This document shows, in pieces, positions 1-64,000 of a stretch of 64,000 nucleotides of DNA. The stretch is taken from NCBI RefSeq assembly GCF_014863545.1, contig NZ_CP062260.1, positions 4,535,001-4,599,000 of the forward strand. The letters run 5' to 3'. The translations under genes and the position numbers were made by a program. The DNA is from Paenibacillus sp. JNUCC32. Lineage in GTDB: Bacteria; Bacillota; Bacilli; Paenibacillales; Paenibacillaceae. The number at the start of each line of letters is the position of its first letter. The stretch's first letter is position 1. The notes below the pieces were generated by a model. It saw nothing but the letters and a program-made list of their open reading frames with translations. It was not told where the DNA came from and did not search any database.

Positions 1-178
1 AGTCGGTGTACAGCCTTGGATAAATCCCTGCTTCGGCAGCTTCACGATGCAAACTGGATTCATCACTGTCGCAAATGGCGACCAACTCGATCTTTTCCGT
101 ATATTGAGGCAGTAAGCGGTGAATCATATGCCGGCCCATATGCCCTAAGCCAATGACGGCCATTTTTTGTTTGTTCAT
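1..178 (-). CDS. Gfo/Idh/MocA-family oxidoreductase, N-terminal fragment
   Basis: Only the first 59 codons are present; the rest lies beyond the left edge. The fragment starts MNKQKMAVIGLGHMGRHMI, a beta-strand followed by a GxGxxG/M dinucleotide-binding loop. It continues to an acidic end of the second strand (VAICDSD), as in NAD(P)-dependent sugar or inositol dehydrogenases of this family. The start ATG at 178 is preceded by an AGGAGA ribosome site at about 184-189. The substrate cannot be inferred from this part. Confidence 0.75.
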   Translation of the reverse strand, partial: MNKQKMAVIGLGHMGRHMIHRLLPQYTEKIELVAICDSDESSLHREAAEAGIYPRLYTD

Positions 179-370
179 TCTGTTCTCCTATTCCATTCGC
201 GATTGAATTTTGCCATTGCATGCACGTCACCTATTATAGATCAAGGTGCTGCAGCCCGTACACTTTGATATACGATACTGTTCCGTTATTCCTTTGGATT
301 CAAAGCGCAGGGCACTTTCTTTCTATGCTGGTAGTAAAATAATGCCCTTGTAGAATCAATAATAAAAAAA

Positions 371-1042
371 TCAGTTATTTTTTGTCAGCCTTAAAATTCC
401 CTCTTTCAAGGCAATCGTATCAGAACTTGCATTTATTATGTAAAAGTAATATTGCCCTGATTCCTCAATAGTTAAATTGTAATTCCCCTTTAATTGATCG
501 AATTTTTGCGATGGATATAGAACGCCGTCTCTAACGTAACCAATTAATATATTTTGATTTTCGACTACCTCCGATTTATACTTTTCAAATTCATATTCTA
601 CAGAGTCACCCGCTTTTAGTTCCCACCCCGATCCATTAGTATCTGTTAAGACGTTTAATGAACCATTTACAGTAATTATCTCAGGGGAAATAAATACTCC
701 GTTTTTTTCTTTTGTTTCTAACTCAAAAATTGAGGGAGGCATAAAATTTTCTTCCATTATCTTTGTGATAATCCGGTTCTCAGGAAGACCATTTCGTGTT
801 CTATTCTTTAATTCCTCTGGTGAGTACTCGACTCCATTAGAATCAATATAAACCCCGTTTCGATATATCATATAATCGCCACTTGTTTCTTTTCCAATCA
901 AATGCCGATTATAATCAGTTATTAACTCTGTTTCTTTTATTTCTTTAGGACTACAAGCAATGATTGTTGATAAACCAACAACGATTATACCGATACACAA
1001 ACCCTTTTGGATTTTTTTAGAGTTATTACTGCTAAACACCAT
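371..1042 (-). CDS. Predicted lipoprotein of unknown function
   Basis: A 223-residue protein with an N-terminal hydrophobic segment (residues about 14-30) ending in a lipobox-like TIIAC, so it is probably acylated at Cys30 and exported. The mature part is polar and contains no motif I recognise. A GAGAGGTGA ribosome site precedes the ATG. The gene is visibly AT-rich compared with the transporter genes that follow, which suggests recent acquisition or weak selection. No neighbour points to a function. Confidence 0.6.
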   Translation of the reverse strand: MVFSSNNSKKIQKGLCIGIIVVGLSTIIACSPKEIKETELITDYNRHLIGKETSGDYMIYRNGVYIDSNGVEYSPEELKNRTRNGLPENRIITKIMEENFMPPSIFELETKEKNGVFISPEIITVNGSLNVLTDTNGSGWELKAGDSVEYEFEKYKSEVVENQNILIGYVRDGVLYPSQKFDQLKGNYNLTIEESGQYYFYIINASSDTIALKEGILRLTKNN

Positions 1043-1693
1043 ATATATGAATCACCTCTCGTTTAGACGTAATTACCAGACATGTTATATGTTAATTCTC
1101 TGGATAAGATACGCGGTTCCTTTGCTATTGACGAATAATCCATTATACTCTTCCTATATTTTTCTATATTATCCATCTATTATTGATAACACCAATTACA
1201 AGAGGTACGTTTGGTGTCTCTCTTTATTATTTTATTTTATTGAAATAGCCGGCTATGAATGAAGCACCCCAATCTGCATTGAATCAAATCAGATAGGAGG
1301 CTATGCTACCCATCGAGGACAGAGGAGTTTGGTTTGTGTTTAATGGAGAAGAAAATGAATCTTTTGTATAAAGAAGATGACGAGAAACAAAGCTCATTTT
1401 AATGTCCAAAGGCTAACCGCAGCTGGTGTGTAAATGAGTGTAGTTGATGGTTAATTCCTCATAAGTTCTCTTTGCTGTTAGACATGCGACTACACCCCAA
1501 GTAGTTATATCTACTAAAGCGATGATTATTAGGGATGTCAACGCATCGCCGCTAGATTTATAAAAAGCGCCACGTCTCATGAAAAAGGCGTGGCGCTTTC
1601 TTATGTCATGGTGTCACTCACAATCCCCTCATTTTATATCTAACAACCGATATTTTAGCGGCCTATAGTACTCGGTGCTTGCGGGCATCCATT
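1043..1693. other. Intergenic region
   Basis: An AT-rich gap of about 650 bases. Apart from a transcription terminator at its right end I see no supported gene. Short reading frames here lack a ribosome site and have no recognisable sequence. Confidence 0.6.
1562..1602 (-). terminator. Rho-independent terminator of the ABC exporter operon
   Basis: An 11-bp stem (AAAGCGCCACG at 1564-1574 with CGTGGCGCTTT at 1589-1599) flanked by A and T runs lies about 90 bases downstream of the permease stop. It may work in both directions. Confidence 0.8.
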
Positions 1694-4027
1694 TCACTCC
1701 ACACCCTTCAACGATTCAATCATATGAATCCGCGTCACTTTTTTTCGAAGCATGAGGTTGGAGAGGAGGGTCAGGATGAACGCCAGCACAACCGATGCCA
1801 GCATAATCACAAGGTTTAATTGATCCGGAATTTGCTGATGCGTACTCGAAAGCGCCTGGATGATGATGGAATAGACATAACCGCTGATCGGCAGGGCGAC
1901 AATGACCGCAAAAGCGGTTAGCAGCATGTTCTCAGAGAAGATTAGCCGGTTGATTTTACGTTTGGGATAGCCTAAGACCTTCAGGGTGGCAAGCTCACGG
2001 TTCCTTTCATAAATGTTGATGGAAGAGATCGTGTAGATGGCACCGAAGGACAGAATGACGGCACAGATGATAAACATGATGAAGATAAAGCTGTTTTGCT
2101 TCAGCATATACTGCGCTGATTTCTTGAGATCATCCTTGTCCGCAATGGCCTCCACCTGCGGGTCCTGTTCGAAGAAGCTGCGAACGCCCGCCAGATCGGC
2201 AGCGCTATAGACGCTCACTAACAGCGAGGATGGATCATAGTCGATACCCAAACTCTTCATATAGTTCGGTGTACTGTAGAACGACGGATTCGAGTATTGT
2301 GTGGAGATATCCAGAACCTTCATATCGACGATGGTTTGGTTAAGCTCCGGTGCGGTGAATTGAAGCTGGATCGTATCCCCTTCAGCAATATGATACTGAT
2401 CCGCGTAAGATTTCGGTACCAACACGCCATGATCTTCTAACGATAGCCGATTGCCTTGTTCATCATAAAAGCGAATCAGCTCATTATCCTGCTCCGTTAC
2501 CACGAGCGTAGCGTTTTCTTTGTTTTCCCCTTGGATGAGTTCCACAGGGTAGGTGGACAACCCATAATGGTCTGCAATGCCGGACGGCAGTGTTGCCCTA
2601 TCCGGGAACGATCCGATCGCATAATCGACTCGTAAATCATACGTATTTACCTCTTCGATCTGGCCAGCTACCTTGAGCAGGGCCGTCTGCGTGCCGAAAG
2701 CCGTGATCAACAAAACCGTACTGACCACAACGCCAACGGAGCTCGCGAATGCTTTTTGTTTATTCAAGAAGATATTTCTTAGAATGATCTTGTTGCTGTA
2801 GGACAGCCGACTCCACATCCCTGGAATGTTCTCGATGAGCAGCTTCTTCATCTTCTTGGGCGGTTTCGGACGCATCGCCTGCGCAGCACGTTCTTGCAAG
2901 ATCGCTCTGCCGCTGAAATAGCAGGACAACATGCCAAACGCACTGGAGCAAATCATTGGAGGTAGGAGCGTAAAGAACGAAAGGGTGAACGTCAGGTCAG
3001 GCAGGGAGTAGGATCTTCCAATCGACGTCGTAATGAGTGGAATGAACAGGGCGGCGGCGATGGCATAACCCAAGATGGAGCCGATGACGCCTGCCAGCAC
3101 GGCGTAACCCATGTAATGCAGCATGATGCTTCTTTTTTTCACCCCTAAAGCTTTCATAATGCCCACTTGGTTTCGCTGGGAATCGATAATCCTCGACATG
3201 ATCAGAAACAGGATCACCGCTTCAATCAAAAAGAGAACGATCGGGATCACCCTGCTCATCAGCTTGTTATTATGAATCGTTTGCTGGGTCTGGGAATGGT
3301 TGAAGGTCCGTTCTTTGCTAACCTGGCTTATATAAGGGAGTGACTGGGAATGTGCTTCAATGGCCTGGCCTAACTGGTCCATGTCGTAACCGTCCTTGGC
3401 ATCAATCAGGATCTCATTGTAGAACATGCCGCCAGCGATTTCAGGAATGGTCTCTTCGGGGATATAAGCGATTCCATAAGCTTGGTGGTCCTGGGTTTCG
3501 TTCTTCTTGGCATGCTCGACATTCTCATTCAAGCCGCTGATCGTGAACGTCATGTCCTTGTCATTCACACGGAGGAGGATGGAATTACCAACACGGTAAT
3601 GATGCGCTTCGGCATAGTGGGAGTCCAACAGGATCTCATTCGGCCCTGCTGGCATCCTGCCCTCCATCATCCTGGACGTGTTGATTGTATTAGGTACGGG
3701 GATCGAATGCACCGTTAATGAAGCCTTATCATCCTCAAAAGCCTGTTCGGCCTGGACGGTATAACGCCCTTCGATATGTTGAATGCCATCAATGCTTTGT
3801 AAATCCGCCACATCCTCTGCGGAAATTTGACTGTAATAGACGTTCAAGTCGCTTAGATTATGTTCTTGAAAATACCCCTTCGTATAGCCGCTAAGATTGT
3901 CGCTCAAGGTGACCAGCCCCGTGTAGAAAAAAGCTCCCACCGCGATGACCAAAACTATGGCTATGAATTGTCCTACCGACTGTTTCATGTCCCTTAATAA
4001 TTTTAACGCTAAAATCTTCATCACCAC
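1694..4027 (-). CDS. FtsX-like ABC transporter permease (MacB/LolE-type)
   Basis: A 777-residue membrane protein, the partner of the ATPase encoded just upstream. Predicted membrane spans lie near residues 22-42, 260-278, 308-331, 347-367, 425-445, 653-676, 702-724 and 738-761. They enclose two large extracytoplasmic regions (about 45-255 and 450-650). This is the duplicated FtsX-domain layout of Gram-positive permeases that export lipids, peptides or antimicrobials by a mechanotransmission mechanism. The start overlaps the end of the ATPase gene by 7 bases, indicating translational coupling. No two-component system is adjacent, so a BceAB-type sensing role is not supported. The substrate is unknown. 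Confidence 0.88.
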   Translation of the reverse strand: MVMKILALKLLRDMKQSVGQFIAIVLVIAVGAFFYTGLVTLSDNLSGYTKGYFQEHNLSDLNVYYSQISAEDVADLQSIDGIQHIEGRYTVQAEQAFEDDKASLTVHSIPVPNTINTSRMMEGRMPAGPNEILLDSHYAEAHHYRVGNSILLRVNDKDMTFTISGLNENVEHAKKNETQDHQAYGIAYIPEETIPEIAGGMFYNEILIDAKDGYDMDQLGQAIEAHSQSLPYISQVSKERTFNHSQTQQTIHNNKLMSRVIPIVLFLIEAVILFLIMSRIIDSQRNQVGIMKALGVKKRSIMLHYMGYAVLAGVIGSILGYAIAAALFIPLITTSIGRSYSLPDLTFTLSFFTLLPPMICSSAFGMLSCYFSGRAILQERAAQAMRPKPPKKMKKLLIENIPGMWSRLSYSNKIILRNIFLNKQKAFASSVGVVVSTVLLITAFGTQTALLKVAGQIEEVNTYDLRVDYAIGSFPDRATLPSGIADHYGLSTYPVELIQGENKENATLVVTEQDNELIRFYDEQGNRLSLEDHGVLVPKSYADQYHIAEGDTIQLQFTAPELNQTIVDMKVLDISTQYSNPSFYSTPNYMKSLGIDYDPSSLLVSVYSAADLAGVRSFFEQDPQVEAIADKDDLKKSAQYMLKQNSFIFIMFIICAVILSFGAIYTISSINIYERNRELATLKVLGYPKRKINRLIFSENMLLTAFAVIVALPISGYVYSIIIQALSSTHQQIPDQLNLVIMLASVVLAFILTLLSNLMLRKKVTRIHMIESLKGVE

Positions 4028-4725
4028 TCGATCCCTTCAACGCTTTGTTTGTGCTCATTGATCGTGATGCTCTCGATCTTCCCGCTCTTGACGCGGATCA
4101 CTTTATCCGCCATCGGCGCGATGGCCGAGTTATGGGTGACCAGCACGACGCATGTCTTCGTTTCCTGGTTCAAATCTTGAAGAAGCTTTAAGACCGACTT
4201 TCCTGTCACATAATCCAGAGCACCGGTGGGTTCGTCGCAGAGGAGCAGCGCGGGATTCTTGGCAACCGCTCTTGCGATCGCAACTCTTTGCTGTTCGCCG
4301 CCAGAGAGCTGGGAAGGGAAGTTCTTCAAACGATCCGATAGTCCAACCTTATGTAAAATATCTCGTGCATCCAGATGGTCCTTACATACCTCTGTCGCAA
4401 ATTCCACGTTCTCCAGCGCATTCAAATTCGGAATCAGGTTATAGAATTGAAATACGAAGCCAACCTGCTCGCCGCGGTATTCGGTTAATCTCTTCTCGCT
4501 CCATCCCGTAATCTCTTGATCTCCAACAAACACTTGTCCCGAGGTTGCCGTATCCATCCCGCCGAGAATGTTCAAAATCGTGCTTTTCCCTGCCCCGCTA
4601 GCCCCTAGGATCACGACGAATTCCCCCTCTAATATGGAGAAGTCAACGCCCGCAAGGGCTTGAATCGTCACTTCGCCGATTGGATAGGCCTTGGTTACCT
4701 TTTTGAATTCGATTAACGTTGTCAC
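4021..4725 (-). CDS. ABC transporter ATP-binding protein (LolD/MacB-type)
   Basis: A 234-residue ATPase that powers the downstream FtsX-like permease. Visible motifs are Walker A GASGAGKS, the Q-loop in FVFQFYNL, signature [14 protein letters not shown], Walker [14 protein letters not shown] and the H-loop VLVTHN. I chose the GTG at 4725 because a GGGGAG ribosome site lies 9 bases upstream. An ATG three codons earlier (4734) directly abuts that site, which is too close. The gene is first in a two-gene operon. The family normally exports hydrophobic compounds or lipoproteins; nothing here identifies the cargo. Confidence 0.92.
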
Positions 4726-4912
4726 TTCGTACATCTCCCCGTATTGGATTTTCAGTTGGCCTTGATGCGTTTAATCTCATCATTACACCTTACAGTACAA
4801 GAGACACCCGACACGCGATGTATTCCATCATCAGCCTCAGGAAGGATTTCGCTTTAGCGACTGCAAAGGGAACGCGATGACTGACTCCGGACGCAATTTT
4901 CCAAAAGGAAGA

Positions 4913-4955
4913 AAAACAAAAAGACCGCCATCCAACTGTGGGATAGCGGTCTGTT
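4913..4955 (-). terminator. Terminator of the DUF4317 gene
   Basis: On the minus strand AGACCGC-T-ATCC pairs with GGAT-G-GCGGTCT and is followed by TTTTTGTTTTT, about 45 bases past the stop codon. Confidence 0.85.
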
Positions 4956-4995
4956 CCTGCGTACGATACCTGATCTTGTCTAAAATGGAACTGAT

Positions 4996-6174
4996 TTAAC
5001 TTAAAAGCGTTTCTGAAGCCAGCGTAAAACCTTCAATCGCGACATCTTCGTCGACTTCAATCATGATGTTGCGTTTGCCTTGGAAATTAACCTGTTTGAC
5101 ATATCTTAAATCCTGCGGGCTCACCGAAATCGTAGCTACCTTGGTTTCGATCTTGATGGATTTGGTAGTATACTTCGGCATTACGCTGGTTGCTTTCATC
5201 TCATAGTTCTTGTTGTCCACGATGGTTTCGAATGCCCGCTCCACCTTCTCGGTCGTCACGTCCTCTACGCCGCTTGCGTTCAGTACGCGCTCCAGATCTT
5301 TATAATCCAGCTTCGGAGGTTCTTCCTCCTTCGTCTCTTCGTTCATTTCGATCACCCGGTTGATTTCCTCGTACACCTGGGCAATGGTGGCTGAATCGAG
5401 CTGTTCGCCGGCCACTTCCTTGACGATATCCTCGAAGATCGCCCGCTCTTCAAGTGCCGTCACGGATCGTTCTCCGTTCAAGACCTGCTCGACAAAATGC
5501 GGATCCGGAAAATTCGATTTTCCCGTACAATACAATATACGATTCACATCGGAATAATTGTCCGTCACGCTAGGGTACAGGAATCCTTGCTCTGGCGCGC
5601 TTAACTTGATAATCGGATCTACAATGACGTTGTACTTGAACTCCCGCTCCACATAATCGAATAAGAGCGTCTTCCGTTGTTTCTCCGTAGAATTCACGCT
5701 GCATAAAATGAACGGATGGGCGAACACCTCATTCTTCTCGCTCTCTTCCGCTTCATCGTTTCTCGCCTTGGTCGGCAAATAATACTGTCCCCGAACGAAC
5801 GTGACCACCATATCCCGCTCATATTGGGCATCCTTCAGCATTCGATCCACCAGCATCAGCATCAAGTCCTGCCATTCTTCCGGATCACCCGACACGAGCG
5901 CTTGGTGAAGCATGACCTGCGCCGGTTCCTCCGCTGCTTCCTGGAACCTCAATTCGAACAATTTTTGATCCAGCTCGCCGGTCAGCAGTTTTTTGAAATT
6001 TCCCATGTATAACTCTTGCTTCTCCCGGTCCACCAGCTCGAACGGCAGGCGCTCCCAGTGATAGATTTCATTCGTTTCCTTCGTAATATAGACATTGAGA
6101 ATATCGTAAATATTCATTAAATCGTGATCCAGCTTAAATTGCTTGCGTATATTGGCGACTTCTTTTTTGTTCAT
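4996..6174 (-). CDS. DUF4317 family protein
   Basis: A 392-residue cytoplasmic protein without signal peptide or membrane span. Its opening MNKKEVANIRKQFKLDHD and its full length fit DUF4317, a Firmicutes family of unknown function. The middle contains a KQRKTLLFDYVEREFKYN segment and an acidic EETKEEEPP linker before the last domain (about residues 300-392). The gene is transcribed alone, with its own terminator. No role can be assigned from the neighbours. Confidence 0.75.
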   Translation of the reverse strand: MNKKEVANIRKQFKLDHDLMNIYDILNVYITKETNEIYHWERLPFELVDREKQELYMGNFKKLLTGELDQKLFELRFQEAAEEPAQVMLHQALVSGDPEEWQDLMLMLVDRMLKDAQYERDMVVTFVRGQYYLPTKARNDEAEESEKNEVFAHPFILCSVNSTEKQRKTLLFDYVEREFKYNVIVDPIIKLSAPEQGFLYPSVTDNYSDVNRILYCTGKSNFPDPHFVEQVLNGERSVTALEERAIFEDIVKEVAGEQLDSATIAQVYEEINRVIEMNEETKEEEPPKLDYKDLERVLNASGVEDVTTEKVERAFETIVDNKNYEMKATSVMPKYTTKSIKIETKVATISVSPQDLRYVKQVNFQGKRNIMIEVDEDVAIEGFTLASETLLS

Positions 6175-6340
6175 ATCCGATTCGGCAGCTCCTTCAATAT
6201 AATCTGGCTTAATTAGTATAAATTATTGGAACGCAAATTGGTAAGTGATCTTGGCTTGCATTGTTTCCCTGTGGCCCTGATCTTTTATTGTGGCATATTT
6301 AAATACCTGAGTCGAGTCATTTCCTAGTGGGAGCCCCATA

Positions 6341-6376
6341 CCAAAAAGAGATATCCTTACTCGAAGGATACCTCTT
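6341..6376 (-). terminator. Terminator of the AAA ATPase gene
   Basis: On the minus strand AAGAGGTATCCTT (6376-6364) pairs with AAGGATATCTCTT (6358-6346) and runs into a T-rich tail. Confidence 0.85.
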
Positions 6377-6393
6377 CTGATACTTGAACATAT

Positions 6394-7203
6394 TCATTCA
6401 AACAATCTTTGATGTTTATGGAAAAATCGATAAAAGAATCGTACATGGTCCAGCTCAAACCATTCGGCCGTTTGCAACATCTTGGCATCGAGATTGTAGA
6501 TCTTCGCATGAAGCGTACCCAGGACAAAGGGAGAATGCGTAGCAATAATAAACTGACTGTCAAAATAACGCGCCAAATCGTTCATTTGCTCGGCCAGCTT
6601 GATTTGATTCGCCGGAGAAAGCGACGTTTCCGGTTCATCCAATAAATAAAGTTTCCCGGGAAGCAAATATTCCTCAAAAAACTGCATCGAGCTTTCCCCG
6701 TTCGAATACTTCTCCTGAGCGAATTGAATGATGTCCATCTTCTTCTTGAATTCATACGACTGCTCCAGCTCTTCTACCTCGGCCTTGCTCTTTCCCTGAA
6801 CGAGCTGCTCATGCAGCAGCCCTTCGCGAAGCACGCTTTCCTGCTGTATTTTCTTGATTTCATACAACAGATCCTCCGACTTGATGTACCGGCTCCCGTC
6901 GGGAAGCTTATATAGGGGACGCTCCTGATCATCATGCCCGAGTTGATAGCTGCTTTCCTCGATAAACCGCTGCGCGTAAGCGTTGTGACCATAGCTTGTC
7001 ATTCGCTCAGCGCCCGCGATACCCAATTTGTTGGCGATCAGATTCAGCAAGGTGGACTTGCCGGAGCCGTTACTGCCGTATAATACCGTGATTCGATCAA
7101 ACAGCAGAACTTCCCCTGCCATGTGCCTGAACACATGATCGGGATATATATTCGGGTTGCTGGAAATGGTAGAAGAGAGTTTGAAGTTACTTAAATATAG
7201 CAT
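6394..7203 (-). CDS. AAA family ATPase, single-domain predicted ATPase
   Basis: A 269-residue protein with an ABC/SMC-like ATPase core. Walker A is GSNGSGKST near residue 44, a Walker-B-like strand ends in LYLLDEPETSLSP, and a switch histidine occurs in FIIATHSPFVLG. The coiled-coil-like insert (about 120-165) is rich in Glu and Lys. The family resembles stand-alone predicted ATPases (COG3910 type), some of which serve in defence or repair, but no nuclease or partner gene is adjacent here. GAGGGGAG precedes the ATG at a suitable distance, and the gene ends in its own terminator. Confidence 0.8.
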   Translation of the reverse strand: MLYLSNFKLSSTISSNPNIYPDHVFRHMAGEVLLFDRITVLYGSNGSGKSTLLNLIANKLGIAGAERMTSYGHNAYAQRFIEESSYQLGHDDQERPLYKLPDGSRYIKSEDLLYEIKKIQQESVLREGLLHEQLVQGKSKAEVEELEQSYEFKKKMDIIQFAQEKYSNGESSMQFFEEYLLPGKLYLLDEPETSLSPANQIKLAEQMNDLARYFDSQFIIATHSPFVLGTLHAKIYNLDAKMLQTAEWFELDHVRFFYRFFHKHQRLFE

Positions 7204-7459
7204 CGTCTCGCTCCCCTCTCGGAAAATGAAAATGATTCAAGTTTGATATTCGTACCTGGCCATTCTATGGATGCAACCATCCGATCTTTCTATTCAAGAA
7301 CGGTCCAAATATCCAGTGCCGTCAGACGAATCGCCTCAAACTCATGATTCCGGTACGCCCTCAAACGGTCGGTACAAGCCCTCGCTCCTGAATAAGGATT
7401 CGCAAATTGTCCGCATTGCATCTTGTTTCTTCCGCAGGATAGAGCAATAGCGACAGGAC

Positions 7460-8050
7460 CTATCCTAGCAATTCTTTAGCTCCGTTCATCACTAAGGGCA
7501 TAGTCTGTTTAACGAATGATTCCGCACTTATTAGATGCCCCTCTTTGTTCCAAGCGTAGGCCGCCCCATACATCCCCCAACTTAACATGTTAGTAGCTGT
7601 ATTTATTAAGAATTGCGCGTTTGGACTCGACAGCATCTTGTCTTTGTCTATAAAGGAAAGAAGTATCGTTTGAATTTTTTCCTTTATTTGAATTTCGAAT
7701 ACAGCCCCAAGCGATGTATACCTTCTTTTGCACATAGTGCTTAGACTCTTGTGAAAATCGCATACCCCCAGAAAAATACTCTGAATGGTTTCTTCATTTA
7801 ATACTTCGTGACCGCTTATTCTACGATTTATGATTGTCATAAAGGATTCCATTAGTCTGGCCTCTAGAATTTCGAATTTATCTACAAAGTGCGCATAAAA
7901 AGTCGCTCTGTTAACAGTAGCCCGCTCTGCAATATCCCTAACGGTTATCGATTCAAAGTCTTTTTCTTGAATTAACGAAGCAAAAGCGTCCTGAAGGAGT
8001 CGCCGTGTACGTATCACACGAGGATCAGCTTCATTTTTTTTAATTGTCAT
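7460..8050 (-). CDS. TetR/AcrR family transcriptional regulator
   Basis: A 196-residue regulator. Residues 13-60 form a TetR helix-turn-helix (ITVRDIAERATVNRATFYAHF, given in two parts: ITVRDIAERA and TVNRATFYAHF). The C-terminal part (about 75-196) is a ligand-binding helical domain. It is transcribed divergently from the nitroreductase remnant, and the gap contains two ACAAC-N4-GTTGT dyads that could be its operators. TetR repressors in this setting usually control adjacent efflux or detoxification genes, here the nitroreductase and the MFS pump. A GGGGAG ribosome site precedes the ATG. Confidence 0.85.
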   Translation of the reverse strand: MTIKKNEADPRVIRTRRLLQDAFASLIQEKDFESITVRDIAERATVNRATFYAHFVDKFEILEARLMESFMTIINRRISGHEVLNEETIQSIFLGVCDFHKSLSTMCKRRYTSLGAVFEIQIKEKIQTILLSFIDKDKMLSSPNAQFLINTATNMLSWGMYGAAYAWNKEGHLISAESFVKQTMPLVMNGAKELLG

Positions 8051-8159
8051 GGTTTTGATCTCCCCAATAAAACGACATTATAGAAGTAGTGTTGCCTATA
8101 CAACGGTTTATGGTTATTGATGATTGCGTACCATTCTGTTGTTATCATAACATATAAAT

Positions 8160-8191
8160 ACAACAGGTGTTGTTCAAACAACTAATGTTGT
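8160..8191. promoter_or_regulatory. Tandem dyads, probable TetR operator
   Basis: ACAACAGGTGTTGT (8160-8173) and ACAACTAATGTTGT (8178-8191) share the form ACAAC-N4-GTTGT with centres 18 bases apart. They lie just upstream of the nitroreductase start and between the divergent genes. A weaker related GTTG...CAAC inverted repeat is at 8091-8104. Confidence 0.55.
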
Positions 8192-8239
8192 ATTGAAACA
8201 AAATGCAGAATACCGCTTTTCCAAAAGGAGGAGAGAACC

Positions 8240-8724
8240 ATGTCGGTTTCACAACCGTCACTAACGATGGAGCACCAACTTTTTTTGATGTTATTCGGAA
8301 ACGTCGGTCGGTTCGTAGCTATGATCCCGAGATCAAGATTTCGCGGGAGGAATTGACCGAGATATTGAGGCAAGCCACGCTGGCCCCATCAGCCGCTAAC
8401 CTGCAGCCGTGGCGGTTTCTCGTTATCGATTCGCCGGCGCTGAAGCAGAAGCTGCTTCCGATCGCATTCAATCAACAGCAATTGGTCGAGGCTTCGGCTG
8501 TCATTGCGGTACTCGGAGATTTGGAGTGATATAAATTGGCCGAGAAAATTTACGGAAAGGCGGTCGATGCGGGTTACATGTCTGCAAAGACGGCAAAATC
8601 GTTCGTGGAACGCTACGTTCCGATTATGCTGATCGCCATCGGCAAGGAGGCGAAGCCCGGTCATCCGACGGTGAGGCTGGCAGTCGATGATGTAGCTTTC
8701 TTTAACGAAATGCCTAAGGAATAA
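8240..8724 (+). pseudogene. Nitroreductase-family protein, degraded
   Basis: The intended start is the ATG at 8240 behind a strong AAAGGAGGAG site, beginning MSVSQPSLTMEHQLF. A run of seven T around 8279-8285 shifts the frame; eight T would read on into FFDVIRKRRSVRSYDPEIK, the FMN-binding start of nitroreductases. The frame then runs to VIAVLGDLE, where a TGA at 8527 interrupts it. It continues as YKLAEKIYGKAVDAGYM and, after a jump, RYVPIMLIAIGKEAKPGHP. Family members have roughly 50-60 more residues at that jump, so an in-frame internal deletion is likely. Three lesions make activity improbable. Confidence 0.8.
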
Positions 8725-8978
8725 CAAAATTGTGGCACCCGCATAATCAACGGCGAGCTAAGGTATTTTACAGGTTCTACGCATCAGATTCTAACAAGGC
8801 GTCGTACAGCTATATTAGCTGGATGGTGCTAGATTCGATTTGGCGAAGGCGCAGATTATGTTTGATGGAGATCCTGCCTAAATATGAGTATATGCTGATA
8901 TATGCATAAATTGTGGTTTATATTTTTATTTCAATATTTTCAAAACATCGTTATTTAAACACATCAGGAGAGTGAATT

Positions 8979-10151
8979 ATGAATAGCACATGGAAGGTTT
9001 ACGTTCTAGCCTTGGTCAGCTTTTTAGTTGGAACATCCAATTACATCATTTCGGGGGTATTGGACCGGATCGCAGAGACGATGGGAACAAGTGTTGCGGC
9101 AGCAGGCCAGCTCATTACGGTTTATTCCCTGGCCTATGCGGTCGGCACACCTATTTTAATGGCGCTGACGGCCAAAATGGACCGGCGTAAGCTTTTACTT
9201 TATTCGCTGGGCCTCTTTATTATCGCAAATCTGCTGACATTTATATTGTCCGGCTTCGGTCTCTTCATTGCCGCCAGAATCATTACGGCGTTAGGCGCCG
9301 GGGTGGTCACCGTTAACGCGCTCAGTATCGCCGCCAAAATCGCTCCGCCAGGCAAGCAAGCCAGCGCCATCGCCAACGTTACCATGGGCATTACCGCATC
9401 GCTCATCATCGGCGTCCCACTCGGCAGAATGGTAGCCTCGGCTTTTGGCTGGAAAGCGGTATTTCTGGCCATCGCAATTGTCGGGGTTATCGCCATGCTT
9501 GTCATTTCTGCGGTTTTTCCACGTTTGCAGGGCGACAAGCCTGTCCCTTTGATTAAACAATTTGCTTTGTTAAAAAAACCTCAGGTTTTGGTTGCTTTAG
9601 CGATTACTTTTTTCTGGTTGGGCGGATATTCCCTCGCCTATACTTACATCTCCCCTTTTCTGCTAGAGGTGACTCATTTAAATGAATCATTGATTAGCGC
9701 AGCTCTGTTCGTGTTCGGCATTGCCAGTTTGATTGGCTCGAAAGTCGGCGGCTACAGCGCGGATAAACGGGGCATTATATTCACGCTCGTTTCAGGGATG
9801 GTGCTTCATGTCATTTCGTTGATTTTGCTATCCTTAGTCGGACAGTCGATCATTGCCGTATTCGCCATTTTGATCCTCTGGTCTTTTGCCGCCTGGTCAT
9901 CCGCTCCGGCGCAGCAATTTAACCTGGTCTCGCTTGTTCCTGAATCCTCGGGCGTCATGCTAAGCTTGAACAGTTCCATGATGCAACTTGCCATGGCTGT
10001 TGGCGCAGGAATCGGCGGGCTGATCGTTAACCGTGTTTCTTTGGCATCCATTACCTGGTTCGGGGTATTCGGCGTTCTCATGGCCATCATTGCCGTGTTT
10101 GTATTGTCCAGCATGGCATCACGGCATTCGGCGGTGCAGACAGCGGATTAA
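8979..10151 (+). CDS. MFS transporter, DHA1 family (AraJ/PbuE-like)
   Basis: A 390-residue protein with about 12 hydrophobic spans and no large loops. A motif-A-like loop (ALTAKMDRRK) follows span 2. The opening (WKVYVLALVSFLVGTSNYII, AAAGQLITVYSLAYAVGTP) resembles drug, sugar or purine exporters of the AraJ/PbuE group. It has a CAGGAGAG ribosome site. It lies on the same strand as the nitroreductase remnant and may belong to the same TetR-controlled unit, but 250 bases of empty sequence separate them. No purine riboswitch is visible upstream, so a PbuE-like adenine role is not supported. Confidence 0.85.
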   Translation: MNSTWKVYVLALVSFLVGTSNYIISGVLDRIAETMGTSVAAAGQLITVYSLAYAVGTPILMALTAKMDRRKLLLYSLGLFIIANLLTFILSGFGLFIAARIITALGAGVVTVNALSIAAKIAPPGKQASAIANVTMGITASLIIGVPLGRMVASAFGWKAVFLAIAIVGVIAMLVISAVFPRLQGDKPVPLIKQFALLKKPQVLVALAITFFWLGGYSLAYTYISPFLLEVTHLNESLISAALFVFGIASLIGSKVGGYSADKRGIIFTLVSGMVLHVISLILLSLVGQSIIAVFAILILWSFAAWSSAPAQQFNLVSLVPESSGVMLSLNSSMMQLAMAVGAGIGGLIVNRVSLASITWFGVFGVLMAIIAVFVLSSMASRHSAVQTAD

Positions 10152-10245
10152 CGGTATGCTAAACATGGAATATTTGATAAAGGACTCTGCTCACTAAGTT
10201 GATCTTTCGGATCTTATCCATTCTTAACAAAAAACAGTCCTCAAA

Positions 10246-10270
10246 TGAACTGCACCCCATTTGTGAGACG
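10246..10270. mobile_element. Possible insertion-sequence end remnant
   Basis: TGAACTGCACCCCATTTG and the bases after it resemble the terminal repeats of IS3/IS150-type elements (TG-ACTGCACCCC then a GAGAC-like core). No transposase coding remains within the 290-base gap, so this is at most a footprint. Confidence 0.25.
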
Positions 10271-10361
10271 CAACAAAATCATCCTGCTCAGAATATAATT
10301 GGAGGTATGACTCATGCAGACCAGAAATGATCGTTTGATCACATTGAACAACTAGGGACCA

Positions 10362-10416
10362 TCCAAAAAAATACGGCGACCTCTCCCCTGATTGAATTCC
10401 GGGAGAAGGTCGCCGT
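10362..10416 (-). terminator. Terminator of the MetE-like gene
   Basis: ACGGCGACCTTCTCCC pairs with GGGAGAGGTCGCCGT with one bulge, followed on the minus strand by ATTTTTTTGG. It lies about 25 bases past the stop codon and could also stop transcripts from the left. Confidence 0.85.
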
Positions 10417-10441
10417 TTATATTAATATCTCGTTGTATTGT

Positions 10442-11602
10442 CTAGCTACCCCAGTATTGCTTGGCAATCCGTTGACCTTGATCGATTTTTGCCCATTGCT
10501 CTGCTTCGCTTAGCTCGTTCCCGCCATCGCAGGATGCAAAGCCGCATTGATGCGAGAGCAGCAGACGATCCTTATCAATGATTTTGGATGCTTCGTCAAG
10601 CAGACGGATGACGCGTGCTTCATCATCCAGCGTATTGGTTTTGGAAGACAGCAGGCCCAGAACAATCTCCGTTTCCGGTCTGTCCTTGAATACCTCCAGT
10701 GCTTCAATCGAACCCGCACGATCATCATCCCATTCCAGGAAAAAGCGATCATATTTCAATTGCTTCAGGAACAGGTTGGCGATTTTCGCATAAGATCCAC
10801 CGCCCATGTTGCGGGAATCATAGTTCCCGCGGCAGTTGTGTGTCCACATTTTCAAGCCGAGGCTATGACCGAAGTCAATCACCGTATTGTTAATCTCAAT
10901 AAATTCGGTGGCGAGACCCTGAACCTCTGCTTGATTAATATGCTCCCCTGTAAACGGAGAGTTCGGGTTGTCGTCTGCAAACAGCTCCCACAAGCAATCA
11001 TCGAACTGAAGAATTTTGCCGCCTGCCGCAGCGAATTCCTCCACGAATTCCTTATACGCGCTCACAAGGCCCGCCTTGAGCTCTTGTTTGTTCTGATAAA
11101 CCGCATCCGTGCCGCCAATGTTATCCGACCAGGAAAGTTCACCATAGATATGGGAAGGAGACGGTACGCAAAGCTTCGTTGGCTGATCGCCAGCCGTTTC
11201 TTGCAGCTGTTTGAACAACTTAATGAAATGATGATTCTTTCCGCTCAGTTTGCCTGTAATGCGCAGGCCGATATCTTTGCGTGTTTCATATTTCGAGGTT
11301 CCGTCCACATCCCGGAAAAAGTAGCCATGGTCCGCGATATAACGCTGGGCTCCGTCAAAGCCCCATACAAAATCCAGATGCCACATCGATTTGGAGAATT
11401 CGCCGTCCGTAACAACCGACAGGTTATGCTCGATTTCCTTTTTCACGACCTGTTTGATCGCCTCGGTCTCGCACTCGGCATACCCTTCGAAATTTTCATA
11501 GAACGGATACTGGATATCATCACGATGTTCAATTTGCGTTTTATATTTCAGCAGCTCTTCGGGCCGCAACAAACTTCCTACGATCTGGAACTTGTCAGTC
11601 AT
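10442..11602 (-). CDS. Cobalamin-independent methionine synthase-like methyltransferase (YxjG/YxjH type)
   Basis: A 386-residue enzyme of the MetE C-terminal (COG0620) family, which transfers a methyl group to homocysteine or a related thiol using zinc. Candidate zinc ligands are HNC in WTHNCRGNYDSR and Cys in SHQCGFASCDGG. The opening IVGSLLRPEEL is typical of the short YxjG/YxjH proteins that lack the N-terminal half of MetE. I chose the ATG at 11602 because GAGGGGG lies 8 bases upstream; an ATG two codons earlier is too close to it. The Bacillus homologues are under SAM riboswitches, but no such leader is visible in the 160 bases upstream. It is transcribed alone. Confidence 0.85.
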   Translation of the reverse strand: MTDKFQIVGSLLRPEELLKYKTQIEHRDDIQYPFYENFEGYAECETEAIKQVVKKEIEHNLSVVTDGEFSKSMWHLDFVWGFDGAQRYIADHGYFFRDVDGTSKYETRKDIGLRITGKLSGKNHHFIKLFKQLQETAGDQPTKLCVPSPSHIYGELSWSDNIGGTDAVYQNKQELKAGLVSAYKEFVEEFAAAGGKILQFDDCLWELFADDNPNSPFTGEHINQAEVQGLATEFIEINNTVIDFGHSLGLKMWTHNCRGNYDSRNMGGGSYAKIANLFLKQLKYDRFFLEWDDDRAGSIEALEVFKDRPETEIVLGLLSSKTNTLDDEARVIRLLDEASKIIDKDRLLLSHQCGFASCDGGNELSEAEQWAKIDQGQRIAKQYWGS

Positions 11603-11723
11603 GTACATAACCCCCTCGTTGTATAGCGATATCATATCACGACGAGCAGAGTTATAAGGCATACCAAAATCTCATAACTAGTTATAGCTAAAAGCTATAG
11701 CAAGCATGACGGCTGAGATTGTC

Positions 11724-11757
11724 CAAAAGAAAAAACACAGCCAAGTCGGCCATGTCT
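11724..11757 (-). terminator. Terminator of the Dus gene
   Basis: On the minus strand ACATGGCC pairs (two G-U pairs) with GGCTGTGT, followed by TTTTTCTTTT, about 65 bases past the stop. Confidence 0.7.
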
Positions 11758-11819
11758 TCCAAAAGTGTTATTTGTTCTCCTGAAGCGCTGGTGTTCTCCA
11801 GCCTGTCCATTTAATTTCC

Positions 11820-12800
11820 TCATTCATCTGCCTCATCAGAATGCTTGCTTCCAAACTCATCGAGCAGCGCACGTACTTCACTTGTTGACTTTGCGTTCAT
11901 TAAGTGATTTCGGAGTTCGCTTGCCCCTCGGAATCCACGGACATAGATTTTGAAGAAGCGGACAAGTGCGCTGAAGGAGCGCCGCATCTGTGCCGAATAT
12001 TGATCATGAAGATCCAGATGCAGCCGCAGCAGACCAAGCAATTCCGCACTGCTATGATCCTTCGGCTCCTTCTCAAAAGCGAATGGATTATGGAAAATCC
12101 CGCGCCCGATCATAATGCCATCCACACCGTATTGTTCAGCGAGCTTCAGGCCGGTCTGACGGTCAGGAATATCCCCGTTAATGGTCAGCAGTGTATCGGG
12201 CGCCACCTCATCGCGAAGCTTCTTAATCTCCGGAATCAGTTCCCAATGCGCGTCGACCTTGCTCATTTCCTCTCTTGTCCGCAGATGAATGGACAGATTC
12301 ACAATGTCTTGCTTCAAAATATGGGTCAACCAGTCGCGCCATTCGTCTACCGCGGTGAAACCGAGCCTTGTTTTTACACTGACGGGCAATCCCCCGGCTT
12401 TGGCCGCCTGGATAATGTCCGCTGCAATGTCGGGACGGCAGATCAGCCCGCTTCCCTTCCCATTCTCCGCTACATTCGCTACAGGACAACCCATATTAAT
12501 ATCGATGCCTTTAAACCCTTCCTTCGCCATGCCGATACTCATCTGACGAAAGTATTCCGGCTTATCTCCCCAGATATGGGCTACCATCGGCTGTTCATCC
12601 TCTGTAAAAGTCAAACGTCCGCGCACACTGTGGTTCCCATCCGGGTGGCAATAGCTCTCGGTATTCGCAAACTCCGTAAAAAACACATCCGGTCTGGCTG
12701 CTTCGCTTACGACATGGCGAAACACAACATCCGTCACATCTTCCATGGGCGCCAGTATAAAGAAAGGCCGTGGTAAATCACGCCAAAAATTGTCTTTCAT
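11820..12800 (-). CDS. tRNA-dihydrouridine synthase family protein
   Basis: A 326-residue FMN-dependent enzyme that reduces uridines in the tRNA D-loop. LAPMEDVTD begins the TIM barrel, the catalytic cysteine is in NMGCPV, and phosphate- and FMN-binding parts appear as VKTRLGF, INGDI and [12 protein letters not shown]. The start is the ATG at 12800, where GAGGAG sits 8 bases upstream; an upstream ATG in the same frame overlaps that site. The residue [12 protein letters not shown] differs somewhat from housekeeping DusB, and this is a separate Firmicutes subgroup of the family. It is transcribed alone with its own terminator. Confidence 0.9.
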
Positions 12801-12821
12801 ATTAAAAACTCCTCTATACAT

Positions 12822-13341
12822 ACCAGGACAAATCTTTATCCCGAAATAGTAAATACAACCTGTTCAGGTCCTTGCTTTTCCTTCACTTATAGCATGTTTA
12901 AGCAGCTTAATCAAACGGCAGTTTATGTTATATCGCAGACACTTCAATGACTATATCATAATCCAGAGAGGAGCATACTCCCCATAAATTCGAAAAAAGG
13001 AGGGGCGATCGCTAGAACAAGGGCTTTAATTTCGTCCGGTTCCGTTGGCAACGAACTAAAAAGCCGTCCCGCACTGATGATTAGGGTTCGATTGCCATGA
13101 CCGCTCCCCCTCCATGATGCTTTAGAACAGCCAGTTGCAACTTTGGTAGAATGATGATCGTCTATTCTATGTGCTTCCCCTAAGGGGCATGAACTTGAAT
13201 CGGTTTTTGGATTCGATAACCACTTAAAAATAAATATATTCATAAAATTCCCATACGTTTCAACTGATGGATACTGTAATATGGATAAGTGCTTTAAGAG
13301 ATACGTATTTTTGGCAACTCGGATGGTGGATACGGAAAATT
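12822..13341. other. Intergenic region upstream of the acylation cassette
   Basis: About 500 bases with no convincing gene. A 95-codon frame on the minus strand (12956-13243) has no recognised domain and is not counted. The promoter of the MBOAT operon should lie here, but I could not single out one. Confidence 0.5.
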
Positions 13342-14535
13342 ATGATGTATACGGATTGGTTTTATTGGCTGTTCGTGTTCGTGGCTGTTGTCACGTATCA
13401 CCTCATGCCGCATCGTCTCAGACCTTGGGTGCTCTTCGCCTCAGGCGTCGCATTTTACTACAATTATGCAGGTGCTTACCTGTTCCTGTTGCTTGCGGAA
13501 GTTATCATCGCGATTATTGTCGTGAAATCTGCAGCGAAATGGAGCAGGCGATGGATTTATCCCGCAGGTATCGTTACCGCCATTCTGGTCCTTGGTTATT
13601 TCAAGTACACGAATATGATGCTGGATACGCTACATAATCTATTTGCTTTTGTTCATCAGCCCTTCTTGCCTAAGGCAGAGCAGATTGTGCTCCCGCTCGG
13701 CATTTCCTACTTTACGTTCGAGCTGATTCATTACTTGGTTGAACGCAAACGCGGAACGCTGCCGGAGCATCGGCCGGAAGGTCTGTTGTCGTTCATTTTC
13801 TTCTTCCCGTCGATGGTGGCGGGCCCAATTAAGCAATTTCAGATGTTTCATCCGCAGCTAACATCGAGATTTCACTTGGACCACATGCTGATCGGAGTCG
13901 CCCGAATCGGGTGTGGCCTTTTCAAAAAGCTCGTCCTCGCCGGATCCATTGATATGCTGGCGCAGCCCGTCTACTCAGCATCCGGCATAGCTGAGGCAGA
14001 TACCGCCAGACTCTGGATTTCGCTTGTCGCCTATACGTTCGTCATCTATTTTGATTTTTCTGGCTATTCAGACATTGCCATCGGGACAGCTCGCTTGTTC
14101 GGCATTGTCATCCCGGAGAACTTCCGCTTCCCTTATTTGGCCCGCAGCATAGCCGAGTTCTGGAACCGTTGGCACATTTCCCTCGGTTCATGGCTGACCC
14201 GCTATGTTTATTTTCCCCTCGGGGGAAGCCGTGTTCCTGCTCCCCGGGTCTATTTCAATCTGATGGCGACGATGACTGTCTCCGGCCTCTGGCACGGAGC
14301 CGCCTGGAATTTCGTCATTTGGGGCATGTTCCATGGCGTGATGCTGTGCATTCATCGCTATTATGTGAAGCAGCTAAAGCCTGCATTAAAGCCTGTTCCG
14401 AAATGGCTGAAGCCGGTAACGGTCACCGTCGCGATGTTGATCACGTTCTTCGGTGTAACGATCAGCCGCGTATTTTTCATATTGCCGATCGCAGACGGAT
14501 GGGATTTAATGCTCCGGCTGCTTGGTATGCGATAA
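13342..14535 (+). CDS. MBOAT family O-acyltransferase (AlgI/DltB-like)
   Basis: A 397-residue polytopic membrane enzyme that passes acyl groups across the membrane to an extracellular polymer. The catalytic histidine region is SGLWHGAAWNFVIWG, preceded by the conserved AEFWNRWHISLGSWL helix and YFPLGGSR, as in AlgI, PatA and DltB. I use ATG 13342 (MMYTDWFYWL) with a weak GGTGGA upstream; the frame is open to an ATG at 13267. It forms a cassette with the SGNH protein and the 61-residue protein downstream. The lack of dltA and dltC suggests the donor is an acyl-CoA rather than a D-alanyl carrier protein; that is inference. Confidence 0.9.
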   Translation: MMYTDWFYWLFVFVAVVTYHLMPHRLRPWVLFASGVAFYYNYAGAYLFLLLAEVIIAIIVVKSAAKWSRRWIYPAGIVTAILVLGYFKYTNMMLDTLHNLFAFVHQPFLPKAEQIVLPLGISYFTFELIHYLVERKRGTLPEHRPEGLLSFIFFFPSMVAGPIKQFQMFHPQLTSRFHLDHMLIGVARIGCGLFKKLVLAGSIDMLAQPVYSASGIAEADTARLWISLVAYTFVIYFDFSGYSDIAIGTARLFGIVIPENFRFPYLARSIAEFWNRWHISLGSWLTRYVYFPLGGSRVPAPRVYFNLMATMTVSGLWHGAAWNFVIWGMFHGVMLCIHRYYVKQLKPALKPVPKWLKPVTVTVAMLITFFGVTISRVFFILPIADGWDLMLRLLGMR

Positions 14536-14580
14536 GTTACCGATTGTCGAATATGGATGGAAATGGAAGTGTAAGATATC

Positions 14581-15741
14581 TTGCGTAAATTAGTTTTGAA
14601 TAAAACCGTGTCCGTCATGCTGATCTCCTTCGCCTTGGTCGGATTGCTTGGATTGAGCATTGAAGCCGATCAAGTGGTCGATCAAATGAGACAAGAAGTC
14701 GTGACGCATGCGGAAAAAGAGCTTCGCGTTCCGACATACGATGCCATTGTCTTTACGCCGTTATGGGTCGAATACTTGAAGGAGCATCCGGATGACGGCA
14801 CAAAGGTGATCGGCATGTTCGGGCCCTCCACGGTCTTCGGCACGACCGTGCAAAAGGGGGAGAATACCTCGGCCGGCGTCCTTCAAGCTCATTTGAAAGA
14901 CAGCCGCGTGATCAACCTGGGGATTTCCGGCGGAAGATTTACGGAGACTTACTCCCTGCTCGCCTCGATGATTGATGAGATTGATTTTGTCGTCTATGAG
15001 ATCAATTATGGGATCGTCGTTGTCTCGGATAATGATCCGAACGTTGTCGTCTATCCGTCGCTGGTGGAGAAGCTGGGTCAACCTATCCCGCGCAGCTGGC
15101 TGGTTGATTTCCCGGACAAAAACCGCGAATCGCTCCCAAGCAACGCCCACAATTGGGTAACGTCCCATTTTCTGAATAAGTGGGCCCTCTATCATGATCG
15201 CGACGCGATCAGCTACCGTCTGTTCAGGACTCGTACGCCGATGGAGAAAATCCGCCAGGAAGTCCACAAGAACGAAAATGAAAGAAAAGGGATAGAAGAA
15301 AGCTATACGCCGATGTATACCGCTTATGACAAAATGAATGACGCTCAACAGGAAGGCATCGACAAGCACTATGCAGAGCTTTATCGGTGGAGTAAGCCTT
15401 TTAATCAAGATCACAGCTTCGGGTTGTTCATGATTGAAAAAACGCTTGAACTGCTGCAGGAGCATCATAAGAAAGCCGTGTTCTATTCGGCTCCGCTGGA
15501 TAAAGAGCATATTGCCAACAAGAAGCTTTTCAATTGGAGCGAATATACCGAAGCGATGGGCGCTTATCAGAAGCTGGTAGAGTCGAGAGGATACCCCTAT
15601 ATCGAATTTAATCAAGAGGAGAACAATACAATCCCGCATGAATATTATCGCGACTCAGCCCATCTTATCGACAAAGGGAATAACATGTTTGGCGAAATCT
15701 TGTATATGAGGATGAAAGATAATGGAATCACAGCCCCATAG
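14581..15741 (+). CDS. SGNH-hydrolase-like O-acylation protein (DltD/AlgJ-like)
   Basis: A 386-residue protein with an N-terminal membrane anchor (about residues 9-27) and an extracytoplasmic domain. GPSTVFG resembles SGNH block I, and YYRDSAHLIDKGN supplies the DxxH pair of block V. DltD, AlgJ and AlgX proteins of this type accept the acyl group exported by an MBOAT partner and place it on the polymer. The start is TTG at 14581 with GGAAGTG about 9 bases upstream. The gene follows the MBOAT gene by 45 bases and overlaps the next gene by 20 bases, so all three are probably one operon. Confidence 0.8.
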   Translation: MRKLVLNKTVSVMLISFALVGLLGLSIEADQVVDQMRQEVVTHAEKELRVPTYDAIVFTPLWVEYLKEHPDDGTKVIGMFGPSTVFGTTVQKGENTSAGVLQAHLKDSRVINLGISGGRFTETYSLLASMIDEIDFVVYEINYGIVVVSDNDPNVVVYPSLVEKLGQPIPRSWLVDFPDKNRESLPSNAHNWVTSHFLNKWALYHDRDAISYRLFRTRTPMEKIRQEVHKNENERKGIEESYTPMYTAYDKMNDAQQEGIDKHYAELYRWSKPFNQDHSFGLFMIEKTLELLQEHHKKAVFYSAPLDKEHIANKKLFNWSEYTEAMGAYQKLVESRGYPYIEFNQEENNTIPHEYYRDSAHLIDKGNNMFGEILYMRMKDNGITAP

Positions 15742-15907
15742 CACCACATCGGCCGAAACGAAAGCCCGCAGCCTCACTCATCATGTCGGAAGGGCACTGA
15801 TCATGGTGGGAGTGGCACTTGGCGGAGCCATCGTCCTGATCGCCATCGTACTTGGTATTTTGTTCTTTTCCGGAGAAACGCAGGAATTTATTTATATGAA
15901 CTTCTAA
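15722..15907 (+). CDS. DltX-like single-pass microprotein
   Basis: A 61-residue protein with a polar N-terminus (1-22), one membrane helix (about 24-49, MVGVALGGAIVLIAIVLGI) and a short outside tail ending EFIYMNF. DltX proteins have the same build and end in a conserved F-I-Y-x-x-F motif; their tail tyrosine is reported to relay the acyl group between DltB and DltD. The start ATG lies inside the end of the SGNH gene, with GAGGATG upstream, and the frame overlap indicates coupling. Its company with an MBOAT and an SGNH protein supports the assignment. Being short, it would easily be missed or left unnamed. Confidence 0.75.
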   Translation: MESQPHSTTSAETKARSLTHHVGRALIMVGVALGGAIVLIAIVLGILFFSGETQEFIYMNF

Positions 15908-16011
15908 ATGTACATGAACATCCTACATATTTGCGTTTGGACCCAAGCTGATCTTTATCTACCGCCTTTTGATATTTATCGAAAGCGAGTAACGACAATT
16001 ATTCATGCTCA

Positions 16012-16578
16012 TCACGCACGGCGCCGCAGTTCATAAAAATATTGCACAATCGGATGTTTTAGCTTCATCCTATCTGCCATGTTTACAATCCGCTTTTTGC
16101 CGACGCGTCTGTCTACCAAAGCTAGAATATTCAATAAGATATCATCGCTCTCCATGCTTTCTTCTATAGAAGTAGATAAGAACTTATTCGCTGTAGCGAC
16201 AAAATTGGATTTACTTAATGCAGTCTGTGCTGACAAAAGCTCTTTTGCGAGGACCGATACTTTTCTATTTCTTGCAATGACGTTGAGACGATCTTCTGGA
16301 ACGGTCCCTTTGGTTTCCTTTCTGACGGCTTCCAATTCATCGTTGCTGATCGGAATTTGGATATGGGGATCATTCTTGATTTCCAGCTCCGTCTGATACC
16401 ACCTTATGGAGTTGGTTTTATCACTCATATGGAGTACGTTCTTTTTATCTACCGATATATAACAAAGCCCTGCTTTATCAGGTAAATAACGATAACCGGT
16501 TGCGCGATATTCAACTCTTCCGGCTAATGCAGGACTGAGAAAACTCTCCAGCTGTTGCTTCAATTTGCTCCAGGACAT
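16012..16578 (-). CDS. Conserved hypothetical protein (SF0329-like)
   Basis: A 188-residue cytoplasmic protein beginning MSWSKLKQQLESFLSPAL and containing ATGYRYLPDKAGLCYISVDK. This opening recalls the small SF0329 family of unknown function. The rest is helical and charged and ends in RRRA. The ATG at 16578 has a perfect AGGAGG site; the frame is open upstream, but those codons look untranslated. It is transcribed alone. Confidence 0.6.
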   Translation of the reverse strand: MSWSKLKQQLESFLSPALAGRVEYRATGYRYLPDKAGLCYISVDKKNVLHMSDKTNSIRWYQTELEIKNDPHIQIPISNDELEAVRKETKGTVPEDRLNVIARNRKVSVLAKELLSAQTALSKSNFVATANKFLSTSIEESMESDDILLNILALVDRRVGKKRIVNMADRMKLKHPIVQYFYELRRRA

Positions 16579-16675
16579 GGTTCCTCCTATGTTTTCAAAC
16601 CCTGAGGGGCGCGGGATCAATCTGCACATCTTTTTCAGTATGAATAAACCCCTGCCAAAAAACAACCCATAACAT

Positions 16676-16709
16676 TAAATAACAAAAACAGACTGCCGTG
16701 GCAGTCTGT
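16676..16709 (-). terminator. Terminator of the fucosidase operon
   Basis: A perfect CAGACTGCC / GGCAGTCTG hairpin, followed on the minus strand by TTTTTGTTATTT, 18 bases past the fucosidase stop codon. Confidence 0.9.
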
Positions 16710-16726
16710 TCTTGGTTTTACTAATT

Positions 16727-17956
16727 TCATTCCACGTGATATGCAGCTAAATTGCGGATCAAAGGCTGCTCCACGCTGGAAAGAATACGAACCCGCAATT
16801 GATCGGTTTCGACGGTGTCGAAACGGTCAATTTTTTTATGCCCGATCGCACTTCCACGTACAAGCTCCTTCCATTCGCCATGGCTGAATGCTTCGAGCAC
16901 GTATTCACGCACACGCTCCCCATGAGCAATGTCTTCCATGATGATTGCGTGATTGACGGACTGAATATGCTCCAGCTTCAGAAGCAGCTCGGTTCCTTCT
17001 CCACTCGTTTGGCCAACCGGCTGCCCGAATCTGCGGCGGATTTCATCTCCGAATTCGACGACACGCTCCACATCCACTTCAGGCAGCAGCCCGCGGTTGT
17101 CCGGAGATATATTCAACAGCAGCGTAGCGCCATGGCCGACCGAACGGTAATAAATATCCAGCACGTCCTCCAGGCTTCTTAAGCTTGCTTCATCGTCAGG
17201 ATGCCAGAACCAGTGACGTTTGCGTATCGGAACATCGCATTCGGCCGGTACCCAGGCCGGGGTTCCTTCCATCCAGGTCATCATGTCACTGGTGAACATG
17301 CTCTCCCTCGCTGTGGTGGCCGTATTCCAGCAGGGATAAGGCGCAACGCCGTCTTCATTCCCTACCCAGCGAATCGTTGGGCGCCCCATATTAAAGACCA
17401 TGGCATCCGGCTGGTATTTATCAATCAAACCGATGATTCTATTCCAATCGTATTCCCTGCCTTGGGAGCCGGCTCCGTCGAACCATACTTCGACCAGGGG
17501 TCCATACCCGGTCAGAAGCTCGGTTAATTGCTCCGCGTAGAAATCGTCATACGCCTCTTTATCGGGATAGCAAGGTTCATGTCGGTCCCAGGGGGACAAA
17601 TACAACCCGAACTGAAGTCCTTCCTCTCTGCAGGCATCGGCAACTTCCCGGACGACATCCCCTTTGCCGCCCCTCCATGGACTGGACTTCACGGAGTAAT
17701 CGGTCGTTTTCGTCGGCCACAGACAGAACCCGTCATGATGCTTTGCGGTCAATACCAGATATTTGAAGCCGGCGCGTTTTGCAGTTCTGGCCCACTGCCG
17801 TGCATCAAACTGCTCCGGATTGAAGAGCTCCGCCGAATCCGTTCCGTCTCCCCATTCCTGATCGCAAAACGTATTCATACCGAAATGGCAGAACATACCC
17901 AGCTCCATATCCTGCCATGCCAGCTGCTGCGGAGATGGCTTTGCAAGTTCATTCAT
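16727..17956 (-). CDS. Alpha-L-fucosidase, GH29 family
   Basis: A 409-residue glycoside hydrolase that releases L-fucose from oligosaccharides. The N-terminal barrel shows FGMNTF, YLVLTAKHHDGFCLWP and GLYLSPWDRH. The probable nucleophile is Asp in VEVWFDGAG, and ATLLLNISPDNRG is typical of the family near the barrel end. There is no signal peptide, so it acts in the cytoplasm on imported sugars. I use ATG 17956 (MNELAKPS), which has GCAGGTG 9 bases upstream. It is the last gene of a locus with a sugar-binding lipoprotein and two permeases, separated from the former by a strong hairpin. Confidence 0.9.
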   Translation of the reverse strand: MNELAKPSPQQLAWQDMELGMFCHFGMNTFCDQEWGDGTDSAELFNPEQFDARQWARTAKRAGFKYLVLTAKHHDGFCLWPTKTTDYSVKSSPWRGGKGDVVREVADACREEGLQFGLYLSPWDRHEPCYPDKEAYDDFYAEQLTELLTGYGPLVEVWFDGAGSQGREYDWNRIIGLIDKYQPDAMVFNMGRPTIRWVGNEDGVAPYPCWNTATTARESMFTSDMMTWMEGTPAWVPAECDVPIRKRHWFWHPDDEASLRSLEDVLDIYYRSVGHGATLLLNISPDNRGLLPEVDVERVVEFGDEIRRRFGQPVGQTSGEGTELLLKLEHIQSVNHAIIMEDIAHGERVREYVLEAFSHGEWKELVRGSAIGHKKIDRFDTVETDQLRVRILSSVEQPLIRNLAAYHVE

Positions 17957-17992
17957 TGAATCATACACCTGCTTTCTATGAAAATGATGATC

Positions 17993-18021
17993 CCCTGCGC
18001 AAGGGAGACCCGTGCGCAGGG
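17993..18021 (-). promoter_or_regulatory. Intercistronic hairpin between binding-protein and fucosidase genes
   Basis: A perfect 9-bp GC-rich stem (CCCTGCGCA with TGCGCAGGG) has no T tract on either strand. Such structures usually stabilise the upstream message and let the binding protein be made in excess over the enzyme. Confidence 0.6.
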
Positions 18022-18034
18022 AACCGATTCAGCA

Positions 18035-19741
18035 TTATTTTCCGGCATCCAATGCCTTTTGATAGATTTCCAGGTACTGGTTCAGCTGCATGCCATCCAG
18101 CCCTTTCACATATGCATCCCATTCTTTGTTAATATCTTTGGAGCCTGTAATAAACTGGGCCATATTGGATTTCACGTAGTCGACAAGCGTTGTCTTGATC
18201 TGAGCTACGAGCTCGGCATCTTCAAGCGCTATGAACAATCCCGATGGATATTGCTCCTTGGATTGATACGGTTCATATTCCTCGGAGACTTTATTCAGAC
18301 GGGTACCGTATCCATCGGGAGCGAGCGGATCCTGAGGAGCTGTCCAGGACGCACGATAAGCGTAGGTTCTCAGTGATGGACCGATCTGCTCCCAACCGTC
18401 ATTATGCGTCGGCTTTTTGTCGGGGATAGGAATAGCCGTATATTTAGCCTGCTTTCCATCCATACCCTTTTCTCCGGATTCAGCTTTCTTCCAACCTTTG
18501 CCTTCAGGGCCATATTCCTGCAACACGATCGCTTCTTCCGTATACAGATAATCCGCTAACCGGATGGCGGCAATCTGCTGCTCTTTCGTCGCTTTATTCG
18601 TAATCGCAAATTGCGAGACACCGATTCCCGCAAAATTCAGCGTCTGCTGCACACCATTCGGGCCTTTCAGCGGCGGCAGGGCAACATAATCTTTATGACG
18701 CGGCGCCTTATCATCCATGCTGTAAGCATAACTGATTAAAGCAGTTGATAACGTACCCATAATATTGTCCGGTTCCCGGTTGGCCATTTGCTGAACCGCA
18801 TCGGCATTCTGGGTAAAGGCTGCGGGATCAATTAATCCCTCTTTGTACAATTGATTCAGATAAAGAAGGCCTTGCTTCCACTCTTCTTTGTTTGCCGTAA
18901 AATCAACTTTGCCATCCATGACGCGGAGGAACGTACCCGAACCCTTGTCGACGTAGTCATCAAGGATAAACGAGTTCATCAGGAAGGCGGAGACGTTGCC
19001 TGCCCACATTTCATCCGAGCCTGTCAGCGGGATTTCATCTTGTTTGCCGTTGCCGTTCGGATCCTTCTCTTTGAACGCTTTCAGCACAGTATAAAATTCG
19101 TCAGTGGTCGTTGGAACAGGCAGTCCCACTTGATCGAGCCATTTTTTATTGATCCACATTTTGAGCGCATTGTCACAATGGTAGCATTCATTGACCTGCG
19201 GCAATGCATAGATGTTGCCGTCCGGAGTCGTGATGGAGGCTTTCATGTAAGGGATATCCTCCATCGCTTTCTTGATATTGGGTGCATATTGGTCTATCAA
19301 ATCATTCAGAGGGATAAACACGCCCTGCGACCCATACTTCATCTGCTCTTCCTTGGTCAAATTCGCTTGGAGAATGACTTCAGGATAATCGCCACCGGCC
19401 AGCATGAGCTGCTTGCGGTCGTTCAAAGCATTCTCAGGTACTAGGTCCCAAGCGATATTGATGTTCGTCTTCTCTTCAAGATGTTTGGTAAATAGGTTGG
19501 TATCCATGTTTTCGATTGACGCAAACTGAGGCGCGAACATTTTAATGGTCATCGGCTCCTTCACGATCGGATAGGAACCAACGGCATTAAATAAATCTTC
19601 ATTGGCAGCACCGTTGTCGGCCGTCTTGCCATTTGACTGATTGCCGGAATTGGTTCCGCCGCAGGCACTAAGCAGCAGCACGCAAGCCATTAGGCAGCTA
19701 ATGATACCTAGCCAGTTTTTCTTCTTCATGCTCTTTTCCAT
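18035..19741 (-). CDS. Extracellular solute-binding lipoprotein (LplA/YtcQ type)
   Basis: A 568-residue sugar ABC transporter binding protein. The lipoprotein signal MKKKNWLGIISCLMACVLL ends in a LLSACGG lipobox, so it is anchored outside the membrane. The body has the type-I carbohydrate-binding layout (YPEVILQ, DPNGNGKQDEIPLT, LADYLYTEEA). GGGGGG lies 8 bases before the chosen ATG. It is followed by the fucosidase and preceded by two permease genes. No ATPase gene is present, which is normal for this group because a shared MsmX-type ATPase serves several transporters. The ligand is probably a fucosylated oligosaccharide, by context only. Confidence 0.9.
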   Translation of the reverse strand: MEKSMKKKNWLGIISCLMACVLLLSACGGTNSGNQSNGKTADNGAANEDLFNAVGSYPIVKEPMTIKMFAPQFASIENMDTNLFTKHLEEKTNINIAWDLVPENALNDRKQLMLAGGDYPEVILQANLTKEEQMKYGSQGVFIPLNDLIDQYAPNIKKAMEDIPYMKASITTPDGNIYALPQVNECYHCDNALKMWINKKWLDQVGLPVPTTTDEFYTVLKAFKEKDPNGNGKQDEIPLTGSDEMWAGNVSAFLMNSFILDDYVDKGSGTFLRVMDGKVDFTANKEEWKQGLLYLNQLYKEGLIDPAAFTQNADAVQQMANREPDNIMGTLSTALISYAYSMDDKAPRHKDYVALPPLKGPNGVQQTLNFAGIGVSQFAITNKATKEQQIAAIRLADYLYTEEAIVLQEYGPEGKGWKKAESGEKGMDGKQAKYTAIPIPDKKPTHNDGWEQIGPSLRTYAYRASWTAPQDPLAPDGYGTRLNKVSEEYEPYQSKEQYPSGLFIALEDAELVAQIKTTLVDYVKSNMAQFITGSKDINKEWDAYVKGLDGMQLNQYLEIYQKALDAGK

Positions 19742-19874
19742 CGAATATACCCCCCGTTTATCATCCGTATTTCGGGCATTTGGCCCTTTCCTATGCTTTT
19801 GCCTCCACCAGCTTTTGCCGTATCTGAATAATGTACGGCCTCACCTCCTTGAAACCATTATCGCTCTGTCATGA

Positions 19875-20774
19875 TCAGCCCTTTAGCGAGCCGATCATGA
19901 CGCCTTTGACAAAATGTTTCTGGACGAAAGGATATATGATAAGCACAGGCAAGCTGGCAACAACGATCAAGGAATATTTCAGCAAATCCTTGAGCCCCTG
20001 CTGCGCCTGCATCTGGCTCACATCCGCCATCATGGAAGCATCGACTGAATTCAGAATTAGAATGTTTCTGAGAATGATTTGAAGCGGGAACAAGTCAGGA
20101 CTCCTTAAGAAGATCAGTGCATCAAAATAAGCATTCCAATGCCCGACTGCATACATCAAGGTCATGACCGCAATAATGGGTTTGGACAGCGGCAGGACAA
20201 TGCTGAATATGAACCGGATGTCACTGCATCCGTCCAGCTCCGCGGCTTCCGCCAATTCATCGGGTATCGTGGTTTGGAAAAACGTCCTTGCAACGATAAC
20301 CTGGAATACCCCCAGTGCCCCCGGTAAAATCATGGCCCACCGCGTATCCAGCAGATGGAGATTCTTAACGACGAGGTAATAAGGAATCAGTCCTCCTTCG
20401 AACATCATCGTGATCACCAGCAGAACCATGAAGAAATTGCGGCCGTAAAGCGACTTCTTCGCCAGCGGATAAGCCAGCATAATCGTGAGCGTTACATTGA
20501 TGAGGGTGCCGACAACGGTATAAAAGAGGGAATTCAGATAGCCGACGCCAATCTGCGGATTATTGAATACCGCCTTGTAGCCGTCCAGCGTAAAATCTAC
20601 GGGAAACAGCCAAACCTTCCCCGATGTAACCGCCTGAGGCGAGCTGAAGGACGAGCTTACGATGTAGATTAATGGTACAGCTACGGCAATAAGAACCAGG
20701 GTCAAGAACAGATAGATCAAGAACATGAATAGGCGGTCGCCTTTCGATTCACGTATAGCGGCTTTTTTGAACAT
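19875..20774 (-). CDS. Carbohydrate ABC transporter permease (LplC/YtcP type)
   Basis: A 299-residue inner-membrane permease with six predicted spans. The ATPase-coupling loop is ELAEAAELDGCSDIRFIFSIVLP, in two parts ELAEAAELDGCSD and FIFSIVLPLSKP (residues about 195-220). The C-terminal KHFVKGVMIGSLKG is the standard ending of this family. It pairs with the permease upstream to form the channel fed by the adjacent binding protein. It is 54 bases downstream of that permease gene, so they are one operon. Confidence 0.93.
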   Translation of the reverse strand: MFKKAAIRESKGDRLFMFLIYLFLTLVLIAVAVPLIYIVSSSFSSPQAVTSGKVWLFPVDFTLDGYKAVFNNPQIGVGYLNSLFYTVVGTLINVTLTIMLAYPLAKKSLYGRNFFMVLLVITMMFEGGLIPYYLVVKNLHLLDTRWAMILPGALGVFQVIVARTFFQTTIPDELAEAAELDGCSDIRFIFSIVLPLSKPIIAVMTLMYAVGHWNAYFDALIFLRSPDLFPLQIILRNILILNSVDASMMADVSQMQAQQGLKDLLKYSLIVVASLPVLIIYPFVQKHFVKGVMIGSLKG

Positions 20775-20828
20775 AGGGTCTCCTCTCTTTCCAAAGTTGC
20801 TATTGTTTACTGGCTGCGTAGAACAGGC

Positions 20829-21824
20829 CTACCACAAGCTGCTGTTCGACAGCTTTCTGGCGATGTAATTGACGGACACCAGCAGAATAAGATTGATGAC
20901 CGAGTTGAAGAGACCGATCGCCGTTGAGAAGCTGAAGCTGGAGCCCAGCAAACCAACCTTGTACACATAAGTGGATATGACTTCCGACGTGCTTAAATTA
21001 AGCGGATTTTGCATCAGGTATATTTTTTCAAATCCTAGTTTCATGATGTTGCCCAGATTGAGAATGAGCAGAATGACCGATACGGGAATAAGGCTTGGTA
21101 TATCGATGTTCAGAATCTTCTGGATGCGGGACGCGCCATCTACCTTGGCTGATTCGTACAGCTCCGGGTTAACGCCGGACAGTGCTGCGATGTAAATAAT
21201 CGCTCCGTAACCTGTAAATTGCCAAACATCGGACCAGACGTAAATGGACTTAAACAGGCCCGGTATACCCATAAAATTCGTATTGCTCATACCTAACATC
21301 TCGAAAAATTTACTGATCATCCCCACATTTGGCGTCAAGTTGACGATAATGATCGAAACCATGATCACCGTAGATATGAAATAAGGGGCATATGAAACCA
21401 TCTGTACCGTCTTCTTGAATAGGCCGTTGCGGATTTCATTCAGCGCGAGTGCCAGCAGGATCGGTGCGGGAAAGCCTACGATCAATCCGTAGAAGCTAAT
21501 GCCAAGCGTATTCTTAATGTAGAGCCAGAAGTTCGGCGAATCGAAGAACTGGCGAAAATATTTCAGCCCGACCCAGTCGCTGCCCCAGATTCCCTGGATG
21601 ACGTTATAATTCTTGAATGCGATTACAATACCGGCCATCGGTATGTATTTGAAAATAATCAAATAAAGAACGGGTAACAAGAGAACGAGATACAGCTGCC
21701 AATGACGCTTAATTTGTTTTCCTCTGGACCTTCCTTTCTTCACTTCTGGCAGCGCTTTCAATATTATGGGAGGTTTCGGTTCCAGGCTTGGTTCGGTTTG
21801 AAGCCTAGCGTTCAGTCTCGGCAT
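20829..21824 (-). CDS. Carbohydrate ABC transporter permease (LplB type)
   Basis: A 331-residue permease. A basic N-terminus is followed by LYLVLLLPVLYLIIFKYIPMAG as the first span (residues about 43-65, cited in part). The coupling loop ELYESAKVDGASRIQKI matches the EAA-type contact site for the ATPase. I use ATG 21824 (MPRLNARL), since AAAGGAG lies 9 bases upstream; a longer in-frame extension has no ribosome site. It begins the transport operon and lies downstream of the AraC-type regulator gene, from which a terminator separates it. Confidence 0.92.
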   Translation of the reverse strand: MPRLNARLQTEPSLEPKPPIILKALPEVKKGRSRGKQIKRHWQLYLVLLLPVLYLIIFKYIPMAGIVIAFKNYNVIQGIWGSDWVGLKYFRQFFDSPNFWLYIKNTLGISFYGLIVGFPAPILLALALNEIRNGLFKKTVQMVSYAPYFISTVIMVSIIIVNLTPNVGMISKFFEMLGMSNTNFMGIPGLFKSIYVWSDVWQFTGYGAIIYIAALSGVNPELYESAKVDGASRIQKILNIDIPSLIPVSVILLILNLGNIMKLGFEKIYLMQNPLNLSTSEVISTYVYKVGLLGSSFSFSTAIGLFNSVINLILLVSVNYIARKLSNSSLW

Positions 21825-22015
21825 GCGGGTTAGCTCCTTTCGTCCATTCCTACTTTCAGGTCCTTGCGATGTAAACCGAGTGTACACAACAATGTCATCC
21901 GGCAACAAGAAACAAAAATAAAAACGACTAACCATTTTCGCCTGGGCCTCCTCATAGAAAGCGAATCAGGGTTCATTCCAGGCGGACGGAACGCCTTAAC
22001 AACGGGTTCGTTCTC

Positions 22016-22050
22016 AATCAAAAAAGGCAGCGATCCATGATCGCCGCCTT
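22016..22050 (-). terminator. Terminator of the AraC-type regulator gene
   Basis: AAGGC-GG-CGATC pairs with GATCG-CT-GCCTT around an ATG loop and is followed by TTTTTTG on the minus strand. It overlaps the last codons of the regulator, separating it from the transport operon. Confidence 0.75.
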
Positions 22051-24313
22051 AACCGTTTTCTACTGCTGAATCATTTTCTCCCCGTTCCTTGGCCTTCCGG
22101 TCATTCCTGTATTCGCCCGGGGTAACTCCAGCCGTCCTCTTGAAAACACGGGTAAACGAAATAGCATGAGCATATCCGACCCGCTCTGCGATCTCCTGCA
22201 CGGAATAATCGGTTTCCGTCAGCAGCCGCTTCGCTTCCTTCATACGGATATCAATCAGGAAATCAACGAACCTTTGTCCGGTATTTTCCTTAAACAATTT
22301 GCTCACATATTTGGCGTTCAGCTGATACCGATCGCCCAGCATTTCAAGGGACAGATCCGGATTCGCATAGTCACGCTCAATTAAATCGCATATGTTTCTA
22401 ATGATGCTGGAGTATTGATTGTCATTATGAATCTGCTTCATCTGTTCATAATGCTCCGTCAGCACTTGTTTAATTTCCTGTCTCAACTGTTCCAGGGAAT
22501 GGGAATTATCTACCTTAACCGTCAGCTTCGGCAATCCCTCCTGTATCCACTTGTTGTAAATTTCCTTGCCGAGTCCCGACATTTCGCGGCCGATGTAATA
22601 AACCAGATAATTCATCAGGCTGAATATTTCATCATTGGTCAAGAAGCTGTTCTTCAGCTGTTCAAACCATTGATCGTAATCCTCGCTCCACTGCTCCTTC
22701 TGCATTCTGAAGGACTGGATGATTGCACGAATCTCACCTAAATGCGTATAAACCTCGACAATGCCATGGCCCGAAATATCCTCGCTGCGGATCAAACGAT
22801 TCTCACCGAGCACGATTTTATACTTTAAGGCTTGCATCGCATCTTTATAGGATTGCGGAATATCGCCAATCTGATCCGTCGACCGACCCATTCCCATCGT
22901 AATGGTAAATTTCAAGTTTTGGTGCGTCCATGCCAGGATTTGTTCCGCAATCGGAACCAGTACGGCCTCCTCGAACTTGTCCTGATCCCGTTCTTCAAAC
23001 AGAATAATGGACAGGTTGGAAGGTGATGTCCATTCCGACCACAGCCGGCAGTCCCATTTCGAAGCGATCTCATCCACGACCGTCCGCAGAGTGAATTTAA
23101 GCAGATCTTGATCGGTCTTGGAATAATCCCGACAGAAATCCCCGTACTTATCAATCTCCAGGATGAGCATACGATATCGATCCAGTGGCAGCGGCAAATT
23201 CAGTCGAGCCGCTTCAGACTTCCATTCGGATACAGATAGAGGCGAGTCCCCTTCGATCAGCTGGCGGAACATAAACCGGGTCCTGACATGGAGATCCTCC
23301 CGGTATTTCTCCTGATATTCCTTGGATTGTTCCAGTATGTTGTCAAAGGCGGATTCGATAAATGCGAATTCATCCAGCTTCCCCTTACGTCGGCTACTGC
23401 TCACCACCGGAAGCGAATAGCTGCTGAAACGGGCAGCGATCTCCTCAATTGGCTTGGAATTTCGCCTGGAAACATAAATCATCCATAAGAAACCGATGGC
23501 AATCATGCCAAGACCTATGATAAACCAAAGATTATAGAGATAAGAGACAGCGCTTACAAAACCATTGTTCAACAAACCGCTTCCATAGTTCCAATTCGTA
23601 TAGCTTGATACATACTGGGAATTGACTTGGGATGGCGGACGATCCGCTTTGGTGCCGAACAAATGATTTCCGGAGGTATCCTGAACCTGAATGAAGCTCA
23701 TGTTGGAATCCAGCATCTCTTCGGTAAGCTTGTTCAAGGATTCCGTGCTCACATTGACAACGATCATGCCTAAGTCGTTTTTCATGTAAGGCGATCCTCT
23801 GACCAGGCTGACCACCTGCTTGCCGCCCTTCATTTTAAATTGTTCGAAATTTCTCGCGCCTGTCCATTTCGGCGTTTTCGATACTTGATATTGTTCAATA
23901 AATTCATGGTCCGGATATGTACTTACGTATCCATTCGTGGCATTGCTGAGCACATAGCCGTCCGAATTCCTCACCAGATAAATCGAATCGATCAAGGGAT
24001 AATAATTAATAATCTCCTTGAGCTTCTGAACAGCTTGAATATTAATATAGGGATCGCCAACGGCAGATGATTTGAAAAAATCATTCAAAGCCTTGCTGTT
24101 GATGCTTTCGAGGACGATCATATTGTCGATCACCTTCAGGGATGTGTCCACCATGCGCATCGCTTGCAAGGAAAGCGACTTATTGGCATTAAGCGCCTCC
24201 CGTCGGCTCTGTTCGCTGAACAGCTGGAAGAAAACAAAAAATATAAAGGTAATCACAATGACAAAAATAGGCATATAGGAGAGCAATAGACGCTTGTACC
24301 AGGATCTCTGCAT
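22049..24313 (-). CDS. Membrane-bound AraC-family regulator with Cache-type sensor
   Basis: A 754-residue regulator. The first span is about residues 11-32, then an extracytoplasmic Cache-like sensor (about 35-262) and a second span about 266-286. A cytoplasmic linker leads to a C-terminal AraC DNA-binding domain (about 650-745) with two helix-turn-helix units, LSLEMLGDRYQLNAKYVSKL and YSVQEIAERVGYAHAISFTR. Proteins of this build sit beside LplABC-type loci in Paenibacillus and respond directly to an outside sugar without a separate kinase. The ATG at 24313 has GGGAGG 7 bases upstream. It probably controls the downstream transport and fucosidase operon. Confidence 0.88.
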   Translation of the reverse strand: MQRSWYKRLLLSYMPIFVIVITFIFFVFFQLFSEQSRREALNANKSLSLQAMRMVDTSLKVIDNMIVLESINSKALNDFFKSSAVGDPYINIQAVQKLKEIINYYPLIDSIYLVRNSDGYVLSNATNGYVSTYPDHEFIEQYQVSKTPKWTGARNFEQFKMKGGKQVVSLVRGSPYMKNDLGMIVVNVSTESLNKLTEEMLDSNMSFIQVQDTSGNHLFGTKADRPPSQVNSQYVSSYTNWNYGSGLLNNGFVSAVSYLYNLWFIIGLGMIAIGFLWMIYVSRRNSKPIEEIAARFSSYSLPVVSSSRRKGKLDEFAFIESAFDNILEQSKEYQEKYREDLHVRTRFMFRQLIEGDSPLSVSEWKSEAARLNLPLPLDRYRMLILEIDKYGDFCRDYSKTDQDLLKFTLRTVVDEIASKWDCRLWSEWTSPSNLSIILFEERDQDKFEEAVLVPIAEQILAWTHQNLKFTITMGMGRSTDQIGDIPQSYKDAMQALKYKIVLGENRLIRSEDISGHGIVEVYTHLGEIRAIIQSFRMQKEQWSEDYDQWFEQLKNSFLTNDEIFSLMNYLVYYIGREMSGLGKEIYNKWIQEGLPKLTVKVDNSHSLEQLRQEIKQVLTEHYEQMKQIHNDNQYSSIIRNICDLIERDYANPDLSLEMLGDRYQLNAKYVSKLFKENTGQRFVDFLIDIRMKEAKRLLTETDYSVQEIAERVGYAHAISFTRVFKRTAGVTPGEYRNDRKAKERGENDSAVENG

Positions 24314-24418
24314 GATCAACCCTCCCACCGTTTTTTCACAAATTTTTAATTATTATAACTTAAAAAGCGCCTTTTGGGTTATAGTTCTCCATAGTCATAA
24401 CGATGCGCCCATACCTAA

Positions 24419-24449
24419 ACAAAAAAAGAAGCGGGATAATGCCCGCTCC
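24419..24449 (-). terminator. Terminator of the oxidoreductase operon
   Basis: GAGCGGG / CCCGCTTC hairpin followed by seven T on the minus strand, about 35 bases past the stop. Confidence 0.9.
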
Positions 24450-24483
24450 GTTGTTGTAAACCTAGTATGCTGAATTGAATATT

Positions 24484-26781
24484 TTATAGCAGCGGGTTCT
24501 CGTGTTTCGCTTTCAGAATCGACCAGCGCCGCTCCACTTCTTTTTCAAATTCGCCCAGCATTTCTTTGTTTTCTTCCTTGAGCAGATGTCTTGATTTGCC
24601 CATGTATTTCAGCCAGTCGCTGAGCGGCACCTGTTTTTTCTTCGCTTCAGGATCGTACGTAATGTTCGTTTCTCCCTGCTCCACTTCATACAGTGGGAAG
24701 AAGTTTGAATTCACGGCCGCGCGGACGATGTTCTCCCCATCCTTGTCGCTCGATTTCCAGTTCAGCGGGCAAGTGATCAGCAGCTTGCCGTAGACGGTAC
24801 CTACATTCTGGGCGTACCACTGCGCTTTTGCCGCCTTTTTCACAAGATCCTGCGGGAATGCTTCCGTCCCCGTGAATACGTACGGAATATGCGCCGCTGC
24901 CATCATTTGCACCGTATCTTTGTGATGGAACGCTTTGCCCTGCTGCTGTTTGCCGACACCGGACGTACTGGTCATGTGTCCTAAAGGCGTAGAGTACGAA
25001 AGCTGTGCACCGGTGTTCATATAGCCTTCATTATCATATTCCAGAATGATCAGTTTATGGCCCCGCAGCGCCGTCCCGATGGCCGAGCCCATCCCGATGT
25101 CCATGCCGCCGTCGCCGGTCACCATCACAAAAGTGAAATCCTCGGGAACTTCGATTTCCCCGCGGCGTTTCTTCTCAAGGAACGCCTCTACCGTGCCGGA
25201 TAAAGTAGCCGGTCCGTTCTGGAACAAATTATGAATGAAGCTCTGCTTATGCGAGTTATACGGATAACCCGTTGTTGTGATATAAGCGCAGCCGGTATGG
25301 AATAGAGTAACGACATTGCCTTCAATCCCTTTGAAAAAGAGCTCCAGCGCTGGGAAAATACCGCAGCCCGGGCAAGCTCCGTGACCGGAAGCAAACCGTT
25401 TCGGTTTCGCGGCAAGCGCCCGAATCGGCGGCACTTTAACGGATAGTTTACTTGTCTCTGTATCCACCTTTACATTGATCAGGCCAGATTTAAAGCTGTC
25501 TCCATTCATCGGGGCAATGACCGGCTGCAGTCTTTGCTCCTCAGCTCCTGGTGTTTGGCTGTAATAATCAAACGGCACTTTGGCATAACCGAGCTCCATG
25601 GCCTCGATCGTCAAGGCAAAAAAAGCTTCCGCGTCATCCGCATAATAGTCTTTCCCGCCAAGTCCAAATATGCGGGACAGCACAATCGGCTGCGGACCAC
25701 GGATTTCCTGCAGGGCCGCTTTGACCTCATGGGTCAGATTGGCCCCGTGCGCACCGTAAGAATCGGCACGTTCGCCAACCAGCAGCGCTTTGACACCTGT
25801 CAATGCCTCGCGGATTTCTCTTGCCGGGAACGGCCGGAGAATATTCGGGCTGATTATGCCCGCTTTCATTCCTTTCGCCCGCAGTCGGTCCACGACGTCT
25901 TTGGAGGATTCGGCCGCCGAATTGAGGAGGAATAAAGCCACCTCTGCGTCTTCCATCCGGTACAGATCAAGCGGCGAATAGGATCTTCCGGACAAAGCCG
26001 CATATTCCTCTGCCACTTCCTTGAATACTTCCCCCGCACGGTACATGGCGTTTGACTGTTGGAAGTGGTTGTTCATCAAATCGTCGCCGTTCATATAAGC
26101 CCCAACAACGATCGGGTTGTTCTCGTCCAGCACATGTGGATATTCAGGCGCCTGTTCCCCTACAAACGCCTGAACGGTTTCCCGGTTCGTAAATATGTGT
26201 ACCCGGCGTTTCTGATGCGATGTAAAAAATCCGTCATAAGCTACAATGACCGGCAGGCGTACGTCTTCATGTTCAGCGATTCGCAGCGCCATGATATTCA
26301 TGTCATACACGGCCTGCGGTGAACGGGCGGTCAAAATCACCCAGCCGGTGTTCAGGCCGTAGTAAAGGTCCGAATGGTCACCGCGAATATCCAGCGGTCC
26401 GCTGACTGCACGCGTCACCAAATTCATGACCATCGGGAAACGTGTGCCCGCTTGCACAGGAAGCTGTTCGATCATATACAGGAAACCGTTCGCGCTGGTA
26501 GCATTGAACACCCGTGCTCCGGCTGCGGCCGCACCGTAGCAAATCCCCGCCGATCCATGTTCGCCGTCAGCTGGAATCAGCTTGATGTCATGTTCGCCGC
26601 GTGTACGCATCATATCAAGATATTGGGCGATTTCCGTAGATGGCGTAATCGGAAAATAACCCATCATGTGATAGTTAATCTGGGCAGCCGCCATGGCTGC
26701 CATTTCGTTGCCCGATTCGAAGACTTCCGTTTGAGCGGCCGCCAGCTTGTTCTCCGTTGTTTCTTGAATTTGCATATTCAT
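24484..26781 (-). CDS. 2-oxoacid:ferredoxin oxidoreductase, fused alpha-beta subunit
   Basis: A 765-residue protein of the pyruvate/2-oxoacid:ferredoxin oxidoreductase family, which oxidatively decarboxylates a 2-oxoacid to acyl-CoA and reduces ferredoxin. Residues about 10-430 are the alpha part (INYHMMGYFPITPSTEIAQY). From about 470 the beta part follows, with CPGCG, HTGC and the thiamine-diphosphate motif GDGGMDIGMGSAI ... DNEGYMNTG. The ATG at 26781 has GGAGGG upstream and overlaps the stop of the gamma-delta gene as ATGA, so the two are coupled. A longer frame upstream has no support. The promoter region carries an Fnr-type box, so expression is expected without oxygen. Confidence 0.9.
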   Translation of the reverse strand: MNMQIQETTENKLAAAQTEVFESGNEMAAMAAAQINYHMMGYFPITPSTEIAQYLDMMRTRGEHDIKLIPADGEHGSAGICYGAAAAGARVFNATSANGFLYMIEQLPVQAGTRFPMVMNLVTRAVSGPLDIRGDHSDLYYGLNTGWVILTARSPQAVYDMNIMALRIAEHEDVRLPVIVAYDGFFTSHQKRRVHIFTNRETVQAFVGEQAPEYPHVLDENNPIVVGAYMNGDDLMNNHFQQSNAMYRAGEVFKEVAEEYAALSGRSYSPLDLYRMEDAEVALFLLNSAAESSKDVVDRLRAKGMKAGIISPNILRPFPAREIREALTGVKALLVGERADSYGAHGANLTHEVKAALQEIRGPQPIVLSRIFGLGGKDYYADDAEAFFALTIEAMELGYAKVPFDYYSQTPGAEEQRLQPVIAPMNGDSFKSGLINVKVDTETSKLSVKVPPIRALAAKPKRFASGHGACPGCGIFPALELFFKGIEGNVVTLFHTGCAYITTTGYPYNSHKQSFIHNLFQNGPATLSGTVEAFLEKKRRGEIEVPEDFTFVMVTGDGGMDIGMGSAIGTALRGHKLIILEYDNEGYMNTGAQLSYSTPLGHMTSTSGVGKQQQGKAFHHKDTVQMMAAAHIPYVFTGTEAFPQDLVKKAAKAQWYAQNVGTVYGKLLITCPLNWKSSDKDGENIVRAAVNSNFFPLYEVEQGETNITYDPEAKKKQVPLSDWLKYMGKSRHLLKEENKEMLGEFEKEVERRWSILKAKHENPLL

Positions 26782-27800
26782 GATCTGACTCCCTCCGCTT
26801 TTAAATAGGGAAAAAATTGCGGCACACGGTGCTGCTCCGCATAATGCGGCTCTTCTAACATGGCAGCCAAAGCGGTGGTCGGACAAGCTTCGATACACTT
26901 CAAGCAGCCTTTGCAATACTGATAATCGATACCTTTCATAAACATCTGCATATTCCCGCGCTTATCCGGCTTCGTCTCCCACACGATGCAGAAATCCGGA
27001 CATACCGTATCGCAGGCGGCACAGTGAATGCAGTCCTCGATCTTGTACTCTGGCAAATATCCCTGCCGGGAGCCGCTAAGATCCTTCATGACACTGTTCG
27101 CCGTAACGTTCAGAATCCCGCCCAGCTCCTGCGTTTCATATCCAAGAATCGGCTGCGGTCTTGCGAAAGCGATTCGGTCTATTAGCTCTGATCCGTTTCC
27201 CAAGGAAAGGAACCGGACTTCGTTATATCCTCTGTCAAAGGTCCGCACATTCGCTTCCACGAGGTGGGGCAGCTTTTTCTCAAAGGTTGAACGGATCACC
27301 TGCCGCATATCGTCCGGGTTCAGGAAGCTGCAAATCCGGAACAATGCCCCCAGCATGGCCGTATTCACTTTGGTTTTTTCCTCAACGGAAATGTTCAGCG
27401 CATCAACGACGGCCAGCGTTCCCTGGGTCATGTTCAGATCAACGGCCACTTCGGAAATGTCTCGCGCCGTATTCACAAGCACCGTTCCATCAGGCTGTAA
27501 TCCGCTTATGACATCGATCGTCTTATACAATGCTTCATGAAATACGCCGACGACATGCGGCTGCTCAATGGGACTGTGATCGCGGATTTCCACCTGGGGA
27601 TCGCAGAACCTTACGAAACTCTTCACCGGCGACCCTTTTTTCTCCGAACCATAGCTGGAAAAATTCGAACCGTTAAGTCCGGAGCCGGTAACCCCGGCTT
27701 CCGCCAGCATTTTGCCGGCCAGATTGGCGCCAAGCCCGCCGATGGATTCGAGACGGATCTCGAAAAATCCCAGTTCATTCTTTTGAGGCAAAATCGACAT
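26778..27800 (-). CDS. 2-oxoacid:ferredoxin oxidoreductase, fused gamma-delta subunit
   Basis: A 340-residue protein. Residues about 1-190 form the gamma domain (IRLESIGGLGANLAGKML is the nucleotide/CoA-site glycine loop). The delta part carries two [4Fe-4S] motifs, CIHCAACDTVCP and CKGCLKCIEACP, for electron transfer to ferredoxin. It is the first gene of the two-gene operon and is divergent from hcp. A GAGGAGAG site precedes the ATG. A -10 element TAAACT at 27836-27841 and an Fnr-type box centred at 27870.5 fit its promoter. The exact 2-oxoacid (pyruvate or a branched-chain or 2-oxoglutarate type) cannot be read from sequence alone. Confidence 0.9.
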   Translation of the reverse strand: MSILPQKNELGFFEIRLESIGGLGANLAGKMLAEAGVTGSGLNGSNFSSYGSEKKGSPVKSFVRFCDPQVEIRDHSPIEQPHVVGVFHEALYKTIDVISGLQPDGTVLVNTARDISEVAVDLNMTQGTLAVVDALNISVEEKTKVNTAMLGALFRICSFLNPDDMRQVIRSTFEKKLPHLVEANVRTFDRGYNEVRFLSLGNGSELIDRIAFARPQPILGYETQELGGILNVTANSVMKDLSGSRQGYLPEYKIEDCIHCAACDTVCPDFCIVWETKPDKRGNMQMFMKGIDYQYCKGCLKCIEACPTTALAAMLEEPHYAEQHRVPQFFPYLKAEGVRS

Positions 27801-27835
27801 GTTCTCTCCTCATTTCTTCTTAGGTCATTAATTCC

Positions 27836-27878
27836 AGTTTAAAAGAAGAAACGGACCGGGTTTGTGATTAAACTCACT
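27836..27878 (-). promoter_or_regulatory. Fnr-type box and promoter of the oxidoreductase operon
   Basis: TGTGATTAAACTCACT (27863-27878) fits TGTGA-N6-TCACA with one mismatch. Reading leftwards, TAAACT (27841-27836) is a plausible -10, giving a start near 27829 and placing the box centre (27870.5) at -41.5, the classical activator position. No good -35 hexamer is present, as expected for an activator-dependent promoter. Confidence 0.65.
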
Positions 27879-27889
27879 ACTCAAGAAAT

Positions 27890-27932
27890 TGTGATTCCAA
27901 TCACTATGTCGGTTGTGGGAGCGAAGTATACT
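27890..27932 (+). promoter_or_regulatory. Fnr-type box and promoter of hcp
   Basis: TGTGATTCCAATCACT (27890-27905) fits TGTGA-N6-TCACA with one mismatch. TATACT at 27927-27932 is a good -10, placing the start near 27939 and the box centre (27897.5) at -41.5. The -35 position is filled by the box rather than by a consensus hexamer. Confidence 0.7.
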
Positions 27933-28007
27933 GTCTTCAACAGTCCAATTGCGAGGCTATCTTATACTGACCTTTCGACAAATAATCACGAAATTGGAGG
28001 AGAAATC

Positions 28008-29693
28008 ATGAATAACAACGCCCAAGAGACCTTACAGCATCAGCCGTCCATGTTCTGCTTTCAATGTCAGGAAGCATCCAAAGGAACAGGCTGCACCATT
28101 GTCGGCGTATGCGGCAAACCGCATGATGTGGCTAACCTGCAGGATTTGCTGATTTATCTGCTGAAAGGCATCTCTTTTCTCAGTCTGGATGTCCGCCTGC
28201 CGGAAGTGCTTGAACAGCGCGTATCGCTGTTTATGATGGACTCCTTGTTTGCAACGATTACGAACGCCAACTTTGACCGCGAGGTGTTTGTGGGAAGAAT
28301 CCGGGAAGCGATCGAGCTCCGCGGCGAGGTGCGCACCTATTATAACGAACAATATCCGGAAGGAACCGCCAATCTCCCTGATGCCGCCGTCTGGCAAGCG
28401 GATAACGAAGCTTCTTTTGATGAAAAAGCACGTACGGTGGGTGTCCTCTCGACCCGCAATGAAGACATCCGCTCGCTGCGCGAATTGATTACTTACGGCT
28501 TGAAGGGGATGGCTGCTTATACGTACCACGCGCTTCATCTGGAGAAGGATGATAACGAATTAAACCGTTTTATGCGCCGTGCGCTTGCCGCCACGCTTGA
28601 CGACAGCCTTGAAGTGCAGGATCTGGTAGCTTTAACGATGGAAACCGGGAAATACGGCGTAAACGCCATGGCGATGCTGGATGAAGCGAACACCTCGGTT
28701 TACGGAAATCCGGAAATTACGAAGGTCAATATCGGGGTAAGAAACCGGCCCGGCATTCTCATCAGCGGCCATGATCTGAAGGATTTGGAGGAGCTGCTGA
28801 AGCAGACGGAAGGAACCGGCGTGGACGTGTACACGCACAGTGAAATGCTGCCTGCCCACTATTATCCGGCATTCAAGAAATATGAGCATTTTGTAGGCAA
28901 TTACGGGAATGCCTGGTGGAAGCAGAATAGCGAATTCGCAGCCTTTAACGGACCGATATTAATGACGACCAACTGTATCGTTCCGCCGAAAGACAGTTAT
29001 AAGGACCGTATCTATACAACAGGCAACACGGGGTTTCCGGGTGTCCGCCATATTCCAGAAGGAAAAGACGGTGCTCCCAAAGACTTCTCCCTACTAATCG
29101 AGCAAGCGAAAGGATGCCCCGCCCCAACGGAGCTTGAAACGGGTGAGATCATCGGCGGTTTCGCTCATGCCGCTGTGATGAACGTGGCCGATCAAGTCGT
29201 CGATGCCGTGAAATCCGGGGCGATCCGCCGTTTCTTCGTCATGGCCGGCTGCGATGGACGGATGAAATCCCGCAGCTATTACACCGATTTTGCGGCTGAA
29301 CTTCCAACAGACACGGTCATTCTAACGGCAGGCTGTGCCAAATACAAATACAATAAACTGGATCTAGGCGAAATCGGCGGTATTCCGCGGGTCCTGGACG
29401 CTGGTCAATGCAATGATTCTTACTCCCTCGTCGTGATTGCATTGAAGCTGAAGGAAGTATTCGGCCTTGAGGATATTAATGATTTGCCGATTTCCTATAA
29501 CATTGCCTGGTATGAGCAAAAAGCGGTGATCGTGCTGCTTGCCCTGCTTTATCTTGGCGTTAAAAATATTCATCTGGGCCCTACGCTCCCTGCATTCCTG
29601 TCGCCTAACGTTGCCAAAGTCCTCGTGGAAAACTTCGGGATCGGCGGCATTACCAATGTGGAAGATGACATGAACATGTTCCTTGGTGCCTAA
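28008..29693 (+). CDS. hcp: Hydroxylamine reductase / hybrid-cluster protein
   Basis: A 561-residue cytoplasmic iron-sulfur protein. Hcp proteins reduce hydroxylamine and act in nitric oxide and nitrosative stress handling. The N-terminal cysteines are spaced C-x2-C-x8-C-x5-C ([20 protein letters not shown]), the [4Fe-4S] type found in anaerobes. Hybrid-cluster regions appear as [17 protein letters not shown] and [10 protein letters not shown]. The ATG at 28008 is preceded by GGAGGAG; an open frame further upstream runs through the Fnr box and is not translated. It is alone in its operon, with a 16-bp-stem terminator, and divergent from the ferredoxin oxidoreductase. Confidence 0.95.
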
Positions 29694-29728
29694 GAAAAAG
29701 AATGCCCTCACCGGGCATTCTTTTTCTT
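29692..29728. terminator. Bidirectional terminator between hcp and MFS gene
   Basis: A perfect 16-bp stem (29692-29707 with 29713-29728), AAGAAAAAGAATGCCC, has A and T runs as part of the stem itself. It begins in the hcp stop codon and can end transcripts from both sides. Confidence 0.95.
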
Positions 29729-29759
29729 AGATTCAGTAATTGTGGAGGATGAGTGCACA

Positions 29760-30947
29760 TCAGCCGCGTTGAACAGATAGCATACTTCTCAATCGACTTC
29801 CCGTGAAAATGCTGCTCACTAGCAGTACGAATCCGCCAAACAGATAGGGCAAGTTAAAGTGGACTTCAAACAAAATACCTGCCAGCATCGGTCCAAATAT
29901 CGTACCGAGACTCGTATAAGCGTTATTCATCCCTGCAACAAATCCCTGTTCATCCCCGGCCACTCTGGACAGCAGCGTATTGATCGTGGGACGCAATATA
30001 TTATTGAACGTAAAGAACAACATCGTGACTACCATGACATAGTAGAAATGGCCTGAGAATAATAGGAATACAAGCGATACTGCCGATAACAATAGCATGG
30101 CAACGATGATTCGTTTTTCTCCGAATCGTTGTGTGATCCGGTCGGTGAACAACAGTTGGTTCAACGTACCGATGAGTGAACATACGGTAAGCAACATAGC
30201 GATCTGACGTGTCGTGAATCCGTAGACTTGTACGACAAAAAGCGGGAAAATCGCTTCAAAATGCGTTAAACCGAAGGTCATGGCGAACACAATGAGCAAC
30301 AGGACAAAATAGCGAGACCGAACCGAAAGCACGATTTGCCGGAATACATTCTCGCTCTTCTCCTTCACTTGACGACGCATCCGGCGAAGGTCCGCCGACA
30401 GCGATTCAGGCAATCCCCATAGACTGCAAACCATGGCCAGCAGCCCTACGCATGCGGATACATAGAAGGGCATCTTGATGCCCCATTCCGCAAGCAATCC
30501 GCCGACACCCGGTCCAATAATAAACCCGGATGTCATCGACGCACCTAACCATGACATGGCCTTGCTGCGCTGCTCATCTGCTGTAATGTCGGCAATATAA
30601 GCAATGATGGACGGGATTAAGGCTGCTGAGCCTACTCCGCCAATCAACCGTGATACGAATAATAAAGTTAGATCGCCCGCGAACGCTGCGAGCAAGTTGG
30701 AGATGGCAAACAAGATCAAACCTATGATAATCATGGGTTTACGGCCATATCGATCTGACAAATTACCTGCAAGGGGTGAGAACAGAAATTGGGTCAAGCC
30801 GAAGCAGGAGACCAAATAGCCCGCGGCCTGTCCGTTTGCTCTAAACTGCTCAAGAAGTTCCGGTATGATCGGAATGACAAGACCCATACTTAGATTAGCG
30901 AGAAACATGTTGAGCAGTAGTAATGGAAACGCTGACTTCTTTAACAT
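29760..30947 (-). CDS. MFS multidrug efflux transporter (DHA1, NorA/Bmr-like)
   Basis: A 395-residue pump with about 12 spans. Motif A is GNLSDRYGRKPMII between spans 2 and 3, and the antiporter motif C is GFIIGPGVGGLL in span 5. Both are hallmarks of proton-coupled drug exporters such as NorA, Bmr and TetA-type proteins. The opening LLLNMFLANLSMGLVIPIIP is typical. It is transcribed alone and ends at the shared terminator. No regulator gene is adjacent. The substrate range is unknown. Confidence 0.88.
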   Translation of the reverse strand: MLKKSAFPLLLLNMFLANLSMGLVIPIIPELLEQFRANGQAAGYLVSCFGLTQFLFSPLAGNLSDRYGRKPMIIIGLILFAISNLLAAFAGDLTLLFVSRLIGGVGSAALIPSIIAYIADITADEQRSKAMSWLGASMTSGFIIGPGVGGLLAEWGIKMPFYVSACVGLLAMVCSLWGLPESLSADLRRMRRQVKEKSENVFRQIVLSVRSRYFVLLLIVFAMTFGLTHFEAIFPLFVVQVYGFTTRQIAMLLTVCSLIGTLNQLLFTDRITQRFGEKRIIVAMLLLSAVSLVFLLFSGHFYYVMVVTMLFFTFNNILRPTINTLLSRVAGDEQGFVAGMNNAYTSLGTIFGPMLAGILFEVHFNLPYLFGGFVLLVSSIFTGSRLRSMLSVQRG

Positions 30948-31174
30948 TTAGGACCACCTATTTCGAATGGATAAAAACCATGAATCGGAAACTGAATAAC
31001 AGTCCCCCCTCAATCTGCATTTGTATATGTTAGCATGCGGCTATCTATATTAAAAATATAAAAAACATATAAGGGATGAATCTTTTTGATATACATTGTG
31101 GTTGCTCTTGTATAATTCTTACGGCGACCGACATATCAAGTTCAGAAAATCGTTTTTTTGAAAAGTATCTACAT

Positions 31175-31220
31175 TATAAAAAAGAGAACGCCCCTGAAGT
31201 TGAAGGGGCGTAGTTCTCTT
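31175..31220 (-). terminator. Second (distal) terminator
   Basis: AAGAGAAC-TA-CGCCCCT pairs with AGGGGCG-TTCTCTT and is followed by TTTTTTATAATG on the minus strand. It lies beyond the first terminator and may catch read-through. Confidence 0.7.
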
Positions 31221-31410
31221 GATTCATGGATTCATGTGATGATCCGGCACTAAATGGGCTTAGTTTTGACAAAAGAATACTACCTGTCGCATCTCATCTA
31301 TTCCTTTGCGAACCTTTAATATTAGGCACTCCACATGGGACGAATACTTACTATTGATAGAAGGTTTTCCCTCGATCTTTCCTCGATCTTTCTTCGAAAA
31401 AAACCTGATA

Positions 31411-31467
31411 AAGAAAAAAGGACATGGGTTATGCAAGCAATAATCTGCTTGGTAACTCATGCCCTTT
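31411..31467 (-). terminator. Terminator of the lysozyme-like gene
   Basis: A long interrupted hairpin (31418-31440 with 31446-31467) is followed on the minus strand by TTTTTTCTTT, about 80 bases past the stop codon. Confidence 0.8.
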
Positions 31468-31547
31468 CAAATTAAATAAGCCGCTTCCACTCGACAAGAA
31501 TATCCTTCCACGTCGCTATTTTTCAATTTACCTATCGATGTAACACC

Positions 31548-32564
31548 TTAATTCTTACCACCATAGCCCTTGTAAGTAGCGTAAACTGCATCTGCATATT
31601 GATCTGCCAGAATAGGACGCCCATAAGAATCCGTAGCTCCCGGATACCAGTTATCTCCACCGTTGTAGTGTAATAATCCATTGTAGATATTTCCGAACTT
31701 CGTAATCTTCTCATTTAAAATCAACGCGCCCAGATATACCTGATCTTGTTCACTGCTATGATTATACGCACGGCCAAATTTTGAGCTGAATTGAGATAAA
31801 TACGCATTGCGTGTGTTTGGTTCTACCTGCATTAAACCGTCGCCGGCCGATGGACTACCTGGTAAACCTGCTCCAAAGCTGCTTTCCTTTTTGATAACAG
31901 CACTTAGCAATAAAGCAAAATCTCCGCCTTTCCCATAGGCATTGTCCGCATTCATAACATATGTCCATATATGGCTTGGAACCTCGGCAGGCTTAGTTAC
32001 TGTAGGAGGTGGTGAACCCGTATAAATCTTGACCGATGACATTTTATCATTGATCGTGCTGCCAACCCAGGAAGAATCTGAAGTAAAGGTCCACTTAGTT
32101 CCTCCAAAATTATCATTCTCATATACTTCAACCGTCCAACCGCTTGGAACCTTAAGAGACGACATCCAGTCATTCGGAATTCCGTTTGCGTTCAACTGAG
32201 ACAGTGTATAATTGCCTATCCCGAGTGTCACTGCTTTTCCTCCATAGTTTATATCTGCATAGAATGTTACTCCGTTCGTTGTCGGTGGTGTCGTTGGTGG
32301 CGTAGTTCCGCCGCTACCGCCTTTCTGCCATAAAGCAGGGACATTGGACGGTTCCCAACCTACTTGAGAAGTATGTGCCTGAAGACAGGTATAAGTGCTT
32401 CCACTATAGGTTACTGTGTCATTTACTGCATATGCGGTATTTGGAGCCCATGCCCCTCTAGCGGCTGCGTTTACTGACGGTAAGGCTGCGCAAAATGTGG
32501 ATAGAAATATTGCTAAAACCACCAAAAGTGATAAGGGCTTAAAAGAAAACCTTTTATTAGTCAT
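31548..32564 (-). CDS. Secreted CBM / beta-gamma-crystallin / lysozyme-like transglycosylase
   Basis: A 338-residue exported protein. The signal peptide runs to about residue 34 (SVNAA). Next is a chitin-type CBM5/12 module (about 36-80: WAPNTAYAVNDTVTYSGSTY) and a PT-rich linker (82-95). A two-motif beta/gamma-crystallin domain follows (about 96-185: VTFYADINYGG and VEVYENDNFGG). The C-terminal part (about 195-338) is goose-lysozyme/SLT-like: AVIKKESSFG contains the likely catalytic Glu, followed by GDGLMQVEPNT and LLHYNGG. It probably cleaves peptidoglycan or a chitin-like polymer outside the cell. AAGGAGG lies 6 bases before ATG 32564. The crystallin module may bind calcium. Confidence 0.85.
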   Translation of the reverse strand: MTNKRFSFKPLSLLVVLAIFLSTFCAALPSVNAAARGAWAPNTAYAVNDTVTYSGSTYTCLQAHTSQVGWEPSNVPALWQKGGSGGTTPPTTPPTTNGVTFYADINYGGKAVTLGIGNYTLSQLNANGIPNDWMSSLKVPSGWTVEVYENDNFGGTKWTFTSDSSWVGSTINDKMSSVKIYTGSPPPTVTKPAEVPSHIWTYVMNADNAYGKGGDFALLLSAVIKKESSFGAGLPGSPSAGDGLMQVEPNTRNAYLSQFSSKFGRAYNHSSEQDQVYLGALILNEKITKFGNIYNGLLHYNGGDNWYPGATDSYGRPILADQYADAVYATYKGYGGKN

Positions 32565-32965
32565 TTTCAAACCTCCTTGTTTCTTTATTTATCTGTAGCG
32601 CTTACATGAGACATGCCACAGGTTTTTGCTGTACTATTATCTTACTTTATTTCCATTTTCTAAATTAATTCCGCAATTTTTAATGTAGGAGTATGTGAAA
32701 ATCGGGACCCAAATCGCAATTAATGTCGTGCTAAACAGAAGAAAGACTATGAAAAAAGAAGGGGGGAAGGGGGTCGAGTAAATAAGTAAAAAAATTTCGA
32801 GAAAATGCGTGAGAAAACAAGGGATTTGACGAGTTGAAGCTCCTCCCTGATTCAATAAAAAAACCGAGGAAAAACAGGAGTGGATACCTGAATTTCGCCC
32901 GGCTTGTAACACAACTTTAGGCTTTAACACGACTTTATAGGCTTTGAGATGACTTTAATTGCGTT
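32565..32965. other. Intergenic region
   Basis: About 400 AT-rich bases between the lysozyme-like gene and rlmCD. A 97-codon minus-strand frame (32637-32930) rich in Phe and Leu has no usable ribosome site and is not counted. Nothing else was recognised. Confidence 0.5.
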
Positions 32966-34537
32966 CTACACCTGACGCACTAACACCGCCACACTCTCCA
33001 CATGCACCGTATGCGGGAACATATCCACCGGCGTGACCTCCACCGTCCGATACCCTCCATCTTCTAGCACCCTCAAATCCCTTGCCAGCGTGGACGGATT
33101 ACAGCTCACATACACCACCCGTTCAGGCTTCATCTCAAGAATCGTCTTTAGCAGTCGCGGATCGCACCCTTTACGCGGAGGATCGACCACGATGACGTCC
33201 GCCTGGATGCCCTGTTCTTTCCAGCGTGGAATCACATCCTCTGATGCACCAACCTCGAACTCCACATGCTTCATACCATTGAGCTCGGCATTGGCACGCG
33301 CATCCTCGATCGCTTCCTTCACGATTTCGACCCCATACACCTTCTTGGCATGTTGGGCCAAGAACAGGGATATCGTCCCGATGCCGCAATACGCATCGAT
33401 CACGGTCTCCTCCCCGGTTAATCCGGCATACTCCACCGTTTTACCATACAATACTTCTGTCTGAGCCGGGTTCACCTGATAGAAGGAACGCGCGGAAATC
33501 GCGAACTTCACATCGCCGATATAGTCATGAATGACCTCACGCCCCCACAGGACGCGGGTCACATCCCCAAAAATAACGTTCGTTTTGCGTGTGTTCACGT
33601 TCTGGCAGATGCTCACCACAGCCGGGAGCTCCTCACGGATGGCAGAGATCCACTCGTTGACACGTGGAATCCGCTCGCCATTGGTTACGATCACAATCAT
33701 CATCTCTCGGGTAGCAAATCCGATCTTCACCACGACATGGCGAAGCAAGCCCTGACCTGTCTCTTCATTGTAGGCGGTGATGCCTAGCTTCCGCCCGATG
33801 GCTTTGACGCGGCTGACGACCTCGTCGTTCTGCTCATGCTGGATGAGGCACGTCTCCATATCCACGATCCGATGGCTGCCCCGGGCGTAGAAGCCGCCGA
33901 CCAGGCCGCCTTCCGTTACGCCGATAGGCACCTGGGACTTGTTGCGGTAGCGCCAAGGCTCGCTCATGCCCAGTGTCGGACGTACGAGGATCCCTTCTTG
34001 ATCTGAATCAACGCCGGACACGGCAGGATTCGCCCCGTTGGTTTCAGAAATCTCATTGTCCACTCCACCATCTGTGCCACTCCGCTCGTTGCCCACACGC
34101 GTCTCTCCAGCACCTGCCGCCTCTCTCACCACCCGCAGCTTCCCGATCCGCTCCAGGTTGTCCACCACCAGCTGGCGCTTCCACTCCAGCTGACCGGCAT
34201 AACTCATATGCTGCAGCTGGCAGCCGCCGCATTGGTCGTAGATCGGGCATGGGGCTGCAATGCGGTTCGGGCTCTGCTCAACCAGCTCCAGCAGCTTGGC
34301 ATAGCCATACTGCTTCTTGGTCTTGAGCACCTTCACCCGTGCCTTCTCGCCCGGCAGGGCGCCCTGAACGAACAAGGTGTAGCCGTCGGCACGGCCGACC
34401 CCTTCCCCGTCATGGTTCATTCCTATAATATCGATCACGACCTCGTCGTTCTTGGCCACCGGCAGGTCCAAGAGGGCCGCCGAAGCCGCTGGCTTGCCGC
34501 TGCGGCGCGTGCCGCTTCCCTTGCGGTTCTTCTTCAT
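32966..34537 (-). CDS. rlmCD: 23S rRNA (uracil-C5)-methyltransferase RlmCD/RumA family
   Basis: A 523-residue SAM-dependent RNA methyltransferase. A basic tail is followed by a TRAM domain (about 30-90), an iron-sulfur cluster motif CPIYDQCGGCQLQH (about 97-110), and the catalytic domain with VIDAYCGIGTISLFLA (SAM) and VYVSCNPSTLARDL (nucleophile Cys). In Gram-positive bacteria one such enzyme methylates both U747 and U1939. Residues about 140-182 form a polar low-complexity insert absent from typical members. The gene follows dagK, as yefA follows yerQ in Bacillus subtilis, but a terminator lies between them. Confidence 0.92.
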   Translation of the reverse strand: MKKNRKGSGTRRSGKPAASAALLDLPVAKNDEVVIDIIGMNHDGEGVGRADGYTLFVQGALPGEKARVKVLKTKKQYGYAKLLELVEQSPNRIAAPCPIYDQCGGCQLQHMSYAGQLEWKRQLVVDNLERIGKLRVVREAAGAGETRVGNERSGTDGGVDNEISETNGANPAVSGVDSDQEGILVRPTLGMSEPWRYRNKSQVPIGVTEGGLVGGFYARGSHRIVDMETCLIQHEQNDEVVSRVKAIGRKLGITAYNEETGQGLLRHVVVKIGFATREMMIVIVTNGERIPRVNEWISAIREELPAVVSICQNVNTRKTNVIFGDVTRVLWGREVIHDYIGDVKFAISARSFYQVNPAQTEVLYGKTVEYAGLTGEETVIDAYCGIGTISLFLAQHAKKVYGVEIVKEAIEDARANAELNGMKHVEFEVGASEDVIPRWKEQGIQADVIVVDPPRKGCDPRLLKTILEMKPERVVYVSCNPSTLARDLRVLEDGGYRTVEVTPVDMFPHTVHVESVAVLVRQV

Positions 34538-34650
34538 GATGTGCTGTTCACTTCTTTCCGTTCAACTTGTCCCTTACCACTCTATATTCCCAATCGGAAC
34601 ACCATCCATAATCAAAGCGGATGATCTTCCGTTAACCTTCATTCGCTTAA

Positions 34651-34678
34651 ACAACAAAAAGCTCCCCCAAGGGAGCTT
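34651..34678 (-). terminator. Terminator downstream of dagK operon
   Basis: AAGCTCCC / GGGAGCTT hairpin with a TTGG loop and TTTTTGTTGTTT tail on the minus strand. It is about 250 bases after dagK. The bases between (34680-34931) hold no supported gene. Confidence 0.8.
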
Positions 34679-34931
34679 AGCGCACAAGCTCACGTCCATC
34701 ATTATACGGGAGCCTCGTATGTTATTCAATCCATTCAGCCTGCAAATCCAATCATTTACTTACAAGAGCCTGGAGCCTAAGCGGCGATCCTCGGCCTGTT
34801 CCATCTCGTTCCATGGCCCATCGCCATAATCGCCTATCCATCGCTAATGCGGTCAGTCCCCGCTGAGCCATCGGCAGCAACCATTACGGTTTACGCGCCC
34901 CATGCCTTCCGCATCTCTACCATCCACCATC

Positions 34932-35813
34932 TCAGCCAAAAATCCGCAAATGCTGCGGCAGAACGCGGAACGTGCCCGGCAGAACGCCGCCGAACTCGCC
35001 GTCCAGGTTCAGCTGAACCGGTCCCGGAGAGACGACCTCCATATAGTCGGTGCGGAAATGCACGACTCGCTTGTCGTTGATATGCTCGCCGCGAAGAGCT
35101 AGCGTAGCCACGCGCACGAACTCCGCCAGATTGCACTTGCGCAGCGCAATGACGTCGAACAAGCCGTCGTCGATGCTCGCGCCCGGCGCGATTTTGTCGA
35201 AGCCGCCAACCGAGTTGCTGTTCGCAATGAGGAACACCATGAATTCGTCATGGATCGCCGGATGACCGCTGGCGTTGATGATGAGCTCCTGCGGCGTCAG
35301 GCTGACCATTTTCTCGATCCCCTTCAAATAATACGCCAGCTGCCCGATCATCGTCTTCAGCTTGCTGGGCACCTCGTACGTGAGCTCGGTGAGCGTACCG
35401 CCGCCCGCGATATTGATGAAGTAGCGATCATTCGCTTTGCCCACGTCAATCGGACGCGTCTCGCCCCGAATCACCAGATCGCAATACTCCTCCCAGTTCT
35501 TCGAGATGCCGAGCGCCCGCGCAAAATCGTTCGTGGTCCCCAGCGGGAATATGCCCAGCGGCGGGAGGTTATCCCTGCCGGCCATCCCGTTGATGACCTC
35601 ATTGAGCGTGCCGTCTCCGCCGGCCGCGATCACAAGATCGTACCCGCGCTCCACGGCATCCGCCGCTTCGCGAGTCGCATCCCCCTCTCCGGTCGTTGCA
35701 TGACAGGAGGTTTCGATGCCAGCACTGTCCAGACGGTGCAATATATCAGCAAGCCGACGCTTCATTTCCTCCCGGCCGGAGGTTGGGTTATAGATTAACC
35801 TTGCATTTCTCAT
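34932..35813 (-). CDS. dagK: Diacylglycerol/lipid kinase (DagK/DgkB family)
   Basis: A 293-residue soluble kinase that phosphorylates diacylglycerol for recycling into phospholipid, needed during lipoteichoic acid synthesis. The nucleotide-binding AAGGDGTLNEVING and the PLGTTNDFARAL motif are intact, and IDDGLFDVIAL is in the C-terminal domain. It follows cbiX by 18 bases, so it is the third gene of a yerC-cbiX-dagK operon. Confidence 0.93.
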   Translation of the reverse strand: MRNARLIYNPTSGREEMKRRLADILHRLDSAGIETSCHATTGEGDATREAADAVERGYDLVIAAGGDGTLNEVINGMAGRDNLPPLGIFPLGTTNDFARALGISKNWEEYCDLVIRGETRPIDVGKANDRYFINIAGGGTLTELTYEVPSKLKTMIGQLAYYLKGIEKMVSLTPQELIINASGHPAIHDEFMVFLIANSNSVGGFDKIAPGASIDDGLFDVIALRKCNLAEFVRVATLALRGEHINDKRVVHFRTDYMEVVSPGPVQLNLDGEFGGVLPGTFRVLPQHLRIFG

Positions 35814-35831
35814 TAACGATACGCCACCTAC

Positions 35832-36596
35832 TTATGATTTCAAGGATTGAAGAAGACGTTTGGCCTGCGACTCCATCCACTGCGGCAGCAGCGGATGCGG
35901 AAGCAAGGTTCTGCCGGAATACCGGCATTCCAGCCCCTGAAGCCGATCGGGTATTACCTTCTCCGTAAAATACCCCTCACTCAAAAAAAGCGGAGCTACG
36001 ATCACATCGCAGCCGCGCTCCATCCATGCTGTCACCTTGTCCCGCACATCGCCGGGACTGAGTAAGGCATAATCCGCGCCGGTTCCGCTTACCTCGCTAA
36101 CTCGCTGTGCCAAAGAGTTAATACCCTTTTCCCAGCGGCTGCGAAACAGATCATGCCTGCTGCCGTGTCCGACGAGGAGAATGACCTCCTTCGCCGGGTT
36201 CGCGGACAACTCTTTCACCTTATCCCATACCATAGCCGCAATCTCGGGATCGTCGTCCATCGGCGTACCGAAATGAACCCGGGACCGAACCCGAAACGGC
36301 GCCAGGTCCGTCTCCATGTCCGGAACGGCCTTCGCTCCTATAGCATAAGCTATTTCGTCGACATGTGTGCTGCCGGACGAGACAAATAGAGGAATGACCA
36401 CAATGTCGGTGACACCCTGGTCTTCCAAGGCCGTGATGCCGTCCTGAATCAGACGGCCCTCTACCAATTCCAGGTACGAAGATACGACCGGTATATCCAT
36501 ACGGGATGCCAATTCGTGGACGGCCTCGTCCACAAGCGACACCCATTTCCGTTCACGTGAGCCATGACTGATGACCAGCACACCCGGCTTCGTCAT
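35832..36596 (-). CDS. cbiX: Sirohydrochlorin chelatase, two-domain CbiX/SirB family
   Basis: A 254-residue protein made of two similar halves. The first starts LVISHGSRERK and the second LLVGHGSRHDLF; these histidines bind the metal. CbiX and SirB insert cobalt or iron into sirohydrochlorin for cobalamin or siroheme. No other tetrapyrrole gene is nearby, so the metal cannot be told. It lies between yerC and dagK with 3 and 18 bases of spacing. Confidence 0.85.
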   Translation of the reverse strand: MTKPGVLVISHGSRERKWVSLVDEAVHELASRMDIPVVSSYLELVEGRLIQDGITALEDQGVTDIVVIPLFVSSGSTHVDEIAYAIGAKAVPDMETDLAPFRVRSRVHFGTPMDDDPEIAAMVWDKVKELSANPAKEVILLVGHGSRHDLFRSRWEKGINSLAQRVSEVSGTGADYALLSPGDVRDKVTAWMERGCDVIVAPLFLSEGYFTEKVIPDRLQGLECRYSGRTLLPHPLLPQWMESQAKRLLQSLKS

Positions 36597-36599
36597 GAA

Positions 36600-36890
36600 T
36601 TAACGTCCCAGACGCTCCAGCGTCATTTTGTAACCGTCATTGCCGTAGTTCAGACAGCGCTTCACGCGCGAGATCGTGGCGGTGCTGGCACCCGTTTCTG
36701 CTTCAATCTGGTTGTATGTGCATCCCTTGCCCAGCATGCGCGCCACTTCCAGCCGCTGCGACAAGGATTGAATTTCGTTCACGGTACAGAGATCGTCGAA
36801 GAATACATAACATTCCTCCACGCTGTCCAGGGTTAATATCGCTTCGAATAATTGATCGATGCTTTTATCATTTAGCTTCTTTAATTGCAC
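36600..36890 (-). CDS. yerC: YerC/YecD family TrpR-like regulator
   Basis: A 96-residue helix-turn-helix protein related to TrpR. The DNA-binding part reads RLEVARMLGKG and TYNQIEAETGASTATISRVK, followed by RCLNYGNDGY. It closely resembles Bacillus YerC over its whole length. I place the start at GTG 36890 (VQLKKLNDKS), which matches the family N-terminus; an upstream extension in frame is not supported. It is the first gene of the operon with cbiX and dagK. Confidence 0.85.
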   Translation of the reverse strand: MQLKKLNDKSIDQLFEAILTLDSVEECYVFFDDLCTVNEIQSLSQRLEVARMLGKGCTYNQIEAETGASTATISRVKRCLNYGNDGYKMTLERLGR

Positions 36891-37182
36891 TGGATGATCA
36901 TCCCCTATTGTTACTGTGTGTATAACACTCGCACTCCCATTGTACCCGAGCGGATATAGTATTTTCAAGCATTAACGATTTCACGCACTACAGGACGACC
37001 ACCCCTTAGGGGGACTCATCCCGCATAAACGCTCTCATTCACGTCCGAAAGAGGCGCGCTAAAATCTTCCTGGGCCATCGCCCGATTCCGCTCCTATCCC
37101 GAAAATCGGGACATCCGCCTAAACCCATTGCCCGCCCGTATCATACAGTATAGTATCTTAACTCAAAAAGGAAAGTGATATC

Positions 37183-37773
37183 ATGACGCGTCATTCTCAC
37201 TATTATCATCGCCGACCCACGAATAACCATCGCTCCCTCAATTCATATGAATCACTGCCGCAGGATCCAACACCGTACCCTGGCATCACGCCATACGGCG
37301 ATTATCCGGAAGTCGGTGAAACGGCGTTATATCCATATACCGACGGCGTAACGGATCTGGAGGCTTCGGCCTCGGCTCTCGCTCCCTCCACGAATTCCGG
37401 CGGCGGCGGGCTTGCAGGTCTCCTCGGCGGAGGAGGCGGCAGCGGCGGTGGATTAAGCAAGCTCCTCGGCGGGCTCGGGGTCAACAATATGAGCGACATC
37501 AAGGGTCTCATCGACCGGATGGGCGGCATCGACGGCATCGTCAACAACATCGGCAAGGTACAAAAGGTCATGCAGGGCTTCCAGCAGCTTGCGCCTATGT
37601 TCTCCGTGCTGGCAGGCGCACTTAAGAAGAAGGGCAGCGGATCGTCTTCGACTGCCTATACGGATCAGAATGAAGACGGCTACGAATACAGACCGAGAAG
37701 ACGGCGGTCCTCGGGAAGCAGACGCCGCTCCGGCTCGCGCAAATCGTCTTCCAGCAAAAGACGGCGCCGTTAA
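37183..37773 (+). CDS. Gly-rich basic protein with YqfQ/VrrA-like core
   Basis: A 196-residue protein. The N-terminus is His/Tyr/Pro-rich, residues about 72-95 are a glycine run, and the core (about 98-150) reads MSDIKGLIDRMGGIDGIVNN followed by IGKVQKVMQGFQQLAPMF. The tail is a dense Arg/Ser/Lys stretch ending KRRRR. The core recalls the YqfQ/VrrA group of Bacillales, which is linked to spores; the tail could bind nucleic acid or acidic polymers. It stands alone with its own terminator. Confidence 0.6.
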   Translation: MTRHSHYYHRRPTNNHRSLNSYESLPQDPTPYPGITPYGDYPEVGETALYPYTDGVTDLEASASALAPSTNSGGGGLAGLLGGGGGSGGGLSKLLGGLGVNNMSDIKGLIDRMGGIDGIVNNIGKVQKVMQGFQQLAPMFSVLAGALKKKGSGSSSTAYTDQNEDGYEYRPRRRRSSGSRRRSGSRKSSSSKRRRR

Positions 37774-37936
37774 CCTATGTAATCGGTGCACCCACGACAC
37801 TTTTTTATATGCCGTGCAATTCTAAGCTAACAGTGCAGGCTCTGATCAGCGAATGAGATCAGATCTGTCAGGATGGTCCATCAGATACGTTAGGGCCCAT
37901 CATAACGGGATGCACGGAGCCCTCATACATCACGCA

Positions 37937-37977
37937 GGCTCCAGTCTGTACCCCCAGACTGGAGCCCTATCTTTTTT
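37937..37977 (+). terminator. Terminator of the YqfQ-like gene
   Basis: A perfect 12-bp stem GGCTCCAGTCTG / CAGACTGGAGCC followed by CTATCTTTTTT, about 165 bases past the stop codon. Confidence 0.85.
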
Positions 37978-37995
37978 ACGGCCTGTATATCCTCA

Positions 37996-38361
37996 TCAGC
38001 GCGTCCAGTCCCCTTCGGGGCCGGCTTCTTTATTCTCGACGCTTTCTAGCGATTTTAACCGGAACCAATACGAACCACGCAAACCGGAACGCAGCAGCAT
38101 CGTAATACTGCCGAGCAGGTACAGCACCGTTGGGATTCGCTTCATCTGGGGATAAAACATCATGATGCTGCCTGCAATGAAGAGCAGACCCGTGGCGATC
38201 TCGCTGATGACCATGCCCACCTCGTAACGGTTCGTGACGGCGAGCTTCCGTTTTCGTCTCCTAGCCAAGCGAAGCATCCGGCGCAGCAGCCGGGAACGTA
38301 AAGGCTCGTCTGGTTGACGCGATGAACGCTTCTTGGGATGTCGTTTGAGCCCGAGTTTCAT
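37996..38361 (-). CDS. YrhK-like membrane protein
   Basis: A 121-residue protein with a strongly basic N-terminus (about 12 Arg/Lys in the first 40) and a YrhK-type domain. NRYEVGMVISEIATGLLFIA and GSIMMFYPQMKRIPTVLYLL form two membrane spans, followed by GSITMLLRSGLR. The function of YrhK is unknown. GAGGAGGGA precedes the ATG. It is transcribed alone. Confidence 0.7.
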   Translation of the reverse strand: MKLGLKRHPKKRSSRQPDEPLRSRLLRRMLRLARRRKRKLAVTNRYEVGMVISEIATGLLFIAGSIMMFYPQMKRIPTVLYLLGSITMLLRSGLRGSYWFRLKSLESVENKEAGPEGDWTR

Positions 38362-38567
38362 ATGCAGTCCCTCCTCAGCAAGCCTTTACCCTTTACGTAA
38401 GAACAAGAAACGACAGTTATTTAGCATTCGCCCTGTGAAATGGGACAACCTTCCCCGCTCATCTCTCTTCAAATCACTTACTGACCCAGGACTTCGGCCG
38501 ACTCGGATACTCCCGGCTGGAATCCCTGCTTCGGTTGGCTTAACAGTATTTACCGTAAAGAACCTCC

Positions 38568-39524
38568 TTATTTAAACCAGCCTCTGCGCATAAACCACAA
38601 CACCATGCCGCCGCCCAGCACGAACATGAGAAGGAGTACAAAAAAGTATCCATAATGCCACCCCAGCTCCGGCATGTTCTCGAAATTCATCCCGTAAATC
38701 CCGGCGATCAGGGTGAGCGGCATGAAGATCGTTGTAATAACGGTCAACGTCTTCATGATCGTGTTCATCCGGTTCGAATTCACCGATATGTAGCTGTCCC
38801 GAAGATCCGCCGTCATCTCGCGATCCGCCTCGATCATGTCCGCGAGCTTCAGCAGATGGTCATAAATGTCGGAAAAATAAGCATGGTGCGCGTGATGCTC
38901 CATATGCTGCGAGTTCACGATCCGGTAGAGCAGATCCCGCATCGGCACCACCGTGCGCCGCAGGCGGAGCAGCCTTGAACGCAGCGCGAACACCTGATTC
39001 ATCAGGTCCTCGACCGAATCCTTCTCCCCTTGGCTTTCCAGCTCGGCCAGCTCGTCCTCGATGGCGAACAGGCTGGGAAAATACTGGTCCACCAGCTTAT
39101 CCATAATCGTATATGCCGTGAAGCTCGGGCCGTCCTGGCCCAGCTGCCCCTTGCCGGCAGCCGAGAGCACGCGTTCCCAAGCCTCGTCCATTTCCGGCAG
39201 CGCCTGCTGGTGGAAGGAAACCACGAACGAAGGGGCCAGGAATACATCCACCTCGACCGCCTGCAGCGTATCCGGCTGAAGGGCATGCAGGACAAAGAAC
39301 TGCATGTTGTCGTAATAATCCAGCTTCGGCCGCTGCAGGATGTGCAGGCAATCCTCCACCGCCAGTGGGTGGAAGTGAAAATAGGTCTCCAGCTTTCGCG
39401 CTTCCTCCGGCGTGGGATTGCTGAAATCCGCCCAGATCCAGGCATAGTCCTCCATCCGGATCTCTTCCAGCGTAAGCCCGGTCACCGGTTCATAGCTTGG
39501 CGTAATCGCCAGAACGCGTATCAT
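38568..39524 (-). CDS. corA: CorA family magnesium transporter
   Basis: A 318-residue divalent-cation channel. A large cytoplasmic domain (1-250) is followed by two spans near residues 260-280 and 292-312. The selectivity signature YGMNFENMPEL sits between them, and the C-terminus is basic (WFMRRGWFK). These are the defining CorA features. It has no magnesium riboswitch in the 100 bases upstream. Confidence 0.93.
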   Translation of the reverse strand: MIRVLAITPSYEPVTGLTLEEIRMEDYAWIWADFSNPTPEEARKLETYFHFHPLAVEDCLHILQRPKLDYYDNMQFFVLHALQPDTLQAVEVDVFLAPSFVVSFHQQALPEMDEAWERVLSAAGKGQLGQDGPSFTAYTIMDKLVDQYFPSLFAIEDELAELESQGEKDSVEDLMNQVFALRSRLLRLRRTVVPMRDLLYRIVNSQHMEHHAHHAYFSDIYDHLLKLADMIEADREMTADLRDSYISVNSNRMNTIMKTLTVITTIFMPLTLIAGIYGMNFENMPELGWHYGYFFVLLLMFVLGGGMVLWFMRRGWFK

Positions 39525-39563
39525 GATTGGATGTCCCCTTCCCCTGTACCATTGATTCTTTAA

Positions 39564-39593
39564 ACAAAAAAAGCCAATCGATTCCTGATTGGC
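39564..39593 (-). terminator. Terminator of the phosphate-transport operon
   Basis: GCCAATC / GATTGGC hairpin followed by seven T on the minus strand, about 40 bases past the pit stop. Confidence 0.88.
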
Positions 39594-39632
39594 CCCACAA
39601 CTATCCGTTTCTCTATGTGTAATGATTCATGT

Positions 39633-40622
39633 CTAGAAAAGAATTTTAAAGATGACTCCTGCCAGTATGGCCGTAATCGGAATCGTAATAAACCAGGTTA
39701 CCACGATGCGTCCTGCCAAGGACCATTTTACGGCGGAGAAGCGTTTCGCCGAGCCTACGCCGAGAATTGCCGACGTAATGGCATGCGTCGTACTGATCGG
39801 CAAGTGAAGCAATGTTGCCGAGAAGATAACGGAAGCGGCCGAGAAGTCAGCTGCGAACCCGTTGATCGGCTCGATTTTGAATATTTTCGTACCCATGGTC
39901 TTGATGATCTTCCAGCCGCCTACCGACGTACCGAGCGCCATCGCTGTTGCTGCAGAGACTTTAACCCAGAAGGGTACTTCCATCTCCTGCAATTGACCGG
40001 ACGTCACGAGAGCAAAAGTAATAATACCCATTGCCTTCTGCGCGTCGTTGGTACCGTGCGTGAAGGATTGCAGCGCTGCCGTGAAGATCTGCATCGTACG
40101 GAAGCCCTTGTTCACCGTATGCGGACTGCGCTTGGCAAAAATGACCTTGAGCAGCTGCATGACCAGATAACCGATCACGAATGCGATAATCGGCGACAGG
40201 ATCAACGCGAGCACGATGTCCTTAAATCCGCCGTAATTCAGCATGTCGCTTCCCGCGCCGACGAATACTGCGCCGGCCAATGCCCCGATCAGGGCATGGG
40301 AAGAGGACGAAGGCAATCCGAACCACCAGGTAACCAGGTTCCAGATGATTGCTGCAAGCAATGTTGCAATAACAACCTCGATCCCGTTATCCAGCTTGGT
40401 CGGATCCGCGACGCTGCCGCCGATGGTTTTGGCAACGCCCGTGAACATCATCGCGCCGACGAAGTTCATGCTCGCTGCGAGCAGTATGGCTACCCGCGGC
40501 TTCAGGGCCCGGGTCGATACCGACGTTGCAATGGCATTCGCCGTATCGTGGAACCCGTTGATGAAGTCAAATGCAAGCGCCAAAAAAACAACTATTACTA
40601 ATACTAACATCGTTGTATCCAT
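39633..40622 (-). CDS. pit: Inorganic phosphate transporter, PiT family
   Basis: A 329-residue membrane carrier for phosphate with a cation. The paired family signatures are visible as DFINGFHDTANAIATSVSTR near the N-terminus and FTHGTNDAQKAMGII in the second half, with ISTTHAI and SSSHALIGA loops. It is the second gene after the DUF47 partner, 14 bases apart, an arrangement conserved as ykaA-pit in Bacillus. Confidence 0.94.
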   Translation of the reverse strand: MDTTMLVLVIVVFLALAFDFINGFHDTANAIATSVSTRALKPRVAILLAASMNFVGAMMFTGVAKTIGGSVADPTKLDNGIEVVIATLLAAIIWNLVTWWFGLPSSSSHALIGALAGAVFVGAGSDMLNYGGFKDIVLALILSPIIAFVIGYLVMQLLKVIFAKRSPHTVNKGFRTMQIFTAALQSFTHGTNDAQKAMGIITFALVTSGQLQEMEVPFWVKVSAATAMALGTSVGGWKIIKTMGTKIFKIEPINGFAADFSAASVIFSATLLHLPISTTHAITSAILGVGSAKRFSAVKWSLAGRIVVTWFITIPITAILAGVIFKILF

Positions 40623-40636
40623 TGTTCAGGACTCCC

Positions 40637-41251
40637 TTACGAGTTGCGCATAATGATGGATTCCAGCATATTTGCCACGTCTTCGCAGGTGTCCGTGGTC
40701 GTCTCAAGACGTTCGTAAATCTCTTTCTTCTTGATCAGCAGAATCGGGTCAGAGACGGTGGCGAACAGATCCTTGATACAGATACGAAGCAGCTCGTCGC
40801 CTTGGTTCTCCAGATCGTTCAAGCGGATCGTGTACTCGCGAATCGCCAATAGCTTTTTCTGGGAGAGCAAATGAATGGCTTTCTGAATTTCATAAGCCGA
40901 TTGACGCAGAATCTCTGCAAACTGCACCATGTACTCGTCAGGCTTGCCCAGCTGATACATATAGAAACGGGATGCGGTCGCTTCCAATCCGTCCATTACA
41001 TCGTCCATGCTGGTTGTCAGGTCCATGATGTCGTCGCGTTCGATTGGCGTAATAAATGTTTTGTTGAGTTCAGTAATGATGGTATGCGTGTAGGTATCAC
41101 ACTGCGACTCGTACTTCTTCATTTCGTTGGCAAATTCAAGCACATCTTCAAGATTGGAAACGTGCTGCGAAAAATAGTCTGCGGCTTGTACCACCGTATC
41201 GGCCATATTCTCCAGCGTTTGGAAGAATATATCCTTTTTCTTCATTTTCAT
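40637..41251 (-). CDS. DUF47 / PhoU-like phosphate transport accessory protein
   Basis: A 204-residue all-helical protein related to PhoU (YkaA type). Two similar helical units contain the metal-coordinating ExxxD patterns, for example YESQCDTYTH and LENQGDELLR. It is translated just before the PiT permease and probably modulates it. It has no membrane span. Confidence 0.9.
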   Translation of the reverse strand: MKMKKKDIFFQTLENMADTVVQAADYFSQHVSNLEDVLEFANEMKKYESQCDTYTHTIITELNKTFITPIERDDIMDLTTSMDDVMDGLEATASRFYMYQLGKPDEYMVQFAEILRQSAYEIQKAIHLLSQKKLLAIREYTIRLNDLENQGDELLRICIKDLFATVSDPILLIKKKEIYERLETTTDTCEDVANMLESIIMRNS

Positions 41252-41483
41252 ACTCTTAACCCCTTTTTTCGATAAATTGCCGCGAACGCCCTGAAAAGAT
41301 AGACAACCTTGACTATCTTATCACATCCATGGCAGGGTGTGTATAGAAAAGTAACACTCAAAAATGTAAGGAACTAACAAAACAGAAGATGCTTGGATTT
41401 CCCTTCAATTCCCTTGCCTATTAACATCTCCGTCTACGTGCAAATTATCCCGAAACGGCAGGCCTGATTCGCTGCCTCGAATT

Positions 41484-42617
41484 CTAGGGATTCGAGATCG
41501 TTACATGGCTTTCAAAAGAAGGCGTGTTGGGCACAATGTTGAAATATGTCGTTCCCGGAACCAGCGGCACTTCCTTGCCGTCCTTCACGAAACGGATCGC
41601 ATCGCCCGCAGCGCGAACCCACTGCCCCTTGATGACTTCCCCGCGCTGGAACAGCATCGCTTCCCCGCCCGCCTCCACGTTCACGGCAAGCCGGCCCACG
41701 TCATCCAGCACCTTATGGTCTGCTCCCAGCACGATCACATTCGCGGCCTCCAGCTGAACGTTATCGTTGAGATCCACATGCGGCGATCCGTTGATCGACC
41801 GTTTGTACGTGTTGGAGGAACCGTCATACTGATAATCCACGACATAGCTGTCCAATAAAAATTTGATTTCTACCTTCTCTGCAGCCTCCCCGGAAACAAC
41901 CTCAACCGGTTCAGTGCCCTCTTCACCAGCGGCGCTTGCAGCGATCGCCTCCGGATAGAACGAATACTCTGGCACCTTCACGTCGTTGCCGTAATTCAGC
42001 TTGGCGGCTCCTTCACGGAGCTTCTCGTCGCTGGAATACAGATTATGCGGCGCTTTGCGGTCCTTGGCTCTCCAGAAGTAGGCGCCTGCATTGCCGATCT
42101 CGTCCATGTCCTGCTTGCCTTGCCTTTGAATGATGCTGTAGGCTTCCGGACTTCCTCCCGCATGCACCAGAACGCCGCCGTAGCTCTCGCCAAGATTAAT
42201 CAGATACGGTCGAATGCTGCGAATCGGCCCGATCTTCTCAATGTCGCTCTGGCTTTGGAAAATGCCGATCAGCCGCGTGATTCCTCCCTCCGCCAGCACT
42301 TCATACACCATGTCCGCTTGACTGAGACCCGACTGCGGCCTAGCGGCAGGTGCGTTATTGATCATAACGGCCAGCGGGCGCTGCGTCAGTGACGCTTCTA
42401 ACGGCAATCCCGTCAGAGGTGCCTTATATGGAGAAGAGGTCTCCTCCTGGGGCACTTCGACCGGCTGCTCGACCGGAGCTTCCACCACTGGCGCCGGCGT
42501 TGGCTCCGCCTGCTGTTTACCGCCGCTGCATCCGGACAGCAGCAATACTGCCGCCATGGACAACAAGCTTGTCCTCCACGCGATTTTTTGGAATGACAAA
42601 GACCCTTTGCTAAACAT
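41484..42617 (-). CDS. yerB: DUF3048 domain lipoprotein (YerB-like)
   Basis: A 377-residue lipoprotein. The signal ends in LLLSGCSGG, followed by a Pro/Glu-rich linker (about 40-70) and the DUF3048 domain: RPLAVMINNAPAARPQSGLS, YEVLAEGGITR and GPIRSIRPYLINL. It is anchored outside the membrane. Bacillus YerB has the same domain; its function is unknown. GGGGGAAA precedes ATG 42617. It is transcribed alone, with no terminator I could confirm. Confidence 0.85.
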   Translation of the reverse strand: MFSKGSLSFQKIAWRTSLLSMAAVLLLSGCSGGKQQAEPTPAPVVEAPVEQPVEVPQEETSSPYKAPLTGLPLEASLTQRPLAVMINNAPAARPQSGLSQADMVYEVLAEGGITRLIGIFQSQSDIEKIGPIRSIRPYLINLGESYGGVLVHAGGSPEAYSIIQRQGKQDMDEIGNAGAYFWRAKDRKAPHNLYSSDEKLREGAAKLNYGNDVKVPEYSFYPEAIAASAAGEEGTEPVEVVSGEAAEKVEIKFLLDSYVVDYQYDGSSNTYKRSINGSPHVDLNDNVQLEAANVIVLGADHKVLDDVGRLAVNVEAGGEAMLFQRGEVIKGQWVRAAGDAIRFVKDGKEVPLVPGTTYFNIVPNTPSFESHVTISNP

Positions 42618-42839
42618 ATTGTTTCCCCCTATGAACGCTCCCATTACTTATTACCCTAAATTTCCAGACCGTTTACCCGTAATTTCCAACAGACGTTTCA
42701 ACTTTAATTTACATTTAATCACAAAATCCGTGCTTTGTCTTTACAAAGAAGGGATACAATCCGCTCTTGAATCTCCTTGAAAGCGTTGAGTTGGCAGCGC
42801 TTTATGAATCCAGCGGTAGGCGGCTGTTTGTCAATCGAA

Positions 42840-43220
42840 GAGCCCTCCAGGTATGCTCCGGACCATATGACGTGCGTGCAGGCAGCTTTCCCAGCCTCGG
42901 CCTTGCGTGCCGAGAACCTCGCCACGGTCCACATACCTTGCATAAGGGAACTTTGGCACGGAATATGCACTTGCGTACTGGAACCACACCTCGGTCCACG
43001 ATCCATGTGCCGCGCGCATGAGTCTCATTATGAAGCACGTATTGTGCGTACCGAGAGCCTTCGCCGAATCACGCGCCTAGCGTACGGGGAGCCTAGCCAC
43101 GATCCACGTCCGCCCGCAGGTGTCTCATGCCGGACCATATGTCGTGCGTGCAGGCAGCACCCTTCCCGAATCACGCGCCTTGCGTACGGGGAGCCTTGCC
43201 TGAACAACGATCTACGCGTT
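42840..43220. repeat. Degenerate noncoding repeat array
   Basis: Two pairs of near-identical units are visible. A 29-base unit CCGGACCATATG(A/T)CGTGCGTG occurs at 42858-42886 and 43130-43158, and a 34-base unit beginning CGAATCACGCGCCT occurs at 43065-43098 and 43167-43200. Looser copies of (C/A)TTGCGTACsGRGARCC and CCACGATCCAC are spread through the block. No coding frame here looks real. Confidence 0.7.
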
Positions 43221-43285
43221 CAAGATGCCTTACCACAGTGTACAGAATCCCTAAAATAGAGTTCATTTTGAAATGTTCACAACTT

Positions 43286-43328
43286 TGTGATATTTATCAC
43301 ATGTATTGTGAATATTTTCACTTATAAT
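43286..43328 (+). promoter_or_regulatory. doxX1 promoter with Fnr-type and Rex-like boxes
   Basis: TGTGATATTTATCACA (43286-43301) is a perfect TGTGA-N6-TCACA. With -10 TATAAT (43323-43328) and a start near 43335, its centre is at -41.5. A second box, TTGTGAATATTTTCACTT (43306-43323), matches the Rex consensus TTGTGAA-N4-TTCACAA at 12 of 14 fixed bases. It is centred near -20.5, where a bound protein would block polymerase. Confidence 0.7.
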
Positions 43329-43446
43329 AAAGACATAGAGAAGGTGATCACTTCCCAAGGCAACAAGAACACACATCATCGACATCAGAAACAAAGCAAT
43401 CATGTTAATCCAAAAAAAATTAAAACTCATTTAAGGAGTGGTTTAT

Positions 43447-43983
43447 ATGTTTAACAACTGGCTGAGAACAAACAAAGTGGCAATGTGGTTACTGACCTTC
43501 ATCCGGGTCTACATCGGGTATGAATGGATGACGGCAGGTTGGGGCAAATTGACGGGCGGATTTGAAGCAGGCGGCTTCCTGCAAGGCGCGATTGCCAAAG
43601 CAGCTGGCGATCACCCCGCCGTCCAAGGCTGGTGGGCAGCGTTCCTGGAGCACGCGGCACTGCCGGGCGTGAAGCTGTTCAACTTCATTATCCCGCTCGG
43701 TGAGTTCCTCGTCGGTGTCGGCCTGATCCTCGGTACCTTCACCACCTTCGCAGCCCTGATGGGTCTGGTCATGAACGCCGCGTTCCTCTTCTCGGGCACC
43801 GTGAGCACCAACGCCCAAATGCTGCTGCTTGAAGTGCTGATCATCGTTGCTGCTGCCAACGCCGGTAAAATCGGTCTCGACCGTTGGGTTCTCCCTTACC
43901 TCCGCGGCCTGTGGAACAAAATGACACACCGTGATCATGAGCCAAAAGCGCCGACGACTCATCTAAAAAAACGCACCGCTTAA
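43447..43983 (+). CDS. DoxX family membrane protein, copy 1
   Basis: A 178-residue protein with four predicted spans near residues 10-32, 70-92, 95-118 and 122-142. The family signature region is WMTAGWGKLTGGF, followed by the conserved GEFLVGVGLILG and MLLLEVLIIVAAANAGKIGL. DoxX proteins are linked to thiol, sulfur and quinone metabolism, but no activity is established for this branch. The start is ATG 43447, behind AAGGAG; an upstream GTG is discounted. Codons 1-158 are almost the same DNA as copy 3. A redox-type promoter precedes it. Confidence 0.88.
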   Translation: MFNNWLRTNKVAMWLLTFIRVYIGYEWMTAGWGKLTGGFEAGGFLQGAIAKAAGDHPAVQGWWAAFLEHAALPGVKLFNFIIPLGEFLVGVGLILGTFTTFAALMGLVMNAAFLFSGTVSTNAQMLLLEVLIIVAAANAGKIGLDRWVLPYLRGLWNKMTHRDHEPKAPTTHLKKRTA

Positions 43984-44003
43984 CTTCGTAACGATCCATG
44001 CAA

Positions 44004-44039
44004 GACGATGGAGAACTCGGTTCTCCATCGTCTTTTTTT
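44004..44039 (+). terminator. Terminator of doxX1
   Basis: A perfect 13-bp stem GACGATGGAGAAC / GTTCTCCATCGTC followed by seven T, 20 bases past the stop codon. Confidence 0.93.
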
Positions 44040-44079
44040 CATGCCAAGAACCTATGCCAAATCACAGTCTATGCGAATA

Positions 44080-44139
44080 CTGTATTTAAATACAGATTTT
44101 TGCAAATATGAATAATTTGTGATGATGCGACATTATATA
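44080..44139 (+). promoter_or_regulatory. doxX2 upstream region with palindrome
   Basis: CTGTATTTAAATACAG (44080-44095) is a perfect 16-base palindrome. TATATA at 44134-44139 is a possible -10, and TGTGA-N6-GACAT (44118-44133) is a decayed box at about -20.5. The palindrome would lie near -58.5. No TGTGA-N6-TCACA box occupies -41.5, unlike the other two copies. Confidence 0.45.
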
Positions 44140-44242
44140 GATCGTTGCTGTTTTTTCGGCTTCCGTCGCGCTTACGAATTTCAAATTTGCAAAAATCTGA
44201 AAACAAAAAAGAGAATGATTATTCATTGGAGGAGTGGTGTTG

Positions 44243-44767
44243 ATGTTTATTCAATGGTTGCAATCCAGCAAAATCGCGATGTGGCTGCTGACAGTCATTC
44301 GGGTGTACGTCGGGTATAAGTGGTTATCGGCTGGCTGGGGCAAGTTAACGGGAGGCTTCGATGCGAGCGGATTTATGCAGGGAGCCATCGCCAAATCCAC
44401 CGGCGAGAATCCGGCGGTTCAAGATTGGTGGGCCGTATTCCTCAAGCATGCCGCGCTCCCCGGCATCAAATGGTTCAACGTCATCATTCCGCTGGGCGAA
44501 TTCCTTGTCGGGCTCGGCCTGATTCTCGGCTCCTTCACCGTGTTCGCCGCGCTGATGGGGCTGGTGATGAACTCGGCGTTCCTCTTCTCCGGTTCGATCA
44601 GCATCAACGGTCAGCTCCTGCTGCTCGAATTCCTGATCATCCTCTCAGCGGCCAACAGCGGTAAGATCGGCATCGACCGTTGGCTCATGCCTTATCTTCA
44701 GAATAAATTCACGCGCAAAGCGAAAATCAGCAGCGACTCCTCCCCTCTGCAGAATCAGGCAGTCTGA
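44243..44767 (+). CDS. DoxX family membrane protein, copy 2
   Basis: A 174-residue paralogue of copies 1 and 3 with the same four-span layout. It is clearly diverged from them in sequence (WLSAGWGKLTGGFDASGFMQ, GLGLILGSF, LLLLEFLIILSAANSGKIGI). GGAGGAG precedes ATG 44243 at 8 bases. It is the middle of the three genes, with a different upstream region and no clear terminator within 100 bases. It appears to be an older duplicate. Confidence 0.87.
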   Translation: MFIQWLQSSKIAMWLLTVIRVYVGYKWLSAGWGKLTGGFDASGFMQGAIAKSTGENPAVQDWWAVFLKHAALPGIKWFNVIIPLGEFLVGLGLILGSFTVFAALMGLVMNSAFLFSGSISINGQLLLLEFLIILSAANSGKIGIDRWLMPYLQNKFTRKAKISSDSSPLQNQAV

Positions 44768-45830
44768 TTTACAAGTAATGCGGGAGTAAATTAGAGTTCA
44801 AAAGTAATTTAAAGTAATCTCAAGCTGGATCGCATCCGGTCGTATCCTGTCATACGCTTCTCGTCAGCTAAATTCGTTCCTAGCTCCCCGTCCCATAGCT
44901 AAATCTATCTCGTTTCTTCTTCCTAACAGTAAGATTTGAATGTTTCTCCTCTATCCGTACTTTTTCTGCTTGCCTTTTCAATAAGTCATCGGGTGACCGC
45001 GGCCACCGGTACCGGTCATCCGTGTTTTATAAGCAGTTTAGTAATACATTCACGACGTGCCTCATGGTCCAGGGAAAAGGCATCTCCCAATGCGTTTAGC
45101 ATTATCTACTCGCTTCAGGTACTAGGTGCTGCTTTGCGTATACTCCTTACAGCTTGCTGAGTTTTCGCTGACGATTTACTACTCCGCTTGCTGGTTTTGC
45201 ATTTAACTTCCTATTTTGCATATCATTTACTGGATATACACCTACTCCATGCAGCTTTTTCTTATCACTTACCGGTTTATGTCTACTGCATACTGCTGGC
45301 TTTATACGTAAAACCTAGTTATGCTCTGCTAATTGATTTGGATGTGCGTGTGTTTCTTACCGTTTGATGTCTTTTGCTTTATTCTATTTCTTCTGCCATC
45401 TGAGCACTTTGCCTTACTTATTACATACTGGTTACTGCCACTACATACAGTTCTGCTCATTACTTACTGGTTTACGTCTACTACATGCTTATTACTTACT
45501 CCTAGTTTACTGTTACTGGCTGCACTTACGCTTCAGGGTTTGCTTGCTTTGTGCTCAATTGCTTTATTTCTTCCTTACTGGCAAGCCCTGCTTACTCACT
45601 CTACACCTCTGCACGGCATACTTCTTACTGCATATTACTTACTAACTAATTACTACTTATTTGCCTACTCCTACAACACCCTAAACAACCATGCTAACTA
45701 TCACGTATCATATTGGTAATCTCCACCACACCGCCCCGTATTTTCTCCTAAGCCTCTGCATATACTGCTCCTATTTCTCCACCCCTTTCACCTGTCACTC
45801 CCCCTGCCAACTCACGAATTTAAAGTTTTT
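44768..45830. other. Long noncoding, low-complexity region
   Basis: About 1.06 kb without a supported gene. From about 45160 to 45760 the plus strand is dominated by TTACT, CTACT and TACTGG words. Similar phrases recur, for example TTACCGGTTTATGTCTACTG near 45269 and TTACTGGTTTACGTCTACTA near 45463. Frames of up to 128 codons exist here, but they are Leu/Tyr-rich by-products of the repeats. Confidence 0.6.
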
Positions 45831-45848
45831 TATGATTTTTATCACTAA

Positions 45849-45891
45849 TGTGATTTAAATCACATATATTGTGATTTTTTTCACTTATAAT
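45849..45891 (+). promoter_or_regulatory. doxX3 promoter with Fnr-type and Rex-like boxes
   Basis: TGTGATTTAAATCACA (45849-45864) is a perfect palindromic Fnr-type box. With -10 TATAAT at 45886-45891 and a start near 45898, it lies at -41.5. TTGTGATTTTTTTCACTT (45869-45886) sits at about -20.5. A weaker TATGA-N6-TCACT is further upstream (45831-45846). The layout copies that of doxX1. Confidence 0.7.
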
Positions 45892-46009
45892 AAAGACATG
45901 AAAGAGATGATCATCTTCCTAAAGAACAACATCACAGAACTTCAACATCCGAGAATTGGCAAGGAAGCTTTCATAAAAAAGAAAATCATACTTTTAAGGA
46001 GTGGTTTAT

Positions 46010-46549
46010 ATGTTTAACAACTGGCTGAGAACAAACAAAGTGGCAATGTGGTTACTGACCTTCATCCGGGTCTACATCGGGTATGAATGGATGACGGCAG
46101 GTTGGGGCAAATTGACGGGCGGATTTGAAGCAGGCGGCTTCCTGCAAGGCGCGATTGCCAAAGCAGCTGGCGATCACCCCGCCGTCCAAGGCTGGTGGGC
46201 AGCGTTCCTGGAGCACGCGGCACTGCCGGGCGTGAAGCTGTTCAACTTCATTATCCCGCTCGGTGAGTTCCTCGTCGGTGTCGGCCTGATCCTCGGTACC
46301 TTCACCACCTTCGCAGCCCTGATGGGTCTGGTCATGAACGCCGCGTTCCTCTTCTCGGGCACCGTGAGCACCAACGCCCAAATGCTGCTGCTTGAAGTGC
46401 TGATCATCGTTGCTGCTGCCAACGCTGGTAAAATCGGTCTCGACCATTGGGTTCTCCCTTACCTCCGCGGCCTGTGGAACAAAATAACGCACAGAACAAC
46501 GAAAGGCGACGGCACCACCCACACACCTTTCAAAAAACAAACGGCATAA
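46010..46549 (+). CDS. DoxX family membrane protein, copy 3
   Basis: A 179-residue protein, near-identical to copy 1 over the first 158 residues; one difference is Arg to His in GLDHWVLPY. The C-terminal tails differ (HRTTKGDGTTHTPFKKQTA here). The ATG at 46010 has AAGGAG upstream. The spacing from predicted transcription start to ATG is 112 bases in both copies, although the leader sequences have diverged. It is followed by a strong terminator. Confidence 0.88.
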   Translation: MFNNWLRTNKVAMWLLTFIRVYIGYEWMTAGWGKLTGGFEAGGFLQGAIAKAAGDHPAVQGWWAAFLEHAALPGVKLFNFIIPLGEFLVGVGLILGTFTTFAALMGLVMNAAFLFSGTVSTNAQMLLLEVLIIVAAANAGKIGLDHWVLPYLRGLWNKITHRTTKGDGTTHTPFKKQTA

Positions 46550-46591
46550 CATAGTAAGCAACTGAAACTAAACTATCTAACCTATTGATTA

Positions 46592-46629
46592 AACCGCCCG
46601 ACTTGAGCCATCAAGCCGGGCGGTTTTTG
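46592..46629 (+). terminator. Terminator of doxX3
   Basis: ACCGCCCG-A-CTTGA pairs with TCAAG-C-CGGGCGGT (46592-46624), followed by TTTTTGTT. Confidence 0.9.
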
Positions 46630-46690
46630 TTATGGCACGTTGGAGTTTCGGCATATCACCTCGTGTTTTCGCATATGTTTGGGATTTGAC

Positions 46691-46854
46691 ATACTGCTCA
46701 TGCTTTGGCATGCTGCTCATGCTTTGGCATACGTCTGAGCTTTGGCATATGTCTGAGCTTTAGCTTACGTTTAAGCTTTAACATACGTTCGAGCTTAAAT
46801 ATACGTTCGAGCTTTAACATACGTTCGGGCGTTGTGCTTACGTTCGAACGTTAC
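46691..46854. repeat. Degenerate tandem repeat, about nine 17-19 base units
   Basis: Units read ATACTGCTCATGCTTTGGC, then gradually ATACGTCTGAGCTTTGGC, TTACGTTTAAGCTTTAAC, ATACGTTCGAGCTTTAAC and TTACGTTCGAACGTTAC, in phase from 46691 to 46854. Neighbouring units are most alike, as in arrays that grow by slippage or unequal exchange. No reading frame is conserved across units. Confidence 0.85.
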
Positions 46855-46937
46855 TTTATACGGCACTAACTAGCTACTTACCATTTTAGCGGACTCAGCG
46901 GACCTTATTTTGACCAAAACCACCTTTTCTTTAATGC

Positions 46938-47071
46938 TAACGGACCAGAGATCCGTTATTCACCGAATTTGGCCTTCATTTTACGCTATATCCGCAATTT
47001 AACGGATCGTGTGTCCGATAGATCCCCCAATTGCGAGCAAAAAGCAAAAATAGCGGATCTGAGGTCCGATA
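46938..47071. repeat. Three short extragenic palindromes of the CGGA/TCCG type
   Basis: TAACGGACCAGAGATCCGTTA (46938-46958, 21 bases), a TAACGGATCG...GTCCGATA unit (47000-47020) and a TAGCGGATCT...GTCCGATA unit (47051-47071) share the plan TARCGGA-N9-TCCGNTA. A more distant relative is near 46884-46905. They resemble intergenic hairpin repeats seen in Paenibacillus genomes. Confidence 0.6.
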
Positions 47072-47132
47072 CGGCCAGGCCGTAACTCGTGTGACATACA
47101 ACTTAGGAGCCTACGAGCTCTCTTTAGAGCGC

Positions 47133-47155
47133 CGCCTGGAAAGCCAGGCTTTTTC
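47133..47155 (+). terminator. Terminator-like hairpin without assigned gene
   Basis: GCCTGG AAAG CCAGGC followed by TTTTTC on the plus strand. No plus-strand gene ends nearby, so it may belong to an unannotated transcript or be a remnant. Confidence 0.45.
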
Positions 47156-47491
47156 ATGCAATCGCATTTTTGGCATTCGAATCATGATTTACGAACCGCT
47201 AAATTCCTCAAAATTGAAAAGTGGGCTAATGCGATATGCTGGTCTTTGTCGGGCCGACGGCAGATCGAATTTCGGAATCGCTTCACCGTCATACCTCATC
47301 CGCCCGTTCCCATCCGCGCCTTCTCCGCTAATTAAGCCAATGGGATCAGGTCTTCATGCGTCGACGGATGTCCCGGATCGGTTGTGATGCTAAATGACTT
47401 GCCGTTTTCAACCCAGAACAGCAAGTTGATTATATATTCCTTTCCCAGTTTGGATTCTCTTCTTTCGGACTCCAGAAAAATCATGATCAAC

Positions 47492-47530
47492 AAAAGAACC
47501 CATGCAATCCTATTTACAGGACTGCATGGG
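47492..47530 (-). terminator. Terminator of the BlaI/M56 operon
   Basis: CCCATGCA-G-TCCT pairs with AGGA-T-TGCATGGG, followed by TTCTTTTGTT on the minus strand. Related hairpins occur at 49998-50028 and 50970-50997. Confidence 0.75.
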
Positions 47531-47560
47531 CCTATCGCGCAAAATAGCTAGCTCAAAATG

Positions 47561-49420
47561 TTATTTCTGCACCGCTGCTTTCAGAATTTCGACCTTCTGT
47601 TCCTTGGACATATCCCATGTGGTTGAAATGCTGTATTCGAAGCCGCCTTCATGCCAAAAAACGTATTTTGGATAGATATCCGCCGGTAAGTCATCCTCAA
47701 AGAAACCTTTTTTCTTACTTCCTTCTGAGTCCAACATATATTTAGAAATAGCCAGCGTGTCTTTTCCGTTCGTATATTCAAGACGGATGGTTGCCGCCTC
47801 TTTCCAGTCTATCTTTTTCGCGTAGACGGGTTTTCCGCTCTTCTTGCCTTCGGACCTTACTTCATCAACGAACTTTCCTTCGGTTGGACCTTCAATTCTC
47901 GCTTTGGCAAACTTATATCCTTCCGGCAGGTTGGCAGGCTGCTCCAGGATGGAACCTTCCAGCGTGGAAGCTCTTTTCAGGTAGTCCTCGTAAGCAGAGA
48001 ATTTTTCTATTCCTCCCCAATAACTTAGGTCGAATCCGCTGTTAAGATCCTTATATTTATGATACAGAACGTACATATCACCAGTCTCTTTACTTAGTTT
48101 CTTCACTCGATTGGTCTCATCCTCGATATACTTCTTTTCCTCTGGAGTTAGAGCCTTGGCTGCGGCTTCTGCTTTTTTCCGGGCCTGTTCCCGTTCTTTC
48201 TTGTAAAGCTCGCGGTCTATATCCCCCTCCGGATAGATCACGGCAGCTTTTGAATCCTGTTCCGATTGCACTGGAGCTTTTTGCGGTACGTTCCCCGCAT
48301 TGCTTTCCTTTGCATTAACCAACGTCACGCTACCAAGCGCGAGAATCATTCCCAGCCCCAAAATGGACAGGCGGTAGGATTTTTTGTTAAAATGCTTAAT
48401 CATTTTAAGTCTCCTTTTCATTTGTTTATGCGTGGCGGACAGGCCGGCAAGCCCCGGCTGGCGATGGTATCCTGAAAAATGCTCCAACACATGGATGATC
48501 GTTTGTCCGTATGCATTGTTTTGCTGCGGGCTCATCCGATCCAAGACGCATGCATCGCAAGCCATCTCCTGGTCTTGCCTTGCCTTATGTACGGCTAGCC
48601 ATAATAACGGATTAAACCAGTGGATGATCAGGATGATATGCATCAACCAGTTCACTGCCACATCCCGCCGCTGAATATGCGCGAACTCATGCGCAAGAAT
48701 ATATTGAAGCTGCTCCTGTTTCAATGTGATGAGCAGGCTTGGCGAAATGACGATCGCCGGCTTACTATAACCGACGACGGCAGGTCCGGGAATTCGCTCG
48801 CTGGCGACAAACTGCACGTTTCGCTTCACGCCTAATTGCTGTTTCGTCTCATGAAACACTGCCGATAAAAAAGGCGTATCCATTTTTCGGCCCGCGCGCA
48901 GGGCTTGTTTCAATCGTAGCTGGTCGTAGACCGTTTTCGCGGCAAGAATCAGCACGCCCCCAAGCCAAACCGACATCAGTATATTGGTGAAACCTATTTG
49001 CTTGAACCCATTCCACCAAAAACTGCTCTCCTGCACGGGTTCTGATTCAAGGGATGGAGCAGGTACTTCCGAAGTTCCGCCTGCTTCCAGATTTAAAGAA
49101 CTCTCAGCGCGAACCACCGCTTCGCTTATTCTCCCCGTTTCCTTCCAATGCGGTGGAACTTGAGTTTGTTGATGAATGCCGGGCACGATGGCCTCCAGAG
49201 ACAACACATTGTATAAGCTAAGCGAAGATTCCGGGGCCCAAGGGAGCAGCAAGCGAATGGCCACAGGAAACCAAAGCCAGTATCTCCATCTGGCTTCAAT
49301 CTTGTTTTTTAGTAGAAATTGCAGGATCAGGACAAGGACGATCAGGATGCCGGCCATGAACGATCCGCGAATGACCCAGCCGAAAAACAATAATAAATTT
49401 TCATGCAATGTATGACTCAT
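47561..49420 (-). CDS. M56 family sensor metallopeptidase (BlaR1-like) with novel outer domain
   Basis: A 619-residue membrane protease. N-terminal spans (about 10-32, 43-60) precede a variable segment and another span near 145-165. The zinc site is LAHEFAHIQRRD with QEMACDACVLD downstream, as in BlaR1/MecR1. A further span (about 350-368) leads to an outside region of about 240 residues. That part is not a penicillin-binding domain: it has a Lys/Glu helix, then SGDMYVLYHKY, LNSGFDLSYWGG and DWKEAATIRLEYTNG. BlaR1-type proteases cleave their BlaI partner when the outer domain is triggered. The gene overlaps blaI by one base. Confidence 0.85.
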   Translation of the reverse strand: MSHTLHENLLLFFGWVIRGSFMAGILIVLVLILQFLLKNKIEARWRYWLWFPVAIRLLLPWAPESSLSLYNVLSLEAIVPGIHQQTQVPPHWKETGRISEAVVRAESSLNLEAGGTSEVPAPSLESEPVQESSFWWNGFKQIGFTNILMSVWLGGVLILAAKTVYDQLRLKQALRAGRKMDTPFLSAVFHETKQQLGVKRNVQFVASERIPGPAVVGYSKPAIVISPSLLITLKQEQLQYILAHEFAHIQRRDVAVNWLMHIILIIHWFNPLLWLAVHKARQDQEMACDACVLDRMSPQQNNAYGQTIIHVLEHFSGYHRQPGLAGLSATHKQMKRRLKMIKHFNKKSYRLSILGLGMILALGSVTLVNAKESNAGNVPQKAPVQSEQDSKAAVIYPEGDIDRELYKKEREQARKKAEAAAKALTPEEKKYIEDETNRVKKLSKETGDMYVLYHKYKDLNSGFDLSYWGGIEKFSAYEDYLKRASTLEGSILEQPANLPEGYKFAKARIEGPTEGKFVDEVRSEGKKSGKPVYAKKIDWKEAATIRLEYTNGKDTLAISKYMLDSEGSKKKGFFEDDLPADIYPKYVFWHEGGFEYSISTTWDMSKEQKVEILKAAVQK

Positions 49421-49833
49421 CAGGGCTCTCTCTTTTCTGCTTCCCCGTCACTGCTGTTCTCGTCAAACAAAGCCTTCAGATCCTCGATTTCTTGCGCATT
49501 CAGTTTTTTATCCTGCAAAAAGTTGGCCAGCATTGGCTTTAAGGCCCCCCCATAAAGTTTTTTCATGAAGGATTTGGTTTCAGATTGCAGATACTCCTGC
49601 TCGCTGATGATCGGATAAAATAGTTGGGTGCGCTTTGAACCCTTTTCCAGTTTCGCACCCGCTGCTTCCTTCTGCACCAGACGACTGAGGAGCGTCCGAG
49701 TTGTGTTGGGGTTCCACCCCATCAGATCCGTCATTTTCTTTACGACCTCGCTGGAAGGGCAGTCCGGATTAGCCCACAATACGCGCATAATTTCCAGTTC
49801 TGCATCCGTAATCGGTGGTATTTGATGATTCAT
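49420..49833 (-). CDS. BlaI/MecI/CopY family repressor
   Basis: A 137-residue winged-helix repressor. ITDAELEIMRVLWANPDCPS and SSEVVKKM match the DNA-binding domain start, with WNPNTTRTLLSRLVQKEAAG as the recognition segment. The C-terminal part (about 85-137) serves for dimerisation and contains the region cleaved in the family. ATG 49833 has GGAGG 8 bases upstream; an extension to 49863 would run into the operator. It is the first gene of the operon with the M56 protease, and its own promoter bears two matching operators. Confidence 0.92.
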   Translation of the reverse strand: MNHQIPPITDAELEIMRVLWANPDCPSSEVVKKMTDLMGWNPNTTRTLLSRLVQKEAAGAKLEKGSKRTQLFYPIISEQEYLQSETKSFMKKLYGGALKPMLANFLQDKKLNAQEIEDLKALFDENSSDGEAEKREP

Positions 49834-49862
49834 GCATGAAACCTCCAATGTTAATTCAATCA

Positions 49863-49913
49863 AACTACATGTGTAGTTGTGTTAATGCTACGATTGTAGT
49901 TTGATAATGTCAA
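49863..49913 (-). promoter_or_regulatory. blaI promoter with two BlaI-type operators
   Basis: On the minus strand TTGACA (49913-49908) is spaced 17 bases from TAGCAT (49890-49885). Dyads AACTACA-N2-TGTAGTT (49863-49878) and CTACG-N2-TGTAG (49888-49899) lie downstream of and within the promoter, centred 23 bases apart. The TACA/TGTA halves fit BlaI-family operators. Confidence 0.8.
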
Positions 49914-49989
49914 CATGTTTGGTGAAGAAAATTTTCTTGGTTTAGTTACATGCAGTATACTTGTACCGCTTGTGGGCATGTTGATCTGC

Positions 49990-50028
49990 AAAAGAACTCA
50001 TGCCATCCTATTTCTAGAGCTGTATGGG
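49990..50028 (-). terminator. Decayed terminator-like hairpin after the secreted paralogue
   Basis: This stem-loop is recognisably related to the one at 47492-47530 (same ATAGGAT loop side and CTTTTG tail) but has several mismatches. It lies about 35 bases past the stop of the 50061-50801 gene. Confidence 0.5.
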
Positions 50029-50060
50029 CTTGTCCGCAAGACCTATAGCTGACGCAGAAG

Positions 50061-50801
50061 TTATTTTTTCACCGCTGCTTTCAGAATCTCGATCTTCTGT
50101 TTCCTGGACAGATCCAATGAGGTTAGTGAAATACTGTATTCAAATTTGCCGCCATCATTCCAAAAAACGTATTTTGGAAAAACATGCGCCGGCAGCTTAT
50201 CGTTAAAGAAACCTTTTTTCTTGCTTCCCACCGAATCTGCCGCATACTTGGAAAAGCCCAGCGTGTCTTCTCCGTTCGTATATTTAAGACGGATGGTTGC
50301 CGCTTCTTTCCAATCTATCTTTTTCATGTAGATGGGCTTTCCGCTCTTCTTGCCTTCGGCTCTTACTTCATCAACGAACTTTCCTTCGATCGGGGCTTCA
50401 ATGACCGCTGTTAAGAACTTATATCCCTTCGGCAGGTTCGCAGGCTGCTGCAGAATGGATCCTTTCAGGGTTGAAGCTTTTTTCAAGTAGTCCTCGTACG
50501 TAGTGAATTCATGCACCCCTCCCCAATAGCTAATATCAAATCCGCTATTTAACTGTGGGTATTTATGATACAAAACATACATATCACCCGACTCTTGGGT
50601 TAACTCCTTTACTCTCTGGATCTCTTTTTCGATAAACTTTTTTTCCTCTGCCGATATAGACTTGGCTGTTGCGGCTGTTTTTTTAACAGCGGATGCTTGG
50701 GCTTTCTTGACGGATTGTGCCTCCGCCGCAAGGTTTGCGGAAGAACCCAGTAATAGAATGCTGCTTAGGGTCGCGATTGCTACTTTCGTTGCTGCTTTCA
50801 T
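50061..50801 (-). CDS. Secreted paralogue of the M56 protease outer domain
   Basis: A 246-residue exported protein. A signal peptide (about 1-27, ending ANLAAEA) and a Lys/Ala linker lead into a domain (about 45-246) that follows the C-terminal region of the M56 protease nearly residue for residue. Shared stretches include SGDMYVLYHKY, LNSGFD-SYWGG, EGKFVDEVR, DWKEAATIRL and QKIEILKAAV at the end. It has no protease part. The ATG at 50801 has GAGGAGC 8 bases upstream. Its promoter has the same layout and operators as that of blaI, so both are probably controlled by the same repressor. It could act as a soluble ligand binder, decoy or inhibitor. Confidence 0.8.
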   Translation of the reverse strand: MKAATKVAIATLSSILLLGSSANLAAEAQSVKKAQASAVKKTAATAKSISAEEKKFIEKEIQRVKELTQESGDMYVLYHKYPQLNSGFDISYWGGVHEFTTYEDYLKKASTLKGSILQQPANLPKGYKFLTAVIEAPIEGKFVDEVRAEGKKSGKPIYMKKIDWKEAATIRLKYTNGEDTLGFSKYAADSVGSKKKGFFNDKLPAHVFPKYVFWNDGGKFEYSISLTSLDLSRKQKIEILKAAVKK

Positions 50802-50836
50802 TCGGTAATGCTCCTCTCCTATAATCTTCATTAATA

Positions 50837-50889
50837 AACTACATCTGTAGTTACAAATCAATACTACAATTGTAGTTCGATAATGTCAA
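50837..50889 (-). promoter_or_regulatory. Promoter and BlaI-type operators of the secreted paralogue
   Basis: On the minus strand TTGACA (50889-50884) is spaced 17 bases from TAGTAT (50866-50861). Dyads AACTACA-N2-TGTAGTT (50837-50852) and ACTACAATTGTAGT (50863-50876) occupy the same relative places as at blaI, centred 25 bases apart. Confidence 0.8.
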
Positions 50890-50961
50890 CACGGTTTGTT
50901 CAGAAAAATTTTTGGGTTTGGTTGAATACAAAAAATAGCCGAGGCGCCTGCCGATCATGGC

Positions 50962-50997
50962 AAAAAAAACCATGCAATCTTATTTCAGACTGCATGG
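50962..50997 (-). terminator. Orphan third copy of the CCATGCA hairpin
   Basis: CCATGCA-G-TCT pairs with AGA-T-TGCATGG and is followed by eight T on the minus strand, so it looks functional. The gene to its right already has its own terminator, and no gene lies between. The sequence following it also matches the region downstream of the 50061 gene. Confidence 0.6.
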
Positions 50998-51039
50998 GCT
51001 TGTGTATAAGACCTATGGCGCTACGTTCTGGTTCTCCGG

Positions 51040-51062
51040 CACCCGCACAGCGGGTGTTTTTT
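51040..51062 (+). terminator. Plus-strand terminator-like hairpin
   Basis: CACCCGC ACA GCGGGTG followed by six T on the plus strand. No plus-strand gene is recognised to its left. Confidence 0.4.
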
Positions 51063-51099
51063 GTTTCGCGCGTTTCACGCGCTCAAACGGCCCAAACAC

Positions 51100-51133
51100 A
51101 ACAAAAGCCGAGCTTGTGATCCAAGCTCGGCTT
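51100..51133 (-). terminator. Terminator of the dioxygenase gene
   Basis: A perfect 11-bp AAGCCGAGCTT / AAGCTCGGCTT stem followed by TTGTTG on the minus strand, a few bases past the stop codon. Confidence 0.88.
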
Positions 51134-51137
51134 CTCA

Positions 51138-51914
51138 TTATTCGAATGACCAGCAGTTCAGACTCAAACTGCCATATTGGTAAGATTGAAACAATCGCTT
51201 TGCCTTGCGGCCGTTGTCCGCAGCCCCCATCGCATAGAACAAGGGAACAAAATGCTCCCGTCCGTAGGATGGTACGGCGTCGCTGGCATGAGGCGCTTTT
51301 TTGTCATACGCAAACAGATTGTGCAGGTCCCAATTCGACAGCTGCTCCGCAACCCATTCGTCGAATTCAGCTGCCCATGCATCCGGCTCATCGCTCTGAT
51401 GCACCATCCGCAGATTGTGCACCAAGCCGCCGCTGCCGATAATCAGAATGCCTTCATCACGCAAATCGGACAGCATCGCACCGATGGAATATTGTTCGCT
51501 TGGCGAGCGCTTGGAGTCCACGGACAAGGCCACCACGGGGATATTCGCATCGGGGTACATTTTGCGCAGAATGACCCATACCCCATGGTCCAGTCCGCGG
51601 CCGGTTACGGCTTTGGCGTGCAGATTCTTTGCCTCAAAACGCTGACGGATCTGAGCTGCCAGCTCCGCACTGCCTCGGGCAGGGTACGTAATCTTGTACA
51701 TCTCTTCCGGAAATCCGTAAAAATCATGCATGGTTCCATGCTCGGCGTCCTCGGTCAACCGTTGATCCGGATCGTCCCAATGGGCTGAAAATACCGCAAT
51801 GCCTCTAGGTGCAGGCAGCTCCCGCCCCAACTGCTCAAGGAAGCGGGTGTACTCGTTGTCCTCCAGGGCCATCATCGGCGAACCATGGGCAATAAATAAA
51901 GCAGGTAACGTCAT
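51138..51914 (-). CDS. Extradiol ring-cleavage dioxygenase, DODA/YgiD family
   Basis: A 258-residue class III extradiol dioxygenase, LigB type. Members open catechol-like rings such as 4,5-DOPA using a metal bound by two His and a Glu. FIAHGSPMMAL near the start, FSAHWDD, GLDHGVWVIL and IIGSGGLVHNLR hold the conserved histidines, and AVPSYGREHFVPLFYAMGAA is the usual C-terminal signature. ATG 51914 has GGAGG 8 bases upstream. It is transcribed with or near the alpha/beta hydrolase gene, 77 bases away, but a joint pathway is not evident. Confidence 0.9.
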   Translation of the reverse strand: MTLPALFIAHGSPMMALEDNEYTRFLEQLGRELPAPRGIAVFSAHWDDPDQRLTEDAEHGTMHDFYGFPEEMYKITYPARGSAELAAQIRQRFEAKNLHAKAVTGRGLDHGVWVILRKMYPDANIPVVALSVDSKRSPSEQYSIGAMLSDLRDEGILIIGSGGLVHNLRMVHQSDEPDAWAAEFDEWVAEQLSNWDLHNLFAYDKKAPHASDAVPSYGREHFVPLFYAMGAADNGRKAKRLFQSYQYGSLSLNCWSFE

Positions 51915-51991
51915 CGATGCCACCTCCAGCTTCAAAATCAAGGGACAACTCTATTGTACCGTTAAATCGCCCATTATGCCAAATAACTCCC

Positions 51992-52819
51992 TTAAATCAT
52001 CCAGTGCTGCCATTCCTGCTGAATGTTCTCCTGCCCGTTCAACCAATCCCGCGTCCGCTCAAGGAGCAGCTGGCGCTGGGGTCCGGCAGAGTACGTGTGG
52101 TCGGCCTGGAAAATAATCTCCTTGTCGCAGCGGCCTTCCTGACGCATCCAGAACACCTTTTGAAACAGGAAAGCGTAGTCCACTGGAATCACCTCATCCG
52201 AGGTACCATGAACGACCAGCACATTGCCCGTAAACTTGATGGCTTCCTGGAATGGCTGCCCCTGAGCCAGCGAATCGAAAAAGACCGGGGTAAACGAGTA
52301 TCCCAAATAATCGGCGGATCCCGACTTAACCGAGGTGTCGTACACGTCGCGACCGGTGATTTTGACGATATCGTTGAACGGGTATCCTACCGCGGACCAC
52401 AGAATCAAATTCTTTACCCGGCGATCGCGAACGGCCGTCTGCAAGGCGACGGCGCCGCCCAGGCTATGTCCGAGGAGCGTGATGCGCGTCGGATCGACAT
52501 CCGCGCAGCTGAGTCCGTAATCAAGAACGGAACGCGTCTGGGCAATCATCGAGTCTAGACCTTCGCTGCCGTAATTGCCCGAGCTTTCCCCGCATCCGAT
52601 ATAGTCGAAACGGATCACCATGTACCCGTCTTCGGCAAACTCGCGCGCCGTTTTGACAAACAACCGATCCACCCCGATCCGGCTTCCCACAAAGCCATGG
52701 CAGATGATGACCAGCGGGACCCGATTGCACCGGCTTCCGTGAGCCGATTCCTTCAATGGGTAATGGATGGTTGCCGTAAGTTCCTCTTGATTGTGCCGGA
52801 TTGTAATTTGCCGCTCCAT
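51992..52819 (-). CDS. Alpha/beta hydrolase
   Basis: A 275-residue cytoplasmic hydrolase. The oxyanion region is VIICHGFVGSR and the nucleophile elbow LLGHSLGGAVAL. The acid and His parts are VVHGTSDEVIPV and QADHTYS. This matches COG1073-type serine esterases or acyl hydrolases of Firmicutes, for which carboxylester substrates are usual but undefined. A GGAGGAAT site precedes the ATG. Confidence 0.88.
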   Translation of the reverse strand: MERQITIRHNQEELTATIHYPLKESAHGSRCNRVPLVIICHGFVGSRIGVDRLFVKTAREFAEDGYMVIRFDYIGCGESSGNYGSEGLDSMIAQTRSVLDYGLSCADVDPTRITLLGHSLGGAVALQTAVRDRRVKNLILWSAVGYPFNDIVKITGRDVYDTSVKSGSADYLGYSFTPVFFDSLAQGQPFQEAIKFTGNVLVVHGTSDEVIPVDYAFLFQKVFWMRQEGRCDKEIIFQADHTYSAGPQRQLLLERTRDWLNGQENIQQEWQHWMI

Positions 52820-52839
52820 GCCGATTCCTCCTTGCGATA

Positions 52840-53210
52840 ACGCGCCGTAATCATAATATTAATAATTCCGATAAGATTAATATGAATTAATTAAACTTAT
52901 CTTAGCATCGTGATTATGGATTGTCAACGCAATTGAACAGGAGTCAAACGCAAACTCAGCAAAGGTGTGACGGTGTCATGAACGCTGAATTGGCGGTATG
53001 CAGCGAGATTCAGCCTATTTAAAGCTGGCGGTTAAGAAACGGCCACTCTGCCCTCTACCTGTATTACGGACTAACGCGGCATCCGTTTGCCAAGTCGTTC
53101 ATCCCGCTGACGCCCGCACCTTCGCCCCACTCGCGGCTCCGTAAATCCAAGCATGCGCTTCTCTTGTCCGCTTCAACGTTCATCCCTTACGCACCACCGC
53201 ACATTCAGCC
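52840..53210. other. Intergenic region
   Basis: About 370 bases between a minus-strand hydrolase and a small gene. The right half is rich in TTCATCC and CCGC words but has no recognised gene or repeat. Confidence 0.5.
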
Positions 53211-53465
53211 TTACTCGTAACTCTGGCGAAACATCGCATGGGTTTCTTCGCGCCCGCTCCAATCGTTCATCCAGGTCTTCCCGACCGGATCATTCTCCCA
53301 TAAGGATGCGGCGGTGAGATCATGGTCCTCACGCTCGGAGACGAATTCTCCTTCAGGCTGGGCCGGTGTCACATCCAGAGCACCGCTGTTTGCGATTACC
53401 TCCTGCCCTTGTACCGGCACAGCGTCTCCTCCGTGCAATTCATCGTCAAAAAAGCTAGCGCTCAT
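53211..53465 (-). CDS. Small acidic protein of unknown function
   Basis: An 84-residue, strongly acidic, hydrophilic protein (MSASFFDDELHGGDAV to MFRQSYE) with no membrane span or signal. An AAGGAGGAG site precedes the ATG, and the composition is that of a real protein. It is divergent from the PadR gene. I recognise no domain. Confidence 0.6.
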   Translation of the reverse strand: MSASFFDDELHGGDAVPVQGQEVIANSGALDVTPAQPEGEFVSEREDHDLTAASLWENDPVGKTWMNDWSGREETHAMFRQSYE

Positions 53466-53596
53466 CTGAGAACTCCTCCTTCTTATCCCTGAATGATCAG
53501 GGCGTCGTGTATAGATTCAGAATGCTTATTATTGTGAAATAGGAGCCGGAGAATTATACCTTGTTCACGAAGGTGACAAGATTCAGCAGCACTACC

Positions 53597-53703
53597 TTGC
53601 ATTGCAAGCATGTTATCTGCTATGATATATTGCATAACAAGATAGTCTGCTATCGTGCCTACTCGCAGTCCAGCCCCTCACGCCTCACTACCTTGCATAG
53701 CAA
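53597..53703 (+). promoter_or_regulatory. Three TTGCATNNCAA motifs and promoter upstream of padR
   Basis: TTGCATTGCAA (53597-53607), TTGCATAACAA (53630-53640) and TTGCATAGCAA (53693-53703) recur in the same orientation. The first overlaps a -35 (TTGCAT 53597-53602) that is 18 bases from -10 TATGAT (53621-53626). The second is just after the -10, and the third lies close to the ribosome site. This suggests autoregulation by PadR. Confidence 0.55.
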
Positions 53704-53731
53704 TATACCTGAAGGAGGAATCCCCACATTC

Positions 53732-54067
53732 ATGACCACCCAAAGTCAAATGCTAAAAGGCATTCTCGAAGGCTGCATCCTCTCGCTCATGGAGCATCGG
53801 GAGATTTACGGTTATGAGCTCAGCACGCTGCTGGAAGACAGCGGGCTGACGTTTGTGAGCGAAGGCAGCATCTATCCCCTGCTGCTGCGCATGCAGAAAG
53901 AGCAGCTCATCGAAGGCACCCTAAGGCCCGCGCCCGGTGCCGGGGGACCGCCACGCAAATATTACAATTTGACCGATAAAGGCCGGCAGGTTCTTCAACA
54001 ATTCAAGGAACATTGGGGAACGCTTAAAGATAGTGTGGACCACATTTTAACCCGCGGAGGACAGTAA
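53732..54067 (+). CDS. PadR family transcriptional regulator
   Basis: A 111-residue winged-helix regulator: MLKGILEGCILSLMEHREIY, then GYELSTLLEDSGLTFVSEGS and IYPLLLRMQKEQLIEG, with the wing GPPRKYYNLTDKG. GAAGGAGGA precedes ATG 53732; an open frame further upstream covers the operator region and is not used. It is translated 2 bases before the DUF1129-type membrane protein gene, the usual pairing for this kind of PadR protein. The effector is unknown. Confidence 0.92.
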   Translation: MTTQSQMLKGILEGCILSLMEHREIYGYELSTLLEDSGLTFVSEGSIYPLLLRMQKEQLIEGTLRPAPGAGGPPRKYYNLTDKGRQVLQQFKEHWGTLKDSVDHILTRGGQ

Positions 54068-54069
54068 AG

Positions 54070-54732
54070 ATGAATACCAAACAGATGATCAAAGAGAACA
54101 ACCGACTCCAGGATGCCATGAAGCCGAACAACCTAAGCTATTACCAAGACATGGTGGTCTATATCCGCAGCAGCTCCGTGCAGGAGCAAAAAGGCGAAGA
54201 GCTGCTGCTCGAAATCGCCCAGCACCTGCTGGACGCGCAAGCCAAAGGCAAAAGCGCCGAGGAGGTATTCGGCAGCGATCCCGAATCCTATTGCAAGGAG
54301 CTGGTCGAACAGCTGCCAAAAATGAAAGGCCTCAGCAGCCTCCAATTCCATCTCATGATCCCGTGGGTGGCCTTAACCTGGTTTTTCTTCGTTCAGGCTC
54401 TGGTCGGGTTCATCACGATGTGGGCCGGGGGTCCGGTCGAGCGCATGACGCAGGTACGCATATCGACCCTGATTCTGATCGCAGGCGGTTCCTATGTGCT
54501 GATCCACGCATTGCTGAGATGGATGAAGAACGACGCCTTCAAGCCGGAGGAAGACAAGCGCAAGGTGAATGCGCGCAACATCGGGATTTATGTCGCCATC
54601 ACGGTATTGATATTGGTAGCGGGCGTGTGGCTGGGACGACTGCTGCCGGTACTGACGGTTGCGCCATGGATCAGCCTCGTCATATTCCTGATCGGAATCG
54701 CAGGGACCAAACTTCTTTTTTCGAGCAAATAA
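54070..54732 (+). CDS. DUF1129/DUF1700-like membrane protein
   Basis: A 220-residue protein. Residues 1-90 form a soluble helical part (ELLLEIAQHLLDAQAKGKSA, EVFGSDPESYCKELVEQLP). Four spans follow near 97-118, 130-150, 170-190 and 195-215. The soluble helical start followed by membrane spans matches proteins that accompany PadR regulators in Firmicutes. The function is unknown. It shares an operon with padR. Confidence 0.75.
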   Translation: MNTKQMIKENNRLQDAMKPNNLSYYQDMVVYIRSSSVQEQKGEELLLEIAQHLLDAQAKGKSAEEVFGSDPESYCKELVEQLPKMKGLSSLQFHLMIPWVALTWFFFVQALVGFITMWAGGPVERMTQVRISTLILIAGGSYVLIHALLRWMKNDAFKPEEDKRKVNARNIGIYVAITVLILVAGVWLGRLLPVLTVAPWISLVIFLIGIAGTKLLFSSK

Positions 54733-54858
54733 TACAAACTCGTCATGAATTCGCGTGTGTCGCATAACAAAATCTTTAATATTTTTTCGTTCTTTGTAAA
54801 GTAATGTTCTATAGAAGATGATAGGATAAGGGTAATGTGTGGTAAGGGAGGAAAAACC

Positions 54859-55791
54859 ATGTTAAAGTCGAAAAAATCCGCGATTGCTGCCATCCTTGCA
54901 CTTATTCTATCGATCCAGACCGGCGTTATCGCTAGCGCAGCACCCGCATCCCAAGCTGGCTCAAACGCAGTTTCAAGCAAAGCTGCCGCCTTCGGCAATG
55001 CCGTGTACAACAAAGCCAATAAATTGCTGAAGGAATCCGACGTGGCTTATGCCAAGTCTTACATCACCAAGCATATCCGCAGCGTGACCGCGTATCAGGC
55101 GACCATGCTGGTGCTTAAGCTGGAGAATGCGATGAATGATGCGCTCCCGGCAAAAACCGACAAGGTGTACGAAATCGGCATTCAGGATAAACTGATGAAC
55201 TTGTACAAATTCGGGGAGCCGATTAACACCACCATTAATAAAACCAAGGATGAAACGCTCCGAAAGGTGCTCATCAACCTGCGCGACAGCGGCTACAGGC
55301 TCTATACGACCGAGGGCGTGATCTTCCCGATCATCGACTATACCACGCTCAAGCCATACAAGCCTTATATCAACAAGGATATTCAAGCCTATATCGACAT
55401 CATGGTCGTTGAATCCGAGAAGCCTGCCGTCAGCGATGCCGCTTTGGTGATCCCATGGAGCGAGGTCATTGATCGGGGACTAACGCAAGAGGCCTTTATC
55501 AGCGCGTATCCCAAATCCAATCGGACTGCGGACGTGAAGCTGAAGCTTCGATTCACCGAGCTTAGCCTATACTACGGTTATAACAACACGCCTCTGTTCA
55601 AATACGAGGACAATCTGCTGGACCCGGAAGTGCGGCAAGCATTCGATAAAGCACTGAAGGACAGCGACGCTGTCTCCAAAAGCGCGCTCCTCAAAAAGCT
55701 CAAGTCCTGGTCCGACGTGCTGGAGAGCAACAAAGACAAGCTGAACCAGGAAGTGGAGCGGTACCGTGCCAAGGCGGTTCCGATTGACTGA
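54859..55791 (+). CDS. Secreted protein of unknown function
   Basis: A 310-residue exported protein. MLKSKKSAIAAILALILSIQ begins a signal peptide ending near IASAAPA. The mature part is a hydrophilic helical fold without recognised catalytic residues (YAKSYITKHIRSVTAYQA, IFPIIDYTTLKPYKPYI, LRFTELSLYYGYNNTP). An AAGGGAGG site precedes the ATG. The gene has its own terminator downstream and no partner. Confidence 0.75.
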   Translation: MLKSKKSAIAAILALILSIQTGVIASAAPASQAGSNAVSSKAAAFGNAVYNKANKLLKESDVAYAKSYITKHIRSVTAYQATMLVLKLENAMNDALPAKTDKVYEIGIQDKLMNLYKFGEPINTTINKTKDETLRKVLINLRDSGYRLYTTEGVIFPIIDYTTLKPYKPYINKDIQAYIDIMVVESEKPAVSDAALVIPWSEVIDRGLTQEAFISAYPKSNRTADVKLKLRFTELSLYYGYNNTPLFKYEDNLLDPEVRQAFDKALKDSDAVSKSALLKKLKSWSDVLESNKDKLNQEVERYRAKAVPID

Positions 55792-55857
55792 GGCATCCTG
55801 ACGTTAACGGCGGGTGACGCCCTGGACCGCTAGAGGGCCATACCATGAAATAACTGG

Positions 55858-55893
55858 AAAAGCCGGAGTTCCCGTTAGGGGAATCCGGCTTTT
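55858..55893. terminator. Bidirectional terminator between the secreted protein and ilvA
   Basis: AAAGCCGGA-G-TTCCC pairs with GGGAA-TCCGGCTTT with T and A tails on both strands. It can serve both converging genes. Confidence 0.88.
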
Positions 55894-55914
55894 TATGGTG
55901 CTTTCGTGTACCTC

Positions 55915-57183
55915 TTAAATCAGCAGATTGAACAGGTTCATGTTCTTGTTCAGCTCCGTGTAATCCAGCCCCTTGCGCTGCATCCGCTCCACCAGCGGGC
56001 CGTAATCCTCCGGCCTCAAGAGCTCGATGCCTACCAGGGCAGGTCCGTCTTCCTTGTTATGCTTCTTCGTATACTCGAAGCGCGCGATATCGTCGTCGGG
56101 ACCGAGCACTTCCTCCAGAAACTCGCGGAGTGCGCCCGCGCGCTGCGGGAAGTTGATCATGAAGTAATGCTTCAACCCCTCGTAAATCAAGGAGCGTTCC
56201 TTGATTTCCTGCATCCGGTCGATATCGTTATTGCCGCCGCTGATGATGCAGACGACCGTTTTCCCTCGAATCCGGTCCCGGTTCATATCCAGTGCCGCTA
56301 CGGCCAGCGACCCCGCCGGCTCCACAACGATCGCATTCTCGTTATACAGCTCCAGGATGGTGGTGCAGGCCTTGCCTTCCGGTACCGTCACGATGTCGTC
56401 CACCAACTCGCAGCAGATGTCATACGTCAGCTGCCCGACGCGCTTCACGGCGGCGCCATCCACGAATTTGTCGATCTCATGCATGGTGACGACTTCGCCC
56501 TGCTTCTTGGACTCGATCATGGACGCTGCCCCAAGCGGTTCGACGCCAATGACTTGCGTCGTTGGGCTGACGGTTTTGACGTAGGTTGCCACGCCGGCCG
56601 CAAGACCGCCGCCGCCGATGGTGACAAACATATAGTCGGCCGGCGCGTCCAGCTCCTCCATAACCTCCATCCCGATCGTGCCGTTGCCCGCGATGATCTT
56701 CGCTTCATCGAACGGGTGGATAAAGGTCATGCCGTACTCGTCGCATGCCTTAATCGCTTCGGCATATGCATCATCGAAGGTATCCCCTGTCAGAATGACC
56801 TCGACGCTGCCCCCGCCAAAACGCTTCACCTGCTTCACCTTCTGGTTCGGGGTCGTGCTCGGCATGTAAATCTTGCCTTTGATATTCAGCGCGTTGCAGG
56901 AGAAAGCCACCCCTTGCGCGTGGTTGCCCGCGCTTGCGCACACAATGCCGTTGCTGCGTTCTTCATCCGACAAGCTGCGAATCATATTGTAAGCGCCGCG
57001 GATCTTGAAGGAGCGAACCACCTGCAGGTCCTCGCGCTTCAGATACACTTCGCAGTCATACTTGGCTGACAGTACTGCATCCCGCTGCAGCGGCGTGCGT
57101 ACGATCACTTCGCGAAGCACGTGGTGTGCGCGCACGATGTCCTCCATGCTGACTGCCCGTTTTGCCGTATACGTCTCTTCCAT
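55915..57183 (-). CDS. ilvA: Threonine dehydratase, biosynthetic type (IlvA)
   Basis: A 422-residue PLP enzyme that converts threonine to 2-oxobutanoate for isoleucine synthesis. The Schiff-base lysine is in VVRSFKIRGAYN, and the phosphate-binding glycine loop is VTIGGGGLAAGV. The serine-binding ASAGNHAQGVA is intact. A single ACT-like regulatory domain (about 340-422) fits the short Firmicutes form. ATG 57183 and a GTG four codons earlier are both possible, and neither has ideal ribosome-site spacing. No T-box leader is visible. It is transcribed alone, opposite to a stalk-domain gene. Confidence 0.93.
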   Translation of the reverse strand: MEETYTAKRAVSMEDIVRAHHVLREVIVRTPLQRDAVLSAKYDCEVYLKREDLQVVRSFKIRGAYNMIRSLSDEERSNGIVCASAGNHAQGVAFSCNALNIKGKIYMPSTTPNQKVKQVKRFGGGSVEVILTGDTFDDAYAEAIKACDEYGMTFIHPFDEAKIIAGNGTIGMEVMEELDAPADYMFVTIGGGGLAAGVATYVKTVSPTTQVIGVEPLGAASMIESKKQGEVVTMHEIDKFVDGAAVKRVGQLTYDICCELVDDIVTVPEGKACTTILELYNENAIVVEPAGSLAVAALDMNRDRIRGKTVVCIISGGNNDIDRMQEIKERSLIYEGLKHYFMINFPQRAGALREFLEEVLGPDDDIARFEYTKKHNKEDGPALVGIELLRPEDYGPLVERMQRKGLDYTELNKNMNLFNLLI

Positions 57184-57400
57184 TCTCTCGATCACACTCC
57201 CACTTCGCTGCCAGGTAAACGTTGATCCATCCGCTACCCTTATTTACGTATTTCTATCATTGTATCACTTTTCATGAAAATATCCCGCCCTTTTCTGGCA
57301 AGCTTTCGTAAAAGAGTTTTTTCGCAACAAGCATAACCCGGATGCACAAGCCGTTACCCGTATACGGCTATGAAGGATCGGGCCTTCCCTTTAAAGAGGG

Positions 57401-57429
57401 TTGACTTCCTTCAGACACTTTAATACTAT
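57401..57429 (+). promoter_or_regulatory. Sigma-A-type promoter of the stalk-domain gene
   Basis: TTGACT (57401-57406), a 17-base spacer and TACTAT (57424-57429), 40 bases before the start codon at 57469. Confidence 0.75.
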
Positions 57430-57468
57430 AAAGCATGAAAATTAACCTAAATTTTGGGAGTGATTTTA

Positions 57469-58176
57469 ATGAAGAAGAAAGTATTGTATGGGTTATTGGC
57501 GGGTACACTCACGCTGGGGATTGGTACAGGCGCTATGGCGTCGTCAGCTTTGGAGCCAATCAAAGCCTATTTGAACAGCAAGATTTCCCTGAAATTAAAC
57601 GGTACGGTGGTAACGCCGAAAGACGCAAACGGCAAAACCGTGCTGCCGATCACTTACAACGGCACGACGTACTTGCCTGTGCGAGCTGTAGGCGATCTGA
57701 TGAATATCGACATTCGTTATGACAGCGCAACTTCTTCAGTACTGATTGGCGGCAATCAGGGATCCCCATCCCAAACCTCCAGTCCGTTATCATTAAGCTC
57801 GCTCGGAGCCTCCGTATTGGGGACATCAGCCTGGCACACCAAAGATTCCAGCGATACGGTCTACAAAGGCAAAGATTATAAAGACGTTTATTTACATACC
57901 GATTCGGCCAAACAAGGCAACAGCTTCCAGATCATGACGGGTAAAAAATATGCCAACCTGCATCTTGAGCTGGCCGTGACTGGCGGTGCGCAAGAAATCG
58001 TAATTATGGACCACAACAACTCAACGCTCAAAAAGGTGTCCCTGGGTGCTGAAGATGGCCTGGTCGGCGTAGACGTCGATGTATCGGCTGCCGATTTTAT
58101 TTTTGTGGAGATCGTTGATGAAGGTCCGGGCACTTCCCTGTTTGTTCCTCTGACCAGTTCCTATTTGACAAAATAA
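57469..58176 (+). CDS. Copper-amine-oxidase-like stalk domain protein
   Basis: A 235-residue exported protein. A signal peptide (about 1-25, ending MASSA) is followed by a copper amine oxidase N-terminal type 'stalk' domain (about 30-95): ISLKLNGTVVTPKDANGKTV, YNGTTYLPVRAVGDLMNIDI and SSVLIGG. This domain is common in surface proteins of Paenibacillus; it is not an oxidase. The C-terminal half (about 105-235) is a beta-rich region resembling a carbohydrate- or ligand-binding sandwich. GGGAG precedes ATG 57469. Confidence 0.85.
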   Translation: MKKKVLYGLLAGTLTLGIGTGAMASSALEPIKAYLNSKISLKLNGTVVTPKDANGKTVLPITYNGTTYLPVRAVGDLMNIDIRYDSATSSVLIGGNQGSPSQTSSPLSLSSLGASVLGTSAWHTKDSSDTVYKGKDYKDVYLHTDSAKQGNSFQIMTGKKYANLHLELAVTGGAQEIVIMDHNNSTLKKVSLGAEDGLVGVDVDVSAADFIFVEIVDEGPGTSLFVPLTSSYLTK

Positions 58177-58217
58177 GCCCTTGCGATGATTCGCGCGGGC
58201 GGAAGGCCATGATATTG

Positions 58218-58250
58218 AAAGCCGGGGGGTTAATGACCCCCGGCTTTATC
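58218..58250 (+). terminator. Terminator of the stalk-domain gene
   Basis: AAAGCCGGGG / CCCCGGCTTT hairpin with TTTATCTG tail, about 45 bases past the stop codon. The T tract is short. Confidence 0.7.
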
Positions 58251-58323
58251 TGTATGATCTATATTAGCTCTGACAAACCACTGCTTCATAACACATACCT
58301 ATTAGGGTGAGATCACCTGCCCG

Positions 58324-60210
58324 TTAGTCCATCGGAATCACGATGACGTTCCCCGTCTGCGTGGTGATTGTAATTTGATGCTGCAAAATCTCGACGCCCA
58401 GCCTTTCATTCACGTCTTCCATGGAAGGCTCCTCAATGGCGGGAGTGCCGGGAGCGCTGGGGGTGCCATGCACGGCCGCGATGAGCCAATGGGTCCCGGG
58501 TTCAAGCGCCGCCCTCAGTGTAGGTATGACAGTGCGGGGATGCAAAAGGTTCGTATTAGCATGAGGATAGATGAGCTCTGCCGTATCGTAACCGAGCATG
58601 CCATAAATAGCACTCGTGCCGAAAGTGCCGGAAGCCGATGCTGCCTCTTCTCCAACCATGGAGCTGCTCAGAGATCCCAAGCCTAATGCAAACCCGCCCT
58701 CGGCAGCATCGAGCATTCGTTCCGTGCTGATCCGATGGATGCGAATATGCCATGGCAGTCCTGCCGCTATCCAGGTCCTTACCTCGACGTCTCTCCACGG
58801 CTTCCATTTTGCATACAGCACATGCTCCCGAATCCGCGTCTCCTCGCATAAGCGTTTGACCCGGAACAGCCGATCGCCCTCGCTAAGGGCCAACATGGAA
58901 TCAAAAGCCCCCTGGGCCAGTCCCCATTCCGCCCTCGGCACGCTGAACGCAAAGGCGGTAGAGTAAACAAACTTCTCGTACTTGGCGGAAGTATGCGTAT
59001 GCTCATTGGTAGACGGGTGGCCCGTATTGAACGCAGCCACATGGCCGGTCTGCGGCTCGCGGCAAAGCACCAGATGTGCGGGCTCCTGCACCGAAATACG
59101 TCCTGTCTCCGCCAGCTCCTGCTCCTCGGCCGTCCAGAAAGGATCCCCGTCCGGCAAAGCCAGGATCAGGAACGTTTTCAGCGACCAGTACACCGAGCCG
59201 GCCGCGTTATAGTTCTCCGACATGATTCGGTTCGGGTAAGCGTAACCCACCGTCAACACGCCGTCACGGTCGAATATAGGCTGCTGAAACCACCATCTGA
59301 GATTTCTAAGGACCAGTCCCTTCAGCTGGCCCGGACTAAACCCGTCCAGCCCGGCATATGCCGCAGCCGACCAGAAGGCCGACTGCGCAAAGCGGTACGT
59401 CAAGCTGCGTCCGTAAGGAACGGCCGACCCGTCGGGTGCAAACCAGTGGTTCAAATCGCGTGCAAACAACGCTGCCCGCTCCCTGTAGCGCCCGGCGCGT
59501 TCCGGATCCTCGTCTCCCATCAGCTGCGCATAGATCAAGCCATAGAAATGAAAAGCATACGGCACGTAATAATCACAGTGCCCCCCGATCCCGTCGCTAT
59601 ACCAGCCTTCATCCAGATAAAATTCCTCAATGCGCCGGAGATTGTTCTCCAGCTGCCCGGCATCGTAAGGTAAGCCTGCTTTGCGGAAACCAACGTTGAC
59701 CAATACATGGAAGAACAGCCAATTGCAATCATAGCAAGGATGATGGTTGATTTGATCGAGCCATTGATAGAGGTTGGCCTTCTCCTTCTCGCTCAGCGGC
59801 TGCCAGATGCGGTCCAGAATCAGGGCAAAGGCCAATCCGAACACCGCCATCTCCACCAGCCGTTGATCATAGTCGTTCACCTTACCCCAGTACTCCGCAT
59901 GCTCCGGATCCGTCCCTGCGCGTATCCCTTGCAGGCACAGCTCCCACAGCCCGTCATGGGAGCCGCCGGCAACGGCGGGAACGAGTCCCCACAAGACGCG
60001 AGAGAAACCCTCCATCTCCGCAATATCGGCATAGGCATCGGCACCCGAACGCTCAAGGATTAAGCGTGCGCGCCCCTCGCTGTAGCATTTGCTTAAAGGC
60101 TCCAGCAGCTGCGAGAGCGCCTCCTGCACGTCCCGTCTTGTTCTCAGCGGATTCCGGGCAACCGGATGGATCAAGCCTTCCTTGGGATTCCCAGTAACCT
60201 GTATGCTCAT
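58324..60210 (-). CDS. DUF2264 domain protein, probable polysaccharide-processing enzyme
   Basis: A 628-residue cytoplasmic protein. Residues about 20-370 form an (alpha/alpha) barrel-like DUF2264 domain with NHHPCYDCNWLFFHVLVN and DEGWYSDGIGGHCDYYVPYA. A C-terminal beta part (about 375-628) contains GHPSTNEHTHTSAKYEKFVY. DUF2264 proteins occur beside unsaturated glucuronyl hydrolases and heparinase-like lyases, as here, and are thought to act on uronic-acid glycans. Activity is not established. There is no signal peptide. It is the last gene of the three-gene operon, 102 bases after the GH88 gene. Confidence 0.82.
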   Translation of the reverse strand: MSIQVTGNPKEGLIHPVARNPLRTRRDVQEALSQLLEPLSKCYSEGRARLILERSGADAYADIAEMEGFSRVLWGLVPAVAGGSHDGLWELCLQGIRAGTDPEHAEYWGKVNDYDQRLVEMAVFGLAFALILDRIWQPLSEKEKANLYQWLDQINHHPCYDCNWLFFHVLVNVGFRKAGLPYDAGQLENNLRRIEEFYLDEGWYSDGIGGHCDYYVPYAFHFYGLIYAQLMGDEDPERAGRYRERAALFARDLNHWFAPDGSAVPYGRSLTYRFAQSAFWSAAAYAGLDGFSPGQLKGLVLRNLRWWFQQPIFDRDGVLTVGYAYPNRIMSENYNAAGSVYWSLKTFLILALPDGDPFWTAEEQELAETGRISVQEPAHLVLCREPQTGHVAAFNTGHPSTNEHTHTSAKYEKFVYSTAFAFSVPRAEWGLAQGAFDSMLALSEGDRLFRVKRLCEETRIREHVLYAKWKPWRDVEVRTWIAAGLPWHIRIHRISTERMLDAAEGGFALGLGSLSSSMVGEEAASASGTFGTSAIYGMLGYDTAELIYPHANTNLLHPRTVIPTLRAALEPGTHWLIAAVHGTPSAPGTPAIEEPSMEDVNERLGVEILQHQITITTQTGNVIVIPMD

Positions 60211-60312
60211 CTAACATTCTCACTCCATTCCCGGAATGCTTCTTCGAATTCCCTTATCCTCTTCCTTGCTTTACTTCGACTATTTCCTTCCCGAGCGCCG
60301 CTTCAATCTCCG

Positions 60313-61449
60313 TTATTCCCAGTAAAACGGCCCCTTCCCTCTCAGCCGCGCCAGCCCTTCCACAAAGAAAAAGTCGCCGTAAATCAGGGGCACGTCGATA
60401 TTCTTGCCCTCCGGATAATGGCTGGTTCCATGGAGTATCAAGCCTTCCTCCCCGTCGTTGTTCCATGTGCCGTAATTCCGGTACAGCGATTCCAGAATCC
60501 GGACCGCGGATGTCCGGTATACGGCAGCCTGTCCCGGCCCCACCTTGTCAGCCAGCAGCAGCAGCCCGCTGGCGGCGCAGGCACCGGCGGACGAATCCCG
60601 GTAGATGCGGGCCTCGTCCGGCGCGCGGAAGTCCCAGAACGGCACATGGTCTTCCGGCAGATTCGCCAGAAAGAAATGCGCCACCGTTTTGGCCGTATCG
60701 AGGTAGATCGACTTGCCCGTATGATGGTAGGCAAGCGTCAAGCCGTAAATCGCCCACGCCGTTCCCCTGGACCAGGCAGATTCTGGCGCAAAGCCCTGCC
60801 CGCCGATCCCTTCCAGGCGCTCACCGGTAACCGGATCATATCGTACGATGTGATAGACGGAACCGTCCGGCCGGACGAAGTCGCGGACCACCGTATCCAT
60901 ATGCGCTTCGGCCATATGCCGGTAGCGGGGATCGCCGCTGATCTGCGACGCCAGGAACAACAGGGGCGTATTCATGGCGCAATCGATGATCGCGAGACCC
61001 GCGTTATCCTCCCCTTCCGACCACGGATTCCAGGCTCGGATATACTGTCCCTTCAGGTTGAAGCGTGCAGCCAGGTAGTTGGCTGCCTTGAGCGCGCGCA
61101 CCTTGGACTCTTCGCTGCCGGTCAGCTTGTAGGAAGCCATGCTGGTCAGCGTCCACATGAAACCGAGATCGTGATCCAGGCGCACATACTGGTTCAGTAC
61201 GTCATCCAGAATGACCTCGCACTGCTCGGCGGTTGTTCTAAGCTCCGCCCCCCCGCTGTCGTTGTACAGTAGCCACAGCATGCCCGGCCAGAAGCCGGCC
61301 GTCCACCAATGCGGCGGCTCCAGCTGGTAGACGCCATTCTGGCTGGCATGCGGAAACCTCGCGCCGATCCGCGCTACGTTCCGCCGCGTCTTCGCAAGCG
61401 ATTTTTCCCATGCCTCCGTCAACCAATCCAAAGCGACCTCCGTTTTCAT
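60313..61449 (-). CDS. Unsaturated glucuronyl hydrolase, GH88 family
   Basis: A 378-residue enzyme that cleaves the unsaturated uronic acid left by polysaccharide lyases. The barrel contains the two expected Asp regions: HDLGFMWTLTS and LAIIDCAMNTPLLF. The tail end DVPLIYGDFFFVEGLARL is typical. It lacks a signal peptide, so it acts on imported oligosaccharides. It is 18 bases after the heparinase gene, so the two are co-transcribed. Confidence 0.93.
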   Translation of the reverse strand: MKTEVALDWLTEAWEKSLAKTRRNVARIGARFPHASQNGVYQLEPPHWWTAGFWPGMLWLLYNDSGGAELRTTAEQCEVILDDVLNQYVRLDHDLGFMWTLTSMASYKLTGSEESKVRALKAANYLAARFNLKGQYIRAWNPWSEGEDNAGLAIIDCAMNTPLLFLASQISGDPRYRHMAEAHMDTVVRDFVRPDGSVYHIVRYDPVTGERLEGIGGQGFAPESAWSRGTAWAIYGLTLAYHHTGKSIYLDTAKTVAHFFLANLPEDHVPFWDFRAPDEARIYRDSSAGACAASGLLLLADKVGPGQAAVYRTSAVRILESLYRNYGTWNNDGEEGLILHGTSHYPEGKNIDVPLIYGDFFFVEGLARLRGKGPFYWE

Positions 61450-61467
61450 TCCTCTCCACTCCTCTGT

Positions 61468-63432
61468 TCATATGAATTGAAACCTAAAATCGATATCCGC
61501 ATGCAAGCCAGGTGCCTTCACTTTAAAATCCACGGCATACCAAGCCGCTTCCTTGCCGAAGTGATCACGGAAAGCGTGGCTTGTCAGCTCAGGCTCCACA
61601 AGGTCGTTATCATAGTGGATCAGCAGGCCGGGCCTGTCGTCCACGGAAAAGGCAGGATCCGGCTTTGTGGCCTGTACCTTAGGCTGCTCCCCGGTCCCTT
61701 CTTCAGCTGCAATCGGCTCCTTCTTCTTTTCTAAGGCCTGAACAACTTCCGGTCCTCCTGCCTCTGCTTGCTCATAAGTACCCGGTGCCCGCAGCCTAAC
61801 AGCCAGCCGGCCATCCATCAGTACCAGCTCGGGCCGTATCCTGGTGACGATCCGCTCCACCAGACTCTCCGGGGGCGAACCGAACGTAAACCGGTCGCTC
61901 AGCGTCAGTTCCGGCCGATTCCCCTTCTTGTTCCACTCCAGCGTCCTCGTGAATGCCCGAAGCGCAGGAGCCCGGTAGGCCGAGCTCAGCTCAAGCGTAA
62001 GCCGATCCACGGCTTCACCCGTCACCGCTTCCCATACAACCGCGGCGCTATCCGGGCCCTCTTGCTGAACATGGCCGTCGATGATCGGTACGGAGTGGCC
62101 TTGGGAGCCGTTGCAATCATAGCCATACCGTCCTTCGCCGAAATACTCCGCCGTGTATTCGCCGCAGCCGAGATCCGAGCACCAGGCTTCCCCGGCGCCG
62201 TACAGAATAAAATGCCCAAGATCATTATGGTTGTGCGGTTCGCCGTTGCTGCCGCCCTTGGCGGCAAACGCGTAAACTTCGCCCCCATGGAAGCTGCGGG
62301 AGATCAGCCACTGGGCATCGGGCAAATAATAACTTGCCTCTTCCCAATCGCTTCCCGTCAGCAAGGGGTTCCGCCAGATCAGGTTTCGCAAAGCCGGAGC
62401 CCAGCGGCTGCAATGGTCGTCGCGGTAACCCGACCGGAGAGACTGCGGCGGAGACTCGAAGTCTGTGTACAATCCGGCCAGATAATGAGACAAGCCGATA
62501 TGTACCGTGCTTTCCGGCTGCGAATCGGAGAAGTTGACGACGGCCTTTCCTCCCAAAAAGCCCTGCTGCTGAAACAAGGCGATGCGGCCGACCTTCTCCC
62601 CTCGGAACCAGTCCATCTCGCCCCGGGTACGCTTGCGCAGCAAATCGGCATAATACACGAAATACCCGAACCCGTAATTCCAATATCCCAGCCCTTCCAG
62701 ACAGGCTCCATCGGGGCCAAAGCCCTGCAGGTAATAGTCCATGCACCGCTCCGTCTTCAGCAGAACCTTCGCAAGAGATTCCCCGCTTTCCATAAGCAGC
62801 AGCGCGGCGGAGCCGATGGAACCGGCACAGACGGCAGACCAATTATGCGTCGCCGTCTCCCAGCCGTGCTCACGGCTTAGGAAAGGGAGGAACAACCGCG
62901 CTTCAACCTCCTCCCCGATTCTCGAGATCAGCAGCGAAGGCAGACGGTCCCGCAGCAGCACGCGGATTTCGCTGAGGGTAAACCCGGTCTCGGCGCTGAA
63001 CAGATCAATCGTCTCCTTGATGCAGCCGGGCGATTCCACGTTCACATGCGCCGGCAAACACCAGGTATACTCATCGCAGATGGACCAGATCATCTCCTGG
63101 AGAGCCGTCCGGTACGCTTCCTTATCCGGCTCGAGAAGGGTCAGCAGGGCAAAGGTATTCAGCCGGCGCCGGCGCTCGAAATACACCTTCTCATAATCCA
63201 GCCTCGTTCCCTGCCGGGCAAACCGGGTGAATAAGTCATACGTCAGCGGCGGGTTCGGGACAGACAGCAGCCGCTCCCCTTCCTCGCGAATCTCGGATAT
63301 GTCCTGCTCGTAATCTTCGCTTTGCCGGATCCCTTCCCAGAAGGAACTCTGGTCCCCGCTTTGGTAATACAGCCGCAGATCGGCGGGAGCCATCCCGTTC
63401 ACGATCGTTGTCAGCTCTTGTATCCTGTTCAT
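61468..63432 (-). CDS. Heparinase II/III family protein
   Basis: A 654-residue putative polysaccharide lyase. An N-terminal alpha/alpha domain (about 1-370) carries THNWSAVCAGSIGSAALLLM and the tyrosine-rich YYLQGFGPDGACLEGLGYWN. The C-terminal beta part (about 375-654) has GEPHNHNDLGHFILYGAGEA, the His/Asn region expected for the catalytic or metal site. It has no signal peptide, so it is probably cytoplasmic, and its true polymer may be a uronic-acid oligosaccharide. It is the first gene of the operon. AGGAGGAGG precedes the ATG. Confidence 0.88.
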   Translation of the reverse strand: MNRIQELTTIVNGMAPADLRLYYQSGDQSSFWEGIRQSEDYEQDISEIREEGERLLSVPNPPLTYDLFTRFARQGTRLDYEKVYFERRRRLNTFALLTLLEPDKEAYRTALQEMIWSICDEYTWCLPAHVNVESPGCIKETIDLFSAETGFTLSEIRVLLRDRLPSLLISRIGEEVEARLFLPFLSREHGWETATHNWSAVCAGSIGSAALLLMESGESLAKVLLKTERCMDYYLQGFGPDGACLEGLGYWNYGFGYFVYYADLLRKRTRGEMDWFRGEKVGRIALFQQQGFLGGKAVVNFSDSQPESTVHIGLSHYLAGLYTDFESPPQSLRSGYRDDHCSRWAPALRNLIWRNPLLTGSDWEEASYYLPDAQWLISRSFHGGEVYAFAAKGGSNGEPHNHNDLGHFILYGAGEAWCSDLGCGEYTAEYFGEGRYGYDCNGSQGHSVPIIDGHVQQEGPDSAAVVWEAVTGEAVDRLTLELSSAYRAPALRAFTRTLEWNKKGNRPELTLSDRFTFGSPPESLVERIVTRIRPELVLMDGRLAVRLRAPGTYEQAEAGGPEVVQALEKKKEPIAAEEGTGEQPKVQATKPDPAFSVDDRPGLLIHYDNDLVEPELTSHAFRDHFGKEAAWYAVDFKVKAPGLHADIDFRFQFI

Positions 63433-63494
63433 CGGACTAGGACCCTCCTCCTTCCTGTTTCAACGCCTGTTGGTGACGCCGGTTAGACATCCTT

Positions 63495-64000
63495 TCAACC
63501 GTTCCGGAACTCTACGGGGGTTACCCCCGCATACGCTTTGAATGTTTTGCTGAAATAACTCACATTGTCGTAAGCCAGACTTTCGCAGATTTCCCCGACC
63601 GTGCGGTCCGTCTGCCGCAGCAGCTCCTTGGCACGCTCCATCTTCATGCGGGTGACGTATTCGATGAAGGTCACGCCGGTTTCTTTTTTGAACATCCGGC
63701 TGAAATAGCTCGGATTCAGGTGCAGGCAGCCCGCAACGTCATCCAGCGTGATCCTCTGGTCAAGCCGAAGGGACACGTATTTGCAGGCCTCCGCCACTTC
63801 CGATCGTCTGCTGCCCCCGAATCCCCGGTCCATAGCCTGCATGGTGGATTCCAAATAATCGTGAAGCCAGGATTTCAGCTCGTTCAGGGAATCCATGTCC
63901 ATGATCTCTTTATGAAGCGCATCGGCCGTATAGGCGGGTGACAGCGAATGCAGTAGATGAAGCCTCAGCTTCAGATCCAGCAGGAGCTTCAATACCCAGT
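63495..64000 (-). CDS. AraC-family regulator, C-terminal part (YesN-type)
   Basis: The gene runs off the right edge; 168 or more codons are present, with the frame open to the edge. The end is an AraC DNA-binding domain with ITLDDVAGCLHLNPSYFSRM and TVGEICESLAYDNVSYFSKT as the two helix-turn-helix units, ending GVTPVEFRNG. The helical part before it fits a YesN-type response regulator or a membrane-bound AraC sensor. It precedes the heparinase operon and probably controls it. Confidence 0.88.
   Translation of the reverse strand, partial: WVLKLLLDLKLRLHLLHSLSPAYTADALHKEIMDMDSLNELKSWLHDYLESTMQAMDRGFGGSRRSEVAEACKYVSLRLDQRITLDDVAGCLHLNPSYFSRMFKKETGVTFIEYVTRMKMERAKELLRQTDRTVGEICESLAYDNVSYFSKTFKAYAGVTPVEFRNG

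Follow-up and report, generated by a model that had tools for sequence, protein, structure and literature searches.

Three genes, encoding in order an MBOAT, an SGNH-type protein and a microprotein, lie on the forward strand at positions 13342-15907 of the window, i.e., the whole stretch of 64,000 nucleotides that was analysed (Table 1). The frames and their coordinates confirm the trio described in an earlier note on this DNA, including the 61-residue single-span protein ending EFIYMNF and the overlap of 20 bases between its gene and the SGNH gene. The source genome (7.0 Mb in two contigs) has a completeness rating of 100%, and a whole-genome search with the MBOAT of the window returned the self-match only. 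In the Pfam scan the MBOAT alone was named, the SGNH protein and the microprotein remaining below every family cut-off. A scan for promoters and terminators yielded no more sites than shuffled sequences did.

Table 1. Genes and presumed functional sites of the cassette (positions in the window).
Feature	Position	Strand	Basis
MBOAT acyltransferase, 397 aa, without a C-terminal acyl-shuttle motif of its own	13342..14535	+	PF03062, E=3e-30
His278 codon (RWHIS), aligned with DltB His289	14173..14175	+	Invariant in two MBOAT alignments; 6bug alignment
PLGGSR segment, residues 292-297, at the place of the DltC-docking patch of DltB	14215..14232	+	Pattern counts
His318 codon (SGLWHG), aligned with DltB His336, presumed catalytic	14293..14295	+	Invariant in two MBOAT alignments
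SGNH-fold extracytoplasmic transferase with N-terminal helix, 386 aa, TTG start	14581..15741	+	Predicted model
Ser83 codon (GxSTVFG), presumed nucleophile	14827..14829	+	Invariant in 16 orthologues; role inferred
Asp358-x-x-His361 codons, presumed catalytic pair	15652..15663	+	Invariant in 16 orthologues; role inferred
DltX-like single-span microprotein, 61 aa, ATG start, predicted N-in/C-out	15722..15907	+	Kept in 22/22 loci
C-terminal hexapeptide FIYMNF codons (Tyr58 at 15893-15895), presumed acyl carrier	15887..15904	+	Conservation

The earliest start codon of the MBOAT frame is at 13267, and conservation among the orthologues begins at the ATG at 13342. The PF03062 match, the MBOAT fold and the conserved His318 place the protein in the MBOAT superfamily; its AlphaFold model (pLDDT 89.7) has DltB as the top PDB match (8jem/6bug, TM 0.77), and His318 is presumed to be the catalyst by analogy with DltB and PatA. 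The protein ends in LMLRLLGMR, and an FxYxxF tail of its own is found in 0/22 orthologues. Orthology with DltB was rejected on the basis of the score obtained with the NCBIfam DltB equivalog model (181.4 bits, the cut-off being 375), although the phylogenetic tree alone would permit the protein to join the DltB half at a deep node; orthology with the MBOATs that carry such a tail fused to their own C-terminus was rejected because this tail is absent.

The assignment of the second protein to the SGNH fold is based on its predicted model together with the Ser and Asp-x-x-His residues, its Pfam match with GDSL being below threshold (E=0.28). Over the whole length, the closest structure to the model is DltD, and the list of structural matches was not taken as excluding any SGNH family; such a DltD-like model would also fit a Dlt-like acceptor. 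At the sequence level, the protein gives no match with PF04914 (DltD), and the search of PDB sequences with the SGNH profile retrieved antibody noise only. The hhalign comparison of this profile with eight DltD sequences gave 42.5% over 109 columns; the value rose to 99.8% (E=5.8e-28, 310 columns) with the SGNH proteins of 12 split cassettes (see below), and was 0.2-2.3% with three SGNH groups adjoining fused MBOATs, two of which were built from 2 sequences each.

In the microprotein, twenty of the 62 alignment columns are invariant in seven sequences, eleven of them falling within the last fourteen residues; F56, I57, Y58, M59 and F61 never vary, and N60 is replaced by D in one of the seven. 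In all 18 microproteins compared, the flank of the transmembrane span carries a charge of 0 to +6 on the N side and of -1 to -3 on the C side, and the tail is therefore predicted to lie outside. The median dN/dS is 0.20 (39 unsaturated pairs out of 153, from 18 sequences), i.e., the frame is under purifying selection. In the last 22 codons of the same number of sequences, the median pN is 0.096 vs a pS of 0.75, and pN is 0.33 over the frame minus its first seven codons; the tyrosine of the tail is kept in all the 18 non-redundant copies. No match was found between the microprotein of the window and PF12459 (DltX), to which two canonical DltX controls matched at 4e-17 and 7e-9; a microprotein from one split cassette (L087) gave a match with the same family below the cut-off (E=0.019). 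In a set of 5.8 billion proteins, the microprotein profile retrieved 45 sequences: 39 with a length of 57-62 aa (E<=4e-17) and six shorter ones (40-46 aa), which likewise end FIYM[NK]F. The suggestion that a gene so short is easily missed did not hold, since many of these relatives are already annotated by NCBI, as "hypothetical protein".

The SGNH gene was found in seven out of 100 genomes of the genus, including that of the window, and in all seven the three genes have an identical order, the contig of G055 beginning inside the MBOAT; one of the seven (G138) has an estimated contamination of 10%. Their microproteins are 60-62 residues long. When one genome per species was searched across 84,980 named species, 15 loci were retrieved, 14 in Paenibacillus and one in Neobacillus mesonae, each with the complete trio and a microprotein ending FIYM[ND]F. 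Four genomes occur in both sets, so that the 22 loci correspond to 18 non-redundant ones. Both the microprotein gene and the motif at its end, on whose conservation the earlier note had staked its reading, are thus kept in every related cassette found (22/22, window included); the microprotein detector run on mononucleotide shuffles of these loci gave 0/440. Among the seven loci, those of G002 and G006 have the same immediate flanks and those of G010 and G030 the same upstream gene, the neighbours differing otherwise; the conserved unit is therefore that of the three genes.

The absence of dltA and dltC, which the earlier note had reported for the locus, holds genome-wide in the seven cassette genomes. 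DltC (TIGR01688, E<=0.001) was detected in none of them, the B. subtilis and L. lactis controls being positive, and none has a DltA (TIGR01734) above the cut-off of 559.85 bits. The best match below this cut-off (323 bits) comes from a 1276-aa frame of G010; the genome of the window contributes a 1248-aa frame (309 bits) and a stand-alone 489-aa adenylate-forming frame (131.5 bits). These matches are other adenylate-forming proteins. A dlt operon hidden elsewhere in the genome of the window was looked for and rejected, none being found. A supply through an aaRS-like ligase, as in aaRS-type operons, was also rejected, such a substitute ligase being absent from all seven genomes. In other operons (L052-L069, L097) an aaRS-like ligase, accompanied by its own carrier, seemingly replaces DltA.

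Relatives of the MBOAT in other Bacillota fall into two arrangements. The MBOAT of the window was searched against 249 genomes of the class, from which nine short non-DltB-like loci were taken, and an MBOAT profile against 398 genomes of the phylum, with up to four candidates scored per genome, which yielded 15 loci among the matches listed; short matches resembling pieces (285-369 aa) were left out of the set. All the 24 short non-DltB-like MBOATs among the matches listed are accompanied by a separate FIYxxF microprotein on the same strand and within 1.7 kb, and the detector found one in 480 shuffles of these loci; at L095 and L163 the microprotein is present both in the raw sequence and according to the detector. 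These split cassettes (L087-L095, L147-L160, L162) resemble the one in the window in having a short PLGG MBOAT, a related SGNH protein and a microprotein, here of 34-62 aa, ending FIYxxF; they differ from it in that most have the gene order SGNH-MBOAT-microprotein and FIY[TNRQ]xF tails. The long MBOATs carry instead FxYxxF on their own C-terminus in 64 out of 64 cases, i.e., 24/24 in L007-L030 and 40/40 in L107-L146, the latter being 40 of the 79 class-level matches with an open frame of at least 450 aa; no separate microprotein was found beside the fused-tail MBOATs at the 12 loci with long flanks, the end of the MBOAT itself being excluded. A few loci depart from this dichotomy: L064 has an MBOAT without its operon; L070 harbors (5666-7162) a 499-aa MBOAT ending PFLFGF beside a fused one; L071 consists of two pieces of one broken frame, and L096 is a 306-aa piece.

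As in the cassette genomes, DltC above the cut-off is missing from 22 of the 23 split-cassette genomes (with the only exception of G235, which carries a separate, true dlt operon), G246 and G257 giving weak matches below it. Nine of the 23 were searched for the aaRS-like ligase, which gave a strong match in G257 and a distant one in G239, the other seven having none. A gene for a polysaccharide pyruvyl transferase (PF04230) lies near the split cassettes L088 and L152, and a similar-looking frame is found in L089.

According to PMC9338922, the DltB residues modelled in contact with DltC include Met298, Val301 and Phe302 (L. plantarum numbering); according to the offset used here, they correspond to M302, V305 and I306 of 6bug. 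At this place the MBOAT of the window reads FPLGGSR. By pattern count, PLGG[SNG][RK] is present in 18/18 MBOATs of the same type as that of the window, 22/23 split, 56/66 fused, 0/9 DltB and 0/19 aaRS-type sequences, and the docking pattern of DltB, YMRxV, in 9/9 DltB and in no sequence of any other group (0/18 in the own-type one). Having PLGG in place of YMRxV, the MBOAT therefore resembles the carrier-less kind at the very position where a carrier would dock. The elimination of the known carriers and the analogy with PatA indicate that the donor is probably an acyl-CoA, although a carrier acting in trans (AcpP or NRPS carriers) may play this role. In the MBOAT tree, which took 98 of 137 rows (the fused, own-type and aaRS-type ones being thinned, and L071 and L096 dropped), the Paenibacillus clade falls on the fused/split side; this placement is not firm, as groupings with the split clade (p=0.486) and with the DltB half (p=0.501) both survive the AU test. 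The identity of the window's MBOAT with nine aligned split MBOATs is 35-39%.

The cassette combines traits of two known systems. With the DltB-DltD-DltX core of teichoic acid D-alanylation it shares an MBOAT, an SGNH protein (whose model is DltD-like over its whole length) and a separate single-span microprotein with a C-terminal FxYxxF, which takes the form FIYMNF or FIYMDF in 22/22 loci; unlike Dlt, it occurs in genomes devoid of DltC and of any DltA above the cut-off, its MBOAT lacks the DltC-docking pattern, and neither the microprotein nor the SGNH protein matches the respective Dlt family (PF12459 and PF04914), so that D-alanine is not implied. With the fused-tail O-acetyltransferases (PatA/PatB, AlgI/AlgJ/X and PatA1/PatB1) it has in common the lack of a carrier protein and a presumed acyl-CoA donor; it further shares the FxYxxF tyrosine motif with the PatA/AlgI type, and the PLGG[SN]R segment with the fused MBOATs sampled. 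Unlike in the PatA/AlgI type, in which the motif sits on two extra helices of the MBOAT, it is here on a separate microprotein, and the SGNH protein matches neither the DHHW/AlgX type nor the two other SGNH groups adjoining fused MBOATs. Since defining features of the Dlt systems and of the fused PatA type were looked for and not found, the cassette is neither of the two; it likely works like both, the relay being a known one and its layout new.

The acyl-shuttle idea is reportedly due to Schultz et al. in 2023 (Nat Microbiol). The cassette of the window is likely, with a probability of about 0.7, a three-protein acyl relay running from the MBOAT to Tyr58 of the microprotein, then to the SGNH protein and to an envelope polymer, with acyl-CoA as the probable donor. 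In this scheme, cytosolic acyl-CoA would probably supply the acyl group to the MBOAT, whose lumen would serve as the route to Tyr58 at the outer face. Once loaded, the tail would move over to Ser83 of the SGNH protein, from where the group would reach a hydroxyl of the polymer. By analogy with DltX and PatA, we infer both the acyl-tyrosine on the tail and the role of Ser83 as the next acyl acceptor. The acyl group would by default be acetyl. The polymer may be, as a guess, a secondary cell-wall polysaccharide, because of the pyruvyl transferase gene near two split cassettes and the similar-looking one near a third.

The microprotein might alternatively be a mere scaffold joining the MBOAT and the SGNH protein, the acyl group passing directly between the two enzymes. 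Acylation of Tyr58 is deduced here by analogy, which leaves some room for this explanation; however, the tail is the most conserved part of the protein, as the pN values show, its tyrosine is retained in every non-redundant copy although a scaffold would have no need of FIYxxF, and the MBOAT has no tail like the one that its long relatives retain. Such a purely structural role appears therefore quite improbable. A frame arisen by chance, or one in decay, beside an ordinary AlgI/SGNH pair could be suspected from the shortness of the microprotein gene and from its overlap with the SGNH gene, but its retention in 22/22 loci, the dN/dS of 0.20, the absence of hits in the shuffles and the 39 protein clusters of 57-62 aa make this practically untenable, and it was already rejected on the grounds of conservation and shuffles.

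A somewhat better case, though still an unlikely one, can be made for a reduced Dlt system, in which a carrier taken over from fatty-acid or NRPS synthesis would serve the trio, D-alanine or another amino acid being added. For most of its length, the SGNH model is nearest to DltD, the MBOAT does score with the NCBIfam DltB model, the AU test permits the DltB-half grouping, and the genome contains NRPS-like adenylation domains besides the stand-alone 489-aa frame, all below the DltA cut-off. On the other side, the DltB score of 181 bits is well under the 375 required, the DltC-docking pattern is missing in 18/18 MBOATs, DltC and the aaRS-like ligase are absent from the seven genomes, and almost all the split-cassette genomes do without a DltC above the cut-off as well. 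The three-protein relay fed by acyl-CoA is therefore preferred. The part of the earlier note that had proposed it is strengthened by the conserved motif, by the lack of DltC and of DltA above the cut-off and by the fused-type MBOAT segment; its view of the novelty of the chemistry was overstated. Indeed, acyl-tyrosine on FXYXXF has been published for both DltX and PatA (PMC12148441), so that the extension of the DltX mechanism beyond D-alanylation, which the note had proposed, was already made with PatA.

The tyrosine-relay chemistry being already published, what is new is the layout only, i.e., a separate microprotein in a carrier-less system. According to the same paper (PMC12148441, 2025), the non-Dlt MBOAT/SGNH pathways are without a DltX-like microprotein, and the cassette thus represents a third layout. 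No earlier report of it was found among the matches listed in an open-licence library, PMC10903887, PMC9487903 and PMC11035591 included. The published rule is that a separate DltX-type microprotein exists only in carrier-dependent Dlt, the acyl-CoA-type MBOAT/SGNH systems carrying the motif in fused form; the 22 Paenibacillus-type loci (18 non-redundant) and the 24 further Bacillota loci depart from it. If the relay is true, the carrier donor and the separate shuttle, thought to be coupled, come apart; many short "hypothetical proteins" would acquire a function; and a small trimer would become available for dissecting acyl transfer across the membrane. More tentatively, and with somewhat less than even confidence, the trio might be regarded as a relay core with interchangeable donors, independent of D-alanine, which could be fed by acyl-CoA (in the cassette of the window and in the split clade), by DltA/DltC, or by an aaRS-like ligase and the carrier belonging to it (L052-L069, L097). 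In that case, shuttle microproteins would form a phylum-wide family with DltX as one of its branches, the fused PatA/AlgI tails being the other solution.

An operon of Dlt-like type whose loading enzyme is of another kind was found in 19 loci (L052-L069 and L097), which belong to further families within the order and the class, and its five core genes, encoding a carrier protein (PF00550), a class II aaRS-like ligase of ~400 aa matching the amino acid:[carrier protein] ligase of PDB 3mey (E = 1.8e-26), a presumed SGNH protein, a DltX-like microprotein, and a DltB-like MBOAT, are complete in 18 of them. The C-terminus of the microprotein mostly reads ..FTGxGxFIYExF; the presumed SGNH protein (~310 aa) was assigned by position and has no Pfam match. 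In L060, taken as an example, an FG-GAP repeat protein adjoins the operon. The whole looks like a system for the aminoacylation of an envelope polymer, in which the aaRS-like enzyme would replace DltA. Literature searches of open-licence papers listed no earlier description of this operon.

Coordinates of the operon, of related sets, and of neighbouring genes (L, fetched loci with internal coordinates; G, genomes)
Feature	Location	Strand	Basis or context
aaRS-like-ligase operon, example	L060:5815-9587		
aaRS-type MBOAT without its operon	L064:5666-6907		G103
aaRS-type microprotein	L064:191-298		5.4 kb from the MBOAT
Second MBOAT-SGNH-microprotein set	L101:5222-7729		G264, class Bacilli; directly upstream of complete dlt operon
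Two MBOAT genes in tandem	L070:5666-8605		G097
Polysaccharide pyruvyl transferase	L088:8582-9709		PF04230, tested
Polysaccharide pyruvyl transferase	L152:6584-7666		PF04230, tested
Polysaccharide pyruvyl transferase	L089:9847-10986		likeness to L088/L152 genes
tRNA dihydrouridine synthase	window 11823-12821	-	PF01207
SF0329-family protein	window 16015-16665	-	PF25753

The genes flanking the window's cassette are ordinary; the immediate neighbours in the other six cassette genomes are different from these, an SF0329-like gene lying ~7 kb from the cassette in two of them (G002 and G006). Since polysaccharide pyruvyl transferase genes, one of them (L089) assigned by likeness, are located near three split cassettes of other Bacillota, in which the FIYxxF microprotein is separate, a secondary cell-wall polysaccharide is hinted at as their candidate acceptor.

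In the L101 set, the SGNH protein is DltD (PF04914, E = 3e-85) and the microprotein ends in FIYSEF; the set may have DltA and DltC in common with the adjoining dlt operon, or use another donor. As for the L070 tandem, the 480-aa MBOAT carries the FxYxxF tail on its own C-terminus and the 499-aa one ends in PFLFGF, the tyrosine being absent; the latter is perhaps a partner not carrying the acyl group.
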